IMG/VR virus record: IMGVR_UViG_3300038429_000202
Span: 1-62,260 of that record
DNA length: 62,260 nt
Source: a virus
Strand: one strand, 5' to 3'
Part shown: positions 1 through 62,260 of the stretch, one piece after another
Layout: every line of letters begins with the position of its first letter
Numbering within the stretch: position 1 is the first letter of the stretch
Made by a program: the position numbers and the translations under genes
Notes under the pieces: model-generated
The model's database searches: none
Told to the model about the DNA's origin: nothing
What the model saw: the letters and a program-made list of their open reading frames with translations, nothing else

Positions 1-219
1 TCCTGAATCATCATCGACACAATCGCCATATCAGCGGCATTCGTCGAAATTGTAAACCCGGTCAACATGCCGAACTGATCAACCGCCTCGGGAGCCAGCA
101 CCGAATATCCCACGCCGCTGGAAAGCCATTGAATCGGTTGTCCCAGGTTATTCAGCCACGTCACCACGGCTCCGAGATTGTTAACCCACTCGACAGCATT
201 GGGAGTGGTTGTAACGGCG
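1..219. repeat. Terminal overlap, left copy
   Basis: The first 219 bases are repeated at 62042-62260 with two substitutions, at 68 (T against C) and 92 (G against A). The overlap shows that the contig closes on itself, so the unique genome is about 62,041 bp. It lies inside one reading frame and is therefore an assembly or permutation overlap rather than a dedicated terminal repeat, although a true direct terminal repeat cannot be excluded from sequence alone. Confidence 0.95.
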
Positions 220-1592
220 TTCAGATTCGAACTTACTTCGTTGTCGATAGAAATATTAAGCGTGGGAGACAGATTACTATAATACTGAACGATGCCCCAC
301 AACCGGGTCACCCATTTCGTAAACTGGTATCCGCCCGGCTTGTCCCACAGCTTGGTCTGGGCTGTCTTCCTGAAGTTGACCGACGGCTGGGCGAACAACT
401 GATAGACCGACCCGCCGTCAGTACCGTAGCAAGTCAGAACCGAATTGATCTCCTGATGCTGGATGTAGATCAGCGGGACATCCTGCTCGGATGCCCACCA
501 TATCTTGCTATTCCAGATCAGCAGCTTGTTGACCTGCTGGCCCTTCACCGGATCGATGATCGGCAAAAGCAGCATCCAGCACTTCTTGCCGAAGATAATC
601 GCCTTGCCCGCCGATGGATTGATATTACCGAAATTCGGCACGGTATTATAGATGCCATCCAGCATATCGCTGATCTTGGTCACCGCGCCGCCATAGGAGA
701 CGTGAGCGCCGAACGCATTGGCGAACAAAATGTTGCGGCTGAACACATCGACCGATGCCGGCCATGGCGAGCCGACTTCCGGGTCGGCATTCTGGTTGGT
801 GAACGTCGTCACCGGCGGCGAGCCGGACGTATTGACTCCCGAGATGTAATTGACGCTGGAATCACCGATCAGATACAGGAAGCCGTTGGTTTGCTTGAGC
901 TGGATATAAGCGACGCGCAGGAAGCTGTCGCTCGAAGTGAAGTTACCGCCGCCATTGCCCGACGAGAAATCGGTAACCGAGCCGGGCACGCTGAAAGTGA
1001 TCGTCGGTCCGTTGGTGATCCACACACGCCCGGCATACACCTCGATCGCCGTACCGCTGATCGCGAGGGGTAAAGTCGTAACCGGTGCTGAATTCGGAAA
1101 TCCGTTACCCGGACTGTAGAACGTCGTGCCATCCCAGATGAAATAGCCATTGGTCTGCTGGGCAACGATCAGGACGTACTTGGCGCCGTACTGGGTGAGC
1201 CCCATGTTTACCCGGACCGGGTTGTGAATCGTTCCGTCGGGAGCGATCGACGAATAAGATCCGGTATTGGTGTTGACCGCATAAATTTCGCCGGTGTTGA
1301 CCACCACCAGCATGTAGGGCGTGGTACCGATGTTGAAGAAGTCGAAAAAAACCACGCGGTCGTTGTCGGGCGGCGTGAATAGCGCCGGAGCGACCCCCCA
1401 CATCGTTCGCAGATTCCGGCCGGGACCAAGCGGCATGAAGCCGTCGAGCCACGCGGCCTGCTTGTCGTCGACGCCCGGACGCAGCGTCGCAGTGTTGATG
1501 CCTTCGAAGGCCTCGAAGATCAGCGGGTCGGGCGGACCGGCGGGAGTATATGGCGTCGGTTGATCGGCTTGGGGTTGGGAGGATTCGATCAT
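1..1592 (-). CDS. Connector/tail protein, P22 gp10-like (3' end crosses the contig join)
   Basis: The ATG at 1592 overlaps the stop of the upstream adaptor gene as ATGA. The frame is open to base 1 and is completed by 62017-62041, giving 538 residues on the circle. The product is beta-rich, with Gly, Asn and Thr-rich strands; stretches such as FLYLIGDSSVNYISG and DVFSRNILFANAFG resemble P22 gp10-type packaged-DNA stabilisation proteins that sit below the gp4 adaptor. Its place directly after two gp4-like genes supports a role in closing the portal and attaching the tail. The assignment rests on order and general resemblance. Confidence 0.6.
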   Translation of the reverse strand, partial: MIESSQPQADQPTPYTPAGPPDPLIFEAFEGINTATLRPGVDDKQAAWLDGFMPLGPGRNLRTMWGVAPALFTPPDNDRVVFFDFFNIGTTPYMLVVVNTGEIYAVNTNTGSYSSIAPDGTIHNPVRVNMGLTQYGAKYVLIVAQQTNGYFIWDGTTFYSPGNGFPNSAPVTTLPLAISGTAIEVYAGRVWITNGPTITFSVPGSVTDFSSGNGGGNFTSSDSFLRVAYIQLKQTNGFLYLIGDSSVNYISGVNTSGSPPVTTFTNQNADPEVGSPWPASVDVFSRNILFANAFGAHVSYGGAVTKISDMLDGIYNTVPNFGNINPSAGKAIIFGKKCWMLLLPIIDPVKGQQVNKLLIWNSKIWWASEQDVPLIYIQHQEINSVLTCYGTDGGSVYQLFAQPSVNFRKTAQTKLWDKPGGYQFTKWVTRLWGIVQYYSNLSPTLNISIDNEVSSNLNAVTTTPNAVEWVNNLGAVVTWLNNLGQPIQWLSSGVGYSVLAPEAVDQFGMLTGFTISTNAADMAIVSMMIQ

Positions 1593-2533
1593 CAGGGCCG
1601 GCCGTATGGATTCACTGCTCGGCTAACTCGAGCGTGTTGTGAATATCCTAGGGTCATTTTATCGAACTGCTGTTCGAAGAACTTAGCTGCGTTGTAATTT
1701 TGCAATTCAACCATCGCCAACTGAGCGGCCATGTACGGAACAGCATCGGTCCACGGCAGCGGGATCGCCTCGGGCACCGAGTTGTCGAGCGTCATGTCGG
1801 ACGGCAGGCAGAAGCAGTCGTATTCGATCTGATACAATTGCGAAGGCGGCGGGTAGAAATAGAAGCTGCCGCCGGTGCCCTGTCCGTATTGCGAGCCGAA
1901 GCTGGGCACATATTGATAGGTGCCGGTCGAATACTGGCGCACCTGCGCCTGATAAACCGAGAAGGCGATCATCGGCAGGCTGTAGCGGTACTGGGCATAG
2001 ATCACCGACGCGCTTTTAATAGCGTAGACACTATCGACGCCGGGCCAGTTGCCGACGTAGATGTCGCTGAAATTGTAAACCTCCTGCCCTGGGTTGAGCG
2101 TATTGATCGGCGACACCGCAACGGTTGCAGTTGCCCCGATGCCAGGTCCGGTCGCATCCGTGATCGTGATGATCGGCTGGAAATAACCGTCGCCGCCGTC
2201 GTTGATGTCGATGCCCGTGATCACGCCGCCATTGAGCGAGACGCCACAGGTCGCCTGCCTTCCATTCGGCGATGGCAGCGTACCGCTCGGCCAGTCGGGC
2301 GTCGTGATGGTCGCGATCGGGTTGACATAGCCGCTGCCGCCCGCGGTCACCTGCACCGACACACACTGCCCGGAGATCGGCGTCAGGCGACGAATGCATT
2401 GCGTGCGCGCCGCCACCTCGCGGCGGGCGCGGTTGATATATACCAGCAGATCATCCGGGTTCTCGAACTGCTGCTTCTGCTCGCGCAGGAAGCGCTGACA
2501 CTGTTTTAAATGGGTGAAGGCGTCGACGATCAT
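1592..2533 (-). CDS. Head-tail adaptor, gp4-like paralogue 2, with inserted beta domain
   Basis: 313 residues; the ATG overlaps the previous stop (ATGA). The N-terminal helical part (residues 1-45) and the C-terminal half share layout and local motifs with the neighbouring 254-residue protein: a FY-x-x-P-x-P strand, an LPWTDAVPYMAA segment matching FWTDAVPFFAA, then a long helix ending in Asn/Pro. Unlike the neighbour it carries an insertion at about residues 55-140 with two G-x-G-Y-x-x-P-type repeats (GGSGYVNPI, GGDGYFQPI), a beta module also seen in the protein at 3585-4775. Likely a portal-proximal adaptor or tail accessory protein. Confidence 0.55.
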   Translation of the reverse strand: MIVDAFTHLKQCQRFLREQKQQFENPDDLLVYINRARREVAARTQCIRRLTPISGQCVSVQVTAGGSGYVNPIATITTPDWPSGTLPSPNGRQATCGVSLNGGVITGIDINDGGDGYFQPIITITDATGPGIGATATVAVSPINTLNPGQEVYNFSDIYVGNWPGVDSVYAIKSASVIYAQYRYSLPMIAFSVYQAQVRQYSTGTYQYVPSFGSQYGQGTGGSFYFYPPPSQLYQIEYDCFCLPSDMTLDNSVPEAIPLPWTDAVPYMAAQLAMVELQNYNAAKFFEQQFDKMTLGYSQHARVSRAVNPYGRP

Positions 2534-3294
2534 TGGGCGCCTCCCGCCTTGATGCCCATCTTCTGCGCCTGCGCGGGATCTCCGGCCTGGCTGTACAGCC
2601 AGCTGTTGACGCTCGGGTTGGACTGGTTGCGTGCCCGCGACATGAACTCGTTATAATGCCCCTTGTACATCTGCGCGGCATCCGCCATGCGAGCGTTGGT
2701 CTGCGCCGACATCAGGGCGAAATAGGCGGCGAAGAACGGCACCGCATCGGTCCAGAAGTACGGCAGTGCCTCGACATCGCTATCGGCCGCCAGTGCCTGC
2801 GGATAGCAGACCGTGTTGCAATTGAGCTGGTAGATGTCGTCCGGCAGCGGCGAGACGTAGAACGACCCGCCGTTCACGGTGGTGTTGGCGACGCCGCTCG
2901 GAGCCGCGCCCTGACCATATTGCGCCCACTCCTTCGGCGGACCAGGTTGCGGCGCGGCATTGTTGCGGTTGTACAGCGAGAACCATGGCCACGCCCGCGG
3001 CGTCATCCACAACTGCCCATTGCCGGCGACGTAATGCATGCTCTGGATGTTGATCACGCCTTGCACGCCGGTAGTTGCGGGCACGCCGACATTGATGCCG
3101 GAGAACGGGTAAGACTCCTGACCAACCACAGTCGAGATCGTGCCGTGAACGCGGATGCACTCGCCCTCGCCGGCGACCTGCCCGCGCGCCGTGTTGATGA
3201 ACCGCGTCAGGTCGGCGTCGGAATACAGGCTGGTGGAATTGCTGCCGGGGAGCTGAAGCAATGACCGGGTCGAGGTGAGATAAGACGTCAGCAA
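2530..3294 (-). CDS. Head-tail adaptor, gp4-like paralogue 1
   Basis: 254 residues. The start is a TTG at 3294 with a strong AAGGAG about 9 bases upstream. The N-terminus is helical (SDADLTRFINTARGQVAGEG), typical of gp4-like tail accessory factors that bind the portal crown, and the C-terminal helix follows FWTDAVPFFAAYFALM. The next gene overlaps by 4 bases and is a paralogue, so the two probably arose by tandem duplication. The structural role is inferred from order (capsid, decoration, adaptors, connector). Confidence 0.6.
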   Translation of the reverse strand: MLTSYLTSTRSLLQLPGSNSTSLYSDADLTRFINTARGQVAGEGECIRVHGTISTVVGQESYPFSGINVGVPATTGVQGVINIQSMHYVAGNGQLWMTPRAWPWFSLYNRNNAAPQPGPPKEWAQYGQGAAPSGVANTTVNGGSFYVSPLPDDIYQLNCNTVCYPQALAADSDVEALPYFWTDAVPFFAAYFALMSAQTNARMADAAQMYKGHYNEFMSRARNQSNPSVNSWLYSQAGDPAQAQKMGIKAGGAQ

Positions 3295-3320
3295 AGCAAG
3301 GCACTCCTTTGCCGACTACC

Positions 3321-3584
3321 TTACACCTTCCTCAGAACGATATAGCTGGGAAGAATAGAACGCTCGGCGTCGATGACGTGGTACGATTGGGAACCATCGG
3401 GGCCCTGACAGAGAATGTAGCCGTTGCGCTGCATTGCTCCCTGCTGGGCCCCGACGAAATTGACGTTACCCGCCGATACGACATTGCCGGCCATATCCGT
3501 ATCGCCAACCTGCAGCACCTTGGCCGCGTTATAACGGGCGTTCGAACTGACGCCCGTCAAACTCTGGCTGAAGGTCTCGGCCAT
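3321..3584 (-). CDS. Small virion-associated protein, unknown
   Basis: 87 residues with a beta-rich sequence (DTDMAGNVVSAGNVNFVG; QRNGYILCQGPDG). It begins directly after the stop of the 396-residue Gly-rich protein and precedes the adaptors, so it is probably a structural or decoration component made in the same late transcript. No family was recognised. The final LPSYIVLRKV looks like a beta strand exposed at the C-terminus. Confidence 0.6.
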   Translation of the reverse strand: MAETFSQSLTGVSSNARYNAAKVLQVGDTDMAGNVVSAGNVNFVGAQQGAMQRNGYILCQGPDGSQSYHVIDAERSILPSYIVLRKV

Positions 3585-4775
3585 TTACGGTCCCGGCTGG
3601 ATGATCGCGATATCCGGACGGCTGCCCATGATAGCCGTGAGCCCGGCAACAGTACTCAGCCCGCCTGCCGGAACACCCAAACCTGCGATCGTAGGTGCCG
3701 ACTCGAACAAACCGCCATCATAAACTGTTGCCGGAGCGCCCACGCTGAGCGATGCCGCGGTAACTGCAATCTGCGCAGGGCGAGGCATGAACGTCAGATA
3801 ATTCGCATCAGGACCGTTGACGATCGACCCTGCAAGCGGAGCGCCGCCGTAGGTAACAAACCCAACGCCGCCGGTACCATAACCGGTACCCGCGCTGGTA
3901 AGGGTTCCCGACACGATGGTCTGCAACACGTTCGCCGTCAGCGAGGCAGGGCCGCTGCCAGCACCGCCGACCGACAGCGTCACCGAACCCAGCGAACCGT
4001 TATTGAGCGGAGCGCCATTATTGGTCACCAGCACGCCGGTGATCGCGCCGGCCGAAGCCAGCGAGAACGTCACCGAGGCCTGCGTGATGCCGGTGGCGAG
4101 ATTCGGATCAAACGGGCTCGGCACCACCACGGCGGTCGGAACCGTCGGGTAGCCGGCGCCGGGATTGGTGATGCTGACCGAGGAGATCGACCCGCCGGAG
4201 CCGATCACTGCGATCGCCGTGGCCTGGATACCGCCAACGCCGTTCGCATTGACGTTCGCCGGGGGCGGCGGCGGGATCATGATGATCGGGGGCACACCAT
4301 AACCGGCGCCCTTGGTCGGAACGTCGATGGTGAACGTGCCGGTGAGGCCGAGCGCGCCGCCGACGATCGGAAGCAGGGTCGGAGACGCACCGTTGCCGAA
4401 AGTACCGATCGCCGTGATGGTCGTGGTAGCCTGCACGTAGCTGGTGCCGCCGTTGATGATCGATGCCGAAACGATGCAACCGGTCAGGTTGGCGATGCGC
4501 TGGGTGAATCCGTCGGCCGTGACGAAAATCTGCCCGCGGGTCCATGCCGCGCCGGCCGACATCGTCCAGGTGTTGGTGACCGGATCCAGGAACTGCAGGA
4601 CATTGTACATCCCGAGAGTGATGATCCAGTCGCCGGCCGGCAGCACGAACGAATCGCCGGGCGCGAGGCCAAGGCGGTTGCTCGAAGCATCAGCCGGAGC
4701 GTTATTCAACTGACTAGGATACAAATTTTGGGCCGGGGGCAGCCCTTGACCGGGTCCAGCTAAAGGCACGGGCAT
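3585..4775 (-). CDS. Beta-repeat decoration/structural protein
   Basis: 396 residues, starting at an ATG preceded by AAGGAG. The protein is very rich in Gly, Ala, Val and Thr, almost devoid of Lys, and built of repeats centred on G-x-G-Y followed by a Pro/Val strand (for example KGAGYGVPPI, NPGAGYPTVP, SAGTGYGTGG). Repeats of this type are found in phage head-decoration and tail-surface proteins. It lies just downstream of the capsid gene, separated only by the HNH gene on the opposite strand. The likely role is outer capsid decoration; the family was not identified with certainty. Confidence 0.6.
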   Translation of the reverse strand: MPVPLAGPGQGLPPAQNLYPSQLNNAPADASSNRLGLAPGDSFVLPAGDWIITLGMYNVLQFLDPVTNTWTMSAGAAWTRGQIFVTADGFTQRIANLTGCIVSASIINGGTSYVQATTTITAIGTFGNGASPTLLPIVGGALGLTGTFTIDVPTKGAGYGVPPIIMIPPPPPANVNANGVGGIQATAIAVIGSGGSISSVSITNPGAGYPTVPTAVVVPSPFDPNLATGITQASVTFSLASAGAITGVLVTNNGAPLNNGSLGSVTLSVGGAGSGPASLTANVLQTIVSGTLTSAGTGYGTGGVGFVTYGGAPLAGSIVNGPDANYLTFMPRPAQIAVTAASLSVGAPATVYDGGLFESAPTIAGLGVPAGGLSTVAGLTAIMGSRPDIAIIQPGP

Positions 4776-4823
4776 ATTAGATTCTCCTTGCCGTCATCAG
4801 ATTTTGAGGGTATATTTCGAGGT

Positions 4824-5540
4824 ATGAACATAACCTCAAAACCGTGCTTACAGTGCTCCGAACCGATCGGGGCAGATAGAAAGAAATTCTGCTCTCAGAA
4901 ATGCGCCATGAAGTGGCACAACCATCGAGTACCTTGGTCCGAAAAACCGGGCCGAAATGCTGCCAACCTGCGTGCGAAAGAACGCTACTGGCAAGATCCC
5001 GAAGTAGCACGCGCCAAGGCAAGGAAGTGGCGCGAGCTAAACCCCGATTCTCATAAGATACACATTCATCGCGCCAAACAGAAAAACGCAGCCGCGATAA
5101 AAGACCAGAACGCTGAGTGGCGCGAAAGAAATCGCGAAAATCTTCGAGAGCGCGCACAAATATTTCACTACCAGACGCGCGAAAAGACGCCTTGGAAACA
5201 TATCCTTCGAAGCCGTTTCCGAGACGCGCTGAAACGCGGCATACCGTTCGAGCTAACCCCCGAGTGGGCTGCGGCGCGGTGGACAGGGTACTGTGAAATG
5301 TCCGGTATCCCATTTGATCTCACTAGAACTGTTGTAGGCTTCTATTCTCCGAGTATCGATAAAATCGAACCCGAAAAAGGATACTTGCCTGACAACTGTC
5401 GCTTCGTGCTTTTCTCCGTTAACGGGTTCAAAAGTGTTGGAACCGATTCCGATGTACTTCGCGTTGCTAAGGCCCTGCTAGATACTGCAAAACTAAAAAG
5501 CTGCCCCGGCCAAGTTGTAGCCATAGAAACCGCTGACTGA
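4824..5540 (+). CDS. Free-standing HNH homing endonuclease, antisense to capsid 3' end
   Basis: 238 residues from the ATG at 4824; an in-frame TTG at 4788 would add 12. An N-terminal zinc ribbon (CLQCSEP, then CSQKC, residues 8-28) is followed by a long basic helical linker and a C-terminal His-Me core: YCEMSGIPFDL, then SIDKIEPEKGYLPDNCRFV and a conserved N-x-x-K. It is transcribed against all its neighbours, its last 48 bases overlap the end of the capsid gene, and it is more AT-rich than the capsid gene, all typical of a recently acquired homing endonuclease. Confidence 0.8.
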   Translation: MNITSKPCLQCSEPIGADRKKFCSQKCAMKWHNHRVPWSEKPGRNAANLRAKERYWQDPEVARAKARKWRELNPDSHKIHIHRAKQKNAAAIKDQNAEWRERNRENLRERAQIFHYQTREKTPWKHILRSRFRDALKRGIPFELTPEWAAARWTGYCEMSGIPFDLTRTVVGFYSPSIDKIEPEKGYLPDNCRFVLFSVNGFKSVGTDSDVLRVAKALLDTAKLKSCPGQVVAIETAD

Positions 5541-6533
5541 CTTGGCGGTCAGAATATCGTAACCGACCACCACGACGCCCTGCTGGCCGATCTGGCCGAG
5601 CGGAACGAGCGAATAGAAGCCGGAGAAGTCGAACGCCGCGTCTTCCGACATGTACATTGACGTGTACTTGACGTTGACGCCGAAGCAGCTTCCCTTCGGA
5701 CAAAAGTGATCCGCGAAAATCGGGATGCCGGACACCACGAGGTTCGGGAAGGACGATCGCACCGCGGTGTCCATCGTGTAGGTCGAACCCGGCGGTGGGT
5801 TGATCTGCTCGATCGAGATGAAGGTGTTGTTGAGCGTGGCGTAATCGCCCGGATTCATCACCACGTAAGTCGGCGCTTCACCGCCCGCCGCGTCGGTGAC
5901 GCCGGCCAGCAAGGTAGCCATGCCTGCCCGAGTGAAGCCCGCGGTACCCTGCGAGTAGGTGCCGGAGTTCAGGTTGATGTACTGGCCCTTGAAGGCCGAG
6001 TTGCCCTGCGCGTTGCGGTTGATGCCGCCGTAGGTCGGCACGTTGGTGCCATCATCGAAGGCGTTGTAGAATGAGTCGGGCAGCAGCGGGTTCGCCGAGT
6101 TGTTGGTGAACATCAGCCGCGCCATATTCTGGCGGGTGACCGCGTAGACGTCATTCATGCGGGTCTTGAGCAGACTGACCTCGCGGTCGGTCGCCTGGAT
6201 CACCGTTTCGCCGAACGGCAGCGGGACCGGGACCACCCAGTAGGCCAAATTCCATTGGCCGTTCTGGATGCCGGGGGTGATAACGGGGGAATTGAATCCT
6301 CCACCGTACCCGGTCCATTGACCTTGGACCATGGAATTTCCTTGCAACGGTATAGTGACCTGATTCAGGCCGCCGGCAGCGCGCTGCGAATTGCCCAGCA
6401 TGTAAAATAGACATGGACTACCGAAATAAAGCTGGACAAAGAGCTTCGGAACGAATGCCCTTCGAGTCACAGCCGATAATTCGGTGTATAATGAGCCTGC
6501 GGCGGGGGCGACGCCTAAACCGGGAAGGGGCAT
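5493..6533 (-). CDS. Major capsid protein
   Basis: 346 residues; the ATG is preceded by GGAG at good spacing. The sequence has the composition of a major capsid protein, with an N-terminal arm, aromatic beta-rich core segments (QGQWTGYGGGFNSP, AYWVVPVPLPFGETV) and a C-terminal domain with hydrophobic strands (GQQGVVVVGYDILTA). It sits immediately after a charged, coiled-coil scaffold-like protein and before decoration and adaptor genes, the expected order. The fold (probably HK97-type) is inferred. Its 3' end is overlapped by the antisense HNH gene. Confidence 0.8.
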   Translation of the reverse strand: MPLPGLGVAPAAGSLYTELSAVTRRAFVPKLFVQLYFGSPCLFYMLGNSQRAAGGLNQVTIPLQGNSMVQGQWTGYGGGFNSPVITPGIQNGQWNLAYWVVPVPLPFGETVIQATDREVSLLKTRMNDVYAVTRQNMARLMFTNNSANPLLPDSFYNAFDDGTNVPTYGGINRNAQGNSAFKGQYINLNSGTYSQGTAGFTRAGMATLLAGVTDAAGGEAPTYVVMNPGDYATLNNTFISIEQINPPPGSTYTMDTAVRSSFPNLVVSGIPIFADHFCPKGSCFGVNVKYTSMYMSEDAAFDFSGFYSLVPLGQIGQQGVVVVGYDILTAKSVSGFYGYNLAGAAF

Positions 6534-6546
6534 CTCAGTCTCCTAT

Positions 6547-7155
6547 TTAGCGACGTGCGCCGCGAAGTTCCATGAGCGTTTCATTCGCCATCCGCCCAAC
6601 GATGGCATCGGCAACCGAACCATCGCCCTTGTTGGCGATCAGGTCGGCGATGGCCTTGTCGGTGCCAGGCGCCGAGGTGTCAGTGAAATTCCACTTGTCG
6701 CCGGTGATGCCGGACGGGGTCGCGGGCATCTGCGGGGGATTGGCGCGCTCGAAAATGGCAACGGCATCGTCCACGTCGATGAGACCCTTGGTCTCCATCA
6801 GCTTGCGGACGGCTTCGACGCCCTCATCGGTGTAGTGGCCCTGAGACTTGAGGCGGGCGAAGGCGGCTTCCTGCTTGCCAGCGATCGCGGCCAGGGTCTG
6901 CTCGCGCTTCTCGTCCTCACGCTCTTTCTTCAGCGCGGCGACTTCGTCGTTGAACTTCTTCTCGAGCGCGGTGACGGGCGCCAATTGGGCGGCCTCGGCA
7001 TCAAGCAATGGGGTCGCCGCGTTCGGATCGACCAGTTTCTGGGCCTGCTCCAGCAGGCGACGGGATTCCGGCTTGGCAACCATGCGGGAGGCCACGCCAC
7101 GCAGCGCGACCATCTGGTTATACTCGGCTTCGTCGACCTCGACTGTCTTCGCCAT
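6547..7155 (-). CDS. Scaffold-like protein
   Basis: 202 residues, highly charged and helical, with a predicted coiled coil around residues 60-110 (ALEKKFNDEVAALKKERED). There are no Cys or Trp clusters, and the C-terminus is a short basic tail (ELRGARR). Size, composition and position (directly upstream of the capsid gene, 13 bases between them) fit a capsid scaffolding protein that guides procapsid assembly and is lost or cleaved. No protease gene was recognised nearby. Confidence 0.65.
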   Translation of the reverse strand: MAKTVEVDEAEYNQMVALRGVASRMVAKPESRRLLEQAQKLVDPNAATPLLDAEAAQLAPVTALEKKFNDEVAALKKEREDEKREQTLAAIAGKQEAAFARLKSQGHYTDEGVEAVRKLMETKGLIDVDDAVAIFERANPPQMPATPSGITGDKWNFTDTSAPGTDKAIADLIANKGDGSVADAIVGRMANETLMELRGARR

Positions 7156-7158
7156 GGC

Positions 7159-7347
7159 TTACTTGCTTCCCGTCATGGTGCCGGCGTTCGGAACGTGGCT
7201 GATGTTCATGGCCGGCGACTTCTCCTGGCCCGGCAGGTGCGAGGTGCGACCGCCAATGTCGATCTGCTTCATGCTGACCCGGATGATCTGCTCATCGCTC
7301 TCGGGGATCGACTTGGCGGAATTCTGGAAGATGTTGACGTTCGACAT
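7159..7347 (-). CDS. Small protein in head operon, unknown
   Basis: 62 residues from an ATG with GAGGAG six bases upstream, preferred over the longer in-frame start at 7392, which lacks a site and overlaps the previous gene. Polar and probably disordered. It shares a PAMNI segment near its C-terminus with the preceding 59-residue product, suggesting related short head-associated peptides. Function unknown. Confidence 0.55.
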   Translation of the reverse strand: MSNVNIFQNSAKSIPESDEQIIRVSMKQIDIGGRTSHLPGQEKSPAMNISHVPNAGTMTGSK

Positions 7348-7357
7348 TGCTGTCTCC

Positions 7358-7537
7358 TCAGTAGCCGTGTCCGCGGCGGGGACGCTGGACATTGGTGACG
7401 CTCATATCCTTGTCGGGAATGTTCATCGCCGGTTCGTAATTCTGATGCATCTGGACCCGGGTCTGCGCGGTGCGCACTACGCCCGGATCGTTCGGACCCG
7501 GCATCTCGGTCTTGTTCTCGAAAATGGTGCTTTTCAC
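7358..7537 (-). CDS. Small protein in head operon, unknown
   Basis: 59 residues from a GTG at 7537 that overlaps the previous stop (GTGA). Polar, with PAMNIPDKDMSVTNVQRPRR near the end and a basic C-terminus. Same layout as the next gene. Probably a minor head or assembly factor; no family was recognised. Confidence 0.55.
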   Translation of the reverse strand: MKSTIFENKTEMPGPNDPGVVRTAQTRVQMHQNYEPAMNIPDKDMSVTNVQRPRRGHGY

Positions 7538-7905
7538 GCGGCGGCTCCTTGAGCCTGTGGCTGCGCCTGCTTCTGTCGCATCTGCTGCACGGCCTGTGCC
7601 TGCTGATTGTTCTGCGCCATGGCGCGCTGCTGGGCTTCGATGGAATTCTTCTGGGCGGCGGGGGTGACCGATCCGGCGGGAACGAACTTGACCAGCTTGT
7701 TCAGGCAATCGAGCACTGCTTTACCGACATCCGAACTTGCGCCGACTTGCGGCAGGATCTTTTCCATCTGCTTCACGATGACCCCCAGCTCCTGCAGTCC
7801 GGCAGCTTCGTAACCCTTGTTCGGCGTCGCACCGGTGGCCGGTGTTTGTCCGAAGGGGGGTTGCGCAGGCTGTCCGCCCGGTGCTGCAGGAGCTGGGATA
7901 GGCAT
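7534..7905 (-). CDS. Proline/glutamine-rich head-operon protein, unknown
   Basis: 123 residues. A Pro/Ala/Gly-rich N-terminus (residues 1-35), a short helical centre (LQELGVIVKQMEKILPQVG) and a Gln/Ala-rich C-terminal tail (QQMRQKQAQPQAQGAAA). The two ends are low-complexity and probably unstructured. Placed between portal and scaffold, so it may act in head assembly; nothing more specific can be read from the sequence. Confidence 0.55.
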   Translation of the reverse strand: MPIPAPAAPGGQPAQPPFGQTPATGATPNKGYEAAGLQELGVIVKQMEKILPQVGASSDVGKAVLDCLNKLVKFVPAGSVTPAAQKNSIEAQQRAMAQNNQQAQAVQQMRQKQAQPQAQGAAA

Positions 7906-7912
7906 TGCGGAA

Positions 7913-7957
7913 TTACTTCCGGCCCTTGCGGTGCTTGCGCTTGTTGGCGGTGAACAT
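7913..7957 (-). CDS. Possible 14-residue basic peptide
   Basis: A tiny frame, MFTANKRKHRKGRK, ends 7 bases before the next gene. Eight of fourteen residues are Lys, Arg or His. It is too short for statistical support, but its position at the head of this run of head genes makes it worth listing. Confidence 0.25.
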   Translation of the reverse strand: MFTANKRKHRKGRK

Positions 7958-8059
7958 CTGGCGGCCCTTTCCTATCTAGGGGTTGAAGTCATCGCACAAC
8001 CTTCATGGTCTGTGCCCACACAACCTCGTTTGGAACCGGGCGGAAGGCCAGCGCCGGAA

Positions 8060-8086
8060 TTGACAAAAGTTCATAAGTTGTATAAG
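8060..8086 (+). promoter_or_regulatory. Candidate sigma70 promoter for the rightward HTH gene
   Basis: TTGACA at 8060-8065 and TATAAG at 8081-8086 are near-consensus, but the spacer is only 15 bases, shorter than the preferred 16-18. It points to the HTH gene starting at 8122. A short direct repeat (GTTCAT) brackets the -10 region. Confidence 0.45.
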
Positions 8087-8104
8087 TGGTTCATCGGCCT
8101 TGGA

Positions 8105-8120
8105 ATTATTTCGAAATAAT
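8105..8120. promoter_or_regulatory. 16-bp perfect palindrome at an HTH gene start
   Basis: ATTATTTCGAAATAAT is a perfect 8+8 dyad that ends one base before the ATG of the HTH gene and takes the place of a ribosome-binding site. It could be an operator for autoregulation, or form a small hairpin in the 5' leader. Confidence 0.55.
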
Positions 8121-8121
8121 C

Positions 8122-8337
8122 ATGGGAATTAGCCCGACACAGTCACAACGCCCGTGGTTCACCGCCAAGGAAGCGGCCGACTACATCGGCGTTACCCCGA
8201 CGACGCTCTACTCCTACATCAAGATGCGAAAAAATCGCCCGCCGGTGTTTCGACTGGCAGGCAAACCAAAAGGCGTGTGGAGATTCCCGCGCGAGGAATT
8301 CATAGCGTGGGCCAACGGCTCGCAGAAACAAGGGTGA
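8122..8337 (+). CDS. Excisionase/MerR-like HTH DNA-binding protein
   Basis: 71 residues. FTAKEAADYIGVTPTTLYSY (residues 13-32) is a winged-helix/HTH of the excisionase-MerR type, followed by the wing (VWRFPREEFIAWAN) typical of the helix_turn_helix family 17. It is transcribed rightwards inside the leftward head operon, with its own candidate promoter and a palindrome abutting the ATG. No Shine-Dalgarno sequence is visible. Possible roles are a late-gene regulator, an excisionase partner of the serine recombinase, or autorepression. Confidence 0.75.
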   Translation: MGISPTQSQRPWFTAKEAADYIGVTPTTLYSYIKMRKNRPPVFRLAGKPKGVWRFPREEFIAWANGSQKQG

Positions 8338-8340
8338 TCG

Positions 8341-8694
8341 ATGTACAGCCTTTCAATCCACTTCGGACCGAACGCGATGGTGTGGGCGCTACTTTTCAAG
8401 GAAGAGGAAAAAGCCGAAAAAATTTTCGGTGCTTACGTGGATTTTAAAGCGACTAGTGCGGTCGATGGAATTTTTCTCGGTGCCGACGACTTCGGACAAA
8501 CCTTCGCTATCCCATTTTCTGAAATTAGTGGCATTATGGTCGAAGACCTCGACCTCGTCGAGGAAGCCCGCATCCTGCGCAGCCTCGCCAACGCGCGAGG
8601 GGAAGTGAAGGCGCGAACGCGAGCGATGTCCGACCCGGTACTTCGAGGCGCGCAGCAAGGGCCCGGGGTTATCACGCCGAACTTCCGTCAGTGA
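8341..8694 (+). CDS. Conserved-looking protein paired with the HTH gene, unknown
   Basis: 117 residues, starting 3 bases after the HTH stop and therefore probably co-transcribed. The N-terminal half is beta-rich (YSLSIHFGPNAMVWALLF) and the C-terminal half helical and charged (VEEARILRSLANARGEVKAR). It ends in a 7-base tail-to-tail overlap with the portal gene. No family was recognised. The product may be the effector controlled by, or cooperating with, the upstream HTH protein. Confidence 0.6.
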   Translation: MYSLSIHFGPNAMVWALLFKEEEKAEKIFGAYVDFKATSAVDGIFLGADDFGQTFAIPFSEISGIMVEDLDLVEEARILRSLANARGEVKARTRAMSDPVLRGAQQGPGVITPNFRQ

Positions 8695-10415
8695 CGCCCG
8701 CCAGCGTGCCCGAGCATCTTCTCGATCGCCTTGTCCTTGCCTTCCGGCGATAGCTGCCCAAGCAGTTTCTCCTGCATCTGCTGACCAGCGGCCTTGCGCT
8801 GCTTGAGCGAAGCCTTGGCGGTCTCCTTATCGGGCACCGCGGTGTGATCGATGATGAACTCGCCGTCGACATCGCCGACCTTGCGCAGCGCGAACAGCAG
8901 TTGTGTTGCCTCGTCCGCGAAAATCGGGCTCGACGAATGACTGTCAACCGTGACGCGCCAATCCTCGGGCAAATCACTCAACATGAACGACGTATCTTCC
9001 ATCTTCTCCGGGTCGGTCCAGTATTTCCGATCTTCCTTGGCTTCCATCATCGTCATGGTGAGATCAGCGCATGCCGCCAGTTGCTGCTCGGTCAACAGCG
9101 CGCGATCGCGCAGCGTCGGCGAGGCCGTCTTCATCAGCGTTTCCGCATGAGCACCGGCGCGCACGCCGGACTCACCCTTGCCCTGCATGATATCGGGGAA
9201 TGAACCAAGCGTATTGATCTGCTCCTGTACGTATTTGATGATCGGCAACAACTCGGACGGAAATTTCGGCGTCAGATCCTCGACCTTCGAATTCGGCCCG
9301 CCGTTCCAGTACCCGGCCAGGCGAAACTGGGCGTAGGCTTCGTCCGTCATGGTGTTGTCGCCGGAGAACGACAGGATCTTGTCGATCTGCAACCCGATCA
9401 GCCGCTTCAGGTCGTCGCACAGCGCCGACAGGAAGCCCTGCGGCTCGATCAGATCGATCAACTCGCTACGTCCCCAGAACCAGTTCACCATCGGGTTAGG
9501 CTGGATCAACCGATACGGCTGTACGCGCTCGATCCCCATCAGGTTCGATAGTTTGAACCGCGTGACCAGGATATCGGGCTCGACGATCTGAATGGTCTGA
9601 TAATCCTCCTCGCCCTTCACCCACAACTCGTGAAACTTCACTGTCGGGGCGCCGTCGGTCGGACTGATGGTCGGATAATTCGGATCGTTACCGAGCTGGA
9701 CGATGCCGCCCGGCAGCGGACGCGTCGCCGCATTGACGCCGGTGTTGAGCTGCGAGGTCGATAGCACCTGATGGAAAAAGCTGTCCGGCCCAGAGCCGAT
9801 CGATTGACCCATCTGGCCGTGCACCATGATGCGATCGAGCAACTTGTTCGCGTCAGGGAAGCGCCAGATGCGCTGCCATACCTCGGGGCGGGTCAGGTAC
9901 GACGTCTCGCACATCGCTTCCTGATTATCGATGTCGCTCTCGCTCTCGCGATAGACGCCGAAATTCCACGGCATCACCAGTTTCTTCTCGTAATAAATCC
10001 GCTCCTTGCCGAGGGGACCTTCCGACTTCGGCCACTGCTTCAAGATCGCACAGCCGTACTTCAGACCTTCCTTGACGCCTTGGCCGAACAGCGTGCCGCA
10101 GCCGGACCGCTCCCAGTGCCGGGTCAGATGCTTGGCGGCGACCTGCCCGCGCTTGATGACGTCGGGCTTGTAATCGTTGTCGAAGTCGCAGGCGAATTTC
10201 AGTTCGATCGGCGAGAACAAATGCGACTGGGTGCGTTCGAGATGCGCGTTCATCATGTTGATGAGCGCCTTGTTGCCGTCGGGACGTCCGGTCTCGGCAA
10301 TCTGATTCAGCAAACGATAGTAAGCTGCCCGGTTGCCCTGGCTGATCCGGCAGGTCTCGATCAATTCCGTTGCCGCCGGGATCAGTTCCTTCTCGGCTGT
10401 CGGGAGAGGGATCAT
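8688..10415 (-). CDS. Portal protein
   Basis: 575 residues, ATGA-coupled to the upstream gene. The layout is that of a podoviral portal: an N-terminal helical region (ISQGNRAAYYRLLNQI), the long LKYGCAILKQWPKSEG-type core strand and helix, LVMPWNFGVYRESES, and a C-terminal helical region around TLMKTASPTLRDRALL followed by a charged tail (LSPEGKDKAIEKMLGH). A 12-subunit ring at the capsid vertex that docks the terminase and adaptors is the known role of the family. Terminase lies three small genes upstream. Confidence 0.8.
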   Translation of the reverse strand: MIPLPTAEKELIPAATELIETCRISQGNRAAYYRLLNQIAETGRPDGNKALINMMNAHLERTQSHLFSPIELKFACDFDNDYKPDVIKRGQVAAKHLTRHWERSGCGTLFGQGVKEGLKYGCAILKQWPKSEGPLGKERIYYEKKLVMPWNFGVYRESESDIDNQEAMCETSYLTRPEVWQRIWRFPDANKLLDRIMVHGQMGQSIGSGPDSFFHQVLSTSQLNTGVNAATRPLPGGIVQLGNDPNYPTISPTDGAPTVKFHELWVKGEEDYQTIQIVEPDILVTRFKLSNLMGIERVQPYRLIQPNPMVNWFWGRSELIDLIEPQGFLSALCDDLKRLIGLQIDKILSFSGDNTMTDEAYAQFRLAGYWNGGPNSKVEDLTPKFPSELLPIIKYVQEQINTLGSFPDIMQGKGESGVRAGAHAETLMKTASPTLRDRALLTEQQLAACADLTMTMMEAKEDRKYWTDPEKMEDTSFMLSDLPEDWRVTVDSHSSSPIFADEATQLLFALRKVGDVDGEFIIDHTAVPDKETAKASLKQRKAAGQQMQEKLLGQLSPEGKDKAIEKMLGHAGGRH

Positions 10416-10630
10416 GCTGCTTCCTTAACCCATTGCGCCCAGCCTCCGAGCAATAGTAATCCTCTGTATTCGGCCTCTACTACACAATAGCGCCACGTCC
10501 TTAGCCACGGCAAAAAATCAACCAGCAGATCAGGATGATCCCCGGGATAATGCCTAATTATATAACTGAGCAGCAGATCATTCTGCACTTCGGCAATGGG
10601 AGACCCGAAAATTGTTGCGTACTCACTCAT
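10412..10630 (-). CDS. Small protein between terminase and portal, unknown
   Basis: 72 residues, rich in aromatic and aliphatic residues (LLLSYIIRHYPGDHPDLLV, LLLLGGWAQWV), coupled by 4-base overlaps on both sides. No clear membrane segment or family. Tight coupling suggests that it acts with the terminase-portal module. Confidence 0.6.
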   Translation of the reverse strand: MSEYATIFGSPIAEVQNDLLLSYIIRHYPGDHPDLLVDFLPWLRTWRYCVVEAEYRGLLLLGGWAQWVKEAA

Positions 10631-11166
10631 ACAGGCGACCTGTAATTCGGGTTGTTGGTGATCTCAAGCGGCAGCGGAGCACTCCCGATTGGAGCCAGGG
10701 CCGCTTGTACCCGATTGCGCGAGCGCAGGCCAGCATGTGGGGCCACACCGGTGTGGGCCTGTGTCGCGAAATTCTGGGCCTCGGCCACACCAAAGCCGGT
10801 CGGCATGCCTCGCGCCTGCATCTCGGCCATCCGCTGGGTCACGGGGTTGTTGACTTCTACCGCGGAGAACTCGGCGTCCTTGCGATCGTTGAGGTTGGTG
10901 ATCTTGAGATTTGACATCTCAGATACCGGGACACCGGCCATCGCGGCGCCGAGTTCAGCCCGCTTCTCCGAGCCGTCCATGATGTCGCGCGCCACCTTGT
11001 CGTTGTTTTTCGACTTCTGCGACAGGAAGGCGGGCATCACGACGACGTTGTCGGGCACCCGGTTGTTGATGTCGGCGCTGCAAAGCGGGCAGAAATCCGG
11101 CCAGCCCTGCGTGACGTCGTATTTGAACTTTTTCTCGCAGGCGGGACACTTCAAAACTACTGCCAT
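10627..11166 (-). CDS. Zinc-ribbon protein in packaging module, unknown
   Basis: 179 residues. An N-terminal zinc ribbon CPAC (8-11) and CPLC (26-29) is followed by a polar, probably extended region with Met/Gln/Asn-rich stretches. Start and stop overlap the neighbours by 1 and 4 bases. Placed between the terminase and portal genes; could be a packaging accessory or minor head protein. No family was recognised. Confidence 0.6.
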   Translation of the reverse strand: MAVVLKCPACEKKFKYDVTQGWPDFCPLCSADINNRVPDNVVVMPAFLSQKSKNNDKVARDIMDGSEKRAELGAAMAGVPVSEMSNLKITNLNDRKDAEFSAVEVNNPVTQRMAEMQARGMPTGFGVAEAQNFATQAHTGVAPHAGLRSRNRVQAALAPIGSAPLPLEITNNPNYRSPV

Positions 11167-11288
11167 TAGTGATTAAATCCTTGTGCAAACGCCCACAATA
11201 GGAACACTAAAAAGGCAAGCACTACTCCCATCCCGCCTACAATCAAGACGAATTTCACAACGTCAAGTACCGTAATTGCATGCTCCAT
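11166..11288 (-). CDS. 40-residue single-span membrane peptide
   Basis: MEHAITVLDVVKFVLIVGG begins a product with one strongly hydrophobic segment (about residues 8-34) and a short polar tail. It starts 2 bases after the terminase stop, and its own TAA overlaps the next ATG (TAATG), so it is translationally embedded. Function unknown. Confidence 0.55.
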   Translation of the reverse strand: MEHAITVLDVVKFVLIVGGMGVVLAFLVFLLWAFAQGFNH

Positions 11289-11290
11289 AG

Positions 11291-14281
11291 TTATCTCCCA
11301 TACCGCCAAGTATTCTTCATCGCCAGTCGCTGCTGCGCGATCCGGCTCTGCTGCTTCTGGCCCATGAACGCCGACATCATGTTCTGATTGAACATCTGGG
11401 TCTGGTCAACCACGCTCCGCATCTTTTTAACCTTCTCAGCCTCGCGCGATCGCTTCTGAACGATCAATTGCCGCCGCATCTTGATCTCCCAGTTATGCGC
11501 CGTCAAAGCCGCTGCCAGCGTGCGGTCATCCTTGCCGGCATCGCCGGTGCCGTTGGCCTTGATGGTGTCGCCGTCACGCGCCACTCGCTGCATTTCCCGG
11601 ATCAACTCCTGCGACCGAATCCGCAGCTGGCCGTTGCCGACCAGCGAGCGCAACTGCTCGAGGATCATGATCTTGTTCTGCTGCTGGGTGTTGTGGGTCG
11701 GAATCATGCCCGAGCCTGCCAGGAACAGTCGGGAAGGGCTATCAACACTGAGGCACTTCACCGGAACCGAACCTATTGACTCTACCGAAACGATTCGATG
11801 GCGCTTTGACACACTCAGCCGCGGTTTCCATTCGCCTTTGCGTCCCTTCGTTTTTACCGTTGCCTGTTGGCGAGCAGCCTTTCTGCTTAGCCTGAAAACA
11901 AGCATGTCGGGGTACCCGGTAAACCAAAACTGATACGCGGGCTTGCATTCAGATTTCTTCCCGCGATAGCTCAATTCAAGATTTCTTACTACAAACTTCG
12001 CCTTGATGCCGAGAGATCTCAAAAGTTCTTTGAACCCTTTGGCGAGATCAGGCCGCGTCGTCGTAAATCCGCACTGGCGACTAATATCGATCGACCCGTC
12101 CGTATCCATTAAACCTTGCAGCAGCGCCAATCGCTGCTCTTTCGAGGCTCGCAAATACGCTTCTGGAATGTGCTTGTTATCGATCAACCCGCTTGATTTT
12201 AACCTGTGTGAAAAATCCGATATTGCACGACTGCATACGGTTCGGGGAGGCGACCCGCGCTTCAGCGTTCCCAGCTGATATCCTGCCATTTCGATGTGGT
12301 AAGAGATTTCAAGTAGATCGGCTTCATTGCCAAAAATATAAGGTCGCTTGCTATCCCCATCGCCGAGCCACGCCCCTAACACGTAGGGGTCAATCGGAAG
12401 CGACTTCGCAGGTAATTCAAGTGGCTCGGCAACCGCGATCGAATAAGGCTCCCAGCGACGAGGTGACTGAAAACCGTTCATCAAGTCGACTGTTTTTACT
12501 AGCGCTCCGTTGTTTACGGGCCAAAGATGCTGATCGTCAGCGACGATCGTTGACCCGTCCTCGAAAGTTATTTCGAAGCATTCGTGGTTTTTCATAACGG
12601 GCGAGCAACCCGTGACGCGGCATACTTGCCCTCGGTCGTCAAAAATTTTGTCTCCTACTTTTAGTGCTCCCATTGTAGTCCACCCCGAAGGAGTGGGAAT
12701 GATTTCGTCGGTAAACAGGCATTTCCAGTGCCATGCGCCACCGCCTCCCATCGAATCGGCGCGGGTGTAGATGTACTGCTTGACGTTCTGAAAGATGTTG
12801 CGAATGCCCTGCTCGGCCAGCGGCGCGTAGGAATTCTCGATCTGGAATTTCAGGCCCTGCAACTCGGTCAGCACCGCGCCGCCGGGGCCATTCAATTCGA
12901 GAATATACTTGATCTCGGTCAACGGCTCGGAGCCGTACCAGCCCATCACGGCGGCGATCACCCACGCAAAGTGCTTGGTTGAGATCAGCGGGTAGGCGTA
13001 CTCGGCGACCTGGTCGACGCCATCGGAGTAGCAACGAAAAACCTGGAAGCTCGATCGATCGTTGTTCTCGTTCTCACCAAAGGCCGGATCAATGCCGATC
13101 GAATACACTGCCTCGCGTTGCGGCGGCTCCCACACTTTCAGTTCTATGTTCCGCGATGTCTCCGCCGGATAAACCTTAAGATCGCAGAATTCAGTGCCGG
13201 GCAAAAACATGTAGGATTTGTATTTGTTGGAAACATGCTTATCCGACTGGTCCTTAAGGCTCTCACCAGAGAAAAATACACTGCCCGTAATCTGGAATGC
13301 CTCGTCCTCGTCCCACGGATCTTCCTGTTTCTGGAACTGGTTTGCCTCGAAACCAGCGTCAGTATCACCAGTATCGCGAGAAGCCGGATCGACCAGTCGA
13401 CGATACCAGGCAAGCTGTTCCTGCGAAATGGCAAAGTCGTAAAGCTCCTTGACCTTATCGATTTTCTTCTGCTCGTCGACAGTCGGCAGCTGCGTACCGT
13501 AAAACTCCCAGTCCTTGCTGTCACGCTCGATGCGCTGGCCGTCGTGGCTCCACCAGCCGATAAAAATTGTAACGCAATGATGCTCGTCAGCACGCGCCTC
13601 GTGCCACATGTCCATCCAAGCGTTAGGGCCTCTGGCTGTACTTTCCCAAATATACAACCTATCGGGGTGACTGTCCGAAAGCGATCTCCGATACGATACA
13701 AGTCCTTCGTCGTTTTCCCAGCTACAAATTTCGGACCCATGACTAAGGGTCAAACCCGCTGAACGTCCTAGCGTGCCCGACGTCTTGGTTTTTTTCACAC
13801 CCGCTGACTTGAACAAAATTTTAGAATTATTAACGAGCATGAGCCCGTCGCGGTTATCTTTTTTGATGCCTGGAAATTTTAAGCGTTCGGGAAGATCGCC
13901 GATCATTGTGACGAGTTCGTCGCGAGCAAGATTCTTGTTTTCATTTGAATCGAAAACAAGCGCGCCGGATAAACCGCGGTGAATGCCTAGATAAAACGCG
14001 GACATCGCCCTAGCGATAGTCGTGATTCCTAACTGGCGGCTCTTCAAAACGTAAACGTCGTGCTTATCTTCTTCCAAGCCGTCCATGACTTTTGTGATGA
14101 AGTGGCGCTGGCTGTAATACAGATTTTCACCAAGACTAACAAACCCCTTGTTTTTAGAATTGATTCTCGCCTGCTTCAAAAAAGCGTAAAAAGCTGATTC
14201 GAACGCTTCGCGCTTCTCTCTGCTCCAGCCAGCCATCAGCGAAGCCTCTGCAAAGGGTCTTGGCCTTTTCGCAAACGACAT
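11291..14281 (-). CDS. terL: Terminase large subunit interrupted by an intein
   Basis: 996 codons: N-extein 520, intein 344, C-extein 132, so the spliced ATPase-nuclease would be 652 residues. The ATPase has a terminase-type Walker A (KSRQLGIT, 80-87), a likely Walker B at LSHGSE (179-184) and the coupling motif WESTA (212-216). The RNase H-like nuclease carries SIGIDPAFGEN near residue 400, a later ILELNGPG, and its last acidic motif (KDDRTLAAALTAH) in the C-extein. The intein therefore separates the nuclease catalytic residues, and activity needs splicing. The gene 3' of it encodes a small membrane peptide; the 5' end overlaps an HNH gene by 46 bases. Confidence 0.9.
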   Translation of the reverse strand: MSFAKRPRPFAEASLMAGWSREKREAFESAFYAFLKQARINSKNKGFVSLGENLYYSQRHFITKVMDGLEEDKHDVYVLKSRQLGITTIARAMSAFYLGIHRGLSGALVFDSNENKNLARDELVTMIGDLPERLKFPGIKKDNRDGLMLVNNSKILFKSAGVKKTKTSGTLGRSAGLTLSHGSEICSWENDEGLVSYRRSLSDSHPDRLYIWESTARGPNAWMDMWHEARADEHHCVTIFIGWWSHDGQRIERDSKDWEFYGTQLPTVDEQKKIDKVKELYDFAISQEQLAWYRRLVDPASRDTGDTDAGFEANQFQKQEDPWDEDEAFQITGSVFFSGESLKDQSDKHVSNKYKSYMFLPGTEFCDLKVYPAETSRNIELKVWEPPQREAVYSIGIDPAFGENENNDRSSFQVFRCYSDGVDQVAEYAYPLISTKHFAWVIAAVMGWYGSEPLTEIKYILELNGPGGAVLTELQGLKFQIENSYAPLAEQGIRNIFQNVKQYIYTRADSMGGGGAWHWKCLFTDEIIPTPSGWTTMGALKVGDKIFDDRGQVCRVTGCSPVMKNHECFEITFEDGSTIVADDQHLWPVNNGALVKTVDLMNGFQSPRRWEPYSIAVAEPLELPAKSLPIDPYVLGAWLGDGDSKRPYIFGNEADLLEISYHIEMAGYQLGTLKRGSPPRTVCSRAISDFSHRLKSSGLIDNKHIPEAYLRASKEQRLALLQGLMDTDGSIDISRQCGFTTTRPDLAKGFKELLRSLGIKAKFVVRNLELSYRGKKSECKPAYQFWFTGYPDMLVFRLSRKAARQQATVKTKGRKGEWKPRLSVSKRHRIVSVESIGSVPVKCLSVDSPSRLFLAGSGMIPTHNTQQQNKIMILEQLRSLVGNGQLRIRSQELIREMQRVARDGDTIKANGTGDAGKDDRTLAAALTAHNWEIKMRRQLIVQKRSREAEKVKKMRSVVDQTQMFNQNMMSAFMGQKQQSRIAQQRLAMKNTWRYGR
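11690..12721 (-). mobile_element. Intein with LAGLIDADG endonuclease inside terL
   Basis: 344 in-frame residues start with Cys (CLFTDEIIPTPSGW, block A) and end with GMIPTHN followed by a Thr +1 residue, the expected splice chemistry. Block B is seen in STIVADDQHLW. Two dodecapeptides, VLGAWLGDGD and LLQGLMDTDG, mark a LAGLIDADG homing endonuclease with both catalytic Asp residues retained. Block F is CLSVDSPSRLFLAGSGM. Insertion is between Lys-520 of the extein and a TQQQNK segment, corresponding to a conserved nuclease-domain turn of TerL. All residues look intact, so both splicing and homing may be active. Confidence 0.92.
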
Positions 14282-14865
14282 CTAGCTGAGTAGTAATTGA
14301 CGCCTGCCTCTTCGCAGGCATCTTTTAGCGAAACCGTTTTGCCTTCGAGCACTATCCGCAGCGTGTTTCGTTTATTGCGGCTCTGCATTTTCTTAGATGC
14401 CCACACACAATTGTCCGGCTCGTAGTTGCCGTTCACATCTTCCCGCTCGATAGAATGCTTTGAAGACGGACGCTCCCCCATATCCGCTAGGAAGTTGGAA
14501 AACCCCGCTTCGCCAAGCCATCGGGCGCAAACAGTGATTCCTCGGCCTCCGTAGTATGGCCACGTTTTTTCATTCGCGTTGAAGCACCGAGTTTTTATGC
14601 CTGTCCAAACGCGACGTTCGGGGGTGTTATATTTTCCATGCGTGATATTTGATTTTAGAAGCGCAGGAGCGATCGCACATCCGCATGATCTAGACTTGCC
14701 GGACTTCAAATTGTAGCCGTAAGCGACGGAAGTTTTCCCGCATTCGCATTGACACCGCCAAAGCGAATCGCCGCTAGTCCCCTTCGAGCGCCTGCCGACG
14801 AACTCCTCGACAGTCAGCTTTCCGAAAACTTTTCCGGCCAAATCCACGCGAGGATATCTTGTCAT
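14236..14865 (-). CDS. Phage HNH endonuclease (zinc-ribbon, homing type)
   Basis: 209 residues. The N-terminus (DLAGKVFGKLTVEEFVGRR) and a WRCQCECG...SCGC zinc ribbon (residues 37-62) precede YYGGRGITVC, then SIEREDVNGNYEPDNCVWAS and a Q-x-x-N segment, the usual layout of free-standing phage HNH genes. A C-terminal HTH-like part (SLKDACEEAGVNYYSARCRL) resembles NUMOD DNA-recognition repeats. It overlaps the start of terL by 46 bases and has no visible ribosome-binding site, consistent with insertion beside a conserved gene. Confidence 0.8.
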   Translation of the reverse strand: MTRYPRVDLAGKVFGKLTVEEFVGRRSKGTSGDSLWRCQCECGKTSVAYGYNLKSGKSRSCGCAIAPALLKSNITHGKYNTPERRVWTGIKTRCFNANEKTWPYYGGRGITVCARWLGEAGFSNFLADMGERPSSKHSIEREDVNGNYEPDNCVWASKKMQSRNKRNTLRIVLEGKTVSLKDACEEAGVNYYSARCRLRKGQDPLQRLR

Positions 14866-14912
14866 AACAGCACATTACGCCGACGACGTGCTCTGCGCAA
14901 GGCCATCACTTA

Positions 14913-15509
14913 TCATCCCCCTACTGCACTCGCTTGGGCACTTGTCGATGCATTACTAGCCGGCGTACCCCGCCGGCGTACCGCCGTCCGTCCGGCCCAT
15001 CCGCCCAACTGGAAGTGCCCGCTATCGGCCCAGCGCCACTGCGCCCCGCTTATCAGCCCGCAGGAATTCGCCAGCGTGATCTCATTGGAAGGCATCGCCG
15101 GGCGTGTGACGTTCCGTGCCACTTGGTTCACATCAAGTGCCAAACCTGAATAATGTAAGCTGCCGGGAATATGGCCGCCATGCGCAAACCCGCCCAGGAA
15201 CTTAACCGGATATCCTTGTTGCTCCAGTTTGTCGATGATGCACTGGAAGGCCGCGACGGCATGAGCAGCCACATGAGCCACTGCGCCCGATTTTGCACTA
15301 ACCGCTCCAGAGCCGTGCATCGCTCGCAGATCAGGCTGGTGATAGTAGTGTCGGTGGCGGCGATGATGCATGCGACGAACGTGGTGTCTGGCATGATGCA
15401 TGACGTGCTGCCGTTGAACGTGGTGCGCGTGATGCTTGTAGTGCCGATGCCCGGCTTCGGCCGATGAAAAAAGGGCGAAAAAAATCAACACGGAAAACAG
15501 GTACTTCAT
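14913..15509 (-). CDS. Secreted M15-type peptidase with His-rich linker
   Basis: 198 residues. A Sec signal (residues 1-19, ending SSAEA) is followed by a striking linker at 21-57 with 16 His among Arg and Tyr, then a zinc carboxypeptidase-like domain: SLHYSGLALD (H119, D126) and ADSGHFQ (H165), matching the three zinc ligands of the VanY/M15 families. The C-terminal 25 residues are Ser/Ala-rich. Likely cleaves peptidoglycan cross-bridges in the periplasm, together with the GH19 endolysin four genes upstream. The His-rich segment may bind metal. Confidence 0.75.
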   Translation of the reverse strand: MKYLFSVLIFFALFSSAEAGHRHYKHHAHHVQRQHVMHHARHHVRRMHHRRHRHYYHQPDLRAMHGSGAVSAKSGAVAHVAAHAVAAFQCIIDKLEQQGYPVKFLGGFAHGGHIPGSLHYSGLALDVNQVARNVTRPAMPSNEITLANSCGLISGAQWRWADSGHFQLGGWAGRTAVRRRGTPASNASTSAQASAVGG

Positions 15510-15527
15510 GAAGTGATGCTCCCGAAG

Positions 15528-15836
15528 TCAGTGTTTGATGGTGAGAAGGGCTTCGATCCGGTTGGTGGTTGCCTGCACCGCTACCAACTTTTCTTCAAGG
15601 CGCGTCAGCCGCTCGCCTTGCGGCGCGATCAAGGCTACCGTCTTTTCCACGATATCAACGCGGGTATTGAACTGGGAAGCATACCAAACGAGCCCGCCGA
15701 ACTGGGCTATGCCTATGATCAGGCTACCGACCAGCCAAACGACGGGAATGCCCTTGTTAAGGTGCCATTCCCGCTCCAGCTTTGCACTTCCGTTGTCGCT
15801 GAACTCGGTCATTCGACGGCTCGATGCGCGTGCCAT
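15528..15836 (-). CDS. Membrane protein with coiled coil, lysis-cassette
   Basis: About 102 residues from the ATG at 15836; a second ATG at 15812 is possible. One membrane span (GIPVVWLVGSLIIGIAQFGG) is followed by a periplasmic coiled coil (VDIVEKTVALIAPQGERLTR). This topology fits a phage XhlA/Rz-like accessory lysis protein, perhaps the inner-membrane partner of the lipoprotein at 16162-16545. The assignment is by topology and context only. Confidence 0.6.
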   Translation of the reverse strand: MARASSRRMTEFSDNGSAKLEREWHLNKGIPVVWLVGSLIIGIAQFGGLVWYASQFNTRVDIVEKTVALIAPQGERLTRLEEKLVAVQATTNRIEALLTIKH

Positions 15837-15874
15837 TCTCACCTACCCCGGTGAAATCAACCGCTTCGATGCCG

Positions 15875-16165
15875 TCAGGTTCCGGCGTCGGTCGATGCCG
15901 CCGCTGCTTCGAACGCCGCATCAACCTGCTGATCGAGAACTTGCAACTGCGCTAGTTGCGCGGCATTGGTCGCCGGCGTCGCGCTCAGCGCCGCGATGAT
16001 GTTCTTCACCGGTGTGTAGAGCGATGAGATTTCGTCGACGATGAACGGGACGAACTGGGTCAGCGTCTTGATGATCGAGTCGATCAGCGACGCGTTGGCG
16101 CTAGACGTCAGTAGCGGGATTAGGTTGGTGATCAGCCCGAGCAGGGCCTGGATGGCAATCGTCAT
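15875..16165 (-). CDS. Hydrophobic lysis-cassette protein, unknown
   Basis: 96 residues. The N-terminal half is amphipathic and hydrophobic (IQALLGLITNLIPLLTSSAN; FVPFIVDEIS), the C-terminal half Ala/Gln-rich and soluble. Overlaps the lipoprotein gene by 4 bases. It may be membrane-associated and act in lysis timing, but no family was recognised. Confidence 0.5.
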   Translation of the reverse strand: MTIAIQALLGLITNLIPLLTSSANASLIDSIIKTLTQFVPFIVDEISSLYTPVKNIIAALSATPATNAAQLAQLQVLDQQVDAAFEAAAASTDAGT

Positions 16166-16545
16166 TTCGAAACTCCGGGGTTGGTGGGAATCTGTGTCTG
16201 CAATGACGTCACGGTTGCCACTAACGCGTTGTAGATGGCACTTGGCCCGGCAGTGCCGGAAACAATATAAGGCTCAAGCTGATTGCGAGCGATGCGGCCG
16301 GCACGCACCGCCGAAACCACGGCCTGCCGGGTATTCAGCGCGCAGTAGGAAGGTGCCGGACTGGCCTGCTTGCAGTACAGCAGGTATTGCGTGGCGCTGG
16401 CCTCGCCGGCGTCGAAGGCATTGGCCGCCACGATGATCTGAGTCGGAGAGACTGTGGCGCCGGTGACGACGTCCCATGCGGTTTGCAGGGAGGCACAGGC
16501 GCCGAGCGACAAAGCGAGGGGGATAACGAGAAGAAGCTTTTTCAT
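16162..16545 (-). CDS. Small lipoprotein of the lysis region
   Basis: 127 residues from the ATG at 16545, preferred over the upstream start at 16698, which would bury the signal peptide. MKKLLLVIPLALSLGACAS is a lipoprotein signal with the lipobox LGAC, so Cys-17 is the likely lipidation site. The mature part is helical with two more Cys. By position next to endolysin and membrane proteins it could be an outer-membrane spanin-like or superinfection-exclusion lipoprotein; this is inference. Confidence 0.65.
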   Translation of the reverse strand: MKKLLLVIPLALSLGACASLQTAWDVVTGATVSPTQIIVAANAFDAGEASATQYLLYCKQASPAPSYCALNTRQAVVSAVRAGRIARNQLEPYIVSGTAGPSAIYNALVATVTSLQTQIPTNPGVSK

Positions 16546-16546
16546 G

Positions 16547-16891
16547 TCAAGATCCTTTGGCGGTTTCGGTAATGTCTGCCATGGCAGCACGAGTTGGAGC
16601 GATCTTGTTGATAGCGGGATCGATCGCCATAGCGGCCAATCCGTCGGTGGCCTGCGAATTGACGGAAACATGCTCGATCCCGGGCATGGCAAGCACATCC
16701 TTGACAGTATTAAGCTGGCTGGCCAAGATGACGCCGATGCCGCTGAACATGGTGTTGATCATTCCGAGCACCATGACGATAAGCGATGCTGTATCAGGCC
16801 CCCAGATTTTGGTGAAAACCGCAGTGGAAGTCATGAGCGTGTTGAGGATGACGCCGACGATGCCGATCCACTGCTTGCCACTGAGGTTCAT
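16547..16891 (-). CDS. Holin-like membrane protein
   Basis: 114 residues, with AGGAG upstream. Two hydrophobic segments (WIGIVGVILNTLMTSTAVF and LIVMVLGMINTMFSGIGVIL) lie in the first 60 residues, followed by a soluble tail (VKDVLAMPGIEHVSVNSQAT). It lies 39 bases after the endolysin gene. Holins form membrane lesions that release endolysin; the assignment is based on topology and neighbours. Confidence 0.6.
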   Translation of the reverse strand: MNLSGKQWIGIVGVILNTLMTSTAVFTKIWGPDTASLIVMVLGMINTMFSGIGVILASQLNTVKDVLAMPGIEHVSVNSQATDGLAAMAIDPAINKIAPTRAAMADITETAKGS

Positions 16892-16930
16892 GATTAGGAT
16901 GCTCCTGCGGGTTGCGGCAACCTGTCACAT

Positions 16931-17605
16931 TTAGGATACGGTGTCTAGGGCAGCCTTCCATCGTTTAAGCCACGTCATCCGATCGGAAAGCCCGGTATAT
17001 CCGCCGTTCAGATGGCGGGTGACCTGCACGACGTTGTCCGCCTTGGCCCATGGCAAACAGCCGCAAAGGATGAAATCGGCCGTCCCGCATTCCAGGAAGT
17101 GCTCGGGAGCGTTGACGAGATCGGGGCTGTTGAGCAGGTCGAGGACCAAGCCGTTCTTGGCGAGAAACGCCATCAGTTTTGCGTATCCGGCTCGGCCGGT
17201 TGTCTGCGTAGCTCCACGCCCGCGAAACCACCATCCGTCATTGGACTTCGGCAGATTTCCGAGATCGTCGTGCAGTGGTGGCTCATAAATGTAGTTGGCC
17301 AGTTTCTGCGGGTTGTGAGCGTATATCCATGCGTTGCCGCTATTGAAATGCGCAGGCCACACGGCAGGAAGTCGCTGTGGTGAGTAATTCAGGTTCTCGA
17401 CGACTTCCATCCCGGCGCCACACTCGAGGCTGATCTGCGCCATCAGGTGCGCAATCAAAAGGTTCGAATTGAACCCGTATTTAGGAAACACGACGGGCGC
17501 CGCCTTGGCGATGCCGTCACGCAGGTCCGGGATCAGGCGATCGCCGTTTGACCAGAGGTTGTAGAGGGTGTTGATGAAAGCCAAGCTATTGTATCCGATG
17601 CGCAC
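16931..17605 (-). CDS. Endolysin, GH19 chitinase/lysozyme-like
   Basis: 224 residues from a GTG that lies inside the end of the preceding fibre gene (20-base overlap). LMAQISLECGAGMEVVENLN carries the two acidic residues (E61, E70) expected of GH19 enzymes, followed by the substrate-groove motif WWFRGRGATQTTGRAGY. The GH19 family hydrolyses beta-1,4 linkages; phage members cut the peptidoglycan glycan chain. There is no signal peptide, so release needs a holin, which is encoded next. Confidence 0.85.
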   Translation of the reverse strand: MRIGYNSLAFINTLYNLWSNGDRLIPDLRDGIAKAAPVVFPKYGFNSNLLIAHLMAQISLECGAGMEVVENLNYSPQRLPAVWPAHFNSGNAWIYAHNPQKLANYIYEPPLHDDLGNLPKSNDGWWFRGRGATQTTGRAGYAKLMAFLAKNGLVLDLLNSPDLVNAPEHFLECGTADFILCGCLPWAKADNVVQVTRHLNGGYTGLSDRMTWLKRWKAALDTVS

Positions 17606-19754
17606 TAATTGTGCTGTCTTTGCTATTACCAGATCCGTTGAAGTGCATGGTGCCCGTTGTTTGCGAAGCGTCCTTACAACTAATCCTGATATTGCCTGCA
17701 GGAGAAGTTATGAAGCCTGACAGAGCAGTATTTATGTAAAGATTCGCAGCGGGCGTGTCATTTCTCGAGCTAGATATAATCGTGGTGCCATCCCAAAGTT
17801 TGCAGTCGATGGCATCAATCCCGACCGTTCCGCTTTGGATCGCTACCGTTCCACTCGCCCACCACGTTCCCGTCCCCCCCTGCGCAACACTCGGCCCATC
17901 GAAATAGGTTGAAGTGTTATTAAGCGCTACGTCTCCGCTCAAGGAGTTGGTGATTGCCGCCGGGTTAATTCCTATCGTGATATTAGGAGCCGATGTCGTC
18001 GCGGTAATTATGCCACTATTGTTTATGGTGACGTTGCCGGTCAAACTATTGACTGCCGAAACCGATCCGGCGGAAGCGACCGACGACACCGTAGCTTGTT
18101 TAAGCGCTCCGGATGCTGACGAATCCGAAATCAGGATGAGGTCTCCGGCCGCCGGGCTCGCCTTGACGGTCAAAGCCGCGATCGTTGAGAATTGCGGTGC
18201 GGCGCTACTAGAAGTAAAATTACCTTCAAGCGTCCACGCAGCAGCGTTTGCCTGCTTGGCAACAGTCACTGCGCTGTTAGCGATCGTCACCGCACCGCCC
18301 GAGGTTACTGTGGTGATATCGCCGCTTAGGGTTTGACATGCTGGCGCTACCGACGTCACCCCCACCGGTATCTGACCGTTGGTGCAAGCGGTTATGGATG
18401 CTGGTGTTGCCCCCGCGCCACCTCCAATAAGAATCCCATTGGCGGCCAGGAGCCCAGACGAAGCTATCGTGCTGGATCCGGTAAATCCAAGAATACCTCC
18501 GGACGTTCCGTTGGCCAGTCCGGTGCCGCCGCCGGAAGGCGGAACGACAAGCGAGAATGTATACGACCCGGCACCCGTCCGCTGTACAAATCCGGTCGAG
18601 GCAAAACCGGTGATATTATCTAGGCAAGTGCCCGACGCAGACGAACAATTTGTCCCTCCCCCCGCAAGACCTAGAGTTCCGAACGACATCGCGGTTGAGC
18701 CGCCACCGCCGGAAAGAAGCGGCTGCCCCAGCGATCCGGCCGTTGTTGGCAGGTTAAAGTTGTAGGCAGATGTCGTCGAAGGGTTTTGCACAGTAACTGT
18801 GCCGGTGCCCGACCCCGCCGGGGCCAATGCGAGCTGGCCAGTAGTGGTGCCGGCAAGTCCGAGGGTTAAAGCTGGCGAAACCCAAGTAAAAGCTACTGAC
18901 CCGCCTAGCGATGTCAAGCTGTTAAACTGCACTTGCGTATTTGAACCGCCGGCTGATCCAGAACCTGCCGCACATGACGACCATATCGGATCAGACGCGC
19001 CTTGACTGAGCAAGCACTGCCCGACGTTTATCGTGGCGACAGAATGAAACGCGTTAGTGCCCTCACCGATCAGCACACCGTTGGCACTATAGGACGAAGA
19101 AAATGGAATGCCGTTGACGGATTGCAGGGTAAGTGCGCCAGCTGCAGTTACAGATGAGACATCGCCTGATAGGGTTTTCCATAAAAAAACTGACCCGGTT
19201 TGTCCGATCAAAAATTGTCCGTTAGTGCCGGCACCGGTCGACCCGAGGGACGAAGTTGTGGAGTAATACGGCAATCCGAACTGGGTGCCAGCTCCGATCG
19301 ACGTCCCGCAATCGACGACAAGGCCAAGCGTACCGCTGAAGCATGGGAGATGGCCGGTGACAGCCGCGCCGGACAGCTGAAGGAAGCTGCTGCCGCCAGT
19401 CGGAATAACCACCGGCGTGCCGTTGATGACGAACTGGAGATTCTGGGGGGAAGCGGTGCCGTAATTCTGCAGGCTGATGGTGGCCGGACCGGCGGTCGAG
19501 GCCCCAAAGCAAAGCTGGTTGCGTCCGGCGGCGGTCTGTCGGTCGGACGAGACGCAAATCCCACTTCCGCCTGGGTTAGTGACGCCAATCGAGGAAATTG
19601 GGCTGTCGGCAGCCGACCCGCCGTCTCCGATGACCCCGCTGGTAAGCCAGTAGGGGATATGATTACGAGTGACGGTACCGGACTGTTGGACAGACTGGGC
19701 GAAGGCCGGGACGGCGGCCAGAAGGGCGGCGGAAACCAGTAGTTTCTTCAACAT
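17586..19754 (-). CDS. Tail-fibre-like protein with Sec signal peptide
   Basis: 722 residues. The N-terminus MLKKLLVSAALLAAVPAFAQ is a classic Sec signal, unusual for a virion protein. The rest is Gly/Ser/Thr-rich with many fibre-type beta repeats (for example LSGDVSSVTAAGALTLQSVN and LSGDITTVTSGGAVTI, repeated at intervals), then NPAAITNSLSGDVALNN and a distinct C-terminal domain with two Cys (about residues 645-700). Likely an elongated trimeric fibre or surface adhesin. It sits just upstream of the lysis genes, away from the main structural block. Confidence 0.7.
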   Translation of the reverse strand: MLKKLLVSAALLAAVPAFAQSVQQSGTVTRNHIPYWLTSGVIGDGGSAADSPISSIGVTNPGGSGICVSSDRQTAAGRNQLCFGASTAGPATISLQNYGTASPQNLQFVINGTPVVIPTGGSSFLQLSGAAVTGHLPCFSGTLGLVVDCGTSIGAGTQFGLPYYSTTSSLGSTGAGTNGQFLIGQTGSVFLWKTLSGDVSSVTAAGALTLQSVNGIPFSSSYSANGVLIGEGTNAFHSVATINVGQCLLSQGASDPIWSSCAAGSGSAGGSNTQVQFNSLTSLGGSVAFTWVSPALTLGLAGTTTGQLALAPAGSGTGTVTVQNPSTTSAYNFNLPTTAGSLGQPLLSGGGGSTAMSFGTLGLAGGGTNCSSASGTCLDNITGFASTGFVQRTGAGSYTFSLVVPPSGGGTGLANGTSGGILGFTGSSTIASSGLLAANGILIGGGAGATPASITACTNGQIPVGVTSVAPACQTLSGDITTVTSGGAVTIANSAVTVAKQANAAAWTLEGNFTSSSAAPQFSTIAALTVKASPAAGDLILISDSSASGALKQATVSSVASAGSVSAVNSLTGNVTINNSGIITATTSAPNITIGINPAAITNSLSGDVALNNTSTYFDGPSVAQGGTGTWWASGTVAIQSGTVGIDAIDCKLWDGTTIISSSRNDTPAANLYINTALSGFITSPAGNIRISCKDASQTTGTMHFNGSGNSKDSTISAHRIQ

Positions 19755-19816
19755 GCGACCTGCCTCACAAACGCTGGAAGCGCTTGCTTAGCACGGACCC
19801 GGGCAATTCCCAAGGC

Positions 19817-20083
19817 CTAGCCCCGGCGGAAACCCTGCTGCCTCGGGACGTTATCCATGGCGGCCACCGCGACGTTGGCGATAGTCTGGACCGAGGCCCA
19901 GAAGATCGAGGCTTCCTCCTGATTGAGCATCAGGGAGCGGAAAATCGCCTCGTCATCGGTGCCGGGCGGGATCAGCAGGAAGGCGCCGCCGAATTTGGCG
20001 CCCTTGTTGAGCCGGATCTGGCGGGCCATGTCCTCGAACAACAGGGCGCGCTTCTCGGACTCGTCGAGCTGTTCGTCAGACAT
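19817..20083 (-). CDS. Small protein, unknown
   Basis: 88 residues from the ATG at 20083 that overlaps the previous stop. An acidic helical N-terminus (EQLDESEKRALLFEDMARQ) is followed by RLNKGAKFGGAFLLIPPGTD and a helical end. No family was recognised. It is the last member of a coupled set of three small genes upstream of the fibre. Confidence 0.55.
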   Translation of the reverse strand: MSDEQLDESEKRALLFEDMARQIRLNKGAKFGGAFLLIPPGTDDEAIFRSLMLNQEEASIFWASVQTIANVAVAAMDNVPRQQGFRRG

Positions 20084-20279
20084 CCACCGCCTCAAGCAAG
20101 TCGTCGATCAAAGGAACGAGGTGTTTTGCGTCTACACGCAGCGGCTCGTGATTGATGGGCCAGCGTCGCCCGGTCAACGCATTCCACAAGCCTTCCCGCT
20201 CCTCAGCCATATTGGCCAGCACCGTGCGGCACTGTCTGAGGGCGAGGACCAAGTCATCAACTCGAATATCGCCGGTCAC
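20076..20279 (-). CDS. Small protein, unknown
   Basis: 67 residues from a GTG at 20279 overlapping the KTSC-gene stop (GTGA); another GTG at 20291 would add 4 residues. Helical throughout (VDDLVLALRQCRTVLANMAE), ending in an acidic LIDDLLEAVDV. Function unknown. Confidence 0.5.
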   Translation of the reverse strand: MTGDIRVDDLVLALRQCRTVLANMAEEREGLWNALTGRRWPINHEPLRVDAKHLVPLIDDLLEAVDV

Positions 20280-20497
20280 ACATACCTCCACGAGTCGGCA
20301 AACGGTTTGATATCAGACAGGAACATCGAGCCGACCGACGGTGCCCGCGACAGTTGCTCGGCAGTGCCTTCGTCGAAGCCCTTATAGGCCGCGGTTCTTC
20401 CCTTCTTCTTGAAAGTCACTGTGAGTTCCTGGGTGTCTTCATCCCACCCGACTTCGGATATCATCTCAGAGAAGACCGGTTTCGACCACGTTGCCAT
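20276..20497 (-). CDS. KTSC-domain protein
   Basis: 73 residues. LTVTFKKKGRTAAYKGFDEG followed by APSVGSMFLSDIKPFADSW matches the KTSC domain, a short beta-sheet domain often found next to nucleic-acid enzymes; its biochemical role is not established. The gene overlaps the TPR glycosyltransferase gene by 32 bases. Confidence 0.7.
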   Translation of the reverse strand: MATWSKPVFSEMISEVGWDEDTQELTVTFKKKGRTAAYKGFDEGTAEQLSRAPSVGSMFLSDIKPFADSWRYV

Positions 20498-21884
20498 GCA
20501 CTTTCTCCTTCAAGGCTTCGACGATCCGCTCGAACACGGGCTCCCAGCGCATGTCATCTTTTTGCTGAAATACGCGATGTTTTGGCGTCCACAGCCGGTT
20601 CGTCCCGTCGGAACCGAGCCTGTAATCGCGACCTAAATGCGAATATGGTATCCAGCATTCTTTATCGCACATGCTGGCGATGTGGCCGAGAGCTGACTCG
20701 ACAGAAATTACGAGATCTAACTCCGACAACACAAAACAGCTATCGGCCACGTCGCGTAGATATCCACTTAGGTCGCGAATCAGCGGAGCAAAGCCCCACA
20801 GGTTCAGGTCGGTCTTCTTGGCATCGACCTGCAACGAATATAACTGAATCCCCGGCACTCGGTACAGCTCCATGAAGTGGTGGATTGGAATGTTCCGATG
20901 CTTGTCGATGTCGTTCAGCGGTGAGCCGGACCATGCGATACCAATGTGGAATTGGCGATCAGCAACCTTCCACTGGTTCGACATCGGCGGGCGCGGCATG
21001 CCGATGTTCGGAGCCGATTTTATTTCAGCGTCGGATAATCCCAGGGCGAAAGGTAGGCTGACAAACGTCGACCAAGCGTCGGCATCGCCGGGAAAGTTCG
21101 AAGGCGACGGCAGAAAATTGAGATTCGGAAGATGCCGGAACGCGTGCTCGAAGACACGACGTAGCTCACTTTGAACGCACATGTGAATGAATCGACACCG
21201 CTTCGAGGCCGCTTCCACAAAGCGTGCATACGATAGCGTGTCGCCGAGACCCTGATCGGCCACCAGGAACAACGTCTTGCCATTCTCGCCCTTCCACTTC
21301 GGGTACGGGTATAAGAGAAAATTCGGCAGCCGCGCCTCGAAGCGGGATTCGAAATGCTTCAATCCCGCAGCGTATTGCCCGTCGAACAATAGTGCAAACG
21401 CCAGTTGGAATTCAGCGATCGCATTGTAAGTGCCGTCTTCGGTCCGGGCGAGATCGTAGCACTTCTTGGCATAGCCAACGGCAACATCGGTTTCGCCGAA
21501 TATCTGATGGCACATCGACATGTGCATATACGGCAGCGACGACTTCGGCTCAAGATTGATCGCTTCGTGAAGCAAGGGCAAAGCTTCCTTGTGCCCGCCC
21601 AACTTCATAAGCTCCCATGCGAGATTGGTCAGGGTCTTGTGCCGCTCGTTCGGGGTCTGCTCGCATTCGAGCGTGCGACGAAACAGGGCGACGGCGGCAT
21701 GCGGACGAACCAAATCGGAAGCCGTGCAGCCGTTGACGTACAGCGCATGGCCCCAAGACGGGTCGGCATACACGGCAGAATTCAAAAGCTGATAGGCGTG
21801 ATCTTGGTTGGTTGGCGCCGATTTGTCGCGGGCTGCCTCCTCTCCGCGAATCAATAGTTTTTCAGCCTGCTCGCGATTGCCCAT
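20466..21884 (-). CDS. TPR-containing glycosyltransferase
   Basis: 472 residues. TPR helices fill residues 1-190 (for example LTNLAWELMKLGGHKEALPL). A C-terminal GT-B-like domain contains LFLVADQGLGDTLSYARFV and IGIAWSGSPLNDIDKHRN, motifs shared by TPR-linked GT9/GT41-like enzymes of alphaproteobacteria. Such proteins transfer sugars to proteins or cell-surface glycans. It belongs to a five-gene sugar locus (20.5-26.7 kb) and may glycosylate a virion or host surface target. Confidence 0.75.
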   Translation of the reverse strand: MGNREQAEKLLIRGEEAARDKSAPTNQDHAYQLLNSAVYADPSWGHALYVNGCTASDLVRPHAAVALFRRTLECEQTPNERHKTLTNLAWELMKLGGHKEALPLLHEAINLEPKSSLPYMHMSMCHQIFGETDVAVGYAKKCYDLARTEDGTYNAIAEFQLAFALLFDGQYAAGLKHFESRFEARLPNFLLYPYPKWKGENGKTLFLVADQGLGDTLSYARFVEAASKRCRFIHMCVQSELRRVFEHAFRHLPNLNFLPSPSNFPGDADAWSTFVSLPFALGLSDAEIKSAPNIGMPRPPMSNQWKVADRQFHIGIAWSGSPLNDIDKHRNIPIHHFMELYRVPGIQLYSLQVDAKKTDLNLWGFAPLIRDLSGYLRDVADSCFVLSELDLVISVESALGHIASMCDKECWIPYSHLGRDYRLGSDGTNRLWTPKHRVFQQKDDMRWEPVFERIVEALKEKVHGNVVETGLL

Positions 21885-22077
21885 TCTGCGTCCTCAACTC
21901 GTGCGCGTCACAAATGCTGTGGCCCTGCTGACGCCGGCCGAACGGGGTACCTTCCGGGGCGCCGAACGAGAAATCGTGAACCCACTCGAACGTGTCGAGG
22001 CGCCGGCGCACCGGCTCGCCTGCCTTGCAGTGCGGGCACAGCTCCTTGCACTTGGCTTCGAGTTCTTCGGGGATCAT
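21862..22077 (-). CDS. Small zinc-binding-like protein, unknown
   Basis: 71 residues from the ATG at 22077 (ATGA overlap with the previous stop). CKELCPHC near the N-terminus and a later HSICDAHE give a possible metal site. Overlaps the next gene by 23 bases. Function unknown. Confidence 0.5.
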   Translation of the reverse strand: MIPEELEAKCKELCPHCKAGEPVRRRLDTFEWVHDFSFGAPEGTPFGRRQQGHSICDAHELRTQNGQSRAG

Positions 22078-22361
22078 GTCCAAATATACCCTCCTTTGGG
22101 CAGCGCCATCTTTACAGCGGGCCAGCGAATTTTTACGCCATACACTTCAACCTGCATCCAGCACGAACCATCAGGGTGCTCTATTACTTTTCCCATTCTG
22201 GGATCACCTGCTCGATAAACCATCGTTGGCATTTCCCGCAGCTGAGTCAGCATGCGAATACCCTGCTCGTGGTTTTTCAGCAAAATACAATCGGGCGGCT
22301 CGAACCCGGCAGCCTTGAACGTATGCACGCATCGCCCAACAGCTTCTATGAAGTCTGTCAC
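22074..22361 (-). CDS. Small protein, unknown
   Basis: 95 residues, coupled by 4-base overlaps to the serine recombinase upstream and the small Cys protein downstream. An N-terminal helix with PPDCILLKNHEQGIRMLTQL and a beta-rich C-terminal half (CWMQVEVYGVKIRWP). No family was recognised. Confidence 0.55.
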   Translation of the reverse strand: MTDFIEAVGRCVHTFKAAGFEPPDCILLKNHEQGIRMLTQLREMPTMVYRAGDPRMGKVIEHPDGSCWMQVEVYGVKIRWPAVKMALPKGGYIWT

Positions 22362-23053
22362 TGCTGGGCTTCCTGCATCACCACCCGCCGGATCGCCATC
22401 GCCGTGAACGGTTTGCCGGCTCGCGACAGAATGCCGGCCTCGGCGAGCTTGCGCGACGTACCGATCAAGCCTTCATTCTGGTACAACTGCTTCATCTTCA
22501 CCAGCGTCTCCCGCTCCTTCTCATCCGACACAAGTAGCGCAGACCTGCCCTCGCCCTCTTTACGGAAACCGAATGGGACGTTGCCGACCGGGCCGCCCTT
22601 CGCCTTCTTGGCCTTGCGGCCCTCGGCGGTGCGCTCGCGGATCCTGATCCGCTCCATGTCGGCGACAGCGGCAAGAATGGTGAACAGCAGGCGGGCGGTT
22701 CCCTCACCGGTCACGGGTTCGTGCCCCATGTCGTACAGCACGAGATGGACACCCTTCTCCTTGAACAACTCCAGCATGTTGAGCGCATCGACGGCAGAGC
22801 GAAACATGCGATCGAGCTTGCTGGCAATCACGGTGTCGCCGGTCGCCATGTCGGCCAGCAACTGAGCACCGGCCTCGCGCTTGGACAACTTGACCCCGCC
22901 GGACACTCCAGCATCGGTGTAAATCTGCACGCCGTACTTATCGACGCCGCGGGCGCGGGCGAAGCCCTCGATAATGTCCTGCTGGACTTGCAGGCTTGAA
23001 CGATCCGCATTGGCCTGATCGGCGGTACTAACTCTTACGTAGCCTAGGATCAT
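22358..23053 (-). CDS. Serine recombinase (resolvase/invertase family)
   Basis: 231 residues. YVRVSTADQ holds the nucleophile Ser-9 and Arg-7; SKLDRMFRS (78-86) carries the other active-site Arg residues. The catalytic domain is followed by the E-helix (ADMERIRIRERTAEGRKAKK) and a short recombinase-type DNA-binding region (PFGFRKEGEGRS onwards). It is longer than Hin/Gin invertases but far shorter than large serine integrases. Cuts and rejoins DNA with 2-base staggers. No inverted repeats around a fibre gene were spotted, so integration, resolution or inversion cannot be told apart. Confidence 0.85.
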   Translation of the reverse strand: MILGYVRVSTADQANADRSSLQVQQDIIEGFARARGVDKYGVQIYTDAGVSGGVKLSKREAGAQLLADMATGDTVIASKLDRMFRSAVDALNMLELFKEKGVHLVLYDMGHEPVTGEGTARLLFTILAAVADMERIRIRERTAEGRKAKKAKGGPVGNVPFGFRKEGEGRSALLVSDEKERETLVKMKQLYQNEGLIGTSRKLAEAGILSRAGKPFTAMAIRRVVMQEAQQ

Positions 23054-23089
23054 ATTCCTCTCCCCGATTTGTACTACAACTTGACTACC

Positions 23090-24088
23090 TCAAGCCGGGG
23101 CCTTCGTCAAGGCCTGATCACGCACCCACGGATAGGTAATGGCCAGCCCCATCATCAGCGAGGTTTTCGGTTCCCATGCTAATACTTTCTTGGCTAAGGT
23201 GTTGTCCGAGCCACGGGAATGGACGCCGACCGGCCCCGGCTCGCTCTCCCATGCCAGTACCTTGTTGGCAGTCCGACACACCGCCTCGAACAGATCGATA
23301 ATCGACACCGTCTCGCCGTGCGCGATATTGACCGGGCCCTGGCAGTCCGACTCCATCAGTTTGAGCATGCCGTCGATCACGTCGTCGACGTAGGTGAACG
23401 ACCGCCGCTGGGTGCCGTCGCCCCAGAGCTTGACAGTTCCCGCATAAGAAGCTTCTGCAACTTTTTTGCATATCGCCGCGACAGCTTTAGATCGAGGAGC
23501 CTGCCATTCGCAATATGGCCCGTAAGTATTGCCGATCCGTCCAATGCGAATTTCAAGTCCGTGATTTCTAGCATAGGCGTCGTACAATTTCTCGGCATAC
23601 AGTTTCTCCTGCCCGAACGCGAACGTATTGAACGAGGCATCCTGCTCCCGCCACGGCTGGATGACATGATCCGGGATGCGCTCGGCCGCGAACGGATCGA
23701 TCTCGATGGTGTCGGGGTAGACGCACTGGCTGGAGGCGAACAGGATCTTCTCGCATGCGCCGGTCTGCCGGATCGCTTCGAGGGTGTGCAGGTTGATCTT
23801 CAGTGAATTAGTAAGAATAGCAGCGTCATTGTCGCCGATACCAATATAGCCAAGCCCGCCGACTTCCCCAGCGACTTGGTAACACTCGTCGAAATGATGG
23901 CGGAAAAAATGATGATGGAAATCAGCAGTATTGGTGAGGTCCAGGATATTGTATTCATTGGCTACCGACTTTCGATAGGCGGGGGGATGGCGGGCGATGC
24001 TGACGACGAAGTGGCCTTCGGCTTTCAGGCGATGCTCTAACGCTGACCCCAAAAATCCCGCCGCGCCTAAAATTAAAACTTTTTTCAC
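23090..24088 (-). CDS. GDP-mannose-3,5-epimerase-like SDR with Tyr to Phe change
   Basis: 332 residues from a GTG. The Rossmann motif GAAGFLGSALE (8-18) is intact, as are GEVGGLGYIG (74-83), FASSQCVYPD (117-126) and RRSFTYVDDVIDGM, all close in layout to GDP-mannose 3,5-epimerase and related NDP-sugar epimerases. The YxxxK catalytic pair reads F158-G-Q-E-K162, so the Tyr is replaced by Phe (codon TTC). The protein may bind nucleotide sugar and NAD(H) with altered or lost oxidation chemistry. Its neighbours are glycosyltransferases. Confidence 0.8.
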   Translation of the reverse strand: MKKVLILGAAGFLGSALEHRLKAEGHFVVSIARHPPAYRKSVANEYNILDLTNTADFHHHFFRHHFDECYQVAGEVGGLGYIGIGDNDAAILTNSLKINLHTLEAIRQTGACEKILFASSQCVYPDTIEIDPFAAERIPDHVIQPWREQDASFNTFAFGQEKLYAEKLYDAYARNHGLEIRIGRIGNTYGPYCEWQAPRSKAVAAICKKVAEASYAGTVKLWGDGTQRRSFTYVDDVIDGMLKLMESDCQGPVNIAHGETVSIIDLFEAVCRTANKVLAWESEPGPVGVHSRGSDNTLAKKVLAWEPKTSLMMGLAITYPWVRDQALTKAPA

Positions 24089-24417
24089 AGATCAACCTCC
24101 CCAATACTCCCCAGCCATGGAAGTTCGACACGGGCCATCAGGTATCCTTCCGCATACGGATTGCTTTCGGGACGAAGCACAATTACCACCCCGGCACCCG
24201 GGAAATAGGTTGTCCAGTATTCGTGCGATGAATCAAACCAGTTCTTATCCGGCAGCAGCCGAGACAAAATTATAATTGCCTTGGCGAATTGTCCGATCTC
24301 GCGGCGCACCGGAGCTTTCGATTGCTCGCCAACGCCCCAGTAATACCAGTCGCGAAACGCGCCTTCGCTCAGTTCATAAACGTACCAAGTTTCGGGTTTT
24401 GTGATCGGCAGTGGCAT
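24085..24417 (-). CDS. Protein in sugar locus, unknown
   Basis: 110 residues from the ATG at 24417 that overlaps the previous TAA. Aromatic-rich N-terminal half (WYVYELSEGAFRDWYYWGVG) and a beta-rich C-terminus. No family was recognised. The coupled position between a glycosyltransferase and the epimerase suggests a role in the same glycan pathway. Confidence 0.55.
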   Translation of the reverse strand: MPLPITKPETWYVYELSEGAFRDWYYWGVGEQSKAPVRREIGQFAKAIIILSRLLPDKNWFDSSHEYWTTYFPGAGVVIVLRPESNPYAEGYLMARVELPWLGSIGEVDL

Positions 24418-25664
24418 TATTTCGCCTCCGGCAACTGATCCCACGAAAACCTGAACGTGCTGTCGAGCAGCTGGGGATCGGCGGTCTGCAGCCCGTAGAA
24501 CACCGCGCCCTCGCTCATCTCCATCGTGATTTGCCGCGGCACCGGGCCGCCCGGCACGTTGATCGAGCCGAACTGCTGCATGCCTCCGGGCAAGTCCGGC
24601 GCGAAGTTAAATCCAGAGCGGGTGTCCGTGATAGCCACCCTGGCGCCGGTGGTCCCGCCAGTGACGTGGAAGGAGCAGGAACCAGAAGTGCGCACGGAAA
24701 GAGATGCGCCGCCCGGACCAGTGCGGTAGGCGAAGGGGCCCCACCCCTGGGCCCATTGTAATTCCAAACTGCCTTGCCATGGTTCGAGCCCCGCGAGGTT
24801 GCCGAGTTGATGAGGGAAGAAAAGCATACCGGTGCCGTCGCGGTGGATGATACCAGGAAGTTCGATCTGATGCACGCCGGCGCGGATGGCGAGGAGGTTA
24901 CCTCGATAGATCTCGAATGCCTCGTCATTCCAGTTCATCGGGTCGTCGGCCGCGACCAATTTCAAACCTTGCTGCTCAAGCGGCGGGTTCTGCCCGATCA
25001 TCCGGCATTTAGCGGGAGTCAGCGCGAGGCTGGCAAGGCCGTGGCTGGCGAGCTGAGTCTCGAACTGCCAATCCGTCGTTGTCCATTGTTCATTACCTCG
25101 AAAAGCAGCATAGGTCGCTACATCAATCCCGGACAACTGAGCCCACAACAGGCGAGTGGTTGGCCACCATGAAGTCCTGAAAGAACGAAGAACGATCTCT
25201 GCGGCTTCCCGCGTGAAAATAATAAATCCTGCTCCAATGTTATGCATGACGGCCCAGCCATCACGCTGGATAAGGACGCGGTCGACGTAAGAACGGGGTG
25301 AAACTGCTCCAACGCTAAGACCATCTGCTTTCCCTTTCTCGAACAACTCCATCGTCGGCTCGAACCAGTCCTCGTCAAGCAGGACGTCGTTCTCGAGCAG
25401 GCCGATATGAGTGTAGTTGGCCCCCGAGCGTAACATAGCCGACAGCTTCCACGCGATCGCCGCGTCGGCCCCTCCGCGCACGTAGACAGGAGCTTCAACA
25501 CAATGCTCCGAGTGCTTGGCCCAATACTCCTTACCTTCATAGGTATTTGACCCATCGCACCACCACAGTGATGCGCAATCGCCCGCCGTATCCATCAAGC
25601 GGGGGAAAGTCTGCCTCGTCAGCTCGACCTGATCCTTCGTGCTGTAGCCGATCGCGAGTTTCAT
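24417..25664 (-). CDS. GT-A glycosyltransferase fused to a C-terminal beta domain
   Basis: 415 residues from the ATG at 25664 (ATGA overlap). The GT-A half carries MKLAIGYSTKDQ at the start, LLENDVLLDEDWFEP (acidic nucleotide-sugar/metal motif, about residue 88) and a GAGFIIFTREAAEIVLRSF acceptor-side segment. From about residue 270 a beta-rich domain follows (SLSVRTSGSCSFHVTGGTTG and later strands), possibly carbohydrate-binding. Predicted cytosolic enzyme building a surface or virion glycan, acting with the adjacent glycosyltransferase. Confidence 0.7.
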   Translation of the reverse strand: MKLAIGYSTKDQVELTRQTFPRLMDTAGDCASLWWCDGSNTYEGKEYWAKHSEHCVEAPVYVRGGADAAIAWKLSAMLRSGANYTHIGLLENDVLLDEDWFEPTMELFEKGKADGLSVGAVSPRSYVDRVLIQRDGWAVMHNIGAGFIIFTREAAEIVLRSFRTSWWPTTRLLWAQLSGIDVATYAAFRGNEQWTTTDWQFETQLASHGLASLALTPAKCRMIGQNPPLEQQGLKLVAADDPMNWNDEAFEIYRGNLLAIRAGVHQIELPGIIHRDGTGMLFFPHQLGNLAGLEPWQGSLELQWAQGWGPFAYRTGPGGASLSVRTSGSCSFHVTGGTTGARVAITDTRSGFNFAPDLPGGMQQFGSINVPGGPVPRQITMEMSEGAVFYGLQTADPQLLDSTFRFSWDQLPEAK

Positions 25665-26716
25665 AGGACAGACTCGCAATCATCCAGCCATTTATGCGCC
25701 GCGTAGATCGCCTCGTCCGGCAGCCAGTCGCAATGTTCGAGCGTGCTATAGATCGTGCGCGTATCCTCGATCACGGACTTGCCGGGTAGCGGGATGTGAT
25801 CGAGCAGTTCGGCCAGCACCGCGACATTCTCCATCCCGTCAATCTCGCGACGAAGGTCGGTAATCAGGTTGTGCTCGTTGCGCTGCTGGTAGGTGAAGGG
25901 CGGGCCGAAGTGGACATGCAGGTTGCGCTCGCGGGCGACGCGCTGGACGATCAGACTGGCATAGATGTCGTCATGGCGGCCGACGCCGGACATCATGAAC
26001 CACGCCGGGATGAGCTCACGGATCACCGCGGTATTTTGCGAGTTGAACACCGTCCATGTATGCGGGTCGACGACAATGCCGGTCTGCCCGAGCAGGTGAA
26101 CGCCGCCGATGTCGGGTCGATGCTCCATGCGGGTGACCGCGTCGATGTCGGGGTCACCGATCACGAGGCCGGCGACTACGCCTATCTTGACGTCGGTGAC
26201 GGGGCCTGCGTGATTTACGTTCCGATGGCTCCACGGGATGCCACGGTGGCGGGTCTGCGGGATCAGCAGCGAGCCGGGATCGAACCATCCATTCGGGCCG
26301 GAAATCTTGATGCCGTTGAAAAGCTTCGGCTCGCCCCCCGCATACATCCACGTGCCGGCGCTGTTCAACTCACCGCGACGATATTCGAAACGAGAACCGA
26401 TGTTTTCAAAATGCTGAGTGTCGACATTCAGATTATCATTGTCCCACGAATAGATGACGTCGGCACCCCACTTCAACGCCTCGAGGAAAGCGATGTTGCG
26501 GCGGGCGATCGTATTCCACCCGAGGGCTTCGGAACATTTCCAGTCCGACTGGATGGCTTCCGGCAGCATCTTCGTGTCGCCGTCTGCGATTGCATAGATT
26601 TCACTTGGCGTTTTCTTATCGAACGCAACAAAGAACCGGACCTCACCCGAACACTTGCGCATCAGCTTGAGCGCGTGCGGGACGTGGATGGTGGTGGTGC
26701 AAAGCGCGATCTTCAT
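25661..26716 (-). CDS. GT-A glycosyltransferase, STELLO/DUF288-like
   Basis: 351 residues. MKIALCTTTIHVPHALKLM and VIYSWDNDNLNV (acidic DxD-like motif at about residues 90-98) are typical of GT-A enzymes of the STELLO/DUF288 type; NIGSRFEYRRGELNSAG and the FDPGSLLIPQTRHRGIP acceptor region follow. Overlaps are 4 bases on each side. The substrate is unknown; the neighbours imply a nucleotide-sugar donor and a polysaccharide or glycoprotein product. Confidence 0.7.
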   Translation of the reverse strand: MKIALCTTTIHVPHALKLMRKCSGEVRFFVAFDKKTPSEIYAIADGDTKMLPEAIQSDWKCSEALGWNTIARRNIAFLEALKWGADVIYSWDNDNLNVDTQHFENIGSRFEYRRGELNSAGTWMYAGGEPKLFNGIKISGPNGWFDPGSLLIPQTRHRGIPWSHRNVNHAGPVTDVKIGVVAGLVIGDPDIDAVTRMEHRPDIGGVHLLGQTGIVVDPHTWTVFNSQNTAVIRELIPAWFMMSGVGRHDDIYASLIVQRVARERNLHVHFGPPFTYQQRNEHNLITDLRREIDGMENVAVLAELLDHIPLPGKSVIEDTRTIYSTLEHCDWLPDEAIYAAHKWLDDCESVL

Positions 26717-26871
26717 TTCTTCCTCGGCTTGTTGCCGGTAAACGGGCGGATGCCCAGCTTGCGCTGGAACTGCTTGACGAAACTCTCGCTGACGCCGAGG
26801 TGGTGCGCCAGGATGGCCGGAGAAATTTCCGGATGATCGCGCAAGTATTTCTCTCGGGACTCGGAGTACAT
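26713..26871 (-). CDS. Small HTH protein
   Basis: 52 residues from the ATG at 26871 overlapping the RHH stop; a longer in-frame start at 26934 lies wholly inside the RHH gene. ISPAILAHHLGVSESFVKQF is a clear HTH, followed by a basic tail (GNKPRKK). Could regulate the downstream sugar locus, with which it is translationally coupled. Confidence 0.6.
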   Translation of the reverse strand: MYSESREKYLRDHPEISPAILAHHLGVSESFVKQFQRKLGIRPFTGNKPRKK

Positions 26872-27074
26872 CACTGGCCGCTTTCGAGGGTAGAGGTCGG
26901 GAGCGCGCGTTTTGCCTGATGGAACGTCAACCAATTTGTAAGTATCTCCTTGATCAGGAAGCTCTTGCTCCAGTCGCGCTTGCGCGCCTCCTCGTCCAAC
27001 GCCCGGTCAAGCGCCGGCGGCACGCGGAAACTCCGCGATACCACTCGTTTCTTCGGTCGGCGCTTGAAAGGCAT
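26871..27074 (-). CDS. Ribbon-helix-helix (RHH) protein
   Basis: 67 residues, ATGA-coupled to the RyR gene. VSRSFRVPPALDRALDEEAR and SKSFLIKEILTNWLTF fit the beta-strand plus two helices of MetJ/Arc/CopG-type DNA-binding proteins. The basic N-terminus (KRRPKKR) fits DNA contact. A probable local transcription regulator. Confidence 0.65.
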   Translation of the reverse strand: MPFKRRPKKRVVSRSFRVPPALDRALDEEARKRDWSKSFLIKEILTNWLTFHQAKRALPTSTLESGQ

Positions 27075-27418
27075 CAGCGAAGTTCGCGAACCACCGCCTG
27101 AAACAGATAATCCTTGATCTTCTGCTCCTGCGGCAGCTGATCGTAAGGCAGGAAAGCCGGATGCTCTTTCTTGCCCGGATCCTTGACTGGACCGTGCTTC
27201 CAGCCTTCGCGCTGCTTCTCGGCCATCCAGTTGTCGTGGCTGGCGCTCGGCTTTGCGGTCGGGTGTGCCAATGAGAATCCGACGCCGTCGACTGCAGACT
27301 GTCGCTGCCATTCCGGGGCCTGATCCCAGGGAAGCTGGGAGTCGTCGCCGATCGCGTGGCAATAGGCGCGATTGATCTCGTGACAAACCTTGGCAATTTC
27401 CGCTGGTGACATGCTCAT
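27074..27418 (-). CDS. RyR-domain protein
   Basis: 114 residues. AEIAKVCHEINRAYCHAIGD, PEWQRQSAVDGV, ASHDNWMAEKQREGWKHGPV and a KKEHPAFLPYDQLP segment match the RyR repeat found in ryanodine receptors and in many phage and bacterial proteins. The phage versions are stand-alone single domains with unknown ligand; conserved aromatic and acidic residues point to a small-molecule or nucleotide site. First gene after a strong hairpin (27431-27476). Confidence 0.85.
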   Translation of the reverse strand: MSMSPAEIAKVCHEINRAYCHAIGDDSQLPWDQAPEWQRQSAVDGVGFSLAHPTAKPSASHDNWMAEKQREGWKHGPVKDPGKKEHPAFLPYDQLPQEQKIKDYLFQAVVRELR

Positions 27419-27430
27419 CTCCTGAATGAA

Positions 27431-27476
27431 ACGGGGCTCCCTTCGTGAGGGGGGAGGGTCGCGCCGGGAGCCCCGT
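27431..27476. terminator. Long hairpin, possible terminator
   Basis: An 11-bp perfect stem (ACGGGGCTCCC at 27431-27441 pairing with 27466-27476) encloses a 24-base G-rich loop in the gap between the RyR gene and the upstream membrane-protein gene. There is no T tract on either strand, so intrinsic termination is uncertain; it may instead stabilise the 5' end of the RyR transcript. Confidence 0.5.
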
Positions 27477-27527
27477 ACCCGCCTGCCGGGTTGGATTGCT
27501 TAGCGGGCGGTAGTCAGTGTTGACTAC

Positions 27528-27965
27528 TTATTTGGGGTTGTCAACCGGAGCGGCCGCTTTATTTTCCGTCGGCTTGACCTCGCCGGCCGGCGCCGATCCA
27601 ATCCGGGTCTTCAGGTACACGGCGAACTGGCCGAGATCCAGCGACCGGGCCTGCGCCGCGGTATCGAGGATGCCGTTCTGTCCCATCAGCATGCGCTCCT
27701 CCTGCTCGGACAGATAAAGCACCTTGCACTTCTCGCCGGGGGTCGGGCACTCGGCGGCGAACGCCTTGACGGCGCCGAAGATGATCAAGGCCCAGATAAC
27801 AAAATTGAGAAGCAGGGCGAGCTGGCGGATATGGGTGCGGGCGTAAAGCATCAGTCTTCCTTTCGGCGTGAGAGTTTTCATGCGGTCGATGACGACTTGG
27901 TTGCGGGCGGTTTGCGCGATGTCGCGCTCGATCGTGGAGACGATCTTCTCGAAGCGGATGTTCAT
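27528..27965 (-). CDS. Membrane protein, unknown
   Basis: 145 residues. Cytosolic helical N-terminus (VSTIERDIAQTARNQVVIDR), one membrane span (LALLLNFVIWALIIFGAVKA, about 50-69), then an exported part with two Cys and a Lys/Ala/Pro-rich tail. Overlaps the HTH gene by 4 bases. No family was recognised. Confidence 0.55.
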   Translation of the reverse strand: MNIRFEKIVSTIERDIAQTARNQVVIDRMKTLTPKGRLMLYARTHIRQLALLLNFVIWALIIFGAVKAFAAECPTPGEKCKVLYLSEQEERMLMGQNGILDTAAQARSLDLGQFAVYLKTRIGSAPAGEVKPTENKAAAPVDNPK

Positions 27966-28267
27966 GTGCCTTCCTCCCGCGGCGGGTGCGCACCGATCTT
28001 CTGTGGGATCGGCTTGCGGTTAACGGTCTTGCGGGTGCGGAACTTTCTCGGCAGCAGCTTTCGCGCGGCGCGATCGAGCTCGTCCTGCCGGCGCTTCTGA
28101 TCCAGCAAGCCTTCGATGGCGACTATGTACGGGCCGGGCACGATGTCGCGATGGGTGAGGCGGTGGATGGTGGACTGGTCGACGCCGAGTGCTGCAGCCA
28201 GCTTGTGCTTCCACTTCTTGCGTCCGTACAGTTTCTGGCCGGCGGAAATCAGCTGGAGGGGGGTCAC
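27962..28267 (-). CDS. HTH DNA-binding protein
   Basis: 101 residues from a GTG at 28267 that overlaps the previous stop (GTGA); longer upstream starts run through other genes. KHKLAAALGVDQSTIHRLTH is a Cro/XRE-like HTH, followed by VPGPYIVAIEGLLDQKRRQ and a very basic C-terminal tail. Likely a transcription regulator of the late or middle block. Confidence 0.65.
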   Translation of the reverse strand: MTPLQLISAGQKLYGRKKWKHKLAAALGVDQSTIHRLTHRDIVPGPYIVAIEGLLDQKRRQDELDRAARKLLPRKFRTRKTVNRKPIPQKIGAHPPREEGT

Positions 28268-28389
28268 AGGCTCCTCCCGCTCGATGTGTGCTCTAGGATG
28301 ATCAGCGCGATCGCAATCAAGGCTGGGCCCAGCACCCACCAATTGACGTTGCCGACCTGACCGAGCTCGTAGATTTGCGCGAGTGTCAT
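28264..28389 (-). CDS. 41-residue membrane peptide
   Basis: MTLAQIYELGQVGNV begins a product with one membrane span (WWVLGPALIAIALIIL). Start and stop overlap both neighbours by 4 bases. Function unknown. Confidence 0.5.
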   Translation of the reverse strand: MTLAQIYELGQVGNVNWWVLGPALIAIALIILEHTSSGRSL

Positions 28390-28562
28390 TTGACAAAACA
28401 CCTCGCCCGCACCGCGTCGATCTCGGCATCGGTGTAACCATGCGCCTTGCCCTTGGCGCGCGCGGCCTTCTCGCCCAGCACCTCGATATACGCATGCACC
28501 AGCCAGCAGGGGACGGTGCTGTGCGGCGTCGCCGTTCCAAGGAAGACCAGAAGCGAGATCAT
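28386..28562 (-). CDS. Small protein, unknown
   Basis: 58 residues. MISLLVFLGTATPHSTVPCW resembles a short signal or membrane anchor; the C-terminal part GYTDAEIDAVRARCFVK looks like a helical domain. Coupled by 4-base overlaps on both sides. Confidence 0.5.
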   Translation of the reverse strand: MISLLVFLGTATPHSTVPCWLVHAYIEVLGEKAARAKGKAHGYTDAEIDAVRARCFVK

Positions 28563-28684
28563 TTGGTATTCTCCACCGCCTTGCGCAGCATCTCGTACAT
28601 CTCCGACTTCGTCATCTCGACATGCTTATACGGCTTGACCGCGATCGTGTTGCGGTTGGGGATGATCTTGCGGGACGCGCCCAT
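28559..28684 (-). CDS. Small protein, unknown
   Basis: 41 residues, MGASRKIIPNRNTIAVKPYK followed by a charged helix (MTKSEMYEMLRKAVENTK). Well-formed small protein with 4-base overlap to the next gene. It may be the second half of a frameshifted frame that starts at 28788. Confidence 0.5.
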   Translation of the reverse strand: MGASRKIIPNRNTIAVKPYKHVEMTKSEMYEMLRKAVENTK

Positions 28685-28788
28685 ATCAACAACGCTTTCA
28701 GATTTTCATTGCCCGGGTCGATGTTGCCCCAAGCGATTCCACGGAGATACTCGGGCGGCGATATGCCGCTGAAATCGAAATCAGACAT
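28612..28788 (-). CDS. Small frame, possibly frameshifted into the next
   Basis: 58 residues starting at an ATG that overlaps the previous stop. The first 31 residues (DFDFSGISPPEYLRGIAWGN, then a short acidic stretch) look genuine, but the rest is Ser/Arg-rich and resembles out-of-frame reading of the following gene, which it overlaps by 73 bases. Either a real overlap, a programmed frameshift or an assembly error. Confidence 0.35.
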   Translation of the reverse strand: MSDFDFSGISPPEYLRGIAWGNIDPGNENLKALLIWARPARSSPTATRSRSSRISMSR

Positions 28789-29377
28789 AGAGCGCCACCG
28801 CTTTCCGACGCCACACCGCCCACGCGTCCTTCAGCTTGGTGTTGAAGTAGCCCCACGACAGCTTCCACACTGCTTCCTCGTGCAGCTTTAGATCCTGCAG
28901 CGGGCAGTACGAGTCGAACATGTATTCGAGGCGGTCCGCGGCATTCGCCAGCAAAGCGGCCTGAACGTGCCATCCCAATCTAGTTCGGCTATCCAGTTGC
29001 ATACCAGCGCGCAGCATGCGGACGAACTCCCCCATAGGCGTTCGATTCGACAGCCGCCCGGCAATGTCGTGCATCGCCTCGATCATTTTGGGATCGGCGC
29101 TGTCGTCGACGCCGGCCTTCCACGATTGTGGGTCCGGTGGATATGGCACCTCGAGCAGCACCGGCGGATGCTGCGTCCCGAGGATAACAAGGTGGATTTT
29201 CTCGCCGGTGTTGATCCGCTCCAGTTCATCGGGCGTCGGTTCCCACGCGGTCACCATGCAGGGCGTTTGCTCGCCGTCGACCGTCGTGTTGCGCAACTCG
29301 TCGCGGAGCGGCAAGCCGAGATAGCCCTGAGATTTGCCTAGGACGCGGGTGGCGTTGGGGATGCGGGCGATCAACAT
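28781..29377 (-). CDS. Phage protein, unknown
   Basis: 198 residues from the ATG at 29377, which overlaps the HAD-gene stop; the alternative start at 29392 is inside that gene. [20 protein letters not shown] opens a protein with a beta-rich front half and a helical back half rich in Trp and Tyr (WKLSWGYFNTKLKDAWAVWR). No family was recognised with confidence. Second gene of the leftward transcript. Confidence 0.6.
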   Translation of the reverse strand: MLIARIPNATRVLGKSQGYLGLPLRDELRNTTVDGEQTPCMVTAWEPTPDELERINTGEKIHLVILGTQHPPVLLEVPYPPDPQSWKAGVDDSADPKMIEAMHDIAGRLSNRTPMGEFVRMLRAGMQLDSRTRLGWHVQAALLANAADRLEYMFDSYCPLQDLKLHEEAVWKLSWGYFNTKLKDAWAVWRRKAVALYV

Positions 29378-29775
29378 CAGCGTTTGTTCCAAGGTTTGAA
29401 ATCGCGCATCGCCTCAACATCGGGCCACGTCCCGTCAAACTGGATGGCGCGATCGTCGAGTGTGAGGAACGCCGCGGGCTTTTCGGAAGCGAACTCGAAC
29501 GACAATGGTTCATCCGTCTCCGGCATGCCGCCCGCCTCGCGCCACAACTTGCGCTGCTCGTAAAGCCAGAACTGCATTGCCGTGATCGCATCGGCGTGCT
29601 TGCTGCGCGACGAGTAGATCACCAGCTTGAAATGCTTCGCCGCCTGTTCGGCCCACTCGAAGAAGCCGGGCACGACTGGATCCCTGATCGTTGCGTAGTC
29701 GGTCCAACCGCTGGTGTAACTGTGAATGACACCATCGAAATCCAGGCACAGGATCGGTTTGTGGGCAGTGGCCAT
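29377..29775 (-). CDS. HAD-family phosphatase
   Basis: 132 residues. [16 protein letters not shown] holds the HAD motif I (D-F-D-G, nucleophile about D12), [12 protein letters not shown] is motif II (Ser after the second strand) and [15 protein letters not shown] is motif IV with paired acids. The cap is minimal. HAD enzymes of this kind hydrolyse phosphates from nucleotides or sugars; here it could feed the sugar locus or recycle nucleotides. First gene of the leftward block, with GAGG upstream. Confidence 0.8.
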
Positions 29776-30272
29776 AAGCGTAAATTCCTCGGGTGTTTTT
29801 GAACAGTTTACAGTTTGAACGAACGGGCGGGTGGTTAGCAGTCGATGGCGGGGGTGTGTAGCACGGGTCTAGGACTATTGCAATATGCACTTTTTTAAAA
29901 TTTTTTACCGGCGGGGGGTCGGGTGGGCCTACCCAAATACCTTTTATCGCTTGGGCCATCGCTTTCCGGGTTCCATCACGCGATTGTGATAATAAATCGT
30001 CGCTGCACCGCACCATGATCGAGTTCCATTTCGGCAGCCTGGGTGCGTCTAGGTTAGATGTACCTCCTAAGCTATTGATATCAATAGGTTAGTTGCGGTT
30101 TGCTGGTCGCGGTCCATATCTTACTCTTGAGTGTGATACGCGGTCGAGCGCGGGATTGGGAGCTGGAGGCCTGGATTTGAGGGGTTGGGGTTGACTTGGT
30201 TAGGGGTTTGGGGTAGGCGCCGAGCCTGGTGTGGTTAAATGGTAGCAAGCGACTCCCGAGTACCAGCGAGAT
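29776..30272. promoter_or_regulatory. Divergent control region without genes
   Basis: About 500 bases separate the leftward HAD gene from the rightward HTH gene, and no convincing frame is present. It contains tandem ACAGTTT (29803-29816) flanked by two TTTGAAC copies, an A/T-rich block (29889-29907), a 26-bp dyad (30067-30092) and a TTGACT hexamer at 30191-30196 with a poor -10. The probable master promoter and operator region; an origin of replication is also possible. Confidence 0.6.
30067..30092. promoter_or_regulatory. 26-bp dyad, candidate operator
   Basis: CTATTGATATCAATAG (30072-30087) is a perfect 16-bp palindrome. Beyond one G/G mismatch it continues with CTAA and TTAG, giving a 26-bp near-perfect dyad. 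A further AGGTTAG half-site lies at 30051-30057. Typical in size for a dimeric repressor site; the nearest regulator gene starts 180 bases away. Confidence 0.6.
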
Positions 30273-30566
30273 TTGGATTTGACAGTGCTTACCCCGTTCG
30301 CTCGCGCAATCGAAACGCTAAAGCCTGGTGCAACAGGATCCGATATCGCGGCACTTCTCGACCATAAGGTTAGTCGCCACTGCGCCCTTAATTGGAAAGC
30401 CGGACGGCATCCCCCGCCCGCTTGGGCGCTGGCGCTACTCGCTCAAAAAGTCAGAGCTCAAGCCAGCCATCGATTCGCGATCGCGCATGATCTCGACCAA
30501 ATGAAAACGGGCCCCGGCCGAAAAGCCGGAACCCGCAACATCATGGCTTATAACGCGAAACGCTAA
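30273..30566 (+). CDS. HTH regulator, repressor-like
   Basis: 97 residues from a TTG; a GTG at 30285 would remove four residues. TPFARAIETLKPGATGSDIA followed by LLDHKVSRHCALNWKAGRH has the spacing of an HTH used in phage repressors, with a basic C-terminus (GPGRKAGTRN). It is the first rightward gene after the dyad and is isolated from the main early operon by a gene on the other strand. A candidate for the switch protein acting on the nearby dyads. Confidence 0.6.
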   Translation: MDLTVLTPFARAIETLKPGATGSDIAALLDHKVSRHCALNWKAGRHPPPAWALALLAQKVRAQASHRFAIAHDLDQMKTGPGRKAGTRNIMAYNAKR

Positions 30567-30570
30567 CCAG

Positions 30571-30996
30571 TCACCGCAAATAATTGTCCCTCACGTAATT
30601 CGCCAGCTTGGCATTGCCGCGAATCACGTTAGTTACTTCGACTCTGCCCCAGCCCGATCCAGCTTCGTCCGCCTTGGCTCCTATTTGCACAACGGTTTGC
30701 CCGTTCATACAATCGTGTTCGACTCCCTGGTAAGCCATGAAAGCGTCGACGAGCATTCCTCGCGATGGGTTGGGCTCGTTCTCATAACCGCAAACGGAAA
30801 GCGCTCGGCGCCGCTTCTCAGGATCATTCGGCATATAGATCGAACCCGATTCGATCCAGAATTGATTGTTTGGCCCGCCGGCGTCAGAACACGGCGTTAC
30901 CCGAACACAAAGCACATAATCGTCGGCGCCGTCCTCTTTCCAATAAAATCCGCCGTATTCGAGATTCAGATCGCCGTTGTAATTCCATTTAGACAT
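30571..30996 (-). CDS. Protein with its own promoter, unknown
   Basis: 141 residues. Tryptophan- and acid-rich beta protein (YGGFYWKEDGADDYVLCVRV; GWGRVEVTNVIRGNAKLANY). AGGAGG five bases before the ATG and a well-spaced promoter upstream predict strong expression on its own. It ends 4 bases from the convergent HTH gene. As a separately promoted cargo gene beside the control region it could be expressed in a lysogen-like state; no family was recognised. Confidence 0.6.
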   Translation of the reverse strand: MSKWNYNGDLNLEYGGFYWKEDGADDYVLCVRVTPCSDAGGPNNQFWIESGSIYMPNDPEKRRRALSVCGYENEPNPSRGMLVDAFMAYQGVEHDCMNGQTVVQIGAKADEAGSGWGRVEVTNVIRGNAKLANYVRDNYLR

Positions 30997-31343
30997 CGTA
31001 TCCTCCTATTTCGGACCTAAAACCGTCCTAAAATCTCACAAAACACCTATACATTGTATCTCACTGCAAGTCAACATTAAACTTTTGTAATAATCCTATA
31101 CCTAATTACCTAATTTGTGACCAGTGGCCACCTGTGGCGACCAAAAACGCATTTCCTACTCTTTCCAATTTTCCCCCGTGTCCGCCGTGGTGTCCATTCC
31201 TTACGCGTTCCCTTTCCTCCTTTCTCTTTTACCAGTATATAGAATAATAATGGTACTATTAAGAACAGCTTGCAAAGACCAGCAAAAACAGATATATAGC
31301 GTTCCCACTATGGTACATAACCGCTTGGACACAGAGGTCACAC
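30997..31343. promoter_or_regulatory. AT-rich early leader without genes
   Basis: About 350 bases, distinctly AT-rich relative to its surroundings. Contains the promoter of the leftward gene, a pyrimidine-rich run (about 31181-31230) and two TGGTAC-centred near-dyads (31252 and 31313 regions) in front of the first rightward early gene. No frame here looks coding. Confidence 0.5.
31046..31074 (-). promoter_or_regulatory. Sigma70-like promoter overlapping an ATACA dyad
   Basis: On the reverse strand TTGACT (31074-31069) and TATAGG (31051-31046) are separated by 17 bases. The dyad ATACA-T-TGTAT (31049-31059) overlaps the -10 and spacer, so a bound repressor would block it. It would transcribe the gene at 30571-30996. 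Confidence 0.55.
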
Positions 31344-31679
31344 ATGAATCCGGGACGAATTACCGCCGCAATGGTAGACACTGGTGCCGCCGCGCTTGTG
31401 GAAGCCCGCCGGCTCTCGCACGACGACCGCGCTACTGCGCACCTGGTTTTTACTGCGATGCTTCGCGTTGCGTCGTGGCCTCGCGCCATACGCTATCGGC
31501 CGCAATCCGCACAACCCGCCCAATACACTTTCGACGGCAAGCGCTTGCCAAAGAACCCGTTCAAGCTTTCCGATTTTGATTCGGAAGGAAAACGCATGGT
31601 TGGCGAATTCGATGGCAAGCCGGTTTACCAGTACGCACGCAATTTTTGGTATCTGGCGCCAAAGTACACGAAACCGTGA
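31344..31679 (+). CDS. First rightward early protein, unknown
   Basis: 111 residues from the ATG at 31344 with GAGGT six bases upstream. Helical N-terminus (GRITAAMVDTGAAALVEARR) and a C-terminus rich in Tyr/Phe/Trp (YQYARNFWYLAPKY). First gene after the AT-rich leader, so probably expressed very early, where host take-over factors are usual. No family was recognised. Confidence 0.6.
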   Translation: MNPGRITAAMVDTGAAALVEARRLSHDDRATAHLVFTAMLRVASWPRAIRYRPQSAQPAQYTFDGKRLPKNPFKLSDFDSEGKRMVGEFDGKPVYQYARNFWYLAPKYTKP

Positions 31680-31703
31680 TAACAAACCCCTTGCATTCCT
31701 GTT

Positions 31704-31716
31704 TATACAATGTATC
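31704..31716 (+). promoter_or_regulatory. ATACA-A-TGTAT dyad upstream of an early gene
   Basis: TATACAATGTATC contains the perfect dyad ATACA/TGTAT. It lies about 30 bases before the ATG of the next gene, whose leader (CGAAACCGAAGGGGAACC) resembles the leader after the third copy at 35573-35583. Either a -10-like promoter element or an operator. Confidence 0.5.
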
Positions 31717-31747
31717 GTTAGCGGATCGAAACCGAAGGGGAACCAAA

Positions 31748-32200
31748 ATGCTTAATCGCAAATATAGCTGCATCGACGCGCTGCAGGCCGCCGGCATCGA
31801 CTATGAAGACGCTTGCGTGCTGCGCCGCGTATCCATGACGCTGCACTGCTGGCACGAGCTCGAATGTGGCGATTCGAACGACTACGCCTCATGGGGTATC
31901 GTGCGAGGCAGTCAACAGCCCGAAGGGTTCGTTTATGACGAAGCCGGGAAACCATTCAAGGAAGTACACCCGCACAGTGGCAAGCATACGCGCTACTCGC
32001 CTATGCCGGATCGCGAGCGTGGCGCCCTCAAGCGCTTGGCCGCCATCATGGCCCGTTACCCCGGTTTTGCGTCGTATGTACAGGGCGACCCGCGCGGGTG
32101 TGCACTGTACATCATCCCGCCGGATCAAGTCGAGGCAATCGCCCACCAAGGCTCGACGCTGGATTCCTGTTACAATCGCGGCATTGCGGTGCACAAATGA
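31748..32200 (+). CDS. Early protein, unknown
   Basis: 150 residues, with AAGGGG seven bases before the ATG. Acidic/aromatic N-terminus with DYEDACVLRRVSMTLHCWHE, a central HSGKHTRYSPMPDRERGALK and LYIIPPDQVEAIAHQGSTLD near the end. No family was recognised. It overlaps the next gene by 4 bases and heads a coupled set of five small early genes. Confidence 0.6.
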   Translation: MLNRKYSCIDALQAAGIDYEDACVLRRVSMTLHCWHELECGDSNDYASWGIVRGSQQPEGFVYDEAGKPFKEVHPHSGKHTRYSPMPDRERGALKRLAAIMARYPGFASYVQGDPRGCALYIIPPDQVEAIAHQGSTLDSCYNRGIAVHK

Positions 32201-32406
32201 GCGCGCACCGCACCCTCGCCGGCCTCCCCTTCGCCGTCCACTCCCCGTCCTTGTTCGAGTACAACGGCGCCTGGATCGGCTACGACGGCCGCTCATGGCT
32301 TGTCGGAGCTCTGGGCCAATGGGGCACCCGGGAGTTTCCAACGCGCCAAGCGGCCGCTGAGACCGTCTACCGGGCATTTCACGGGCAAGAGGAGAATTTG
32401 GGATGA
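32197..32406 (+). CDS. Small early protein, unknown
   Basis: 69 residues. FAVHSPSLFEYNGAWIGYDG and SWLVGALGQWGTREFPTRQA suggest a small beta domain followed by a helix (AAAETVYRAFHGQEENLG). ATGA-coupled on both sides. Function unknown. Confidence 0.55.
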   Translation: MSAHRTLAGLPFAVHSPSLFEYNGAWIGYDGRSWLVGALGQWGTREFPTRQAAAETVYRAFHGQEENLG

Positions 32407-32594
32407 CCGACAAAATCGATCCGAAGCTGTTTTTTCACGCCACCCCTAACCGCGAGAAATGCTCGGACGGCGGCGAGCACGATTTTGTAGGCTGGCGCGA
32501 ATGGAGCATTCCAGGCCAAGGCGGCGGGGGCGAAACCGTTTGCGCGCGTTGCGGCATCGGAGCTATGGAACATAGCTTGCGTTACAGCGAATGA
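32403..32594 (+). CDS. Small zinc-binding-like early protein
   Basis: 63 residues. One Cys and a His near residues 20-26 (EKCSDGGEHDFVGW) and a C-A-R-C-G motif near residue 48 could form a zinc site. ATGA-coupled. Function unknown. Confidence 0.55.
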   Translation: MTDKIDPKLFFHATPNREKCSDGGEHDFVGWREWSIPGQGGGGETVCARCGIGAMEHSLRYSE

Positions 32595-32680
32595 CCGCCT
32601 TCCTCGCCCACCTCCTCGCCGGCGCCGCTTGCGGCTGGCTGATCTGGCGCATCAGCCCTCCCTGGTTGCGAGGAAAGTAA
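32591..32680 (+). CDS. 29-residue membrane peptide
   Basis: MTAFLAHLLAGAACGWLIW begins a short product that is one membrane span with an Arg/Lys tail. ATGA overlap with the preceding gene argues for translation. Function unknown. Confidence 0.45.
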   Translation: MTAFLAHLLAGAACGWLIWRISPPWLRGK

Positions 32681-32710
32681 GCGCTTCCCACGGAACTAAT
32701 CCCGTGCTAA

Positions 32711-32737
32711 GGGCTTCCCCTCTTAAAGGGGTTGCCC
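32711..32737 (+). promoter_or_regulatory. Hairpin that covers a ribosome-binding site
   Basis: GGGC-TT-CCCC pairs with GGGG-TT-GCCC around a TCTTAAA loop, ending one base before the ATG at 32738. The 3' arm contains AAAGGGG, the Shine-Dalgarno sequence used in this operon, so the structure may repress translation until opened. A smaller CACGG/CCGTG hairpin lies just upstream. Confidence 0.5.
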
Positions 32738-33166
32738 ATGTCTTCCAGGTTCGATCCGTCCGACCGTCATAGCGAGGACATGATCAAGGCAATTCACGAA
32801 GCCTCACACCGCATTGCCCACGCCATCACAGAAGGATTCCAGCTCATGGCCAACGCCGAAACCCAGGCTCTTGCCGATCTCTCCCAAGCCGTCGTCGATC
32901 TCGGGACCGCGGTCGCTGCGGAAATCAACGCCCTGCAAGCCGCGATCAACGCGCAAGGTGTCAACAACTCGCCGGCGATTGAGGCGTCCGTCGCCAACAT
33001 CCGCAGCCTGATCGGTGGTCTCAATGCGTCCGTGACCGCGGCGAGTTCGACCGCTGGTACGACCGCGCCATCGCCGACCCCGGCTACGCCCGCCACACCG
33101 GCGCCAGCCGTTGCGGCCGCAACAGCAACCCCCGCACCGGCTACCCCCACCAGCCCGGCGACCTAA
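32738..33166 (+). CDS. Coiled-coil protein with Pro/Ala/Thr tail
   Basis: 142 residues. A helical region (residues 10-95) with repeated Ala/Leu/Ile heptads (LADLSQAVVDLGTAVAAEIN) leads into a low-complexity Ala-Pro-Thr tail (residues 105-142). The layout resembles small phage proteins that trimerise through a coiled coil; a scaffold or regulatory role is possible. Its stop codon overlaps that of the opposing primase gene. Confidence 0.55.
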   Translation: MSSRFDPSDRHSEDMIKAIHEASHRIAHAITEGFQLMANAETQALADLSQAVVDLGTAVAAEINALQAAINAQGVNNSPAIEASVANIRSLIGGLNASVTAASSTAGTTAPSPTPATPATPAPAVAAATATPAPATPTSPAT

Positions 33167-35346
33167 TCGACGCCTGCGCGCTTGTAGCGCCAAGCGAAGC
33201 CATCCGCTATCCGCTTGTGGTAGCGGGTGAACTTCAGGCGCTTCAGGATGGCCCCCGCCCGCATCGCGTCAGCCCGGCTAACCATGTCGGGCTTTCGCTG
33301 TATCCACTGGTTGTCACACAGCACGTCGGTCACCGTGACGTCGTTCTTGGCCTTTTCATCGACATAGCGGGCGATCAATTCGAACCAGTCGTCGCCTTCT
33401 CGACGCCGGTCCTGCTCCTCGCCGGCCACCTTCCACAGCCGCTCCGGCAACGCCACCGAGTCCCCGCGCGCCTCGTGCACCGCAGCCTCGGCCCATAGTT
33501 GGTCGCGATCGCGACGCAATGCCTCAAGATCGATCCGGCCCGTGGTGACCGGCCAGAACCGCCGGTTGCCGGTTTGCGATTTCAGATATTCGTCGTCGTT
33601 GGTGGTGGCGAAGAACACGGTGCGGCGCGGGCGGTCGACACGGAAGCGGCCGTAGGCCGGCCTGGCGCGATCCACCTTGCGGGAAGCGAAGGCTTTGACC
33701 TGCTCGACGTCGGCCTTTTTCATGCCGGTGAGATCCGCGATCTCATACAGCCATACCCCCGTCATTGCTTCCTGCTGTTCCCGACCCGGCAGTCCCATGA
33801 CGTGCTGGTCGCTGAAATTTTCCGATCCAGCCAGGATCTCGATCGCCGTCGACTTCCCCTTGCCCTCGACGGATTCGAAAACGACGATCTGATCGAACTT
33901 GGTGCCTGGGTCGAACGCGCGCCGTACCGCAGCAATCAGCGTTACCTTGCCGATAACCCGGTTGAGCTCGGTGTCCGGGGCGCCCATGTAGATTATCAGC
34001 CAGTGGTCGAGCCGCGGCGTGCCGTCCCAGGTCAGGCTGTCCAGATAGTCGCACACCGGGTCGAACTGGTGTTCGAGACACAGTTGCGTGCAGGCGTCGC
34101 GCGTGTTTTCTGTCTTGGGATCAAAGCCATACCGCGCCCTTATGAGTTTCCGGATCATCTGGATGGCGTCGTCCGACATGTCGCCGGCCCACTGGTTGAT
34201 GACTTGGCCGCCGACCAGCATTTTCTCGTGGAACAGGTCTTTCCGGCAGGCGATGCCGAGATGAGCCACGGCAATGCCGGTGTTGGTACAGGTTGACTTG
34301 GGGCGGCCTTCGTCGTCGCGATCGGGGAAGAAGATCGGTTGCTGGCCTCCGAACGCTGCGGGGAGGGCTTGCGCGCCGGTGGCATGGCCGTTGAGATAGG
34401 GTTGCGGGTCGGGGGCTCCGCCGTTCCAGCCGGCCTGCCGCGCCAGATGGTAGATCGTGCCGACCGACACCCCAGTCCGCCTGAATGACTTCCACTTGTC
34501 TTCGCAGGCGCTTAGGGAATACTTCTCAGGGCATGTCTGAGACCACTCGTCAAAGATGGTAAAGCCGATGTCGCCGTCATTGGTCTCCCACCCGAGATCC
34601 TTGAGCGCCATGCCGACTTGGAACCAGGTCTCATACTGATTCGCAGGGATAGCCGACAGCGCCGAGATCAGCCGCGCCTGCTCGGAAGCAGACCAAACCG
34701 TCTTGAGAGCTTCGGACGCTTGGGCGTTGATATCTTTGACGGTTTGTCCGGAAAGATGCGCTGGCACATGACCGAGATGGTCAAAACCCTGCCCCCCAGT
34801 TTTACTTGCAATTTCAAAGCCTTGGCCCCACTGTCTTAAACTATCGGGTAATATTGCGAGTGGAACCTGTTTTATCCACTTATAATTTCGACCTGAGATA
34901 TGATTGCTTGGGGGCAGGATAATATACCCCCCTTCACCTCGAACGTGAACCTTGCCGCGCGCCGCGGAGCGTACAGATGGCGCTCCATCTCGCGTAGCAA
35001 AAACAAGATGGACACCTCGACCCGTCTGCGAGGCGAGTGTCTCAGGCACGCAGCCGTACTGCGCCACGAACGCCTGAAACTCGGCGAAGCCTTCGGCGCC
35101 GTCGATGTCAAAAACAGCAATTCCCCCTCCTGTCGCGAGCGCGATATTGGCCGTCGGCCAGCGCGTCCACCATTTCCGGATCTGCGCCTCGTCGTCGGTC
35201 GCTTCCTTGAACCCGGCGCGCGTCCGCGGATGTTTTCCTGGACTTCCACAGGCCACTTTGCCGCAGCTGCACGCGCCGTTGACGATCGAGTGGCAGGGGA
35301 AAATCCGCCAGCCCATTCGCGAATAAGCAAGAGCCGATTCAAGCAT
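33163..35346 (-). CDS. Primase-polymerase/helicase (AEP plus VirE/D5-like ATPase)
   Basis: 727 residues. The N-terminal bifunctional primase-polymerase domain shows IAVFDIDG (catalytic D80, D82), SQTGRGVHLVF (H113) and HVRGEGGYIILPPSNHISG. A PriCT-like linker follows (QYETWFQVGMALKDLGWE). The C-terminal superfamily 3-like ATPase of the VirE/D5 type has WDGTPRLDHWL, a Walker A VEGKGKST (about residue 495), LYEIADLTGMKKADVEQVKA (Walker B region) and FFATTNDDEYLKSQTGNRRF. It would prime and unwind at the fork for the family A polymerase. It is transcribed against the surrounding early genes. Confidence 0.9.
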   Translation of the reverse strand: MLESALAYSRMGWRIFPCHSIVNGACSCGKVACGSPGKHPRTRAGFKEATDDEAQIRKWWTRWPTANIALATGGGIAVFDIDGAEGFAEFQAFVAQYGCVPETLASQTGRGVHLVFATRDGAPSVRSAARGKVHVRGEGGYIILPPSNHISGRNYKWIKQVPLAILPDSLRQWGQGFEIASKTGGQGFDHLGHVPAHLSGQTVKDINAQASEALKTVWSASEQARLISALSAIPANQYETWFQVGMALKDLGWETNDGDIGFTIFDEWSQTCPEKYSLSACEDKWKSFRRTGVSVGTIYHLARQAGWNGGAPDPQPYLNGHATGAQALPAAFGGQQPIFFPDRDDEGRPKSTCTNTGIAVAHLGIACRKDLFHEKMLVGGQVINQWAGDMSDDAIQMIRKLIRARYGFDPKTENTRDACTQLCLEHQFDPVCDYLDSLTWDGTPRLDHWLIIYMGAPDTELNRVIGKVTLIAAVRRAFDPGTKFDQIVVFESVEGKGKSTAIEILAGSENFSDQHVMGLPGREQQEAMTGVWLYEIADLTGMKKADVEQVKAFASRKVDRARPAYGRFRVDRPRRTVFFATTNDDEYLKSQTGNRRFWPVTTGRIDLEALRRDRDQLWAEAAVHEARGDSVALPERLWKVAGEEQDRRREGDDWFELIARYVDEKAKNDVTVTDVLCDNQWIQRKPDMVSRADAMRAGAILKRLKFTRYHKRIADGFAWRYKRAGVD

Positions 35347-35433
35347 TTGCGATAACCGCTTGCCAAACCGGATTTGCTGATGTTATGGTGCGCATGCGGT
35401 TTCGATTCCCCTTGGGCCGCGTCCTCGGTATAG

Positions 35434-35463
35434 CCGGTCAGCTCTTCCAAGCTGGCCGGTTTT
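35434..35463 (+). terminator. Intrinsic terminator, rightward
   Basis: A 10-bp stem (CCGGTCAGCT with AGCTGGCCGG, one G-U pair) and a 6-base loop are followed by TTTT on the forward strand. It would stop rightward transcripts coming from the 31-33 kb genes after they have passed antisense through the primase gene, and so insulate the promoter at 35550. Confidence 0.65.
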
Positions 35464-35549
35464 CCGTTTCACGGGCCTGTCATGCTGCTCCGTATGCCCA
35501 TGGTTCGTCAAGCCCTTTTTGAAAACTCGTAATTTTTTCATTTTCCCCC

Positions 35550-35583
35550 TTTACATTTTCTAACACCGCCGTATACATTGCAT
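35550..35583 (+). promoter_or_regulatory. Early promoter with ATACA-type dyad
   Basis: TTTACA (35550-35555) and TATACA (35572-35577) are spaced by 16 bases. The -10 is part of ATACA-T-TGCAT, a one-mismatch version of the dyad seen at 31049 and 31705. The ATG at 35606 follows with AAGGGG as ribosome-binding site. Probably the main promoter of the replication operon. Confidence 0.6.
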
Positions 35584-35605
35584 CGTCAACCAAAGGGGAA
35601 ACATC

Positions 35606-35764
35606 ATGGATAAAGAAACATATCTCGGCGACGGCCTTTACGCTTCGTTTGATGGCTGGCAGGTTCGCCTGCGCGCGCCGCGTGAAGAAGGCGACCACGT
35701 AGTTTACCTGGAACCCGCAGTTGTTGAAGAGCTGCAGAAATTCATTGACGGGTTGGGCAAATGA
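35606..35764 (+). CDS. Small early protein, unknown
   Basis: 52 residues: MDKETYLGDGLYASFDGWQV, then a basic strand and an acidic C-terminal helix (VVEELQKFIDGLGK). Good AAGGGG site and ATGA overlap with the next gene. First gene of the replication operon; small beta-sheet proteins of this kind are common in phage early regions. Confidence 0.65.
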   Translation: MDKETYLGDGLYASFDGWQVRLRAPREEGDHVVYLEPAVVEELQKFIDGLGK

Positions 35765-35946
35765 TCCCCCACTCCGATCCCGAACGTAGCCAGCAGCTCG
35801 ACATGCAGAAATTGCGCATGGATCAGTGCTGGCGCCGCGGCGAGATCGGCAACGCCACTTACCTCCGCAGCCTGTTCGTCATGGGCTATTCGTCGGCCGA
35901 TGCCGTGACCGAACTCAACCTTTTGAAGATGGAGAAGCGGGCATGA
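35761..35946 (+). CDS. Small early protein, unknown
   Basis: 61 residues, wholly helical in appearance (SQQLDMQKLRMDQCWRRGEI; SSADAVTELNLLKMEKRA). 4-base overlaps on both sides. Function unknown. Confidence 0.55.
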   Translation: MIPHSDPERSQQLDMQKLRMDQCWRRGEIGNATYLRSLFVMGYSSADAVTELNLLKMEKRA

Positions 35947-36128
35947 AAGCTTTTGCGGGAGTCGAGCGGGGCGAATTCGACATGGTTAAGGTTACTGTGC
36001 TGGACATGGATATTCTTCTAAGCCACGCGCAAAAAGATATCGTGGGGGTTCCAATTTACTTTGATGAGCAGGAGCGCGTCTGGCCCAAACCAGGTTTAGG
36101 TGTTGAAGTGGTGTTTTTGCAGCCATGA
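35943..36128 (+). CDS. Small early protein, unknown
   Basis: 61 residues, beta-rich (FDMVKVTVLDMDILLSHAQK; VGVPIYFDEQERVWPKPG). 4-base overlaps on both sides. Function unknown. Confidence 0.5.
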   Translation: MKAFAGVERGEFDMVKVTVLDMDILLSHAQKDIVGVPIYFDEQERVWPKPGLGVEVVFLQP

Positions 36129-36352
36129 AACCCTCCGAACGCGCAAAAGCTTGGCGCCTCAAGCGCGGCCTCGATCTCGAGCAGCTGTCGGAGATGACGG
36201 GATATTCCGTCATAGCGATCCGCAAGCTTGAAGCCGGCATGCGCAACCGCAAAGCGCGTGAGGGTCATAGCGAGTGGGTGCTGCAACGGTATATGATGGC
36301 TTGTGCCGGCGCCGAGGCGCAATTGAAGTCGGGGAGAAAATTCGAGTGGTGA
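36125..36352 (+). CDS. XRE/Cro-like HTH regulator
   Basis: 75 residues. RAKAWRLKRGLDLEQLSEMT and GYSVIAIRKLEAGMRNRKAR form a Cro/C1-type HTH; the rest is a short helix with Lys/Arg. Likely binds one of the early operators. Overlaps the winged-helix gene by 4 bases. Confidence 0.75.
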   Translation: MKPSERAKAWRLKRGLDLEQLSEMTGYSVIAIRKLEAGMRNRKAREGHSEWVLQRYMMACAGAEAQLKSGRKFEW

Positions 36353-36648
36353 CCGCCGGAGCTTTGAAAGTTTGCGAATGTTGTGGGCATCCAATTCCAC
36401 GTTTCAACACTTTGCGGGGACTCACTCGCGGGCAGCAAAAGTTGTTCGACGCGCTCGACAAGGCCGGTCAGCGCGGACTTTCTCGACCCGCGCTGATGGA
36501 TGCCGTGTATGGCGATGATCCCAATGGCGGCCCGCTGTTCGTCAACACGCTCAACGTCCAGCGCGCCAAGATGAAGGACGTGCTGGCCGAGAACGGCCTC
36601 AAGATTGTGACCGCCCCAAACAAGCACTGGCGATTGGAGCCGCTATGA
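36349..36648 (+). CDS. Winged-helix protein, OmpR-type C-terminal domain
   Basis: 99 residues from a GTG overlapping the previous stop. CECCGHPIPRF near the start may bind zinc. LTRGQQKLFDALDKAGQRGL, SRPALMDAVYGDDPNGGPL and VNTLNVQRAKMKDVLAENGL follow the winged-helix pattern of response-regulator output domains, ending in a beta hairpin (KIVTAPNKHWRLEPL). No receiver domain. Probably a transcription factor. Confidence 0.7.
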   Translation: MTAGALKVCECCGHPIPRFNTLRGLTRGQQKLFDALDKAGQRGLSRPALMDAVYGDDPNGGPLFVNTLNVQRAKMKDVLAENGLKIVTAPNKHWRLEPL

Positions 36649-37055
36649 CCGAACTTTCCCAGGACGAACTCACCATTCTGATGATTGCCGCCACCGGCGA
36701 GCCGATGATGCCGATCGGCCGATGGGAGCAGCCGGCGAAGTCGCTGGTCGCCAAGGGTTTGCTTAAGCCGCATCCGCGCGCCGGCGATCCGACTGGTCAT
36801 TTCAACCTTCATATCACGCCGGAAGGCGCCGCTGCGGCCGAGCAAGGTGAGAATGACAGCTATCGCGCGGTGCTGAATGTCGGCGCGACGATTCAGCACG
36901 AGCAGCGCAAGGCGCGCAAGCACGCCGAGCAGATCGCGGTGCAGCTGGTCGACCTCGCCGAGGCTTCGAGCAAGGTCACCGGCGATACCAAGGTCGACGC
37001 GCTTCGCCGTTGGTCCGAGATTATTTTAACCCGAGCCCTGGAGATGACGCGATGA
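36645..37055 (+). CDS. Winged-helix-like protein with helical tail
   Basis: 136 residues. The first 65 look like a small winged helix (SQDELTILMIAATGEPMMPI; AKSLVAKGLLKPHPRAGDPT; FNLHITPEGAAAAEQG), and the remainder is an amphipathic helix (EQRKARKHAEQIAVQLVDLA). Coupled by 4 bases to the preceding regulator. Likely DNA-binding; exact family not recognised. Confidence 0.55.
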   Translation: MTELSQDELTILMIAATGEPMMPIGRWEQPAKSLVAKGLLKPHPRAGDPTGHFNLHITPEGAAAAEQGENDSYRAVLNVGATIQHEQRKARKHAEQIAVQLVDLAEASSKVTGDTKVDALRRWSEIILTRALEMTR

Positions 37056-37261
37056 GAAGTTTTTCGTTTTTCGTTATAGGATTCGCCAGCTGCGCGATGC
37101 TCGACCACTTGATGGTCGTTTCGCACGCAGCCGACCTCGCTGTTCCAAAGCCGAAACCGCCCGAGCGATGCCTGATCACCGGCGAGAACCCGGACCCCGG
37201 CCAGACCCTGCACGTCGACAAGCGCTGCAAGTCCGGATTGCGGTGGGTTTATCAAAAATGA
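37052..37261 (+). CDS. Small secreted protein, unknown
   Basis: 69 residues. MRSFSFFVIGFASCAMLDHL may be a signal or anchor. The mature part is basic with two Cys (RCLITGENPDPGQT; HVDKRCKSGLRWVYQK). Overlaps on both sides are 4 bases. One of three early small proteins with export signals (the others start at 45242 and 45526). Confidence 0.55.
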   Translation: MRSFSFFVIGFASCAMLDHLMVVSHAADLAVPKPKPPERCLITGENPDPGQTLHVDKRCKSGLRWVYQK

Positions 37262-37581
37262 TTAATCTTGCCCGCGCACGGAAAGAATTCGGCCCGAAGT
37301 GGCATTATGAAAATGCCATCGGCCGACGCGTCAAGATGCCGGGCTTGACCGATTTGCAAATCGCCGCTCTTGCCTGTGTTCGAGACGATATCGTTACACG
37401 CTACGAACGGCGAGTCGGTTACGAGCGATACATTGCTTACCGAGCGGAAGGTTTCGACGTGACGTGTCAAATGCACGCGCTAAAAAAGCGCCGCCTGATT
37501 TATTTCCGATCAGACGGTTCCAAGTTGTTTCGCCTCTCATCATTCGCCATGGATGTTCTTGCCAGATACCCGGAATACTGA
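37258..37581 (+). CDS. Early protein, unknown
   Basis: 107 residues. Helical, with LTDLQIAALACVRDDIVTRY and a winged-helix-like end (MHALKKRRLIYFRSDGSKLF). Possible DNA-binding role. More AT-rich than the flanking genes. 1-base overlap with the next gene. Confidence 0.5.
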   Translation: MINLARARKEFGPKWHYENAIGRRVKMPGLTDLQIAALACVRDDIVTRYERRVGYERYIAYRAEGFDVTCQMHALKKRRLIYFRSDGSKLFRLSSFAMDVLARYPEY

Positions 37582-37904
37582 TGAGCATCGATGCCCAATT
37601 CTTCGCGGATCATCCGACGCGCCGGGCTCATATCCGCATGCCCGGCGGCCCGGCGATCCAGCGCGACCAGCAGCGCGCCGTCCGGTATCTGAGTGAAAAC
37701 GAACTGGAATTTAGATCGCTCGGCACGCACGATAGAGGCCGACGAAGGATTATCGCTTATCGGCTCCCCGCCAACCACGAGACGCATCCGAATCACATCA
37801 TGAAGATCCCATTTTTGTTGTTCGCAGATGAAACCGTGGAAGATACCGACGAGGTGCTGCTGCCGATCGTGGATGGCATTATGAAACAGGCGCGCAGGCG
37901 ATGA
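37581..37904 (+). CDS. Early protein, unknown
   Basis: 107 residues. A basic N-terminal part (RRAHIRMPGGPAIQRDQQRA) and an acidic C-terminal part (FADETVEDTDEVLLPIVDGI). 4-base overlap with the polymerase gene suggests expression in step with replication. No family was recognised. Confidence 0.5.
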   Translation: MSIDAQFFADHPTRRAHIRMPGGPAIQRDQQRAVRYLSENELEFRSLGTHDRGRRRIIAYRLPANHETHPNHIMKIPFLLFADETVEDTDEVLLPIVDGIMKQARRR

Positions 37905-39760
37905 CTCCAGCAGTTTTTGACCTCGAATGTTTTTACGACCCGAAAAATACTCGCGGGGATCCATCACCCTATACGCTAAGCGCCATGACAACAGAAAGTT
38001 TTGTCAGAGATGCGCGGTGGGACATTCACGGAGCTTCTATTAAGTGGTCGGCTTCCACATCTGCTACTTGGTACGATCCACGCGAACTGGCCTACGTTTT
38101 AAAACAACAGGATTGGTCCGAAGTATTTTTAATATCGCACCATAGCAATTTCGATCATTTGGCGCTGTCCCACCACTACGGCGTACATCCCAAACTATCC
38201 GGCTGTACGATGAGCATGGCAAGGCTGATGCTTGGTAATCACATCGGAGTTAGCCTTGACTCGGTGCGCAGTCAGTTTGGTTTTCCGGCCAAAACCACGC
38301 CGTATGGGCTGATGGCTGGGCGCTATTGGCGTGACCTAGATCAATCTACGCGCGATCTGGTTGCGGCCGGTGCCAACGATGAAGTCGAAAGTATCTGGCG
38401 CCTGTTCGGCATCCTAATGCAGCGCGGCTTCCCGGCCGAAGAGCTCGACGTCGTCGACTCAACCATCAAGATGTTCACCTGCCCGGAACTCAAGGGCGAT
38501 GGCGCCATCTTCGCCAAGGTGTGGCAGGATGAAGCGAGCCGAAAGGCTGCCGCCCTCGAACGCCTCGGCGTCAGCGCCAAGGAACTCGGCTCTGACGAAC
38601 GATTCGCCGAGCTGCTGCGCGCCCGCGGCGTCGAACCGGACACCAAGGCCACCGACAAGGGCAACGTCAAGTTCGCCTTTGCTAAGACCGACCCATTCAT
38701 GGAGGAGTTGCAGCAGGATGAAGACGAGGAGATTAGAGCTCTTGCGGAGGCTCGCCTGGGAACGAAGTCTACGCTCTTGCAGACCCGCGCGGAGACCCTG
38801 GGCTGGATGGCAAGTCGGGGATCTCTCTGCGTTTACCTCCGATACGCTGGGGCTCTTACGAGCCGTTGGTCGGGGGGAGACGACACAAATTTTCAAAACT
38901 GGACCAATGGATCGGAAATCAATTCAGCAGTTGTCGCACCTGATGGATGGCTGATCGCCGAACCCGACGCTTCGCAGATCGAGTGCCGCCTGCTCAACTT
39001 CTGCGCCGGCCAGTGGGACAAGGTCGAGGAGTTCAGGTCCGGCGCCGACCCTTACATCGGTGTTGCCAGCAAGTTCTACGGATTTCCCGTCAACAAGAAA
39101 GAGCATCCCGACGAACGCCAGCTTGGCAAGATCGTGGAACTGCAGGCCGGTTACGGTTCCGGCGGCAACAAGATACGCAGTACCGTGCGCGTGAAGTCGA
39201 GCGGCAAGATACTGCTGACTCCGGTCGAGGGCGTGCAGGCGCGCGATGCCTACCGCGACACTCACCCCGCCGTGACTCAATACTGGAAGGAAGCCGAGCG
39301 CGCGATCGAGCGGATGGCGCAATGGCAGTCGTGGGACTGGGGTCCGTTCCGGGTACGGTGCGATCAGGCAGCGGGCAAGCGCCGGATCGTGTTGCCCAAC
39401 GGCATCGAGATAATCTATGATACGCTCAACTTTTTTTCGGATAACGAGACCGGCGACCGCTATTGGCGCTTGAAGACTCGTAAAGGATGGGTCAAGATAT
39501 ACGGCTCCAAGCTGGTCGAGAATATGATCCAGGCCCTGGCGCGTGTTGTCGTATCGCAAGCCATGCTGCGGCTCAAGAAACTCGGTTACCGATGCAAGAA
39601 CACCAAGCACGACTCACTGTGGCTGCTGGTGCCGAAGGACGGACGCCTCGAGGAGCACAAGCGGGTGATCATCGAGGAGATGAGCCGGACGCCGGTATGG
39701 CTGCCCGGTGTGCCGCTGGCGGCGGAATTCAAGGGTATCGGGGAGCGCATGACATGGTGA
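37901..39760 (+). CDS. Family A DNA polymerase with 3'-5' exonuclease
   Basis: 619 residues. Exonuclease: FDLECFY (D7, E9), HHSNFDHLAL and AGANDEVESIW. Polymerase: motif A PDASQIECR (D356), motif B RQLGKIVELQAGYGSG (R406, K410, Y418), motif C KHDSLW (H570, D571). The residue four after the motif B Lys, equivalent to E. coli Pol I F762, is Leu-414; this position is Phe, Tyr or Leu in phages, and Leu has been linked with temperate or slower-replicating viruses. The first ~400 bases are more AT-rich than the rest. Acts with the primase-helicase on the opposite strand. Confidence 0.95.
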   Translation: MTPAVFDLECFYDPKNTRGDPSPYTLSAMTTESFVRDARWDIHGASIKWSASTSATWYDPRELAYVLKQQDWSEVFLISHHSNFDHLALSHHYGVHPKLSGCTMSMARLMLGNHIGVSLDSVRSQFGFPAKTTPYGLMAGRYWRDLDQSTRDLVAAGANDEVESIWRLFGILMQRGFPAEELDVVDSTIKMFTCPELKGDGAIFAKVWQDEASRKAAALERLGVSAKELGSDERFAELLRARGVEPDTKATDKGNVKFAFAKTDPFMEELQQDEDEEIRALAEARLGTKSTLLQTRAETLGWMASRGSLCVYLRYAGALTSRWSGGDDTNFQNWTNGSEINSAVVAPDGWLIAEPDASQIECRLLNFCAGQWDKVEEFRSGADPYIGVASKFYGFPVNKKEHPDERQLGKIVELQAGYGSGGNKIRSTVRVKSSGKILLTPVEGVQARDAYRDTHPAVTQYWKEAERAIERMAQWQSWDWGPFRVRCDQAAGKRRIVLPNGIEIIYDTLNFFSDNETGDRYWRLKTRKGWVKIYGSKLVENMIQALARVVVSQAMLRLKKLGYRCKNTKHDSLWLLVPKDGRLEEHKRVIIEEMSRTPVWLPGVPLAAEFKGIGERMTW

Positions 39761-39849
39761 TCGTCCGCCACTCCTTCGCCAACCCGATGTGGTGGTCATA
39801 TCAGTGGGCGCTGGTCTGGTACCACGAGCGAAATGGAGTTCGGTACTGA
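39754..39849 (+). CDS. 31-residue peptide, unknown
   Basis: MVIVRHSFANPMWWSYQWAL leads a Trp/Tyr-rich peptide ending in YHERNGVRY. The start overlaps the polymerase stop and the stop overlaps the next ATG, supporting translation. Function unknown. Confidence 0.4.
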   Translation: MVIVRHSFANPMWWSYQWALVWYHERNGVRY

Positions 39850-40010
39850 TGTCATGGACAGTCGTAAACGATACGCTCGAACGTATTCATGTTCGCGCTA
39901 TTATCGACCTTAAAACGGAAAATTACGAAATCCGTCAGTTGATCGCCGCGCTCGAGAAGCGCTTAACCAAGGAGAATACCGATGAACGAACACCCGCTTC
40001 CGATGTTTGA
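39849..40010 (+). CDS. Small helical protein, unknown
   Basis: 53 residues, with RIHVRAIIDLKTENYEIRQL and a charged helix (IAALEKRLTKENTDERTP). Overlaps the next gene by 29 bases. Function unknown. Confidence 0.45.
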   Translation: MSWTVVNDTLERIHVRAIIDLKTENYEIRQLIAALEKRLTKENTDERTPASDV

Positions 40011-40269
40011 CGAACCCCCGGTTCAAGCCGAACCGGCACCGCCGAAAAAGCCGAGGCCGAAGCCGACCCGCAAACGGCGGACTCGTAAGGTCGTGAAGGC
40101 TGCTCCTATTAAACGCAGGAAACGCCGTGCTATTAAGGCTAAGCCCGTCGAACAGCATCATGGCGGGCGCTTTACTCGTGAGCAATATCGACTAATTGGC
40201 GATCTTATGCTTTTGACGCAGGAGGAGCGCGAGGTCGTTTTTGAAATAGCATCGGAATTGACCAAATGA
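39982..40269 (+). CDS. Basic, partly disordered protein
   Basis: 95 residues. Pro-rich N-terminus, a very basic middle (PRPKPTRKRRTRKVV and KRRKRRAIKAK) and a C-terminal helix (LTQEEREVVFEIASELTK). Composition suggests nucleic-acid binding, perhaps a small histone-like protein; this is inference. Confidence 0.55.
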   Translation: MNEHPLPMFDEPPVQAEPAPPKKPRPKPTRKRRTRKVVKAAPIKRRKRRAIKAKPVEQHHGGRFTREQYRLIGDLMLLTQEEREVVFEIASELTK

Positions 40270-40406
40270 CCTTCGGTGCCATGGCCGCGCTGATGATCTT
40301 CCTGCACATGGCGCCGAACATCGCTGGCGCGAGCTGGTCGGTCTACAAGCATCACGACATTACGACCGATCATCCTCACCCCAAGGTTCCGAAGTACCGC
40401 CGATGA
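40266..40406 (+). CDS. Small membrane-associated peptide, unknown
   Basis: 46 residues. MTFGAMAALMIFLHMAPNIA is hydrophobic; the rest is His/Pro/Lys-rich. ATGA-coupled on both sides. Confidence 0.4.
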   Translation: MTFGAMAALMIFLHMAPNIAGASWSVYKHHDITTDHPHPKVPKYRR

Positions 40407-41140
40407 CCGACACTTTCCCCGACATTCCGGCGTACCTGCGCCGAACCAAGGACAACAAGATGCCGGAATTTGCCCCGAAGCCATTAACGCTGACTTTTAC
40501 GATTCTCAACACTTACGACATTTGCCCGCACCAGATGTACCGGCGCTACATCAAGAAGGATCTGCCGTTCGTTGAAACTCCGGAGATGAAGTGGGGCAAC
40601 GACACGCATACGGCGATGGAGCATCGCATGGGCGGCAAGCCGCTGCCCGTCAACATGCAGCATTGGGAGCCGATCGCAGCTGCCATTGCCGAGCGCAAAC
40701 CGCGCACCGAACAACAACTAGCAATAGACGCATCGGGCAAGCCGACCGACTATTGGAACAAGGTCACGCCGCCGTTCTTTCGCGGCAAGAATGATATCAC
40801 GCTGCTCAACGGCACCAAGGCGCTGTTGTTTGACTGGAAAACTGGCGGCAGCAAGTACGAGAATTCGTTCGAACTTGAAACCAATGCGATGCTGGTTCAC
40901 GCACACAATCCGCATCTGACCGAGATTAGCGGTTCGTTTGTATGGCTGAAGGAAAACCGCGTAGGGCAGGCGCACACGCTGAGCGACACGCGTTCAACCT
41001 TTGCAACGGTGTGTAACAAGGCCGAGGAAATCAGGGATAGGCAAGCGACCAACGATTGGGAGAAACGCAAGAATCCACTCTGCGGTTGGTGCAATTGCTT
41101 CGATTGCGAATTTAACACGAATCCGAAGAAACCGACATGA
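40403..41140 (+). CDS. RecB/Cas4-like PD-(D/E)XK nuclease
   Basis: 245 residues. ICPHQMYRRYIKKDLPFVE at the N-terminus, LLFDWKTGGSKYENSFELET (the D-x-K catalytic strand and following acidic helix) and a C-terminal cluster CGWCNCFDCEF are the signature of RecB-type nucleases with a Cas4-like Cys cluster that may hold Fe-S or zinc. Such phage enzymes process DNA ends in recombination-dependent replication. Downstream nuclease and helicase genes fit that role. Confidence 0.8.
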   Translation: MTDTFPDIPAYLRRTKDNKMPEFAPKPLTLTFTILNTYDICPHQMYRRYIKKDLPFVETPEMKWGNDTHTAMEHRMGGKPLPVNMQHWEPIAAAIAERKPRTEQQLAIDASGKPTDYWNKVTPPFFRGKNDITLLNGTKALLFDWKTGGSKYENSFELETNAMLVHAHNPHLTEISGSFVWLKENRVGQAHTLSDTRSTFATVCNKAEEIRDRQATNDWEKRKNPLCGWCNCFDCEFNTNPKKPT

Positions 41141-41286
41141 CGATCAAACGCCGAGAGTCGTTGCGCGCCGAGATGAAGCAGTCTCGCGAGCCAAACTACA
41201 AGGATGGCAAATATTTGCCGGGCTTCGTGCAGAAATGCCGCTGCGGCTTCAACTGGGACGATTGGGTGGGAAATGAGTATTCTTGA
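41137..41286 (+). CDS. Small protein, unknown
   Basis: 49 residues. Basic N-terminus (IKRRESLRAEMKQSREPNYK) and a C-R-C-G motif near the end (QKCRCGFNWDDWVG). 4-base overlap with the nuclease gene and 14 bases with the next. Possible half zinc site. Confidence 0.5.
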   Translation: MTIKRRESLRAEMKQSREPNYKDGKYLPGFVQKCRCGFNWDDWVGNEYS

Positions 41287-41428
41287 ACACATTTGGAATA
41301 AAAAATGCGACGCCTGTGACAAACGGAAACCTGACGTAAAAGGCAGAGACGATTGGGCACCCCCGCGACCAATGTGCGATGAATGCTATAATCTTTGGTG
41401 GGAAGCTAACAAAGACGAGCTTGGGTAA
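41273..41428 (+). CDS. Small two-CxxC zinc protein
   Basis: 51 residues. CDACDKRKPDVKGRDDWAPP followed by CDECYNLWWEANK gives four Cys in two CxxC pairs spaced as in small zinc ribbons. Lies one base before the VRR-NUC gene. Could be a partner of the nuclease. Confidence 0.55.
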   Translation: MSILEHIWNKKCDACDKRKPDVKGRDDWAPPRPMCDECYNLWWEANKDELG

Positions 41429-41429
41429 A

Positions 41430-41741
41430 ATGAAAACCCCCGAATGGCACGAAAAACAGGAAATAAAAGCGTTCCTTGATACACTCGGCCCCGACCGTTG
41501 TTGGTATTTTATGCCGCTGATGGCAGGCTACGGAAAATCCGGCGTGCCTGATATCATGGGCAGTCTCTGTGGCGCGGCTTTTGGAATCGAGGTTAAGCGG
41601 CCGGGCAAGGCGCCGACGGCGATCCAGGCGCGTCGCATGCGCGAGATCGCGCGAACCAACGGACTGGCTTGGGCTGGTACTGCCGAAGATGTAATTCCAT
41701 TTATTAAAAGCTGGTTGGAAGTTCGCGGGATCGTAGTGTGA
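41430..41741 (+). CDS. VRR-NUC nuclease
   Basis: 103 residues from the ATG at 41430. GYGKSGVPDIMGS (motif I Asp), FGIEVKRPGKAP (E-x-K) and TAIQARRMREIARTNGLAWA (Gln after the core) are the VRR-NUC signature, a PD-(D/E)XK fold that in phages and FAN1 cuts branched DNA. 4-base overlap with the SNF2-like helicase: the pair is a recurrent phage combination. Confidence 0.9.
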   Translation: MKTPEWHEKQEIKAFLDTLGPDRCWYFMPLMAGYGKSGVPDIMGSLCGAAFGIEVKRPGKAPTAIQARRMREIARTNGLAWAGTAEDVIPFIKSWLEVRGIVV

Positions 41742-43315
41742 CCTTCTGGCTCCACGGATCCCACGTCATCTATCCGGGCCAGCCCGGCGTGCTCGCGCAG
41801 TACATCCCTGACTTGAAGCCGATCAACGGCTCGTACTTCGCCGTGCCCAAGACGCTGACCAATCTGCAGACACTACGCTGGTACAATTTCGAAGTGCCGG
41901 AAGTCATCAGCGAAGCCAATTACGACTTCCCGATCCAGCCCGGCTTCAAGCCCTTGCCTCACCAGAAGGTGATGGCCAACTTCTCGGTGCTGCATCGTCG
42001 GATGTTCAATCTGTCCGACATGGGCACCATGAAGACGATCTCGACTTTGTGGGCGGCCGACTACCTGATGCAACAACACCCGAAGGGAGAATTCCGTGCC
42101 ATCGTCGTCGCACCGCTTTCCACTCTCGATCGGGTCTGGGCGTCAGCCATCTTCAAGAATTTCCTCGGACGTCGAACGTATGAGATCCTCCACGGCACCC
42201 CTTCTCAGCGTGCTGCTGCACTGGATCGAGAAGCTGATTTTTACATCATCAATTTCGACGGTGTCGGGACTGGAGCTCACACTCGTCGGAGATTTGAAAT
42301 TGACGGTTTTAGTAAAACCCTCATGGAACGATCCGACATCCAGCTTTGCATCATTGATGAAGCGTCAGCTTACAAAGACTCAACTACTTTGCGTCATCGG
42401 ATCGCACGGGACGTGCTTGGTAAGCGGAGTTACCTTTGGCTACTCACCGGTACCCCCACTCCCAACGCTCCCACCGATGCCTACGGACTAGCCAAGATGG
42501 TGAACAACGCATGGGGCAAGTCGAAGACCGGCTTCAAGCTCGACACGATGTATCAGCCGTTTCCAAATTCGTTCAAGTGGCTGCCAAAAAAGGACGGCTA
42601 CGAGAAAGCGGCCAAGCTGTTGTCCCCGTCGATCCGTTACGAGTTGAAGGATATCTGGAACGGTCCCGAATGCGTAACGCAGCAGCGCTCGGTGGAACTC
42701 ACCTTGGAGCAGAAAAAGATGATGGCGGAACTCAAGCGCGACCTGCAGGTCACGCTGAAGTCAGGCGCCGAGATCAGCTCCGTCAACGAAGCCGCTGCAC
42801 GGCAGAAATTCATCCAAATCTCGCTCGGAGCCGTCTACGACTCCGGGCACAAAGCCCACGCCGTCGACGCCAAGCCGCGCATCCACGCCCTGAACGAAAC
42901 CCTCGAGGAGGCGCCCGGCAAGTTCCTCGTCTTTGCGCCCTTCACTTCGGTGGTCAATCTGCTGGCGAAGGAAACAAAACACCGCACCGTCGAAGTGGTC
43001 AACGGCGATGTCAGCCAGAAAGAACGCTCGAAAATATTCGCTGCGTTCCAGGAAGGCGACCTGCAGGGCATCATCGCCGATCCCGGCACCATGGCGCACG
43101 GACTTGACCTATGGATGGCGCGCACCGTGATCTGGTACGGCACTACCGACAAGGCCGAGCTGTACGCGCAGGCCAATCGCCGCGCGCACCGGCCCGGGCA
43201 GAAGTACCCGGTCAACGTGGTGCAACTGGTATCGAACCCGCTGGAGATCGAGATTTTCCGGCGGCTTGAAAATAATTTGTCACTGCAAGGATCGCTGTTG
43301 ACAATGATAAAGTAG
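41738..43315 (+). CDS. SNF2-like superfamily 2 helicase
   Basis: 525 residues. KPLPHQKVMANFSVLHRRM (Q-like motif), FNLSDMGTMKTIS as Walker A (residues 91-102), LCIIDEASAYKDSTT (motif II, DEAS), LWLLTGTPTPN (motif III), VNGDVSQKERSKIFAAFQEG and ELYAQANRRAHRPGQK (motif VI). The Walker A reads DMGTMKT rather than DMGLGKT, with Met at the second Gly position. Probably translocates on dsDNA to restart forks or remodel branched DNA with the VRR-NUC nuclease. Confidence 0.9.
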   Translation: MTFWLHGSHVIYPGQPGVLAQYIPDLKPINGSYFAVPKTLTNLQTLRWYNFEVPEVISEANYDFPIQPGFKPLPHQKVMANFSVLHRRMFNLSDMGTMKTISTLWAADYLMQQHPKGEFRAIVVAPLSTLDRVWASAIFKNFLGRRTYEILHGTPSQRAAALDREADFYIINFDGVGTGAHTRRRFEIDGFSKTLMERSDIQLCIIDEASAYKDSTTLRHRIARDVLGKRSYLWLLTGTPTPNAPTDAYGLAKMVNNAWGKSKTGFKLDTMYQPFPNSFKWLPKKDGYEKAAKLLSPSIRYELKDIWNGPECVTQQRSVELTLEQKKMMAELKRDLQVTLKSGAEISSVNEAAARQKFIQISLGAVYDSGHKAHAVDAKPRIHALNETLEEAPGKFLVFAPFTSVVNLLAKETKHRTVEVVNGDVSQKERSKIFAAFQEGDLQGIIADPGTMAHGLDLWMARTVIWYGTTDKAELYAQANRRAHRPGQKYPVNVVQLVSNPLEIEIFRRLENNLSLQGSLLTMIK

Positions 43316-43316
43316 A

Positions 43317-43425
43317 GTCGTAGAAATTACGACATTCACTCGGCGAGTCTCATGGAGACAGCCAACTTAACGAACCATCGGAGCCGTCCACGAAACCAGC
43401 CGGGGGAAAGCCCCGGCATCATGGT
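43317..43425 (+). ncRNA. Structured leader between helicase and next operon part
   Basis: In about 110 bases five helices can be drawn: GTCGTA/TACGAC (43317-43333), ACTC/GAGT (43338-43348), GTCTC/GAGAC around ATG (43347-43359), a closing ACCAT/ATGGT (43374-43378 with 43421-43425) and GCCGGGG/CCCCGGC around GAAAG (43399-43417). The second and third compete for two bases. The next ATG follows at 43440. No T tract. Candidate cis-regulatory RNA or processing site; class not recognised. Confidence 0.4.
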
Positions 43426-43439
43426 CTTAGGAAGTATAA

Positions 43440-43910
43440 ATGCCCCCTCGCAAGAAACCAGTCGAACCTGCCGCCGTCCTCCCCGGCCAGATGCCGTTGC
43501 CGTTGAACCACAATTCCGACGTCAGCGACGACGCCCTGATCGCTGAGAACTTCAAGATCGAGGATCTGATCAAGGCGGCGCAGGCCAAATTCAACGAGTG
43601 GGCCGAGCCGCACAAAGCTCGCCTCAAGGAGATCGAGGACACCCTGTTCGCGCGCCTCGCCGAGCGCAAGGCCGACTCGACCAAGACCGACTCCGGCACC
43701 GCCTACATCTCGAACATCATGAATTCGAAGGTCGATAGCGTGCCGACCCTGTTCGATTTCGTAGCCGAGCACTGGGCCGACGTCGGCGACGAGGTCAAGA
43801 TCAACATCCCGATTTCCAAGGTGCGCGAGCACATGGAGAACAACAACGGCATGGTGCCTCCCGGCATGTCCGTCTCTCATTTTTCCCGCTTAAATATCAA
43901 GAGGAGTTAA
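43440..43910 (+). CDS. Protein upstream of ssDNA-binding gene, unknown
   Basis: 156 residues with a weak AGGAAG site. Acidic and helical: FKIEDLIKAAQAKFNEWAEP, then KARLKEIEDTLFARLAERKA and a TKTDSGTAYIS strand. Three bases separate it from the next gene, which has a strong GAGGAG. No family was recognised; pairing with an SSB-like gene suggests a replication or recombination accessory. Confidence 0.55.
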   Translation: MPPRKKPVEPAAVLPGQMPLPLNHNSDVSDDALIAENFKIEDLIKAAQAKFNEWAEPHKARLKEIEDTLFARLAERKADSTKTDSGTAYISNIMNSKVDSVPTLFDFVAEHWADVGDEVKINIPISKVREHMENNNGMVPPGMSVSHFSRLNIKRS

Positions 43911-43913
43911 AAC

Positions 43914-45065
43914 GTGCAGAATCTTCCCGCCCACCTCCAGCAGTACGCCGTCCCCGATCTCGCTTCCACGCTGTCGGCCAATCTCGGCTCAGCGATGCCC
44001 CCGCACGTCTCGATCGGCGGCGGCCGGTTCACCCTGATCGACGCCGGCAACAACGAGATCCCGGTGCCCACGTTCGACCCGGCGATCGGCGTCTACCTGG
44101 ATGCTGCGATCATCGACGTCAATCCGGTGATGAGCCGGGTGTATTTCGCCGGCGCCTACGACCCGCAGGCTGAGGGCTCGCGTCCCGACTGTTTCTCGGA
44201 CAACGGCATCGGCCCGTCGGTGTCGGCCAACTCGCCGCAGGCTCCCACCTGCGCGATTTGCCTGCGCGCCGAGTGGACCAAGATCAACAACAACGGCAAG
44301 AAAGTGCCGTGGTGCTCGCAGAAGCAGAAGGTGGCGCTGCTGATCCCGGGCTTCCAGACCCTGTTCCTGCTGGCGGTGCCGCCGAACTCCCATGGGCCGA
44401 TGCGCGAATATGTCGAGAAGTGCAAGGGCAACGGCGTCAATATCGCCAACCTGATCACCCGCATCTCGTTCGTGCCGGGCGTGCAGGGCACGCTGCAGTT
44501 CCAACCGGTGACCTATATCGACGAGCCGACCGCGCAGCTGCGGCAGGCGGCCTACGCCGAGAAGAAGACCGACGCGCTGGTCGGGCGAAACGACGTGGCG
44601 CGGCCGGCGGGGGCGATCGCGGCTCCCGCAGTACAGGCTTCGCTCCCGGTAGCGACGTCACCCAATGTTGCACAATTGCCTATGGCGGCGCAGCAACCCA
44701 TCCAGCAGGTGCAACCGTCCACCCCTTTCCCCGCTGCGAGTCCTGCGGGCTCGCCTACTTGGCCGACGACCCCCCAATCCCCGGGCTCTGCTGGGCTTGC
44801 TGCGCCGGGCACACCGGCGGCTGACCCTGCCCCCACGCAGCGCAGGCGGCGCCGGACAGCCGCGGAGATGCAGGCCGGTGCTCCGCAGGGTCCGAACGGG
44901 GCGGCTCCCCAGCAGCCCGCGGCGGCCCCGCAGGCCCCCTTCCCGCATTCGGGACAGCAAACCACCGCGGCACCCGTAGGCACCTTCGGCATCACCCAAG
45001 GCCAGCCGGCAGCCGCCAATCCCGAGCTCGCCGGCATGCTCGACAGCTTCTTCAAGCAGGGTTGA
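43914..45065 (+). CDS. Putative zinc-containing ssDNA-binding protein
   Basis: 383 residues from a GTG with GAGGAG at ideal spacing. The core (residues 30-220) has DCFSDNGIGPSVSANSPQAP, CAICLRAEWTK and a later WCSQK, a zinc-stabilised OB-like layout used by phage single-strand binding proteins, then strands such as QKVALLIPGFQTLFLLAVPP. A 150-residue Pro/Ala/Gln-rich tail ends with an acidic-aromatic tip (LAGMLDSFFKQG) like those SSBs use to recruit partners. The function is inferred from layout and neighbours. Confidence 0.5.
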   Translation: MQNLPAHLQQYAVPDLASTLSANLGSAMPPHVSIGGGRFTLIDAGNNEIPVPTFDPAIGVYLDAAIIDVNPVMSRVYFAGAYDPQAEGSRPDCFSDNGIGPSVSANSPQAPTCAICLRAEWTKINNNGKKVPWCSQKQKVALLIPGFQTLFLLAVPPNSHGPMREYVEKCKGNGVNIANLITRISFVPGVQGTLQFQPVTYIDEPTAQLRQAAYAEKKTDALVGRNDVARPAGAIAAPAVQASLPVATSPNVAQLPMAAQQPIQQVQPSTPFPAASPAGSPTWPTTPQSPGSAGLAAPGTPAADPAPTQRRRRRTAAEMQAGAPQGPNGAAPQQPAAAPQAPFPHSGQQTTAAPVGTFGITQGQPAAANPELAGMLDSFFKQG

Positions 45066-45068
45066 GCC

Positions 45069-45245
45069 ATGACCCTGCAGAAGCGATTGAAGGCGGTGAT
45101 GCGGCGGCGCAATATGCGGGTGGCGGACCTAGCCCGCCACTTCGGCCGCTCGTACACGACAGTGCGTGAGTGGGTGTTGCATGGCCGGGATCCTGGCGAC
45201 GCCGCGGTGGAGAAGGCGCTTAAAGGATTGGAGAAACGAGCATGA
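45069..45245 (+). CDS. Small HTH protein
   Basis: 58 residues. MRVADLARHFGRSYTTVREW is a clear HTH, with basic residues in front and a short C-terminal helix. ATGA overlap with the next gene. Could regulate the downstream early genes. Confidence 0.65.
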   Translation: MTLQKRLKAVMRRRNMRVADLARHFGRSYTTVREWVLHGRDPGDAAVEKALKGLEKRA

Positions 45246-45529
45246 CCCGCACCCTCACCGCCGCTGTTTTGCTCGCGATGACTGCCAGCGCTTCGGCGCA
45301 AACGGTATCTCCTAGTGCGGCGATGGTCACGGAATGGAATCGGCCAACTTATACATTTGAACCGAAAGATGATGTAACCGCATCGGAATTAGCTAAGGCA
45401 TTGGTAGTAATTATGCCTGCGTTCGTTTGCCGCAATGCGCTTGGTCATGGCTGTGATCCTACTGAAGCGATTGAAGCATTACCCGACAACACCAAGCGCC
45501 ATTTTGTTAAGCACGGAGGCACCCAATGA
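45242..45529 (+). CDS. Small secreted protein, unknown
   Basis: 95 residues. MTRTLTAAVLLAMTASASAQ is a Sec signal with an AxA cleavage site. The mature domain has two Cys (FVCRNALGHGCDP) and a helical end. Coupled to a second signal-bearing gene. An exported early phage protein could act in the periplasm, for example against superinfection. Confidence 0.6.
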   Translation: MTRTLTAAVLLAMTASASAQTVSPSAAMVTEWNRPTYTFEPKDDVTASELAKALVVIMPAFVCRNALGHGCDPTEAIEALPDNTKRHFVKHGGTQ

Positions 45530-45714
45530 AGTACGCAGCTATCGCCATCGTTCTATTCTCGACCGCCAGCGCTTTTGCGGCGACCGACTATCCTATTGAA
45601 CAGCGCCGCGCGATGCTTGAGCGATCCTGCATCACCAATGCTCCTGAAGCCTGGAAAGTGGGCGATGCCGCCCGCGCGGAATGGATCGCCAGTTGCCGGA
45701 GGGAAGCGCAGTGA
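45526..45714 (+). CDS. Small secreted protein, unknown
   Basis: 62 residues. MKYAAIAIVLFSTASAFAAT is a Sec signal; the mature part (about 43 residues) is helical with two Cys (LERSCITNAPEAWKVGD, then ASCRREAQ) that could form a disulphide. 4-base overlaps on both sides. Confidence 0.6.
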   Translation: MKYAAIAIVLFSTASAFAATDYPIEQRRAMLERSCITNAPEAWKVGDAARAEWIASCRREAQ

Positions 45715-46499
45715 GTGAACCCCGGACATCTCCTGTGACAGATTTTGACGCACAGGAAAAGGAACTGTTTGCCGCCGCGACCAAGATTGATGTCGTCGCT
45801 GCGGTAAAGCATATCCGCAATTGGACGTCTTATATCGACGATCACCATCGGCAACAGTACGCGGACCTGATCGAGGCACAGGCCAAATTGATCGCATGGC
45901 TTATCCGTCCTCGTGATGCCCAACAGCCTGTTTCGTTTCTTGTAACAGAGGCAATGGTCGCGGCGGTATGTGAAACCTATGCCGAAGTCTATCATGACGA
46001 CGACAAGGATATGGGCGATGCGATGCGGGCTGCTCTAGCAATTGCGCTCTGTTCTGCCCAATCACAGAGCCACACGCGGGCGCTGGAGCAGATTAGAGCC
46101 ATTTGTGAGGACAATTCGGAAGCATCTTGTGACAAGGGGATGGCCCTTAATTTCGTTCAACAGGTAGTGGTTGCCGCGCTTGGCTTTGTTCCATCGACCG
46201 AGGCGCCTGCTGCCTCTCAACTGCCTATGCTCGCGGATATCGCTCAGATCATCAGGAAAGGATATGCGAACGGCTGCACGGCGGACGAGATCGCCGCTGC
46301 CGTGATGGGCCAATTCGTTGGGGTGTCATCGACAGACCGAAACTGGTTTGAGGACGCGGCGCACGAGAACGGCAATTACGAATGCTCATGTGTCGAATGC
46401 GGTCATGGATTTATAGGCCACAAGCGCCGCGTGCTTTGCAAGATCTGCTCGAATTTGCTCACTCCGCCGGTTGCATCGACAGTCAGGGATGAAAAATGA
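45711..46499 (+). CDS. Protein with C-terminal zinc ribbon, unknown
   Basis: 262 residues from a GTG. Helical N-terminal two thirds (VAAVKHIRNWTSYIDDHHRQ; MVAAVCETYAEVYHDDDKDM) and a C-terminal ribbon with YECSCVECGHGFIGHKRRVL followed by CKIC. Overlaps both neighbours by 4 bases. Could be a zinc-dependent adaptor for nucleic acids or proteins; no family was recognised. Confidence 0.55.
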   Translation: MSEPRTSPVTDFDAQEKELFAAATKIDVVAAVKHIRNWTSYIDDHHRQQYADLIEAQAKLIAWLIRPRDAQQPVSFLVTEAMVAAVCETYAEVYHDDDKDMGDAMRAALAIALCSAQSQSHTRALEQIRAICEDNSEASCDKGMALNFVQQVVVAALGFVPSTEAPAASQLPMLADIAQIIRKGYANGCTADEIAAAVMGQFVGVSSTDRNWFEDAAHENGNYECSCVECGHGFIGHKRRVLCKICSNLLTPPVASTVRDEK

Positions 46500-46708
46500 A
46501 GCTCTGCAAATGCGGTCGCCCTGCAACTCACTTCATCATGCGGCTTACACTCGACGGTGAGCAGAACGGCAAGCAACTTGCGTGCGATGCCTTCCCTGAC
46601 GCACAATGGTCTAGGCGGCCCGTTGGTCGCATGTCAGCGCTCGTACACGGCCTCGGCAATTGCCAACTCGGTTACTTCGCACGACAGGAAATGACGCATG
46701 ACTCCTGA
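46496..46708 (+). CDS. Small Cys-containing protein, unknown
   Basis: 70 residues: MKLCKCGRPATHFIMRLTLD then LACDAFPDAQWSRRPVGRMS. The C-x-C-G start and two later Cys may bind metal. Overlaps the methyltransferase gene by 11 bases. Confidence 0.5.
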   Translation: MKLCKCGRPATHFIMRLTLDGEQNGKQLACDAFPDAQWSRRPVGRMSALVHGLGNCQLGYFARQEMTHDS

Positions 46709-47555
46709 GATAGTCGATTTGTTTAGCGGCGCGGCGGGTGGTTGGTCCTTGGGGATGCATCGCGCCGGATACCGCACGATCGCGGCCTGTGAAATCGACC
46801 CGTGGCGCCGAGCCACCTATCAACGGAACAACCCCGAGGTGCGACTTTATGACGACGTTAGAACTGTCACGGCAAAACAGCTTGTTGCCGATCTTGGACG
46901 CCTCCCTGACGCCATCGTTGGAAGCCCTCCCTGCCAAGACGCCAGCGCCGCCAATAGCCAAGGCAAAGGCGTCGAAGGCGACCAAACGAAGCTCGTCTTT
47001 GAGGCGATCCGTATCGTCAGCGAATGCAGACCTCGTTGGTGCGCTTTTGAAAACAGTCCTTTCCTCCGAACTCGCGGCTATGACCGGATTGCGGATGGAC
47101 TGGAAGAAATCGGTTACGCCTGCTGGCCGTTCGTGGTGGCAGCTAGTGATCTTGGAGCCCCGCACGGGCGCAAACGGGTCTGGATCATTGCTTCCGACGT
47201 CGGCCAAACAGAGCCAGTCGGGTGGCCTGCGCCTGGAGGGCGCCAGCGGTGGGCGCAAGAAGCTACGGCAGATGATGGGGTCGCCGCGCGCGAACAAGTG
47301 GGGCGAGCCGGACTGTCATGGGCGAACGATTGGGATCAATGGCAGGGAGGCATTGCACGCCACTTACGAGTGGACGATGGGCTATCCCCCACGACATCTC
47401 GCGAATGCATCAGCGCATACGGTGACGCCATCCTCCCGCAAATCAGCGAAGCCGCCGGCAGAGCCATCCTCGCCGTCGAAGCAGCCCGACGATTCATCGC
47501 TGATCTGACGCCTCGGTTACCCCAGGTCACAAGCGCGGAGAGCGAGAATGGATGA
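46698..47555 (+). CDS. C5-cytosine DNA methyltransferase
   Basis: 285 residues. Motif I VDLFSGAAGGWSLG, motif IV GSPPCQDASA (catalytic C79), motif VI FENSP (E118), motif VIII GAPHGRKRVWIIA and motif X AYGDAILPQISEAAGRAI are all present in order. The target-recognition region between VIII and X is short (about 65 residues). Phage enzymes of this kind protect DNA from host restriction. No cognate endonuclease was seen nearby. A second gene is nested inside it in another frame, so much of the sequence codes twice. Confidence 0.95.
   Translation: MTPEIVDLFSGAAGGWSLGMHRAGYRTIAACEIDPWRRATYQRNNPEVRLYDDVRTVTAKQLVADLGRLPDAIVGSPPCQDASAANSQGKGVEGDQTKLVFEAIRIVSECRPRWCAFENSPFLRTRGYDRIADGLEEIGYACWPFVVAASDLGAPHGRKRVWIIASDVGQTEPVGWPAPGGRQRWAQEATADDGVAAREQVGRAGLSWANDWDQWQGGIARHLRVDDGLSPTTSRECISAYGDAILPQISEAAGRAILAVEAARRFIADLTPRLPQVTSAESENG
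46849..47508 (+). CDS. Overprinted companion protein nested in the methyltransferase gene
   Basis: 219 residues in the +1 frame from an ATG at 46849 with GAGGTG (46836-46841) seven bases upstream. It reads like the proteins found beside phage methyltransferases: PAKTPAPP, then ALLKTVLSSELAAMTGLRMD, TPAGRSWWQLV, PRTGANGSGSLLPTSA and ATYEWTMGYP, corresponding to the familiar pattern of LKTS, WK-S-TP-GR-WW, TG-GSGLLPTPTA and EWxMGFP. The overlap covers methyltransferase motifs IV to X. Function unknown; possibly specificity or a modification partner. The family was recognised from memory, not by search. Confidence 0.7.
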   Translation: MTTLELSRQNSLLPILDASLTPSLEALPAKTPAPPIAKAKASKATKRSSSLRRSVSSANADLVGALLKTVLSSELAAMTGLRMDWKKSVTPAGRSWWQLVILEPRTGANGSGSLLPTSAKQSQSGGLRLEGASGGRKKLRQMMGSPRANKWGEPDCHGRTIGINGREALHATYEWTMGYPPRHLANASAHTVTPSSRKSAKPPAEPSSPSKQPDDSSLI

Positions 47556-47748
47556 GCATGAAATGCCAGATTGGCCGCCGCAGGTTTCGGCTGTCGGACG
47601 CCCCGAAGGTTCTTTCCGACACGGATCAACCGGCCAACTGTTCGTAGTGAAGAACGGACAATGGAAACGCGTTTCTCCACGCACTCAAGCTTCGCCTCAG
47701 CTCGTTATACCAAACGACGGTGGTGGCGATCCGCCTTCCCGAATTTGA
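47548..47748 (+). CDS. Small protein, unknown
   Basis: 66 residues, starting inside the methyltransferase stop region. GRPEGSFRHGSTGQLFVVKN and a polar C-terminus. A similar beta hairpin occurs in phage proteins of unknown role. Confidence 0.5.
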   Translation: MDEHEMPDWPPQVSAVGRPEGSFRHGSTGQLFVVKNGQWKRVSPRTQASPQLVIPNDGGGDPPSRI

Positions 47749-47787
47749 GCCGGCGCGCTTGTAGTGTGGGACAGCGGGAGAGCGACA

Positions 47788-48006
47788 ATGGGTGATATCG
47801 TGGCGCAAGATTGCCGTCTTGAGGGATTCTCTAGCGGTCGCGTTTCTAAAATTTATAAGGCAACGCACATTCCAACTGGGATGATCGTTGAGTTTTCAAA
47901 CGGTCTCACAAAACGCGAAGCAATGGAAAGATTGCAGCGGGCCGTCAACGATCATGATTTGCATGATGAAGCGCCCTGTTCTGTGGGACAACAATCAAAT
48001 GGCTGA
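47788..48006 (+). CDS. Small protein, unknown
   Basis: 72 residues from the ATG at 47788 with GGAG eight bases upstream, preferred over the in-frame start at 47764. VAQDCRLEGFSSGRVSKIYK, then IVEFSNGLTKREAMERLQRA. Overlaps the next gene by 8 bases. Function unknown. Confidence 0.5.
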   Translation: MGDIVAQDCRLEGFSSGRVSKIYKATHIPTGMIVEFSNGLTKREAMERLQRAVNDHDLHDEAPCSVGQQSNG

Positions 48007-48358
48007 AATCATTGGGGCTGGTGCGTCAGAACCAAAATGTCTGGTGTGCAGCCGAACGTATTCGGAACATACGTGGGAAAGTAGAGACGTATGCAATTGC
48101 TATATTGAGTCCTCACCTAAAATTGAAACCTACAGGCGATGCGGCATTTGCGGCTTTATCGTTGATGTCAAATTCGAAGCTACCAAGCCGACCGTTCAGT
48201 ATGGCAGCGCGGGCCGCGCCAAGACAAAACCAGACACAGACAAACTCGCGGAACTTCAAGCGTGGCTGGATGAGCGCGGACGAAATTCAACGAGCTACGG
48301 TAGTCACGCTCACGCCTATGAAGTCGCGGCTCGAAAACTTAGAGAGGCCACCACATGA
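47999..48358 (+). CDS. Protein with paired zinc motifs, unknown
   Basis: 119 residues. CLVCSRTYSEHTW, then CNCY and a later YRRCGICGFIVD give a series of C-x-C and C-x-x-C pairs that could hold two zinc ions. A C-terminal helical part (LAELQAWLDERGRNSTSYGS). ATGA overlap with the next gene. Confidence 0.5.
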   Translation: MAEIIGAGASEPKCLVCSRTYSEHTWESRDVCNCYIESSPKIETYRRCGICGFIVDVKFEATKPTVQYGSAGRAKTKPDTDKLAELQAWLDERGRNSTSYGSHAHAYEVAARKLREATT

Positions 48359-48558
48359 GTGAGATTGAACGGCTTCGTCGCGCCCAATCCAGAGCCGTGA
48401 TGCCGCTGATCGGCCCATTGCTTGATGCGTGGGAAGGCTTGAGCAACGACGCCAAGGGCGTATTGCAGTTGGAGGCCGCTACGCTTTGCGAATATCTCGT
48501 CGAGATAGACGCGGCAATGGATGCAGACGACTCGGTTACTCCGGCCGACAGAACATGA
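48355..48558 (+). CDS. Small helical protein, unknown
   Basis: 67 residues: MSEIERLRRAQSRAVMPLIG then a helical acidic half (LQLEAATLCEYLVEIDAAMD). 4-base overlaps on both sides. Confidence 0.5.
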   Translation: MSEIERLRRAQSRAVMPLIGPLLDAWEGLSNDAKGVLQLEAATLCEYLVEIDAAMDADDSVTPADRT

Positions 48559-48833
48559 ATCGAGATTGGCTTACCACGAACGCTCTTGATCGCGACTGTC
48601 TATGGGCCGCGAAGCGCGAAACTGACCGACTGGGCGGCGGAACATGGCTTCCGTGGCGCGGGATGTATGCTAGGGCGCAGCGCCTTTGTAAAAAGGGACT
48701 TTTGAGGGAAGCTGGGACAGCGGCGATGTCGCCACACAAGCTTTACATAATCACGGTCGATGGGCGCGACGAGTTGGCGGTAGCGCAAGCATTGTCTCCA
48801 GCAGACCCCGCACAATCTTGTTCTTTGACATGA
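48555..48833 (+). CDS. Small protein, unknown
   Basis: 92 residues. NRDWLTTNALDRDCLWAAKR and RAQRLCKKGLLREAGTAAMS look like a winged-helix-type fold with LYIITVDGRDELAVA as wing. Possible DNA-binding protein; low certainty. Confidence 0.5.
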   Translation: MNRDWLTTNALDRDCLWAAKRETDRLGGGTWLPWRGMYARAQRLCKKGLLREAGTAAMSPHKLYIITVDGRDELAVAQALSPADPAQSCSLT

Positions 48834-48881
48834 AGTGCGAACCGATCAAGCCCGCAGGCCAGTCATGAGCAGTCACAAGCC

Positions 48882-49064
48882 GTGGACCTAGAACGTCTTA
48901 TCAACGACTTGCGGATTCTGAAATCAATGGTCGCGCAAGCGGAGTTGGTTTCGATGAACGAGCGCGTCCGTACTTACCAGAACGTCGGCGCGTTCATTCT
49001 GCGCCACGGTAGGCTAGACGCGATTATAGAGGTCATGGAGAGGACCAATGCCGAACGAGCTTGA
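48882..49064 (+). CDS. Small helical protein, unknown
   Basis: 60 residues from a GTG. LINDLRILKSMVAQAELVSM and LRHGRLDAIIEVMERTNAER are amphipathic helices. Overlaps the last rightward gene by 17 bases. Confidence 0.45.
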   Translation: MDLERLINDLRILKSMVAQAELVSMNERVRTYQNVGAFILRHGRLDAIIEVMERTNAERA

Positions 49065-49203
49065 CCGCGATGCCCATGCTAAACAGACGCACTGCTATAC
49101 CTGCGGCAAGCGATTTGAGCGCGCCAAATATGAATGCCCGACATGGGGACAATTGACTATTTTGTATGGAGATGGCGCGATTAAGAATGCGCGCCGTTGG
49201 TGA
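49048..49203 (+). CDS. Last rightward gene, small Cys protein
   Basis: 51 residues. CYTCGKRFERAKYEC resembles a zinc finger with one CxxC and a third Cys. The last 23 bases overlap the end of the opposing beta-helix gene, so the two blocks converge without a spacer and no terminator is visible. Confidence 0.5.
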   Translation: MPNELDRDAHAKQTHCYTCGKRFERAKYECPTWGQLTILYGDGAIKNARRW

Positions 49204-50308
49204 TTTCTAGCGATCCAGTCACCATGTTGACATTATCGGTGAACGTGACTAGTGCTCCAGCATTGTTGTTGTTGCTGGTAGTCAAATAGAAACTACTCAT
49301 CCCGGTGGGATCTACGTAGTTGTCGTGTACTGAAATTCCCGGCGCAACGACATTCGAATTACCTGCTCCGGTGGGATTGGATCGAACACCGACGAAATCA
49401 GCCTGTCCGCCTCCTGCGATGGCTACCGCTGTGCAGAACGCCAAAACTCCCGTGACCGTTCCGGGACTGTTCGGTTCAAAGGAATAGCCCTGCGTGCCTT
49501 GGGAGCCGCCGTATGGGCCGTTGTTTCCGCTCTGGTATGTCGTGTTGAATTGCACGTCGTAATTCCACGCGCCCGCGCCGCCAATCTGAAAGAAGTCTGC
49601 GTGCGACCCGGGGGCCACGCCTGCGTCTCGCATAAGGTTGAAGCGCCACACGGCTGGAATGGCGTATTCGGCAAAATCGTTCGGCGCGTCGTGGATATAG
49701 CAGTACGAAACATTGTTGACGTTGTGGAGAATTTCGGTCGCAAGTCCCGTGGGGCCGCCGCCGTTTAATTCGCAGTATTGAACTGTTAGATTGCTATTAA
49801 AGGCAGACGAAAAAATCATGTTGCCGCTGCCATTTTGGGTATTGGCATTGGCCCCACTGGCATCGAAATTGCAGTTTTGGATGACACAGTTGGTGCCAGT
49901 ATTGGAAACCATAAACCCGCCACCAAGAGAGAAATCGTAGCTATCCAGAACCGTTCCGTTTCCAGCGAGGGTGATGACGGTCCCACTACGGCTGATGTTG
50001 CCGCTTGTCGGAATGGTGGAGGGATTTAGAAGCGTGACGCTCGTGTTGATGCCGACACGATAATTGACGCCAGCGACATACCACGGAGCGCGGACGGCGT
50101 ATCCGCTTAGCAAGCTGGGAAATTGTGCCGTCCCGGTAGGGGCATTGGCGAAGCCGTCGTTATAGGTAACGCCCGAATTGAAGCCCCCCCTCATGAACGC
50201 TTTGCTTGGCCTGATGATCGCCGGAGCCGCTATGACAAGGGCCGCGCCCCTGATGAATTTTCTCCGACTGACTACCAGCTTCGGAGCGGCTGGTTTGATG
50301 ATCGTCAT
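49181..50308 (-). CDS. Beta-helix protein with Tat signal
   Basis: 375 residues. SRRKFIRGAALVIAAPAII (14-32) is a twin-arginine export signal with RR, hydrophobic core and a later AxA-like site. The rest is a right-handed beta-helix by pattern: VIQNCNFDASG, LTVQYCELNGG, VSYCYIHDAP and VQFNTTYQSG occur at regular spacing. Pectate-lyase-like helices are typical of tailspikes that bind or cut polysaccharide. A Tat signal on such a protein in a phage is unusual. It is the last gene of the leftward block. Confidence 0.7.
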   Translation of the reverse strand: MTIIKPAAPKLVVSRRKFIRGAALVIAAPAIIRPSKAFMRGGFNSGVTYNDGFANAPTGTAQFPSLLSGYAVRAPWYVAGVNYRVGINTSVTLLNPSTIPTSGNISRSGTVITLAGNGTVLDSYDFSLGGGFMVSNTGTNCVIQNCNFDASGANANTQNGSGNMIFSSAFNSNLTVQYCELNGGGPTGLATEILHNVNNVSYCYIHDAPNDFAEYAIPAVWRFNLMRDAGVAPGSHADFFQIGGAGAWNYDVQFNTTYQSGNNGPYGGSQGTQGYSFEPNSPGTVTGVLAFCTAVAIAGGGQADFVGVRSNPTGAGNSNVVAPGISVHDNYVDPTGMSSFYLTTSNNNNAGALVTFTDNVNMVTGSLEITNGAHS

Positions 50309-52236
50309 GGATGATAGGTAATTACAATGATGCCTTGACAGGCATCGCCGCCGAGGCCGAGGACACTGGATCCTGCCTCAAATCCATTGCCGCCACCGCC
50401 GCCTCCGTAGCAGCCACCGGCTCCGCCATCACCACTTCCGAGACTGGTTGCTAAAGTTGAGGATCCGCCCGTGCCGCCGCCCCCACCTGAACCGTGTGAG
50501 GATCCCCACTCCGTTCCATTACCGCCAGCCCCACCGCCTCCGGCAGTTCCAGCGCCGCCAACAGTGATAGCAGAACCGCCGCCGCCACCACCGCCTGCCG
50601 TGCCGGGTGAACCAGCGCCGTTTGGAAACGTCCCCCCGGCGCCACCTCCCGCACTGGCACTGTTATTACCACCGTTTGCACCATTACCGTTGGTTGTGGT
50701 AGCGCCATTCGTTCCGCCGCCACCGCCGCCGCCTCCTGTGCCGCCCTGAGCAGTAGTCGAATTGGTCCCGCCCGTGCCGCCAATTCCGTTCGGGCCGCCT
50801 GCGCCACCACCGCCGCCGCCGCGCGCCGCTGCAACCGTGCCGGTCGTGAACAGCGAGGCATTCGCCATCCAGTCCGGCACGACATTGTAATTCGCACCGT
50901 CCGACTGAATCCCGACGCATACCGGAGCCGCAGCCGTTCCGCCCGGAAGGGCATAGGTCGACGCCCCGCCGATGGTCGATGTGGTCGGCGTGACGGTAGC
51001 AGTTCCGACGCCAATATTGCAGAGTTCGAAATAGGTGCCGGTGGCAAAGCCGGTTGTTCCAGCTTGGGCGATGGCAACCGCGATCGAGCCCGCATTGCTT
51101 TCCGTAGTGATGTTGCCGCAATCGGTCGAGACGATGGTGTCGGACGTGGTGGTGTTGGCGCGCTTGGTGATCGATGCCGAGACAGTGCCCGTCGTGGTGA
51201 TCGCGCTGCCGCCGGTCGATGTGCCGCAGCCTGCCGCGACGGAGGTGACAGTTCCACTGCCGCCAACTGAACTGATAACGCCGCCGCTGGCAGTGATTGT
51301 GGTGCCATCAACCTTGGCAAGCCCGAACACACTGGAACTGGTTTTCTGCACCGCAGGAGCAGCGTCAGACCGCATGAACGTTGTCGCAACGCCGTTGACA
51401 GCCGTATCGCTCGCCGTCGCGGTCGGATTGGCGCCGGACGAGCCCGAGCCGCCGCAGACTGAGCCGGTCCCGGTAATAGCCCCCGTGGTATCGACGTTCA
51501 AACATTGCGTCGATCCCGTGATGTAAGCGAGCTTTGCCGCCGTCGTCAGATTGACAGAGGAAATTGTCGGAGCCGTCCCGAATACAGCCGCGCCGGAGCC
51601 GGTTTCGTCGGTCAGGGCTGCGGCAAGATTGGCGCTCGATGGCGTCCCAAGGAATGTTGCAACGCCGGTCCCGAGTCCTGAAACACCCGTCGATATCGGC
51701 AACCCCGTCGCGTTCGTCAATGTGCCCGAGGTCGGTGTCCCCAGTGCGCCGCTAAACCCGACAAGACCGCTTGCGCCGTTCAGCGCATTCGCCAGTGCGG
51801 CAGCTACGTTCGTGCCCCATCCTGTGGTTCCTGCAATTGGCAGGCCAGTGGCATTCGTCAGCGTCCCCGACGATGGCGTACCTAATGCGCCATTGAACGT
51901 CACGAACGCGCCAGCCGAGCCGATATTGACGCCAAGTGCGGTTGCGACACCAGTGCCTGGCGCTGTGGTAGCGAGCGCCGTGAAAGCCGTTCCGTTGGTC
52001 TTGGTGCAGGTAAATGTGCCAGTCCCAGTCGCAGTACAGTCGCCGCTGACCAAGCCGTTGAGGTAGGCCGCAACTTGCGTAAATGTGCATTTAAGATCGG
52101 AAGCCGCGCCGATGGGGCAATAGGTAAGCTGCGTCCCGACGATTGCGCCGGATGCCGTCATGGAGTTGACGTTGCTATCGGCTTTTGCGGGCGAAATCAG
52201 TACCAGCAAGCCGAGGATTAAAAGTATTTTTCGCAT
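50305..52236 (-). CDS. Glycine-rich fibre/adhesin with Sec signal
   Basis: 643 residues from the ATG at 52236 with GGAGG upstream. MRKILLILGLLVLISPAKAD is a Sec signal. Residues 20-450 are fibre-like with repeated GVATALG/GTPSSGTLTNATGLPI units. From about 450 a low-complexity region of Gly runs (GGGGGGAGGPNG and more) ends in a hydrophobic GIIVITYHP strand, the hallmark of polyglycine adhesin tips such as phage S16 gp38. Probably a receptor-binding or surface adhesin. Confidence 0.7.
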   Translation of the reverse strand: MRKILLILGLLVLISPAKADSNVNSMTASGAIVGTQLTYCPIGAASDLKCTFTQVAAYLNGLVSGDCTATGTGTFTCTKTNGTAFTALATTAPGTGVATALGVNIGSAGAFVTFNGALGTPSSGTLTNATGLPIAGTTGWGTNVAAALANALNGASGLVGFSGALGTPTSGTLTNATGLPISTGVSGLGTGVATFLGTPSSANLAAALTDETGSGAAVFGTAPTISSVNLTTAAKLAYITGSTQCLNVDTTGAITGTGSVCGGSGSSGANPTATASDTAVNGVATTFMRSDAAPAVQKTSSSVFGLAKVDGTTITASGGVISSVGGSGTVTSVAAGCGTSTGGSAITTTGTVSASITKRANTTTSDTIVSTDCGNITTESNAGSIAVAIAQAGTTGFATGTYFELCNIGVGTATVTPTTSTIGGASTYALPGGTAAAPVCVGIQSDGANYNVVPDWMANASLFTTGTVAAARGGGGGGAGGPNGIGGTGGTNSTTAQGGTGGGGGGGGTNGATTTNGNGANGGNNSASAGGGAGGTFPNGAGSPGTAGGGGGGGSAITVGGAGTAGGGGAGGNGTEWGSSHGSGGGGGTGGSSTLATSLGSGDGGAGGCYGGGGGGNGFEAGSSVLGLGGDACQGIIVITYHP

Positions 52237-52454
52237 CAGCAACCTCCGGCCAAGCACACTTTGCTTGTACCATTTGTCTCAAGCAGAAATGAGGAGCCGT
52301 TTGCCAGTAGCACTTTACCCGTTGCCGCGGGCGTAACCGTGCCTCCCCCGCCAAATGAACTCGGGCAAAACCCGGGAAGGCAACCGTTGAATTGTGCGGA
52401 TGCGGCATATCCGGTCACTGCCAGAATTAGTATCGCGTAAAACATCCGTTTCAT
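52236..52454 (-). CDS. Small secreted Cys/Gly protein
   Basis: 72 residues from the ATG at 52454 with GAGGTGG upstream. MKRMFYAILILAVTGYAASA is a Sec signal; the mature part has two Cys pairs (NGCLPGFCPSS and VCLAGGC) and a Gly run. Its C-terminal TGKVLLANGSSFLLETNGTS resembles short adhesin motifs of phage fibres. ATGA-coupled to the large Gly-rich protein, perhaps its partner. Confidence 0.6.
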   Translation of the reverse strand: MKRMFYAILILAVTGYAASAQFNGCLPGFCPSSFGGGGTVTPAATGKVLLANGSSFLLETNGTSKVCLAGGC

Positions 52455-52455
52455 A

Positions 52456-52875
52456 TCACCACCTCGTACAACTAACGATGTGACCCGTCGTCGCTGCAAT
52501 TACCGAGACGTTTTTATTGGTGCCGAATCCGAGCGGGGAAGCGAAGGAACCCGGCAAAGAATATGTGGTGGCTGCAGGCGCTGCTAGTGGATAAGATCCT
52601 GAGGCTCCCGCCACTGCGGGACCGCTAAAGCTCATCCACACCGGCTCGCCACTGCCGTTGGTATTGTCGATGTTCATGATGATGAACCCATGAACCCCCT
52701 TGTCAGCAGTAATGATGTTCTGTGCCGTACCGCCGGGAGCAATAGTTATCGAACAGTCAACCGGCGTAACATTTCCGAGTCCGTAGACTTGTACTTGCTG
52801 CGCCTGCGCGCCGATCCACGGAAGCGACAGGAATATCCCGACGCCGAGAACTCTTAAACTGCGCTTCCAGTTCAT
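52456..52875 (-). CDS. Secreted beta-sandwich-like protein
   Basis: 139 residues from the ATG at 52875 with GGAGGAAG upstream. The signal is MNWKRSLRVLGVGIFLSLPW with cleavage after GAQA. The mature domain is beta-rich: CSITIAPGGTAQNIITADKG, HGFIIMNIDNTNGSGEPVWM and SVIAATTGHIVSCTRW. This pattern is seen in small phage fibre-associated proteins. Two Cys may form a disulphide, which fits export. Confidence 0.6.
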   Translation of the reverse strand: MNWKRSLRVLGVGIFLSLPWIGAQAQQVQVYGLGNVTPVDCSITIAPGGTAQNIITADKGVHGFIIMNIDNTNGSGEPVWMSFSGPAVAGASGSYPLAAPAATTYSLPGSFASPLGFGTNKNVSVIAATTGHIVSCTRW

Positions 52876-52876
52876 G

Positions 52877-53155
52877 TCACTTCCTCCGGACGATATAATT
52901 GGCCGCCAGCACAAAGCAGGCGTAAATCGATAGCGCGATGATCTGGCGGTCGTTCGGCGCCGGAATCGAGGCCCACAGCCAAAATGCCGAACCCACCGTC
53001 AAAAGCGTGAACAGGTCGGCGATCGCGACCAGCGCCCGCTGGCTTAGCGCCTTCAGCGCCACGGTGAGCATCGCGACGGCGACACCGTTGTCGACGGGCT
53101 TCGGCTCAGTTTCCGTTCCGCCGACGATCTCGAACCCCGGGTTCTCTTTCGCCAT
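52877..53155 (-). CDS. Two-span membrane protein, holin-like
   Basis: 92 residues. Cytosolic N-terminus, helices at RALVAIADLFTLLTVGSAFW and IALSIYACFVLAANYIV, and a basic RRK end. It precedes the exported fibre-like genes. Could be a second holin or a membrane anchor for their assembly. Confidence 0.5.
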   Translation of the reverse strand: MAKENPGFEIVGGTETEPKPVDNGVAVAMLTVALKALSQRALVAIADLFTLLTVGSAFWLWASIPAPNDRQIIALSIYACFVLAANYIVRRK

Positions 53156-53375
53156 CTGCGTTCTCCGTGTTGTGAATGCTGGCCGTGAAATTCTCGAAAT
53201 TGGGCAGGTCGCCCTCGTCGGTATCGTCCTTGCCCTTGTTCTTCAGGAGCAGAGCATAATAGGGCATCAGCGCCTTGAACGCGTCAAGGCGGTCCCCGAA
53301 CGCCTTCTCGGCCATGTTGGCGTCCTTGGCGAGCTGGGCGGCCAGTTTGTCCATCTCGTTCGTGAAGTCGGTCAT
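53106..53375 (-). CDS. Small late protein, unknown
   Basis: 89 residues. MTDFTNEMDKLAAQLAKDAN begins a helical, charged protein; the last 20 residues overlap the next gene by 50 bases. It follows the ejection-protein gene directly and may be its chaperone or a minor virion part. Confidence 0.5.
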   Translation of the reverse strand: MTDFTNEMDKLAAQLAKDANMAEKAFGDRLDAFKALMPYYALLLKNKGKDDTDEGDLPNFENFTASIHNTENADGEREPGVRDRRRNGN

Positions 53376-55420
53376 TGCGCTTGCCTGTCGCCCGCGAGAT
53401 CGCCAGCGGCTGTGGCCGCCCCGGTCCCCATCCTAGCACTCATGCCTGAGATATCGCCAGCCGGCCCCTCCATCGGGTTTGCGGCCTTATTAGCCATGTC
53501 TTTGCGCAGCATGCGCGCGGCATCTTCCGGGATCATGGTCGTGAACAGGATTTGGGCTACTTTCTCGTTCAACTCGGGGTTCGGCTTCAGGCCGAGATCC
53601 TGGTACGCTTTCCACATGCCGGAAATTGCCTTGATCGGGTGCCCGCTGGCGAGTAGTGCGCCGAACTTGGCCAGTCGTCCCATATTCTCGGCACCCGACG
53701 CTGCATCCTCGGCACCGCGACCGGCTGTCGGAGAACCCCCTAATGTCGCTCCTTTAGTGTCGAACATCTTGCGTTCAGTCGTCACCGCGTCTACGAAAGC
53801 ATCGAAATCGGACTTCTCCTTGAATGCCGGGCGTAGCTGATCCCGCATCCATGGGTTCTTGACCAATTGCTTGGATTCGTCACCGGTAAATCCGCCCTTT
53901 GCCAAGCGCTCTTTTAGAAGATCGGCAACGCCCATCCGGTAGAATTCGCGGTCACCGGCCGACATCTTTGCTACCGTAGCGGCATTTTCTTCCGGGGAAG
54001 ATCCGAACACCGTACGGCCGAGTTTGAGCGCATCCAGGCTGGCCGAATACCCCGCCCAGGTTTCCCGCGCCCTTTTGTAAACACCCGACGTGTCGGCTTC
54101 GTCGATGGCTTTGACATAGGCCTGCCGCATCTGGTCGAGCGCCACGCCTCGTGCGCTCAATCGCCCCGTGATCTCGTTGCGTTCATCCGAGATCATGGCA
54201 TCGAGGCCCTGCTTGGCCATGTCGAGGACGCGGACGTTCGGTTTGCCGAGTATCTTGGTTGATCCGTCGACGCCGATATCGACTCCCATCTGCGTCGCGG
54301 TCAGCGGTTCGCCGCGTGCCAGCGATTGCAAGCGCTCGATCTCGTACCCACGGGACATACCGGTTTTTAATGCGGGATCGGATAAGAACTGCTCAAGGCG
54401 CGGGCTCCACACGTTTTGAAGCTCATGCGCCTGCTTGTAAATCGGCGCCGATGCCATGCTACGCGACTCGAGCAGACCTTCGGTTGCCTGAAACACGGTC
54501 GGGCCGCCGGAAATATGCTGCTGGATGTCGGCCGACAGTCGCTTGGCCGCATCTTCGTCGCGCTGGCTCAGGAAGGCGGACGCCACGGCGCGAGATTCAC
54601 CCGGTTGCCGCGCAACATTGCCGCCCAGCCCCCGCAAATTCTCGCCGCCGACATCGACCAGCGCCACCGGCTTGCTGGCAGCTTCCACGAGATCGAGCGC
54701 ATCAGTTGCCGAGGGACCACCCGCTTTCTGGTCCTGCTTGATGCGTTTCAGAACCTTGGTCACAGCTTCCGATATCAGGTTCTCGGGGTAGGATCGTGCG
54801 ACATAACTGCCAAGTCCGGTCAAACCCGCGGCTGCAGCACCTCCTGCCACGCCGAATGCACCTCCAATCAACCCTCCGAGTCCAACCTCTTGTAGCTTTT
54901 CCTTGGCAAAGTTTTTCGTATCTTGCACGGGCTGCACAGCGCCCGATGCCATGCCGCCCGTAATACCGCTCGCCGCCGTTTCGACGCCTGTTGCGAGGCC
55001 GGGGGTGAGAACCTTGCTTGCCAACGGCTTGATCGCGGCTCCGCCAAGACCGGCACCGATATAGTTGATTGGCGACAGTGCCTGTCCCGCCATTCGCGCC
55101 CAATCCATGTTCTTGGAACCGCCGCGTTCTTTTTGAATTTGTGCTTCGCGCTCACGGATGATTCTGTCGCTCTCAGCAGTGAGATTAATATCCTGCCCTT
55201 CCATCGACTGGATCGGTGGTGGTTCGGGCAAAACATGACTGGCAAGCTGGCCGAGACCATAAGCTGGGTCTGCCATACCGCGACCGACTTGCTCCAATGT
55301 CGACGTCTTGTCCTTATGCTCCTCGGCATAGGACTTCATCGCCTTGTCGACGACTTCCGGCGGGGTGCCGTCCGGGAATTCGTGATTCACGCCATCGGCG
55401 GACTGCGTCTGGATCGGCAT
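53372..55420 (-). CDS. Large ejection/internal virion protein
   Basis: 682 residues. The N-terminus EFPDGTPPEVVDKAMKSYAE is a short motif common at the start of podoviral ejection proteins. Amphipathic and glycine-rich helices follow (GLGGLIGGAFGVAGGAAAAG), then a long helical region. The family enters the host envelope during DNA injection. The stop overlaps the next gene by 4 bases. Confidence 0.65.
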   Translation of the reverse strand: MPIQTQSADGVNHEFPDGTPPEVVDKAMKSYAEEHKDKTSTLEQVGRGMADPAYGLGQLASHVLPEPPPIQSMEGQDINLTAESDRIIREREAQIQKERGGSKNMDWARMAGQALSPINYIGAGLGGAAIKPLASKVLTPGLATGVETAASGITGGMASGAVQPVQDTKNFAKEKLQEVGLGGLIGGAFGVAGGAAAAGLTGLGSYVARSYPENLISEAVTKVLKRIKQDQKAGGPSATDALDLVEAASKPVALVDVGGENLRGLGGNVARQPGESRAVASAFLSQRDEDAAKRLSADIQQHISGGPTVFQATEGLLESRSMASAPIYKQAHELQNVWSPRLEQFLSDPALKTGMSRGYEIERLQSLARGEPLTATQMGVDIGVDGSTKILGKPNVRVLDMAKQGLDAMISDERNEITGRLSARGVALDQMRQAYVKAIDEADTSGVYKRARETWAGYSASLDALKLGRTVFGSSPEENAATVAKMSAGDREFYRMGVADLLKERLAKGGFTGDESKQLVKNPWMRDQLRPAFKEKSDFDAFVDAVTTERKMFDTKGATLGGSPTAGRGAEDAASGAENMGRLAKFGALLASGHPIKAISGMWKAYQDLGLKPNPELNEKVAQILFTTMIPEDAARMLRKDMANKAANPMEGPAGDISGMSARMGTGAATAAGDLAGDRQAQ

Positions 55421-57759
55421 TACGACCCCGGCTGTTCTTCGTAAGGCATCCAGAAAGTAAATCCGCCTTCGTAATTATCGTCTCGCTGATAGCCGAACTG
55501 GTGGCCTTGTTTGTCGATAAGCAAAACTTTTTCTCCGGGCTTCAATCGATACTTGTCTTTCAACTCGCGAACTTTCCGGTAACCGAACTCGTCGAGGTTG
55601 CCGTAACTTTTGTCTACTATCACTCGGTTTTCCTGATTATCAGCAGCGACTTTTGGAAAATCGCCGGGAGGAATTTCCTTGTTACGATAGGGACGTAGTT
55701 CGTCCAAGCTAAAGGTCGGAAGCGATCTCGTACTAGATGCAGGCGCATTGGCTTGGGCATACCTTGCTCCCGGACGAACAGGGTCTGGATCCGCATCCGA
55801 CATCACCCGCCCTTCATCCAAGCTAGATTGCTTGCCCGGAACGCGGTTCCCTTCGGCGTCATACTTGATGGTCTTGGTCGCCGAATTTTCCATCGGGTTC
55901 ACCGTCGCGTTTCCTGACGGCGGTGCTGGCGCAGTCGGGTCGATATCGTGCTTGTACTCGGCCTCCATCTGTTTGCGCATCTGCCCCGGTGACACGATCG
56001 CGAGCCGCATTTCCTGCTTCAGCACATCCACCACACGCTTGTAAGTCTCGTCGCTGACGGCGGTGTTCAGCATGTCGTAGGCATGCTTACGCACGAGGTC
56101 GGTCGAAATGCCGGTTGGCGAAATTGCGCGCACATAGGAGTTGACCAGTGTGTTGTTGGCCGACGCAAAAGCGTTCATGTCGGGATCGCTGGTATTCATC
56201 TCGAACGACTGTACCGCCTTGTTGAACGGCACGATGCGGGAACGCGGCAGTTTGGCCGACAAGTCGAGCGCGAGCTGCGCCTGATTGGTCGCTTCCCATG
56301 CCGCCGCGCCCATCTTCATTTCCTGCGTGGCTGATGCGCGCTCGGCCGCTTTCAGGCCCTGATAACGGGCGTTGAGGAAAGCAAGATCGGCAGGCTTCTG
56401 CCCCTTGGCTTCCATCACGTCATAGGCAGCCTTGCGAACAGCCAACACGTTAGCGGCACTCTGCGCGCCGCGACCGATATTGGTTAGCACCGAGGTGTCC
56501 CCGGTCGCCAGCTGCTCGCCGAATTTCTTGACGTCTTCCGGCGACAGCGTGGGCTGCGTCTGCCGTTTCTTCCACTCAGCCTCGGCTTCATTCAGCGTCT
56601 GCCACTTGCCGTCCGTCTTGCCCTCGTTCTGGATTTCCTTGATCTGGGCAATCTTCAACTGCGAGCTGTTTCTCGGGTCTCCGGCCGCCACTCCTCCCTT
56701 GGAGCCAGCAATCAGCCCGAACTGCCCCATCAGCTTCGCGTTTTCATCCGGCGGAATTTGCTCCCCCGGATGAGCCTCCTGCCACTGTTTGACCGCAGCA
56801 TTGTATCCTTCCTGATTCGGAGCGTTCTTGCTGAAGTCCTGATATATTTTCGCTAGTCCTTCGGCAAAACCGTTCGGCTCCTGCATCATGTGGCCGTTCA
56901 CATAACGCCCGGTAGCTTCTTGCAAAGCCGTCCCGGGTTTCTCGTTGCTGTAAATGCGATGAATTGCTGCTGCGAGCATGACTTTATCGGTCGCCGGATC
57001 ATCGGTCGGCGTGAACCCCTTCTTGACGGCATCGACCGCCGCCTTCTTGAAAGCGTGCTCGTCATTTGCCTCGTCAGCCTTTCGCGCGTTGTCCATCGAC
57101 TTCGCACGGGCATCCAGCAGCTCGTAAAGTTCCTTGGGGTGCCCCTGCTCGGCAAGAAACAAGGCTTCTTTGTCTCCGAACCGAACCGCAGCATTGTGGA
57201 ATTTCGCCGCTGACGCCGTCGCATCCGCCGAAGCAAGGCTGAGTGCATCGCTGTAGAGTTCGTGCTGGGTCTTGAAGCGCTGCTCAGCGAGCTTGAAATT
57301 CTCCTTGTACGACTCGTAAGCGCGTTTATATGCCATTTCGTTACCGCTCTGGATAGCCGTAATAGCACCGGCCATGCCGTTGATGGCATTCTCCATCGGT
57401 GCTTTTGTAAATGCACTCGCCACCATGGCAAATAAACCACCAGCTGAGCCGAAACCTTCGATCGGGTTGCTCTCGTATTTTTTGTGCTCCTTGTCCGCAT
57501 CCCACGGCTTCATGTTGGCAATTTCAGCGGCCGACACGCCTTCGGACTTGAACATCTGGTCGCGCAGCGCTTTGTCTTGGGCCTGTTGACTATCAGCCTC
57601 ATTGGCCAGCCGGGTATCAGTCGCGACTTTCTCGCGCCGGATATTGGTCAGTCCCGAGACAAGTCCCGCAACAGACTTGTCATCCATCGGCGGCACGAGA
57701 TCGGCCATCGCGAGCGAGGGCTTGTCGGCAGCGGCATCCTGGGGCTGTACGTCTGCCAT
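55420..57759 (-). CDS. Large ejection/internal virion protein
   Basis: 779 residues. Long Lys/Glu/Ala-rich helices (FKLAEQRFKTQHELYSDALS and others) with a C-terminal beta part (EKVLLIDKQGHQFGYQRDDN). The first 13 residues, MADVQPQDAAADK, are repeated exactly at the start of the small gene at 57928-58146, a local duplication. Its position between T7 gp14-like and the second ejection gene fits a DNA-translocation conduit component. Confidence 0.65.
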   Translation of the reverse strand: MADVQPQDAAADKPSLAMADLVPPMDDKSVAGLVSGLTNIRREKVATDTRLANEADSQQAQDKALRDQMFKSEGVSAAEIANMKPWDADKEHKKYESNPIEGFGSAGGLFAMVASAFTKAPMENAINGMAGAITAIQSGNEMAYKRAYESYKENFKLAEQRFKTQHELYSDALSLASADATASAAKFHNAAVRFGDKEALFLAEQGHPKELYELLDARAKSMDNARKADEANDEHAFKKAAVDAVKKGFTPTDDPATDKVMLAAAIHRIYSNEKPGTALQEATGRYVNGHMMQEPNGFAEGLAKIYQDFSKNAPNQEGYNAAVKQWQEAHPGEQIPPDENAKLMGQFGLIAGSKGGVAAGDPRNSSQLKIAQIKEIQNEGKTDGKWQTLNEAEAEWKKRQTQPTLSPEDVKKFGEQLATGDTSVLTNIGRGAQSAANVLAVRKAAYDVMEAKGQKPADLAFLNARYQGLKAAERASATQEMKMGAAAWEATNQAQLALDLSAKLPRSRIVPFNKAVQSFEMNTSDPDMNAFASANNTLVNSYVRAISPTGISTDLVRKHAYDMLNTAVSDETYKRVVDVLKQEMRLAIVSPGQMRKQMEAEYKHDIDPTAPAPPSGNATVNPMENSATKTIKYDAEGNRVPGKQSSLDEGRVMSDADPDPVRPGARYAQANAPASSTRSLPTFSLDELRPYRNKEIPPGDFPKVAADNQENRVIVDKSYGNLDEFGYRKVRELKDKYRLKPGEKVLLIDKQGHQFGYQRDDNYEGGFTFWMPYEEQPGS

Positions 57760-57761
57760 TT

Positions 57762-57809
57762 TTAATACTTGCTTTCGTAGTACATTTGTCTGGCTTCTGC
57801 CTTAGTCAT
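57762..57809 (-). CDS. Possible 15-residue coupled peptide
   Basis: MTKAEARQMYYESKY starts in an ATGA overlap with the 41-residue gene and ends 2 bases before the ATG of the 779-residue protein, so ribosomes could pass directly through. Too short for independent support. Confidence 0.25.
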   Translation of the reverse strand: MTKAEARQMYYESKY

Positions 57810-57931
57810 TCATAAAATCGCTCCTCGGAGATGTTATGAGCACGTCGAAATCGCTCGTCTAAATAAGCAAGAATCGCTAATGGCATTAGCGCAAGCGTCA
57901 CCAAACCAAAAGCTTCCAAAAAAACTGTCAT
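57806..57931 (-). CDS. 41-residue membrane peptide
   Basis: MTVFLEAFGLVTLALMPLAI begins a single-span peptide with a charged C-terminus (DERFRRAHNISEERFYE). ATGA overlaps on both sides. Function unknown. Confidence 0.45.
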   Translation of the reverse strand: MTVFLEAFGLVTLALMPLAILAYLDERFRRAHNISEERFYE

Positions 57932-58146
57932 CGCAGCAAAACCTCATCTTTTAAGCAACTTTTCAGCGTACCAACGTGTACCCATATCTCAGTGCCGTCC
58001 GTAAAATATACGTGCAGGTTATTCCGATCGCCGAAAGCGAACTTTTTTATTACTTTGCCTGCGGGTGCCTTATAGATATCTTCCCCGATGCCGTTTAAGG
58101 TCGGAGATTTGTCGGCTGCGGCATCCTGGGGTTGTACATCGGCCAT
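57928..58146 (-). CDS. Small protein sharing the ejection protein N-terminus
   Basis: 72 residues. MADVQPQDAAADKSPTLNGI repeats the first 13 residues of the 779-residue protein, but the coding bases differ at synonymous positions. The remainder (FAFGDRNNLHVYFTDGTEIW) is a beta hairpin domain. The shared tag may be a packaging or targeting signal, or a relic of duplication. Confidence 0.6.
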   Translation of the reverse strand: MADVQPQDAAADKSPTLNGIGEDIYKAPAGKVIKKFAFGDRNNLHVYFTDGTEIWVHVGTLKSCLKDEVLLR

Positions 58147-58149
58147 CTA

Positions 58150-58338
58150 TCACGTCGCCAGACTTGCCAACGCATTATTAAATAGTTTATCTTCGAGCTC
58201 ACCTATCGACGCTTTGATCGCTTCGGTTTGCTGCCCTGCCAAGATGCACTGTCCGTAAAACTCGTTGTGGATAACATCGACAGCTTTCTTCAGATCAACA
58301 AGCCGAAGATACAAAGCATACTGAATGTGCTTTTCCAT
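58150..58338 (-). CDS. Small helical protein, unknown
   Basis: 62 residues: LRLVDLKKAVDVIHNEFYGQ then TEAIKASIGELEDKLFNNAL, two amphipathic helices. Lies 3 bases from the next gene. Function unknown. Confidence 0.5.
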   Translation of the reverse strand: MEKHIQYALYLRLVDLKKAVDVIHNEFYGQCILAGQQTEAIKASIGELEDKLFNNALASLAT

Positions 58339-58350
58339 GATTGCCCTTGC

Positions 58351-58372
58351 CTTTGTACTACCTTTGTACTAC
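58351..58372. repeat. Two tandem 11-bp repeats
   Basis: CTTTGTACTAC occurs twice without spacing, followed by a decayed third copy (CTTTGGGGTACTAT). It lies between the two small divergent genes, just upstream of a rightward frame, and may be an iteron-like binding site or slippage expansion. Confidence 0.6.
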
Positions 58373-58411
58373 CTTTGGGGTACTATGACAGTCCCGCGCA
58401 GGAGGATACCA

Positions 58412-58576
58412 ATGATACCGATTCTACTGCTTACTAACGCTTCCACTTTAGCACTGCTTTCCATCTTAGCCTATTCAAACTACCGACTACTAAAAAACGC
58501 AAAAGACACTGTTAAGTTCTACAAAAAACTCAGAACCGATTTTCCTCCTTCATCACTTATCACGGCGCCGAACTAA
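58412..58576 (+). CDS. Isolated rightward membrane peptide
   Basis: 54 residues from an ATG with GGAGGA at 58401-58406, a strong ribosome-binding site, so this start is chosen over the in-frame upstream ones. One membrane span (MIPILLLTNASTLALLSILA) and a basic C-terminus (KDTVKFYKKLRTDF). It is transcribed against its late neighbours. Function unknown. Confidence 0.5.
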   Translation: MIPILLLTNASTLALLSILAYSNYRLLKNAKDTVKFYKKLRTDFPPSSLITAPN

Positions 58577-58578
58577 TT

Positions 58579-59877
58579 TTACCCGCCGGTGCTGATCGTG
58601 ATGCCGCCGGCGCTGTTCTGCGACTTGCCGTTAAGCGCGGCAGCCAGCGTAGCGATCGCCTTGCCGGTATTGGCCGCCTGCGTGGTGTCGTTGGCGACCA
58701 GCGCCTGGAATAGCTGGCCGGACAGCCCGGCCGCCGTCGCGCCGGATTGAACTAGGCTGGTGCCCGACGAGAACAGCTGTGTTGCCACCTGGGTCTGCAT
58801 GCCCGCTCGCGAAGCATCGATCTTGGCCAGTGTCGCGGCCAGCGCAGTGTTTTGTGTCGGGTCGGTATTCTGCCCCTGCTGCGCCGCGTTCGAAATTGCC
58901 GAGGTCTTGGCATCCGCGATCGCCTGGTCGACCTGCTGCTGATAAGCCGGTGGCAGGGTACCGTTGGTCAGGTACTGCTGCAAGGCCTCACCGGACGCCA
59001 CCATCTGGTTCGAATTCGCGGTTGCCGCGTTGGCATCAGCCGTCAGCGCCTTCTGGTTGGCTGTGTTCTTTTGGCCCGAATAGATGTTGTAGCCGAGACC
59101 GGCGGCTCCCAGCGCAATGCCGAGCGGGTTGCTGGTGATGGAATTGCCTGCTTTCTGCAGCAACTGGTCGATCGACGAAGGCGGCGCAGCATTTAGCGGT
59201 GCGCCATTCAAAGACGTCGGGCCCTCCGCCCCTGGAATAGAGGCCGAAGACGTGGCATCCACGGGGGACGCTCCGGCAGGCCCGGCAATACCCGCTGCAC
59301 CACCAGAACCGCTCGGGATCGCGCTGGGGGTGGCTCCCACCCCGGACGTGCCGGTCAGCCCCGTGCTGCCTCCGGGGAGGGCGGTGCCTGTGCCGGACAA
59401 ATTGGTGGCGCTCGTAACACCACCGAGCGCCGTCGGCTGGGGGGTCGGTACCGCAGCCCCCAGCGCTCCCGGACCGCCGCCCGGTACGAGGTCGGCAATA
59501 CCGCTGGCTTGGCCGGTGGAAGCAGCTTGAGCGGCTGCCGCGTCGGCCGCCGCCCCGCCGATCGGGGTTGTAGCGCCTGCCGCCAGCCCGGTAGCCCCGG
59601 GAGCAGCCAGGAAATCGGCTGCGGTACCTGCGGCGCCCAACCCGGCCGTGCCCGCGGCGAGATCGGCAACCCCCAGCCCGGAGCCTCCGGCGAGAAGGGT
59701 GCCTTCAAGTCCCGTGGTGCCCCCCGCAAGGCCGGCGCCCGTGCCCACGATATCGGCGATCCCCGTGCCGGCTGCCGCTTCGCCTATGCCGGCTGCCGCC
59801 GGAGCGGCTGCTGCTCCGCCGATTCCGAGGAAATCGCCGATCGCCGGTGCAGCTGCTATCAGGGCATCGATTCCCAT
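58579..59877 (-). CDS. Internal virion protein, gp14-like
   Basis: 432 residues. The first 230 are Ala/Gly/Pro-rich low complexity. From about residue 245 a helical domain (LGIALGAAGLGYNIYSGQKN; PPAYQQQVDQAIADAKTSAI; LAATLAKIDASRAGMQTQVA) resembles the T7 gp14-type ejection protein that forms the outer-membrane pore. Placed upstream of the two large ejection genes, as in T7-like order. Confidence 0.65.
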   Translation of the reverse strand: MGIDALIAAAPAIGDFLGIGGAAAAPAAAGIGEAAAGTGIADIVGTGAGLAGGTTGLEGTLLAGGSGLGVADLAAGTAGLGAAGTAADFLAAPGATGLAAGATTPIGGAAADAAAAQAASTGQASGIADLVPGGGPGALGAAVPTPQPTALGGVTSATNLSGTGTALPGGSTGLTGTSGVGATPSAIPSGSGGAAGIAGPAGASPVDATSSASIPGAEGPTSLNGAPLNAAPPSSIDQLLQKAGNSITSNPLGIALGAAGLGYNIYSGQKNTANQKALTADANAATANSNQMVASGEALQQYLTNGTLPPAYQQQVDQAIADAKTSAISNAAQQGQNTDPTQNTALAATLAKIDASRAGMQTQVATQLFSSGTSLVQSGATAAGLSGQLFQALVANDTTQAANTGKAIATLAAALNGKSQNSAGGITISTGG

Positions 59878-59886
59878 AGATCTCTC

Positions 59887-60417
59887 CTAGAGCGTGAAAG
59901 CGTATACCATATCCGATAGTTCCCCACCTAATCGCTCAAACAGGACGGCGTGCGACTGCCTCGCTTTGCAGCGCATGATGGCCATTTTCGCGCCTTTTTC
60001 CTTCATCGCCTGCTTAGCCTTGGCCAACAATCGGTAACCGATCAGCCCTTTGCGGTACTCAGGCAGAAGAAAGTGGATATCTTCGGTCGCCATGATTAGA
60101 TTGCGATAATGCAGGGCGCGACTTATCACCATGACGATGTAGCCGACCATGATGCCGCGGTCCCGCACCGTCATGACCCACAGCTTGCCGGTTTTCTCAA
60201 GAGCATCGTAGGTCTCCCAGTCCGGATCCAGCTTCTGAACACCCTTGAACTGGGCGATCTCGTCATAGTGCCGATCCAATAGCGGCAGCGCCTCGTCGCG
60301 CGTGGCGGCCAGCGTCTCGACCTGATAGGTGATCACCGGCTTCGCCCGCGTTTCGCCAAGGCGGTACAGCCCGCGAAACATCTCCGGATGGTCTTCTATC
60401 ATGCGGGTCAGGGTCAT
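59887..60417 (-). CDS. GNAT-family acetyltransferase-like protein
   Basis: 176 residues. MVGYIVMVISRALHYRNLIM, then IHFLLPEYRKGLIGYRLLAK (the acetyl-CoA binding region, with R-K-G-L-I-G in place of the usual Q/R-x-x-G-x-G/A) and a C-terminal strand. Similar GNAT-like genes sit beside internal virion protein genes in podoviruses, where their substrate is not known. Confidence 0.75.
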   Translation of the reverse strand: MTLTRMIEDHPEMFRGLYRLGETRAKPVITYQVETLAATRDEALPLLDRHYDEIAQFKGVQKLDPDWETYDALEKTGKLWVMTVRDRGIMVGYIVMVISRALHYRNLIMATEDIHFLLPEYRKGLIGYRLLAKAKQAMKEKGAKMAIMRCKARQSHAVLFERLGGELSDMVYAFTL

Positions 60418-60893
60418 CAGATCCTCGCGTGGCTGATCTTGGTGTCAAACAGGCGGCCGATCCTCGCCTCGATCAGCGCCTTCGGCACGTCGGTGTCCTC
60501 GCAGGCAATCAGGCGCTCGGCACCCTGCCGTTTGCCCCACTGCTGCATCTCTGCGTAGAAATCGGCCGCGTTCTCGCACCATTCCTTGTTATTGCGATCC
60601 TTGATCCAGACGAATCGTTCCTGCACAACTTTCACCGGACGAATGCCGGGACTGTAGACCAGCTGCGCCAGTCCCACCGCGTTGTCCTGATACAGAAACA
60701 AATGCTCATTGCTGAAAAGTATCCCGCGCAAATAGCCGGCAATCGCATTGTCGGTCATGTCGGGGAATTTGGCGGTGAATCGTTTCATCAGCCACGCGCC
60801 ATGCTGGCTGAGATCGGCCAGTTCGAAGCGGCGGGTCGGTGCCGGGACGTGCTCGATTTCTTTTACCGCTGCTTCTGCCATGTTCACGTTCAT
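60417..60893 (-). CDS. GNAT-like virion-operon protein
   Basis: 158 residues; a second in-frame ATG 12 bases downstream is possible. The fold pattern resembles a degenerate GNAT (HLFLYQDNAVGLAQLVYSPG; AADFYAEMQQWGKRQGAERL) without a convincing acetyl-CoA loop. It overlaps the next gene by 1 base. Probably acts with it. Confidence 0.55.
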   Translation of the reverse strand: MNVNMAEAAVKEIEHVPAPTRRFELADLSQHGAWLMKRFTAKFPDMTDNAIAGYLRGILFSNEHLFLYQDNAVGLAQLVYSPGIRPVKVVQERFVWIKDRNNKEWCENAADFYAEMQQWGKRQGAERLIACEDTDVPKALIEARIGRLFDTKISHARI

Positions 60894-61231
60894 CCTATGA
60901 GTAATATTTCCGACGCCTGAAAGTGTTCATTGCTATTCAGGAACACCCACGCCGTCAGCAGCTCGGGATTCTTCCATTCCACTCCGGTCAGATCCTGCCC
61001 CTGAATTCCCAGGATTTGATTTTGGTTATCATGCATAAGCTGGTGCTGGTATTCCCACTGGCCGGTGTCTTTCGGATCGATCGGGTCAAGGATATACTCC
61101 GGAAGGGCTATCTTTAGAAGCCTGTAAATTGCCGCGTTGATGTCGCGGTGATGCGCCATGTGCGAGAACGACCACGCCGCCCGCTCGTCATCGGTGCGCG
61201 GGACGTTGAAAAGGTTGGCCAGGCCGCTCAC
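60890..61231 (-). CDS. Late structural-operon protein, unknown
   Basis: 113 residues. Helical and aromatic: RAAWSFSHMAHHRDINAAIY and GVEWKNPELLTAWVFLNSNE. 4-base overlaps on both sides. Small proteins of this kind precede the internal virion proteins in podoviruses. No specific family. Confidence 0.55.
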   Translation of the reverse strand: MSGLANLFNVPRTDDERAAWSFSHMAHHRDINAAIYRLLKIALPEYILDPIDPKDTGQWEYQHQLMHDNQNQILGIQGQDLTGVEWKNPELLTAWVFLNSNEHFQASEILLIG

Positions 61232-62013
61232 GGCAGCAGCCTCTCGGCTTTCCAGCGATAGATGCCGGAATTCGACGCCAAACTGGCCGAAGCCAGATTA
61301 AGTAGCCGGATGGTGACGGTGGCCACCGACGTCGTCGAACTTAGCGAGGCGAGTGGGGAGACATAGCCCTGATACGACACTCCGGCAGCGGCAACCGATG
61401 GCGGGCTAACCGCGATGAAGTCCCCCGGAGCAGGGAGAGCGCTCGCCGCGGCGGCGGCCAGAGCGGTCAGAGTGAAAGTCTGATCCTGCGCCGTCAGCCC
61501 CGGCGTCGCCGTGAACGTCAGCGTCGGACTATTGCCCGACAGCAGATTCGTCAGCGTCGCCCCGCCATTGACTTGCACCGATGAAGGGGAAATCGCCGTG
61601 CTGACGTTCGCGGTGGACGAGGTAAGATGGAAACCGCCAGCCCCGCTGTTCAGTTTCGAATCGTAACGCAGGCTGATCGCGTTGCCGATTATGATTTCAT
61701 TGCCCGTCAGAAGTGCTGGCCCGGCGAGTGTGTCCTTGTAGACATTCAATGCGCCGATCGAGCCCACCGTTGCCGTCGCGGCGCCGGTATTGGTCGCCGA
61801 AGCCACGCCGGTGAACAGCATGTAATTGCTGTAAGCGGCTAACGTCGCCGACGGCACCAGTCCCGCCGCATTCTGAGTCAGCGTCAGCGTATTGGTGCCC
61901 GCAATTGCGCAGGCAATAGTATCCGCAGCACTGAGAGTCGCGAAATTATTGTCCAGCGCCGACAATTGATCTGGGCCCGGGCTGTTTGCGAACTGGGTAA
62001 GGCTATAAGACAT
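61228..62013 (-). CDS. Tail-fibre/spike-like structural protein
   Basis: 261 residues. MSYSLTQFANSPGPDQLSAL is followed by a long beta region of Gly/Ala/Thr/Ser repeats (ADTIACAIAGTNTLTLTQNA; SYQGYVSPLASLSSTTSVAT). The layout is that of small fibre or appendage proteins in phages of alphaproteobacteria. It directly follows the gp10-like connector, so attachment at the tail is likely. Confidence 0.6.
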   Translation of the reverse strand: MSYSLTQFANSPGPDQLSALDNNFATLSAADTIACAIAGTNTLTLTQNAAGLVPSATLAAYSNYMLFTGVASATNTGAATATVGSIGALNVYKDTLAGPALLTGNEIIIGNAISLRYDSKLNSGAGGFHLTSSTANVSTAISPSSVQVNGGATLTNLLSGNSPTLTFTATPGLTAQDQTFTLTALAAAAASALPAPGDFIAVSPPSVAAAGVSYQGYVSPLASLSSTTSVATVTIRLLNLASASLASNSGIYRWKAERLLP

Positions 62014-62016
62014 TCT

Positions 62017-62260
62017 TTACCCTCGATTTCCGGCGATCGTATCCTGAATCATCATCGACACAATCGCCATATCAGCGGCATTCGTCGAAATTGTAAACCC
62101 GGTCAACACGCCGAACTGATCAACCGCCTCGGAAGCCAGCACCGAATATCCCACGCCGCTGGAAAGCCATTGAATCGGTTGTCCCAGGTTATTCAGCCAC
62201 GTCACCACGGCTCCGAGATTGTTAACCCACTCGACAGCATTGGGAGTGGTTGTAACGGCG
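62017..62260 (-). CDS. 3' end of the connector gene (second copy)
   Basis: Carries the C-terminal residues and stop codon of the protein that starts at 1592. Compared with bases 1-219, two codons differ: GTG/ATG (Val/Met) and TCC/CCC (Ser/Pro), both changing the protein. This copy ends at the contig edge. Confidence 0.85.
   Translation of the reverse strand, partial: AVTTTPNAVEWVNNLGAVVTWLNNLGQPIQWLSSGVGYSVLASEAVDQFGVLTGFTISTNAADMAIVSMMIQDTIAGNRG
62042..62260. repeat. Terminal overlap, right copy
   Basis: Matches bases 1-219 with two substitutions (62109 and 62133). See the left copy; together they define the circle. Confidence 0.95.

Follow-up and report, generated by a model that had tools for sequence, protein, structure and literature searches.

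In the C5-cytosine DNA methyltransferase M.EcoHK31I, the gene of the β polypeptide lies inside the α gene in a different reading frame. M.AquI (CYCGRG) and M.EcoHK31I (YGGCCR) have been published as two-polypeptide C5-methyltransferases: in M.EcoHK31I, motifs I–VIII and X are located in the larger subunit, to which the predicted recognition domain was also assigned, and motif IX in the smaller one; in M.AquI, motifs IX and X reside in the second protein (PMC3404938). A phage methylase gene that contains a further frame has been documented for ShiLan, where an out-of-frame HNH was explained as a homing endonuclease insertion (PMC11855218).

The locus investigated here is part of a stretch of viral DNA of 62,260 nucleotides (IMG/VR record IMGVR_UViG_3300038429_000202, complete stretch; hereafter the window). 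C5-methyltransferase motifs are divided between two conserved frames, α (frame 0) and a nested +1 frame, β; start-site signals are present at the β start, and the constraint switches between the frames along the gene (see Table 1 for coordinates). The locus very probably encodes a C5-cytosine DNA methyltransferase that is naturally split into two polypeptides, with the coding sequence of the second subunit overprinted on that of the first. Replication genes are found beside it (window positions 33163-43315), i.e. a primase/helicase (33163-35346, minus strand) and a family A DNA polymerase, together with a PD-(D/E)XK nuclease and an SNF2-type helicase.

The α frame (285 residues) matched phrog_363 (2.6e-55) and PF00145 (1.3e-34), the latter match being confined to residues 5-172. 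Motifs I, IV (PCQ), VI and VIII of PF00145-type C5-cytosine DNA methyltransferases are present, and the AlphaFold model agreed in revealing the C5-methyltransferase catalytic fold (best structure match 3g7u, E 6e-14, approximately 170-200 of the 285 residues). The initial annotation had credited this frame with all catalytic motifs through motif X; this holds for motifs I, IV, VI, VIII and X but not for motif IX, as neither Pfam nor the AlphaFold model nor codon-position divergence revealed a recognisable motif IX or recognition domain in frame 0. The model had pLDDT values below 50 at residues 174-223, i.e. between motifs VIII and X. The recognition domain and motif IX, which in a single-chain enzyme share the chain of motifs VIII and X, appear to be located in the +1 frame.

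Table 1. Features of the split methyltransferase locus (positions refer to the window).
Feature	Position	Strand	Basis
α, C5-cytosine methyltransferase frame (motifs I-VIII and X)	46698..47555	+	PF00145; phrog_363; AlphaFold
Motif I (DLFSGAAGGWSLG), AdoMet site, α frame	46716..46754	+	sequence; invariant columns
Motif IV (GSPPCQD), catalytic cysteine C79, α frame	46920..46940	+	sequence; invariant C79, Q80, D81
Motif VI (ENS), α frame	47049..47057	+	sequence; invariant E118
Motif VIII (GRKRVW), α frame	47166..47183	+	sequence; invariant R158, R160, W162
Motif X (AYGDAILPQISEAAGRAI), α frame	47415..47468	+	invariant columns; wobble at α third positions
β (219 aa), gene nested in +1; putative recognition region and motif-IX-like segment	46849..47508	+	openness in relatives; phrog_1008; alignment (n=61)
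Shine-Dalgarno-like GAGGTG, 7 nt 5' of the β ATG	46836..46841	+	sequence
+1-frame open extension upstream of the β ATG, from GTG 46738	46738..46848	+	open frame
β N-terminal helix and hairpin (VGALLKTVLSSEL...TPAGRSWWQLV), over α motifs VI-VIII	47017..47157	+	AlphaFold; α 4-fold divergence
β putative target-recognition region, degenerate LPTP modules (LLPTSA, MMGSPRA)	47158..47352	+	modular alignment; β third-position wobble
β motif-IX-like segment (LHATYEWTMGYPPRHLANA)	47353..47409	+	alignment; gene B relatives: collinear with motif IX, before X

The overprinted ORF reported in the initial annotation, with its frame, quoted peptides, ATG and GAGGTG, is present in the sequence. In the window alone, the +1 frame stayed open with P=0.047 in synonymous-codon shuffles, and long overlapping ORFs are common there; since the length alone was thus weak evidence, relatives were collected. 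Among 68 non-redundant full-length copies gathered via the α frame only, the +1 frame was open in 65 (1.3 expected) with 13 stops against 256 expected, the definition of the region end by the +1 stop being a mild bias too small for the observed gap; the +2 frame of the same copies, taken as control, was near its null (839 stops observed, 907 expected). A second set, which was obtained via divergent α proteins of mycobacteriophage, Porphyromonas and Synechococcus phages and covered motifs VI–X without the bias of a stop-defined end, had the +1 frame open in 66 of 75 copies (9.6 expected; 10 stops versus 158). Eleven copies of this set that failed the motif pattern were read, and all had variant IX segments, still in +1. 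Six testable single-chain C5-methyltransferases agreed with their null for +1 openness. Plasmid methyltransferases of E. coli and Klebsiella, considered as relatives of M.EcoHK31I, turned out to be single-chain enzymes that keep motif IX in frame and have numerous stops in +1; they were used as controls. In a Porphyromonas phage and five further records (42-49% GC), the +1 stretch of 177-262 codons stayed open in 0 to 104 of 5000 synonymous resamples; for the copies with 42-48% GC, the figure was 0 to 44 of 5000. Stop codons in relatives with an intact methyltransferase had been named as a possible refutation: such stops interrupt β in L027 and L081, both of which retain α. Judged by these sequence comparisons, the overprinted +1 frame is genuinely coding and conserved.

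The arrangement had been regarded as a rare case of gene compression involving a family normally encoded by a separate gene; neither view persisted. A β-led viral search yielded 80 loci with an overlapping α in all of them; in 78 the frame was +1, and the other two contained frame breaks. In addition, tblastn with β matched 296 phage and 31 plasmid records, of which a sample was read. The overlap is common in phages (mycobacteriophages, cyanophages, Paenibacillus and Porphyromonas phages) and plasmids (Leptospira, Acinetobacter, Bacteroides) and is usually annotated as one gene only. In actinophage-like contigs the layout is staggered: in 70 of 71 pairs, gene B occupies the +1 frame with respect to gene A, with an overlap of 206-377 nt, and its single frame runs through the recognition region, a WMMG segment and motif X, the last of which gene A lacks. 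A Candidatus Megaera plasmid (L355:711-1736) has the LPTP modules in +1 and the motif-IX-like LNPDWVEWLMGYP in the α frame with motif X; either the copy is frameshifted or the layout is of a third type. In two further records (L075:2492-3262, L066:2489-3568), indels or a deletion fuse the α frame directly to the β frame in one ORF, by assembly error or natural fusion. The single annotated frame may also be β: in Synechococcus phage Sc-Yong805-2 (L188:1514-2443) a hypothetical CDS corresponds to the β frame while the methyltransferase frame is unannotated, and gp71 of Mycobacterium phage DosHalletts (L008:2146-2691, hypothetical) is the β frame, with the α frame (2001-2711) unannotated.

The supposed resemblance of the +1 frame to a known phage family was borne out: all 61 β sequences matched phrog_1008 (best E 2.7e-21; window β 7e-6), labelled 'DNA methyltransferase', a label that names no partner or overlap. 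A viral search with the single window β sequence found no relatives, so profiles were needed; with β, no match was obtained in the PDB sequence search and no credible family match in Pfam. Modelled alone, β gave a poor AlphaFold result (pLDDT 63), and the PDB fold search with this isolated model gave no match at E<0.001; the helix-hairpin had pLDDT values of 93-95 across most of the element (residues 61-100). In the alignment of the 61 sequences, the LPTP-type modules vary in number, and the relatives share a motif-IX-like segment of the LNPTWVEWLMGFPxGWT type. Two loci with near-identical α (L231:65-892 and L233:1801-2490) differ in β by one extra TP-type module, the recognition region having apparently gained a module. 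The window β is divergent: RH replaces the nearly invariant GW of the IX segment and LPTS/GSP replace LPTP; as near-invariant positions are altered, this copy may be weakened. The β profile matched actinophage gene B (96.9% probability, E 1.6e-10), and the WMMG–X stretch of gene B aligned with motifs IX–X of single-chain methyltransferases (P 0.0027); from this chain of homologies, the recognition region and motif IX can plausibly be assigned to β. The motif set of a C5-methyltransferase is divided over two frames, with motif IX, which was identified from its position and a modest profile match, as the weakest link of the chain.

The synonymous-rate comparison that had been proposed as a check revealed suppression from the β start onwards. 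In 12-codon bins, the 4-fold synonymous divergence of α was 0.59-0.65 before the β ATG and 0.38 just after it, with a minimum of 0.056 over LVGSLL..SEL of β; in 25 disjoint pairs it decreased from 0.474 before the β start to 0.222 after it (p 8e-30). Codon-position divergence was computed in the same pairs. In motifs II–VIII, the free position was the third of α (0.20 versus 0.05 and 0.09), in the interval VIII–IX the third of β (0.315 versus 0.13 and 0.13, p 1e-96) and in motif X again the third of α (0.25 versus 0.04 and 0.07); in the IX segment, the third of β was highest (0.137 versus 0.068 and 0.115, p 5e-5). According to this region-by-region wobble, the main coding frame switches along the gene: the β tail over motif X behaves as a shadow, as does α between VIII and IX. 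The window and its nearest relative, L009, had the same codon-position order in every region, at few sites. Both frames had been expected to constrain the target-recognition region; since the wobble there is at β third positions, most of the constraint between VIII and IX is carried by β.

At the β start, YDD has the tyrosine codon TAT, which gives the +1 ATG, in 45 of 65 copies compared with 60 of 215 other tyrosines; a +1 ATG is found inside YDDV in 59 of 65 copies (44 expected), and SD-like 4-mers precede the β start in 28 of 65 relatives (15.3 expected). These enrichments favour internal initiation, probably at ATG 46849, over frameshifting. Translation from the upstream GTG is less likely, as the 4-fold divergence of α is not reduced across the extension. 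A programmed +1 frameshift that fuses motifs I–VIII of α to the recognition region of β would account for the nearly constant +1 position of β and gene B, and in the staggered layout it would produce the full motif order I–X; in the nested layout, however, the product would lose motif X of frame 0, and the constraint reaches back to the β ATG, far ahead of the positions at which a shift would be useful. In view of the start-site signals, too, such a frameshift is unlikely.

Initially, the two frames had been taken for two separate families. This was abandoned because β holds parts that are absent from α, namely the IX-like segment and the putative recognition region, so that the two products appear to be subunits of one enzyme. 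An independent function of β (as nuclease, inhibitor or other partner) beside a complete frame-0 methyltransferase, to which the lack of credible Pfam and PDB fold matches would correspond, is highly unlikely: the VIII–X part of frame 0 is modelled with low confidence and lacks α-frame constraint, the gene B homologues run in frame into motif X, and the number of LPTP modules varies as would be expected of recognition regions. That the +1 frame is a mere shadow, open and conserved-looking only through its overlap with a conserved GC-rich gene, would suit the window's shuffle result, its abundant long overlapping ORFs and the β tail over motif X, but is extremely improbable given the openness in both sets of relatives and the rarely open resamples of the low-GC copies, and is refuted for the family by the synonymous-site and codon-position tests, with suppression beginning at the β start and α rather than β acting as shadow between VIII and IX.

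In the split enzyme, α would provide AdoMet binding, the catalytic cysteine, motifs I–VIII and the C-terminal motif X helix, and β would contribute the helix-hairpin, the putative target-recognition region with its LPTP modules and the motif-IX-like segment. We infer that β is translated and that both chains assemble as a heterodimer into one active, sequence-specific enzyme; it would methylate the phage DNA, most plausibly for protection against host restriction. The evidence is evenly balanced as to whether the loci constitute a split C5-methyltransferase class that is both ancient and widespread, with the recognition subunit nested or staggered in +1 within the catalytic subunit; on the same footing, swappable LPTP modules might let specificity evolve where the catalytic gene varies freely. 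Such a class would have escaped description since annotation usually retains a single frame. A common phage gene annotated as 'DNA cytosine methyltransferase' is apparently half an enzyme, the probable target-choosing part of which sits, often unannotated, in the other frame of the same DNA. If this is true, the annotated gene cloned alone would yield an inactive protein, and specificity predictions made from it would fail. The locus would be a dense natural case of overlapping frames that divide the functions of one enzyme under alternating constraint, and a useful test case for methods of overlapping-gene detection.

Among the openly accessible papers searched, none described overprinted phage methyltransferases of this sort. 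The genes gp56/gp57 of Paenibacillus phage Bloom are likewise nested in +1 and both annotated as DNA cytosine methyltransferase; the passages retrieved from the publication on P. larvae phage genomes (PMC6070908) mention neither their overlap nor a subunit role. The ShiLan methylase gene likewise contains another frame, but there a homing endonuclease is inserted, whereas the second frame of the window spans conserved motifs and is apparently part of the enzyme. The M.AquI split resembles that of the actinophage-like gene A/gene B pairs; the window locus differs from it in that motif X is located in the first protein (frame 0) and the second protein is fully nested. With M.EcoHK31I, the locus shares the motif division, I–VIII and X in α and IX in β, and, compared with the published description, it would work in a similar manner. 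Strict membership is not claimed, as the recognition domain was assigned to the larger subunit in M.EcoHK31I, whereas in the window locus the VIII–IX region is constrained in the β frame; the locus is placed in the wider group of naturally split C5-methyltransferases.
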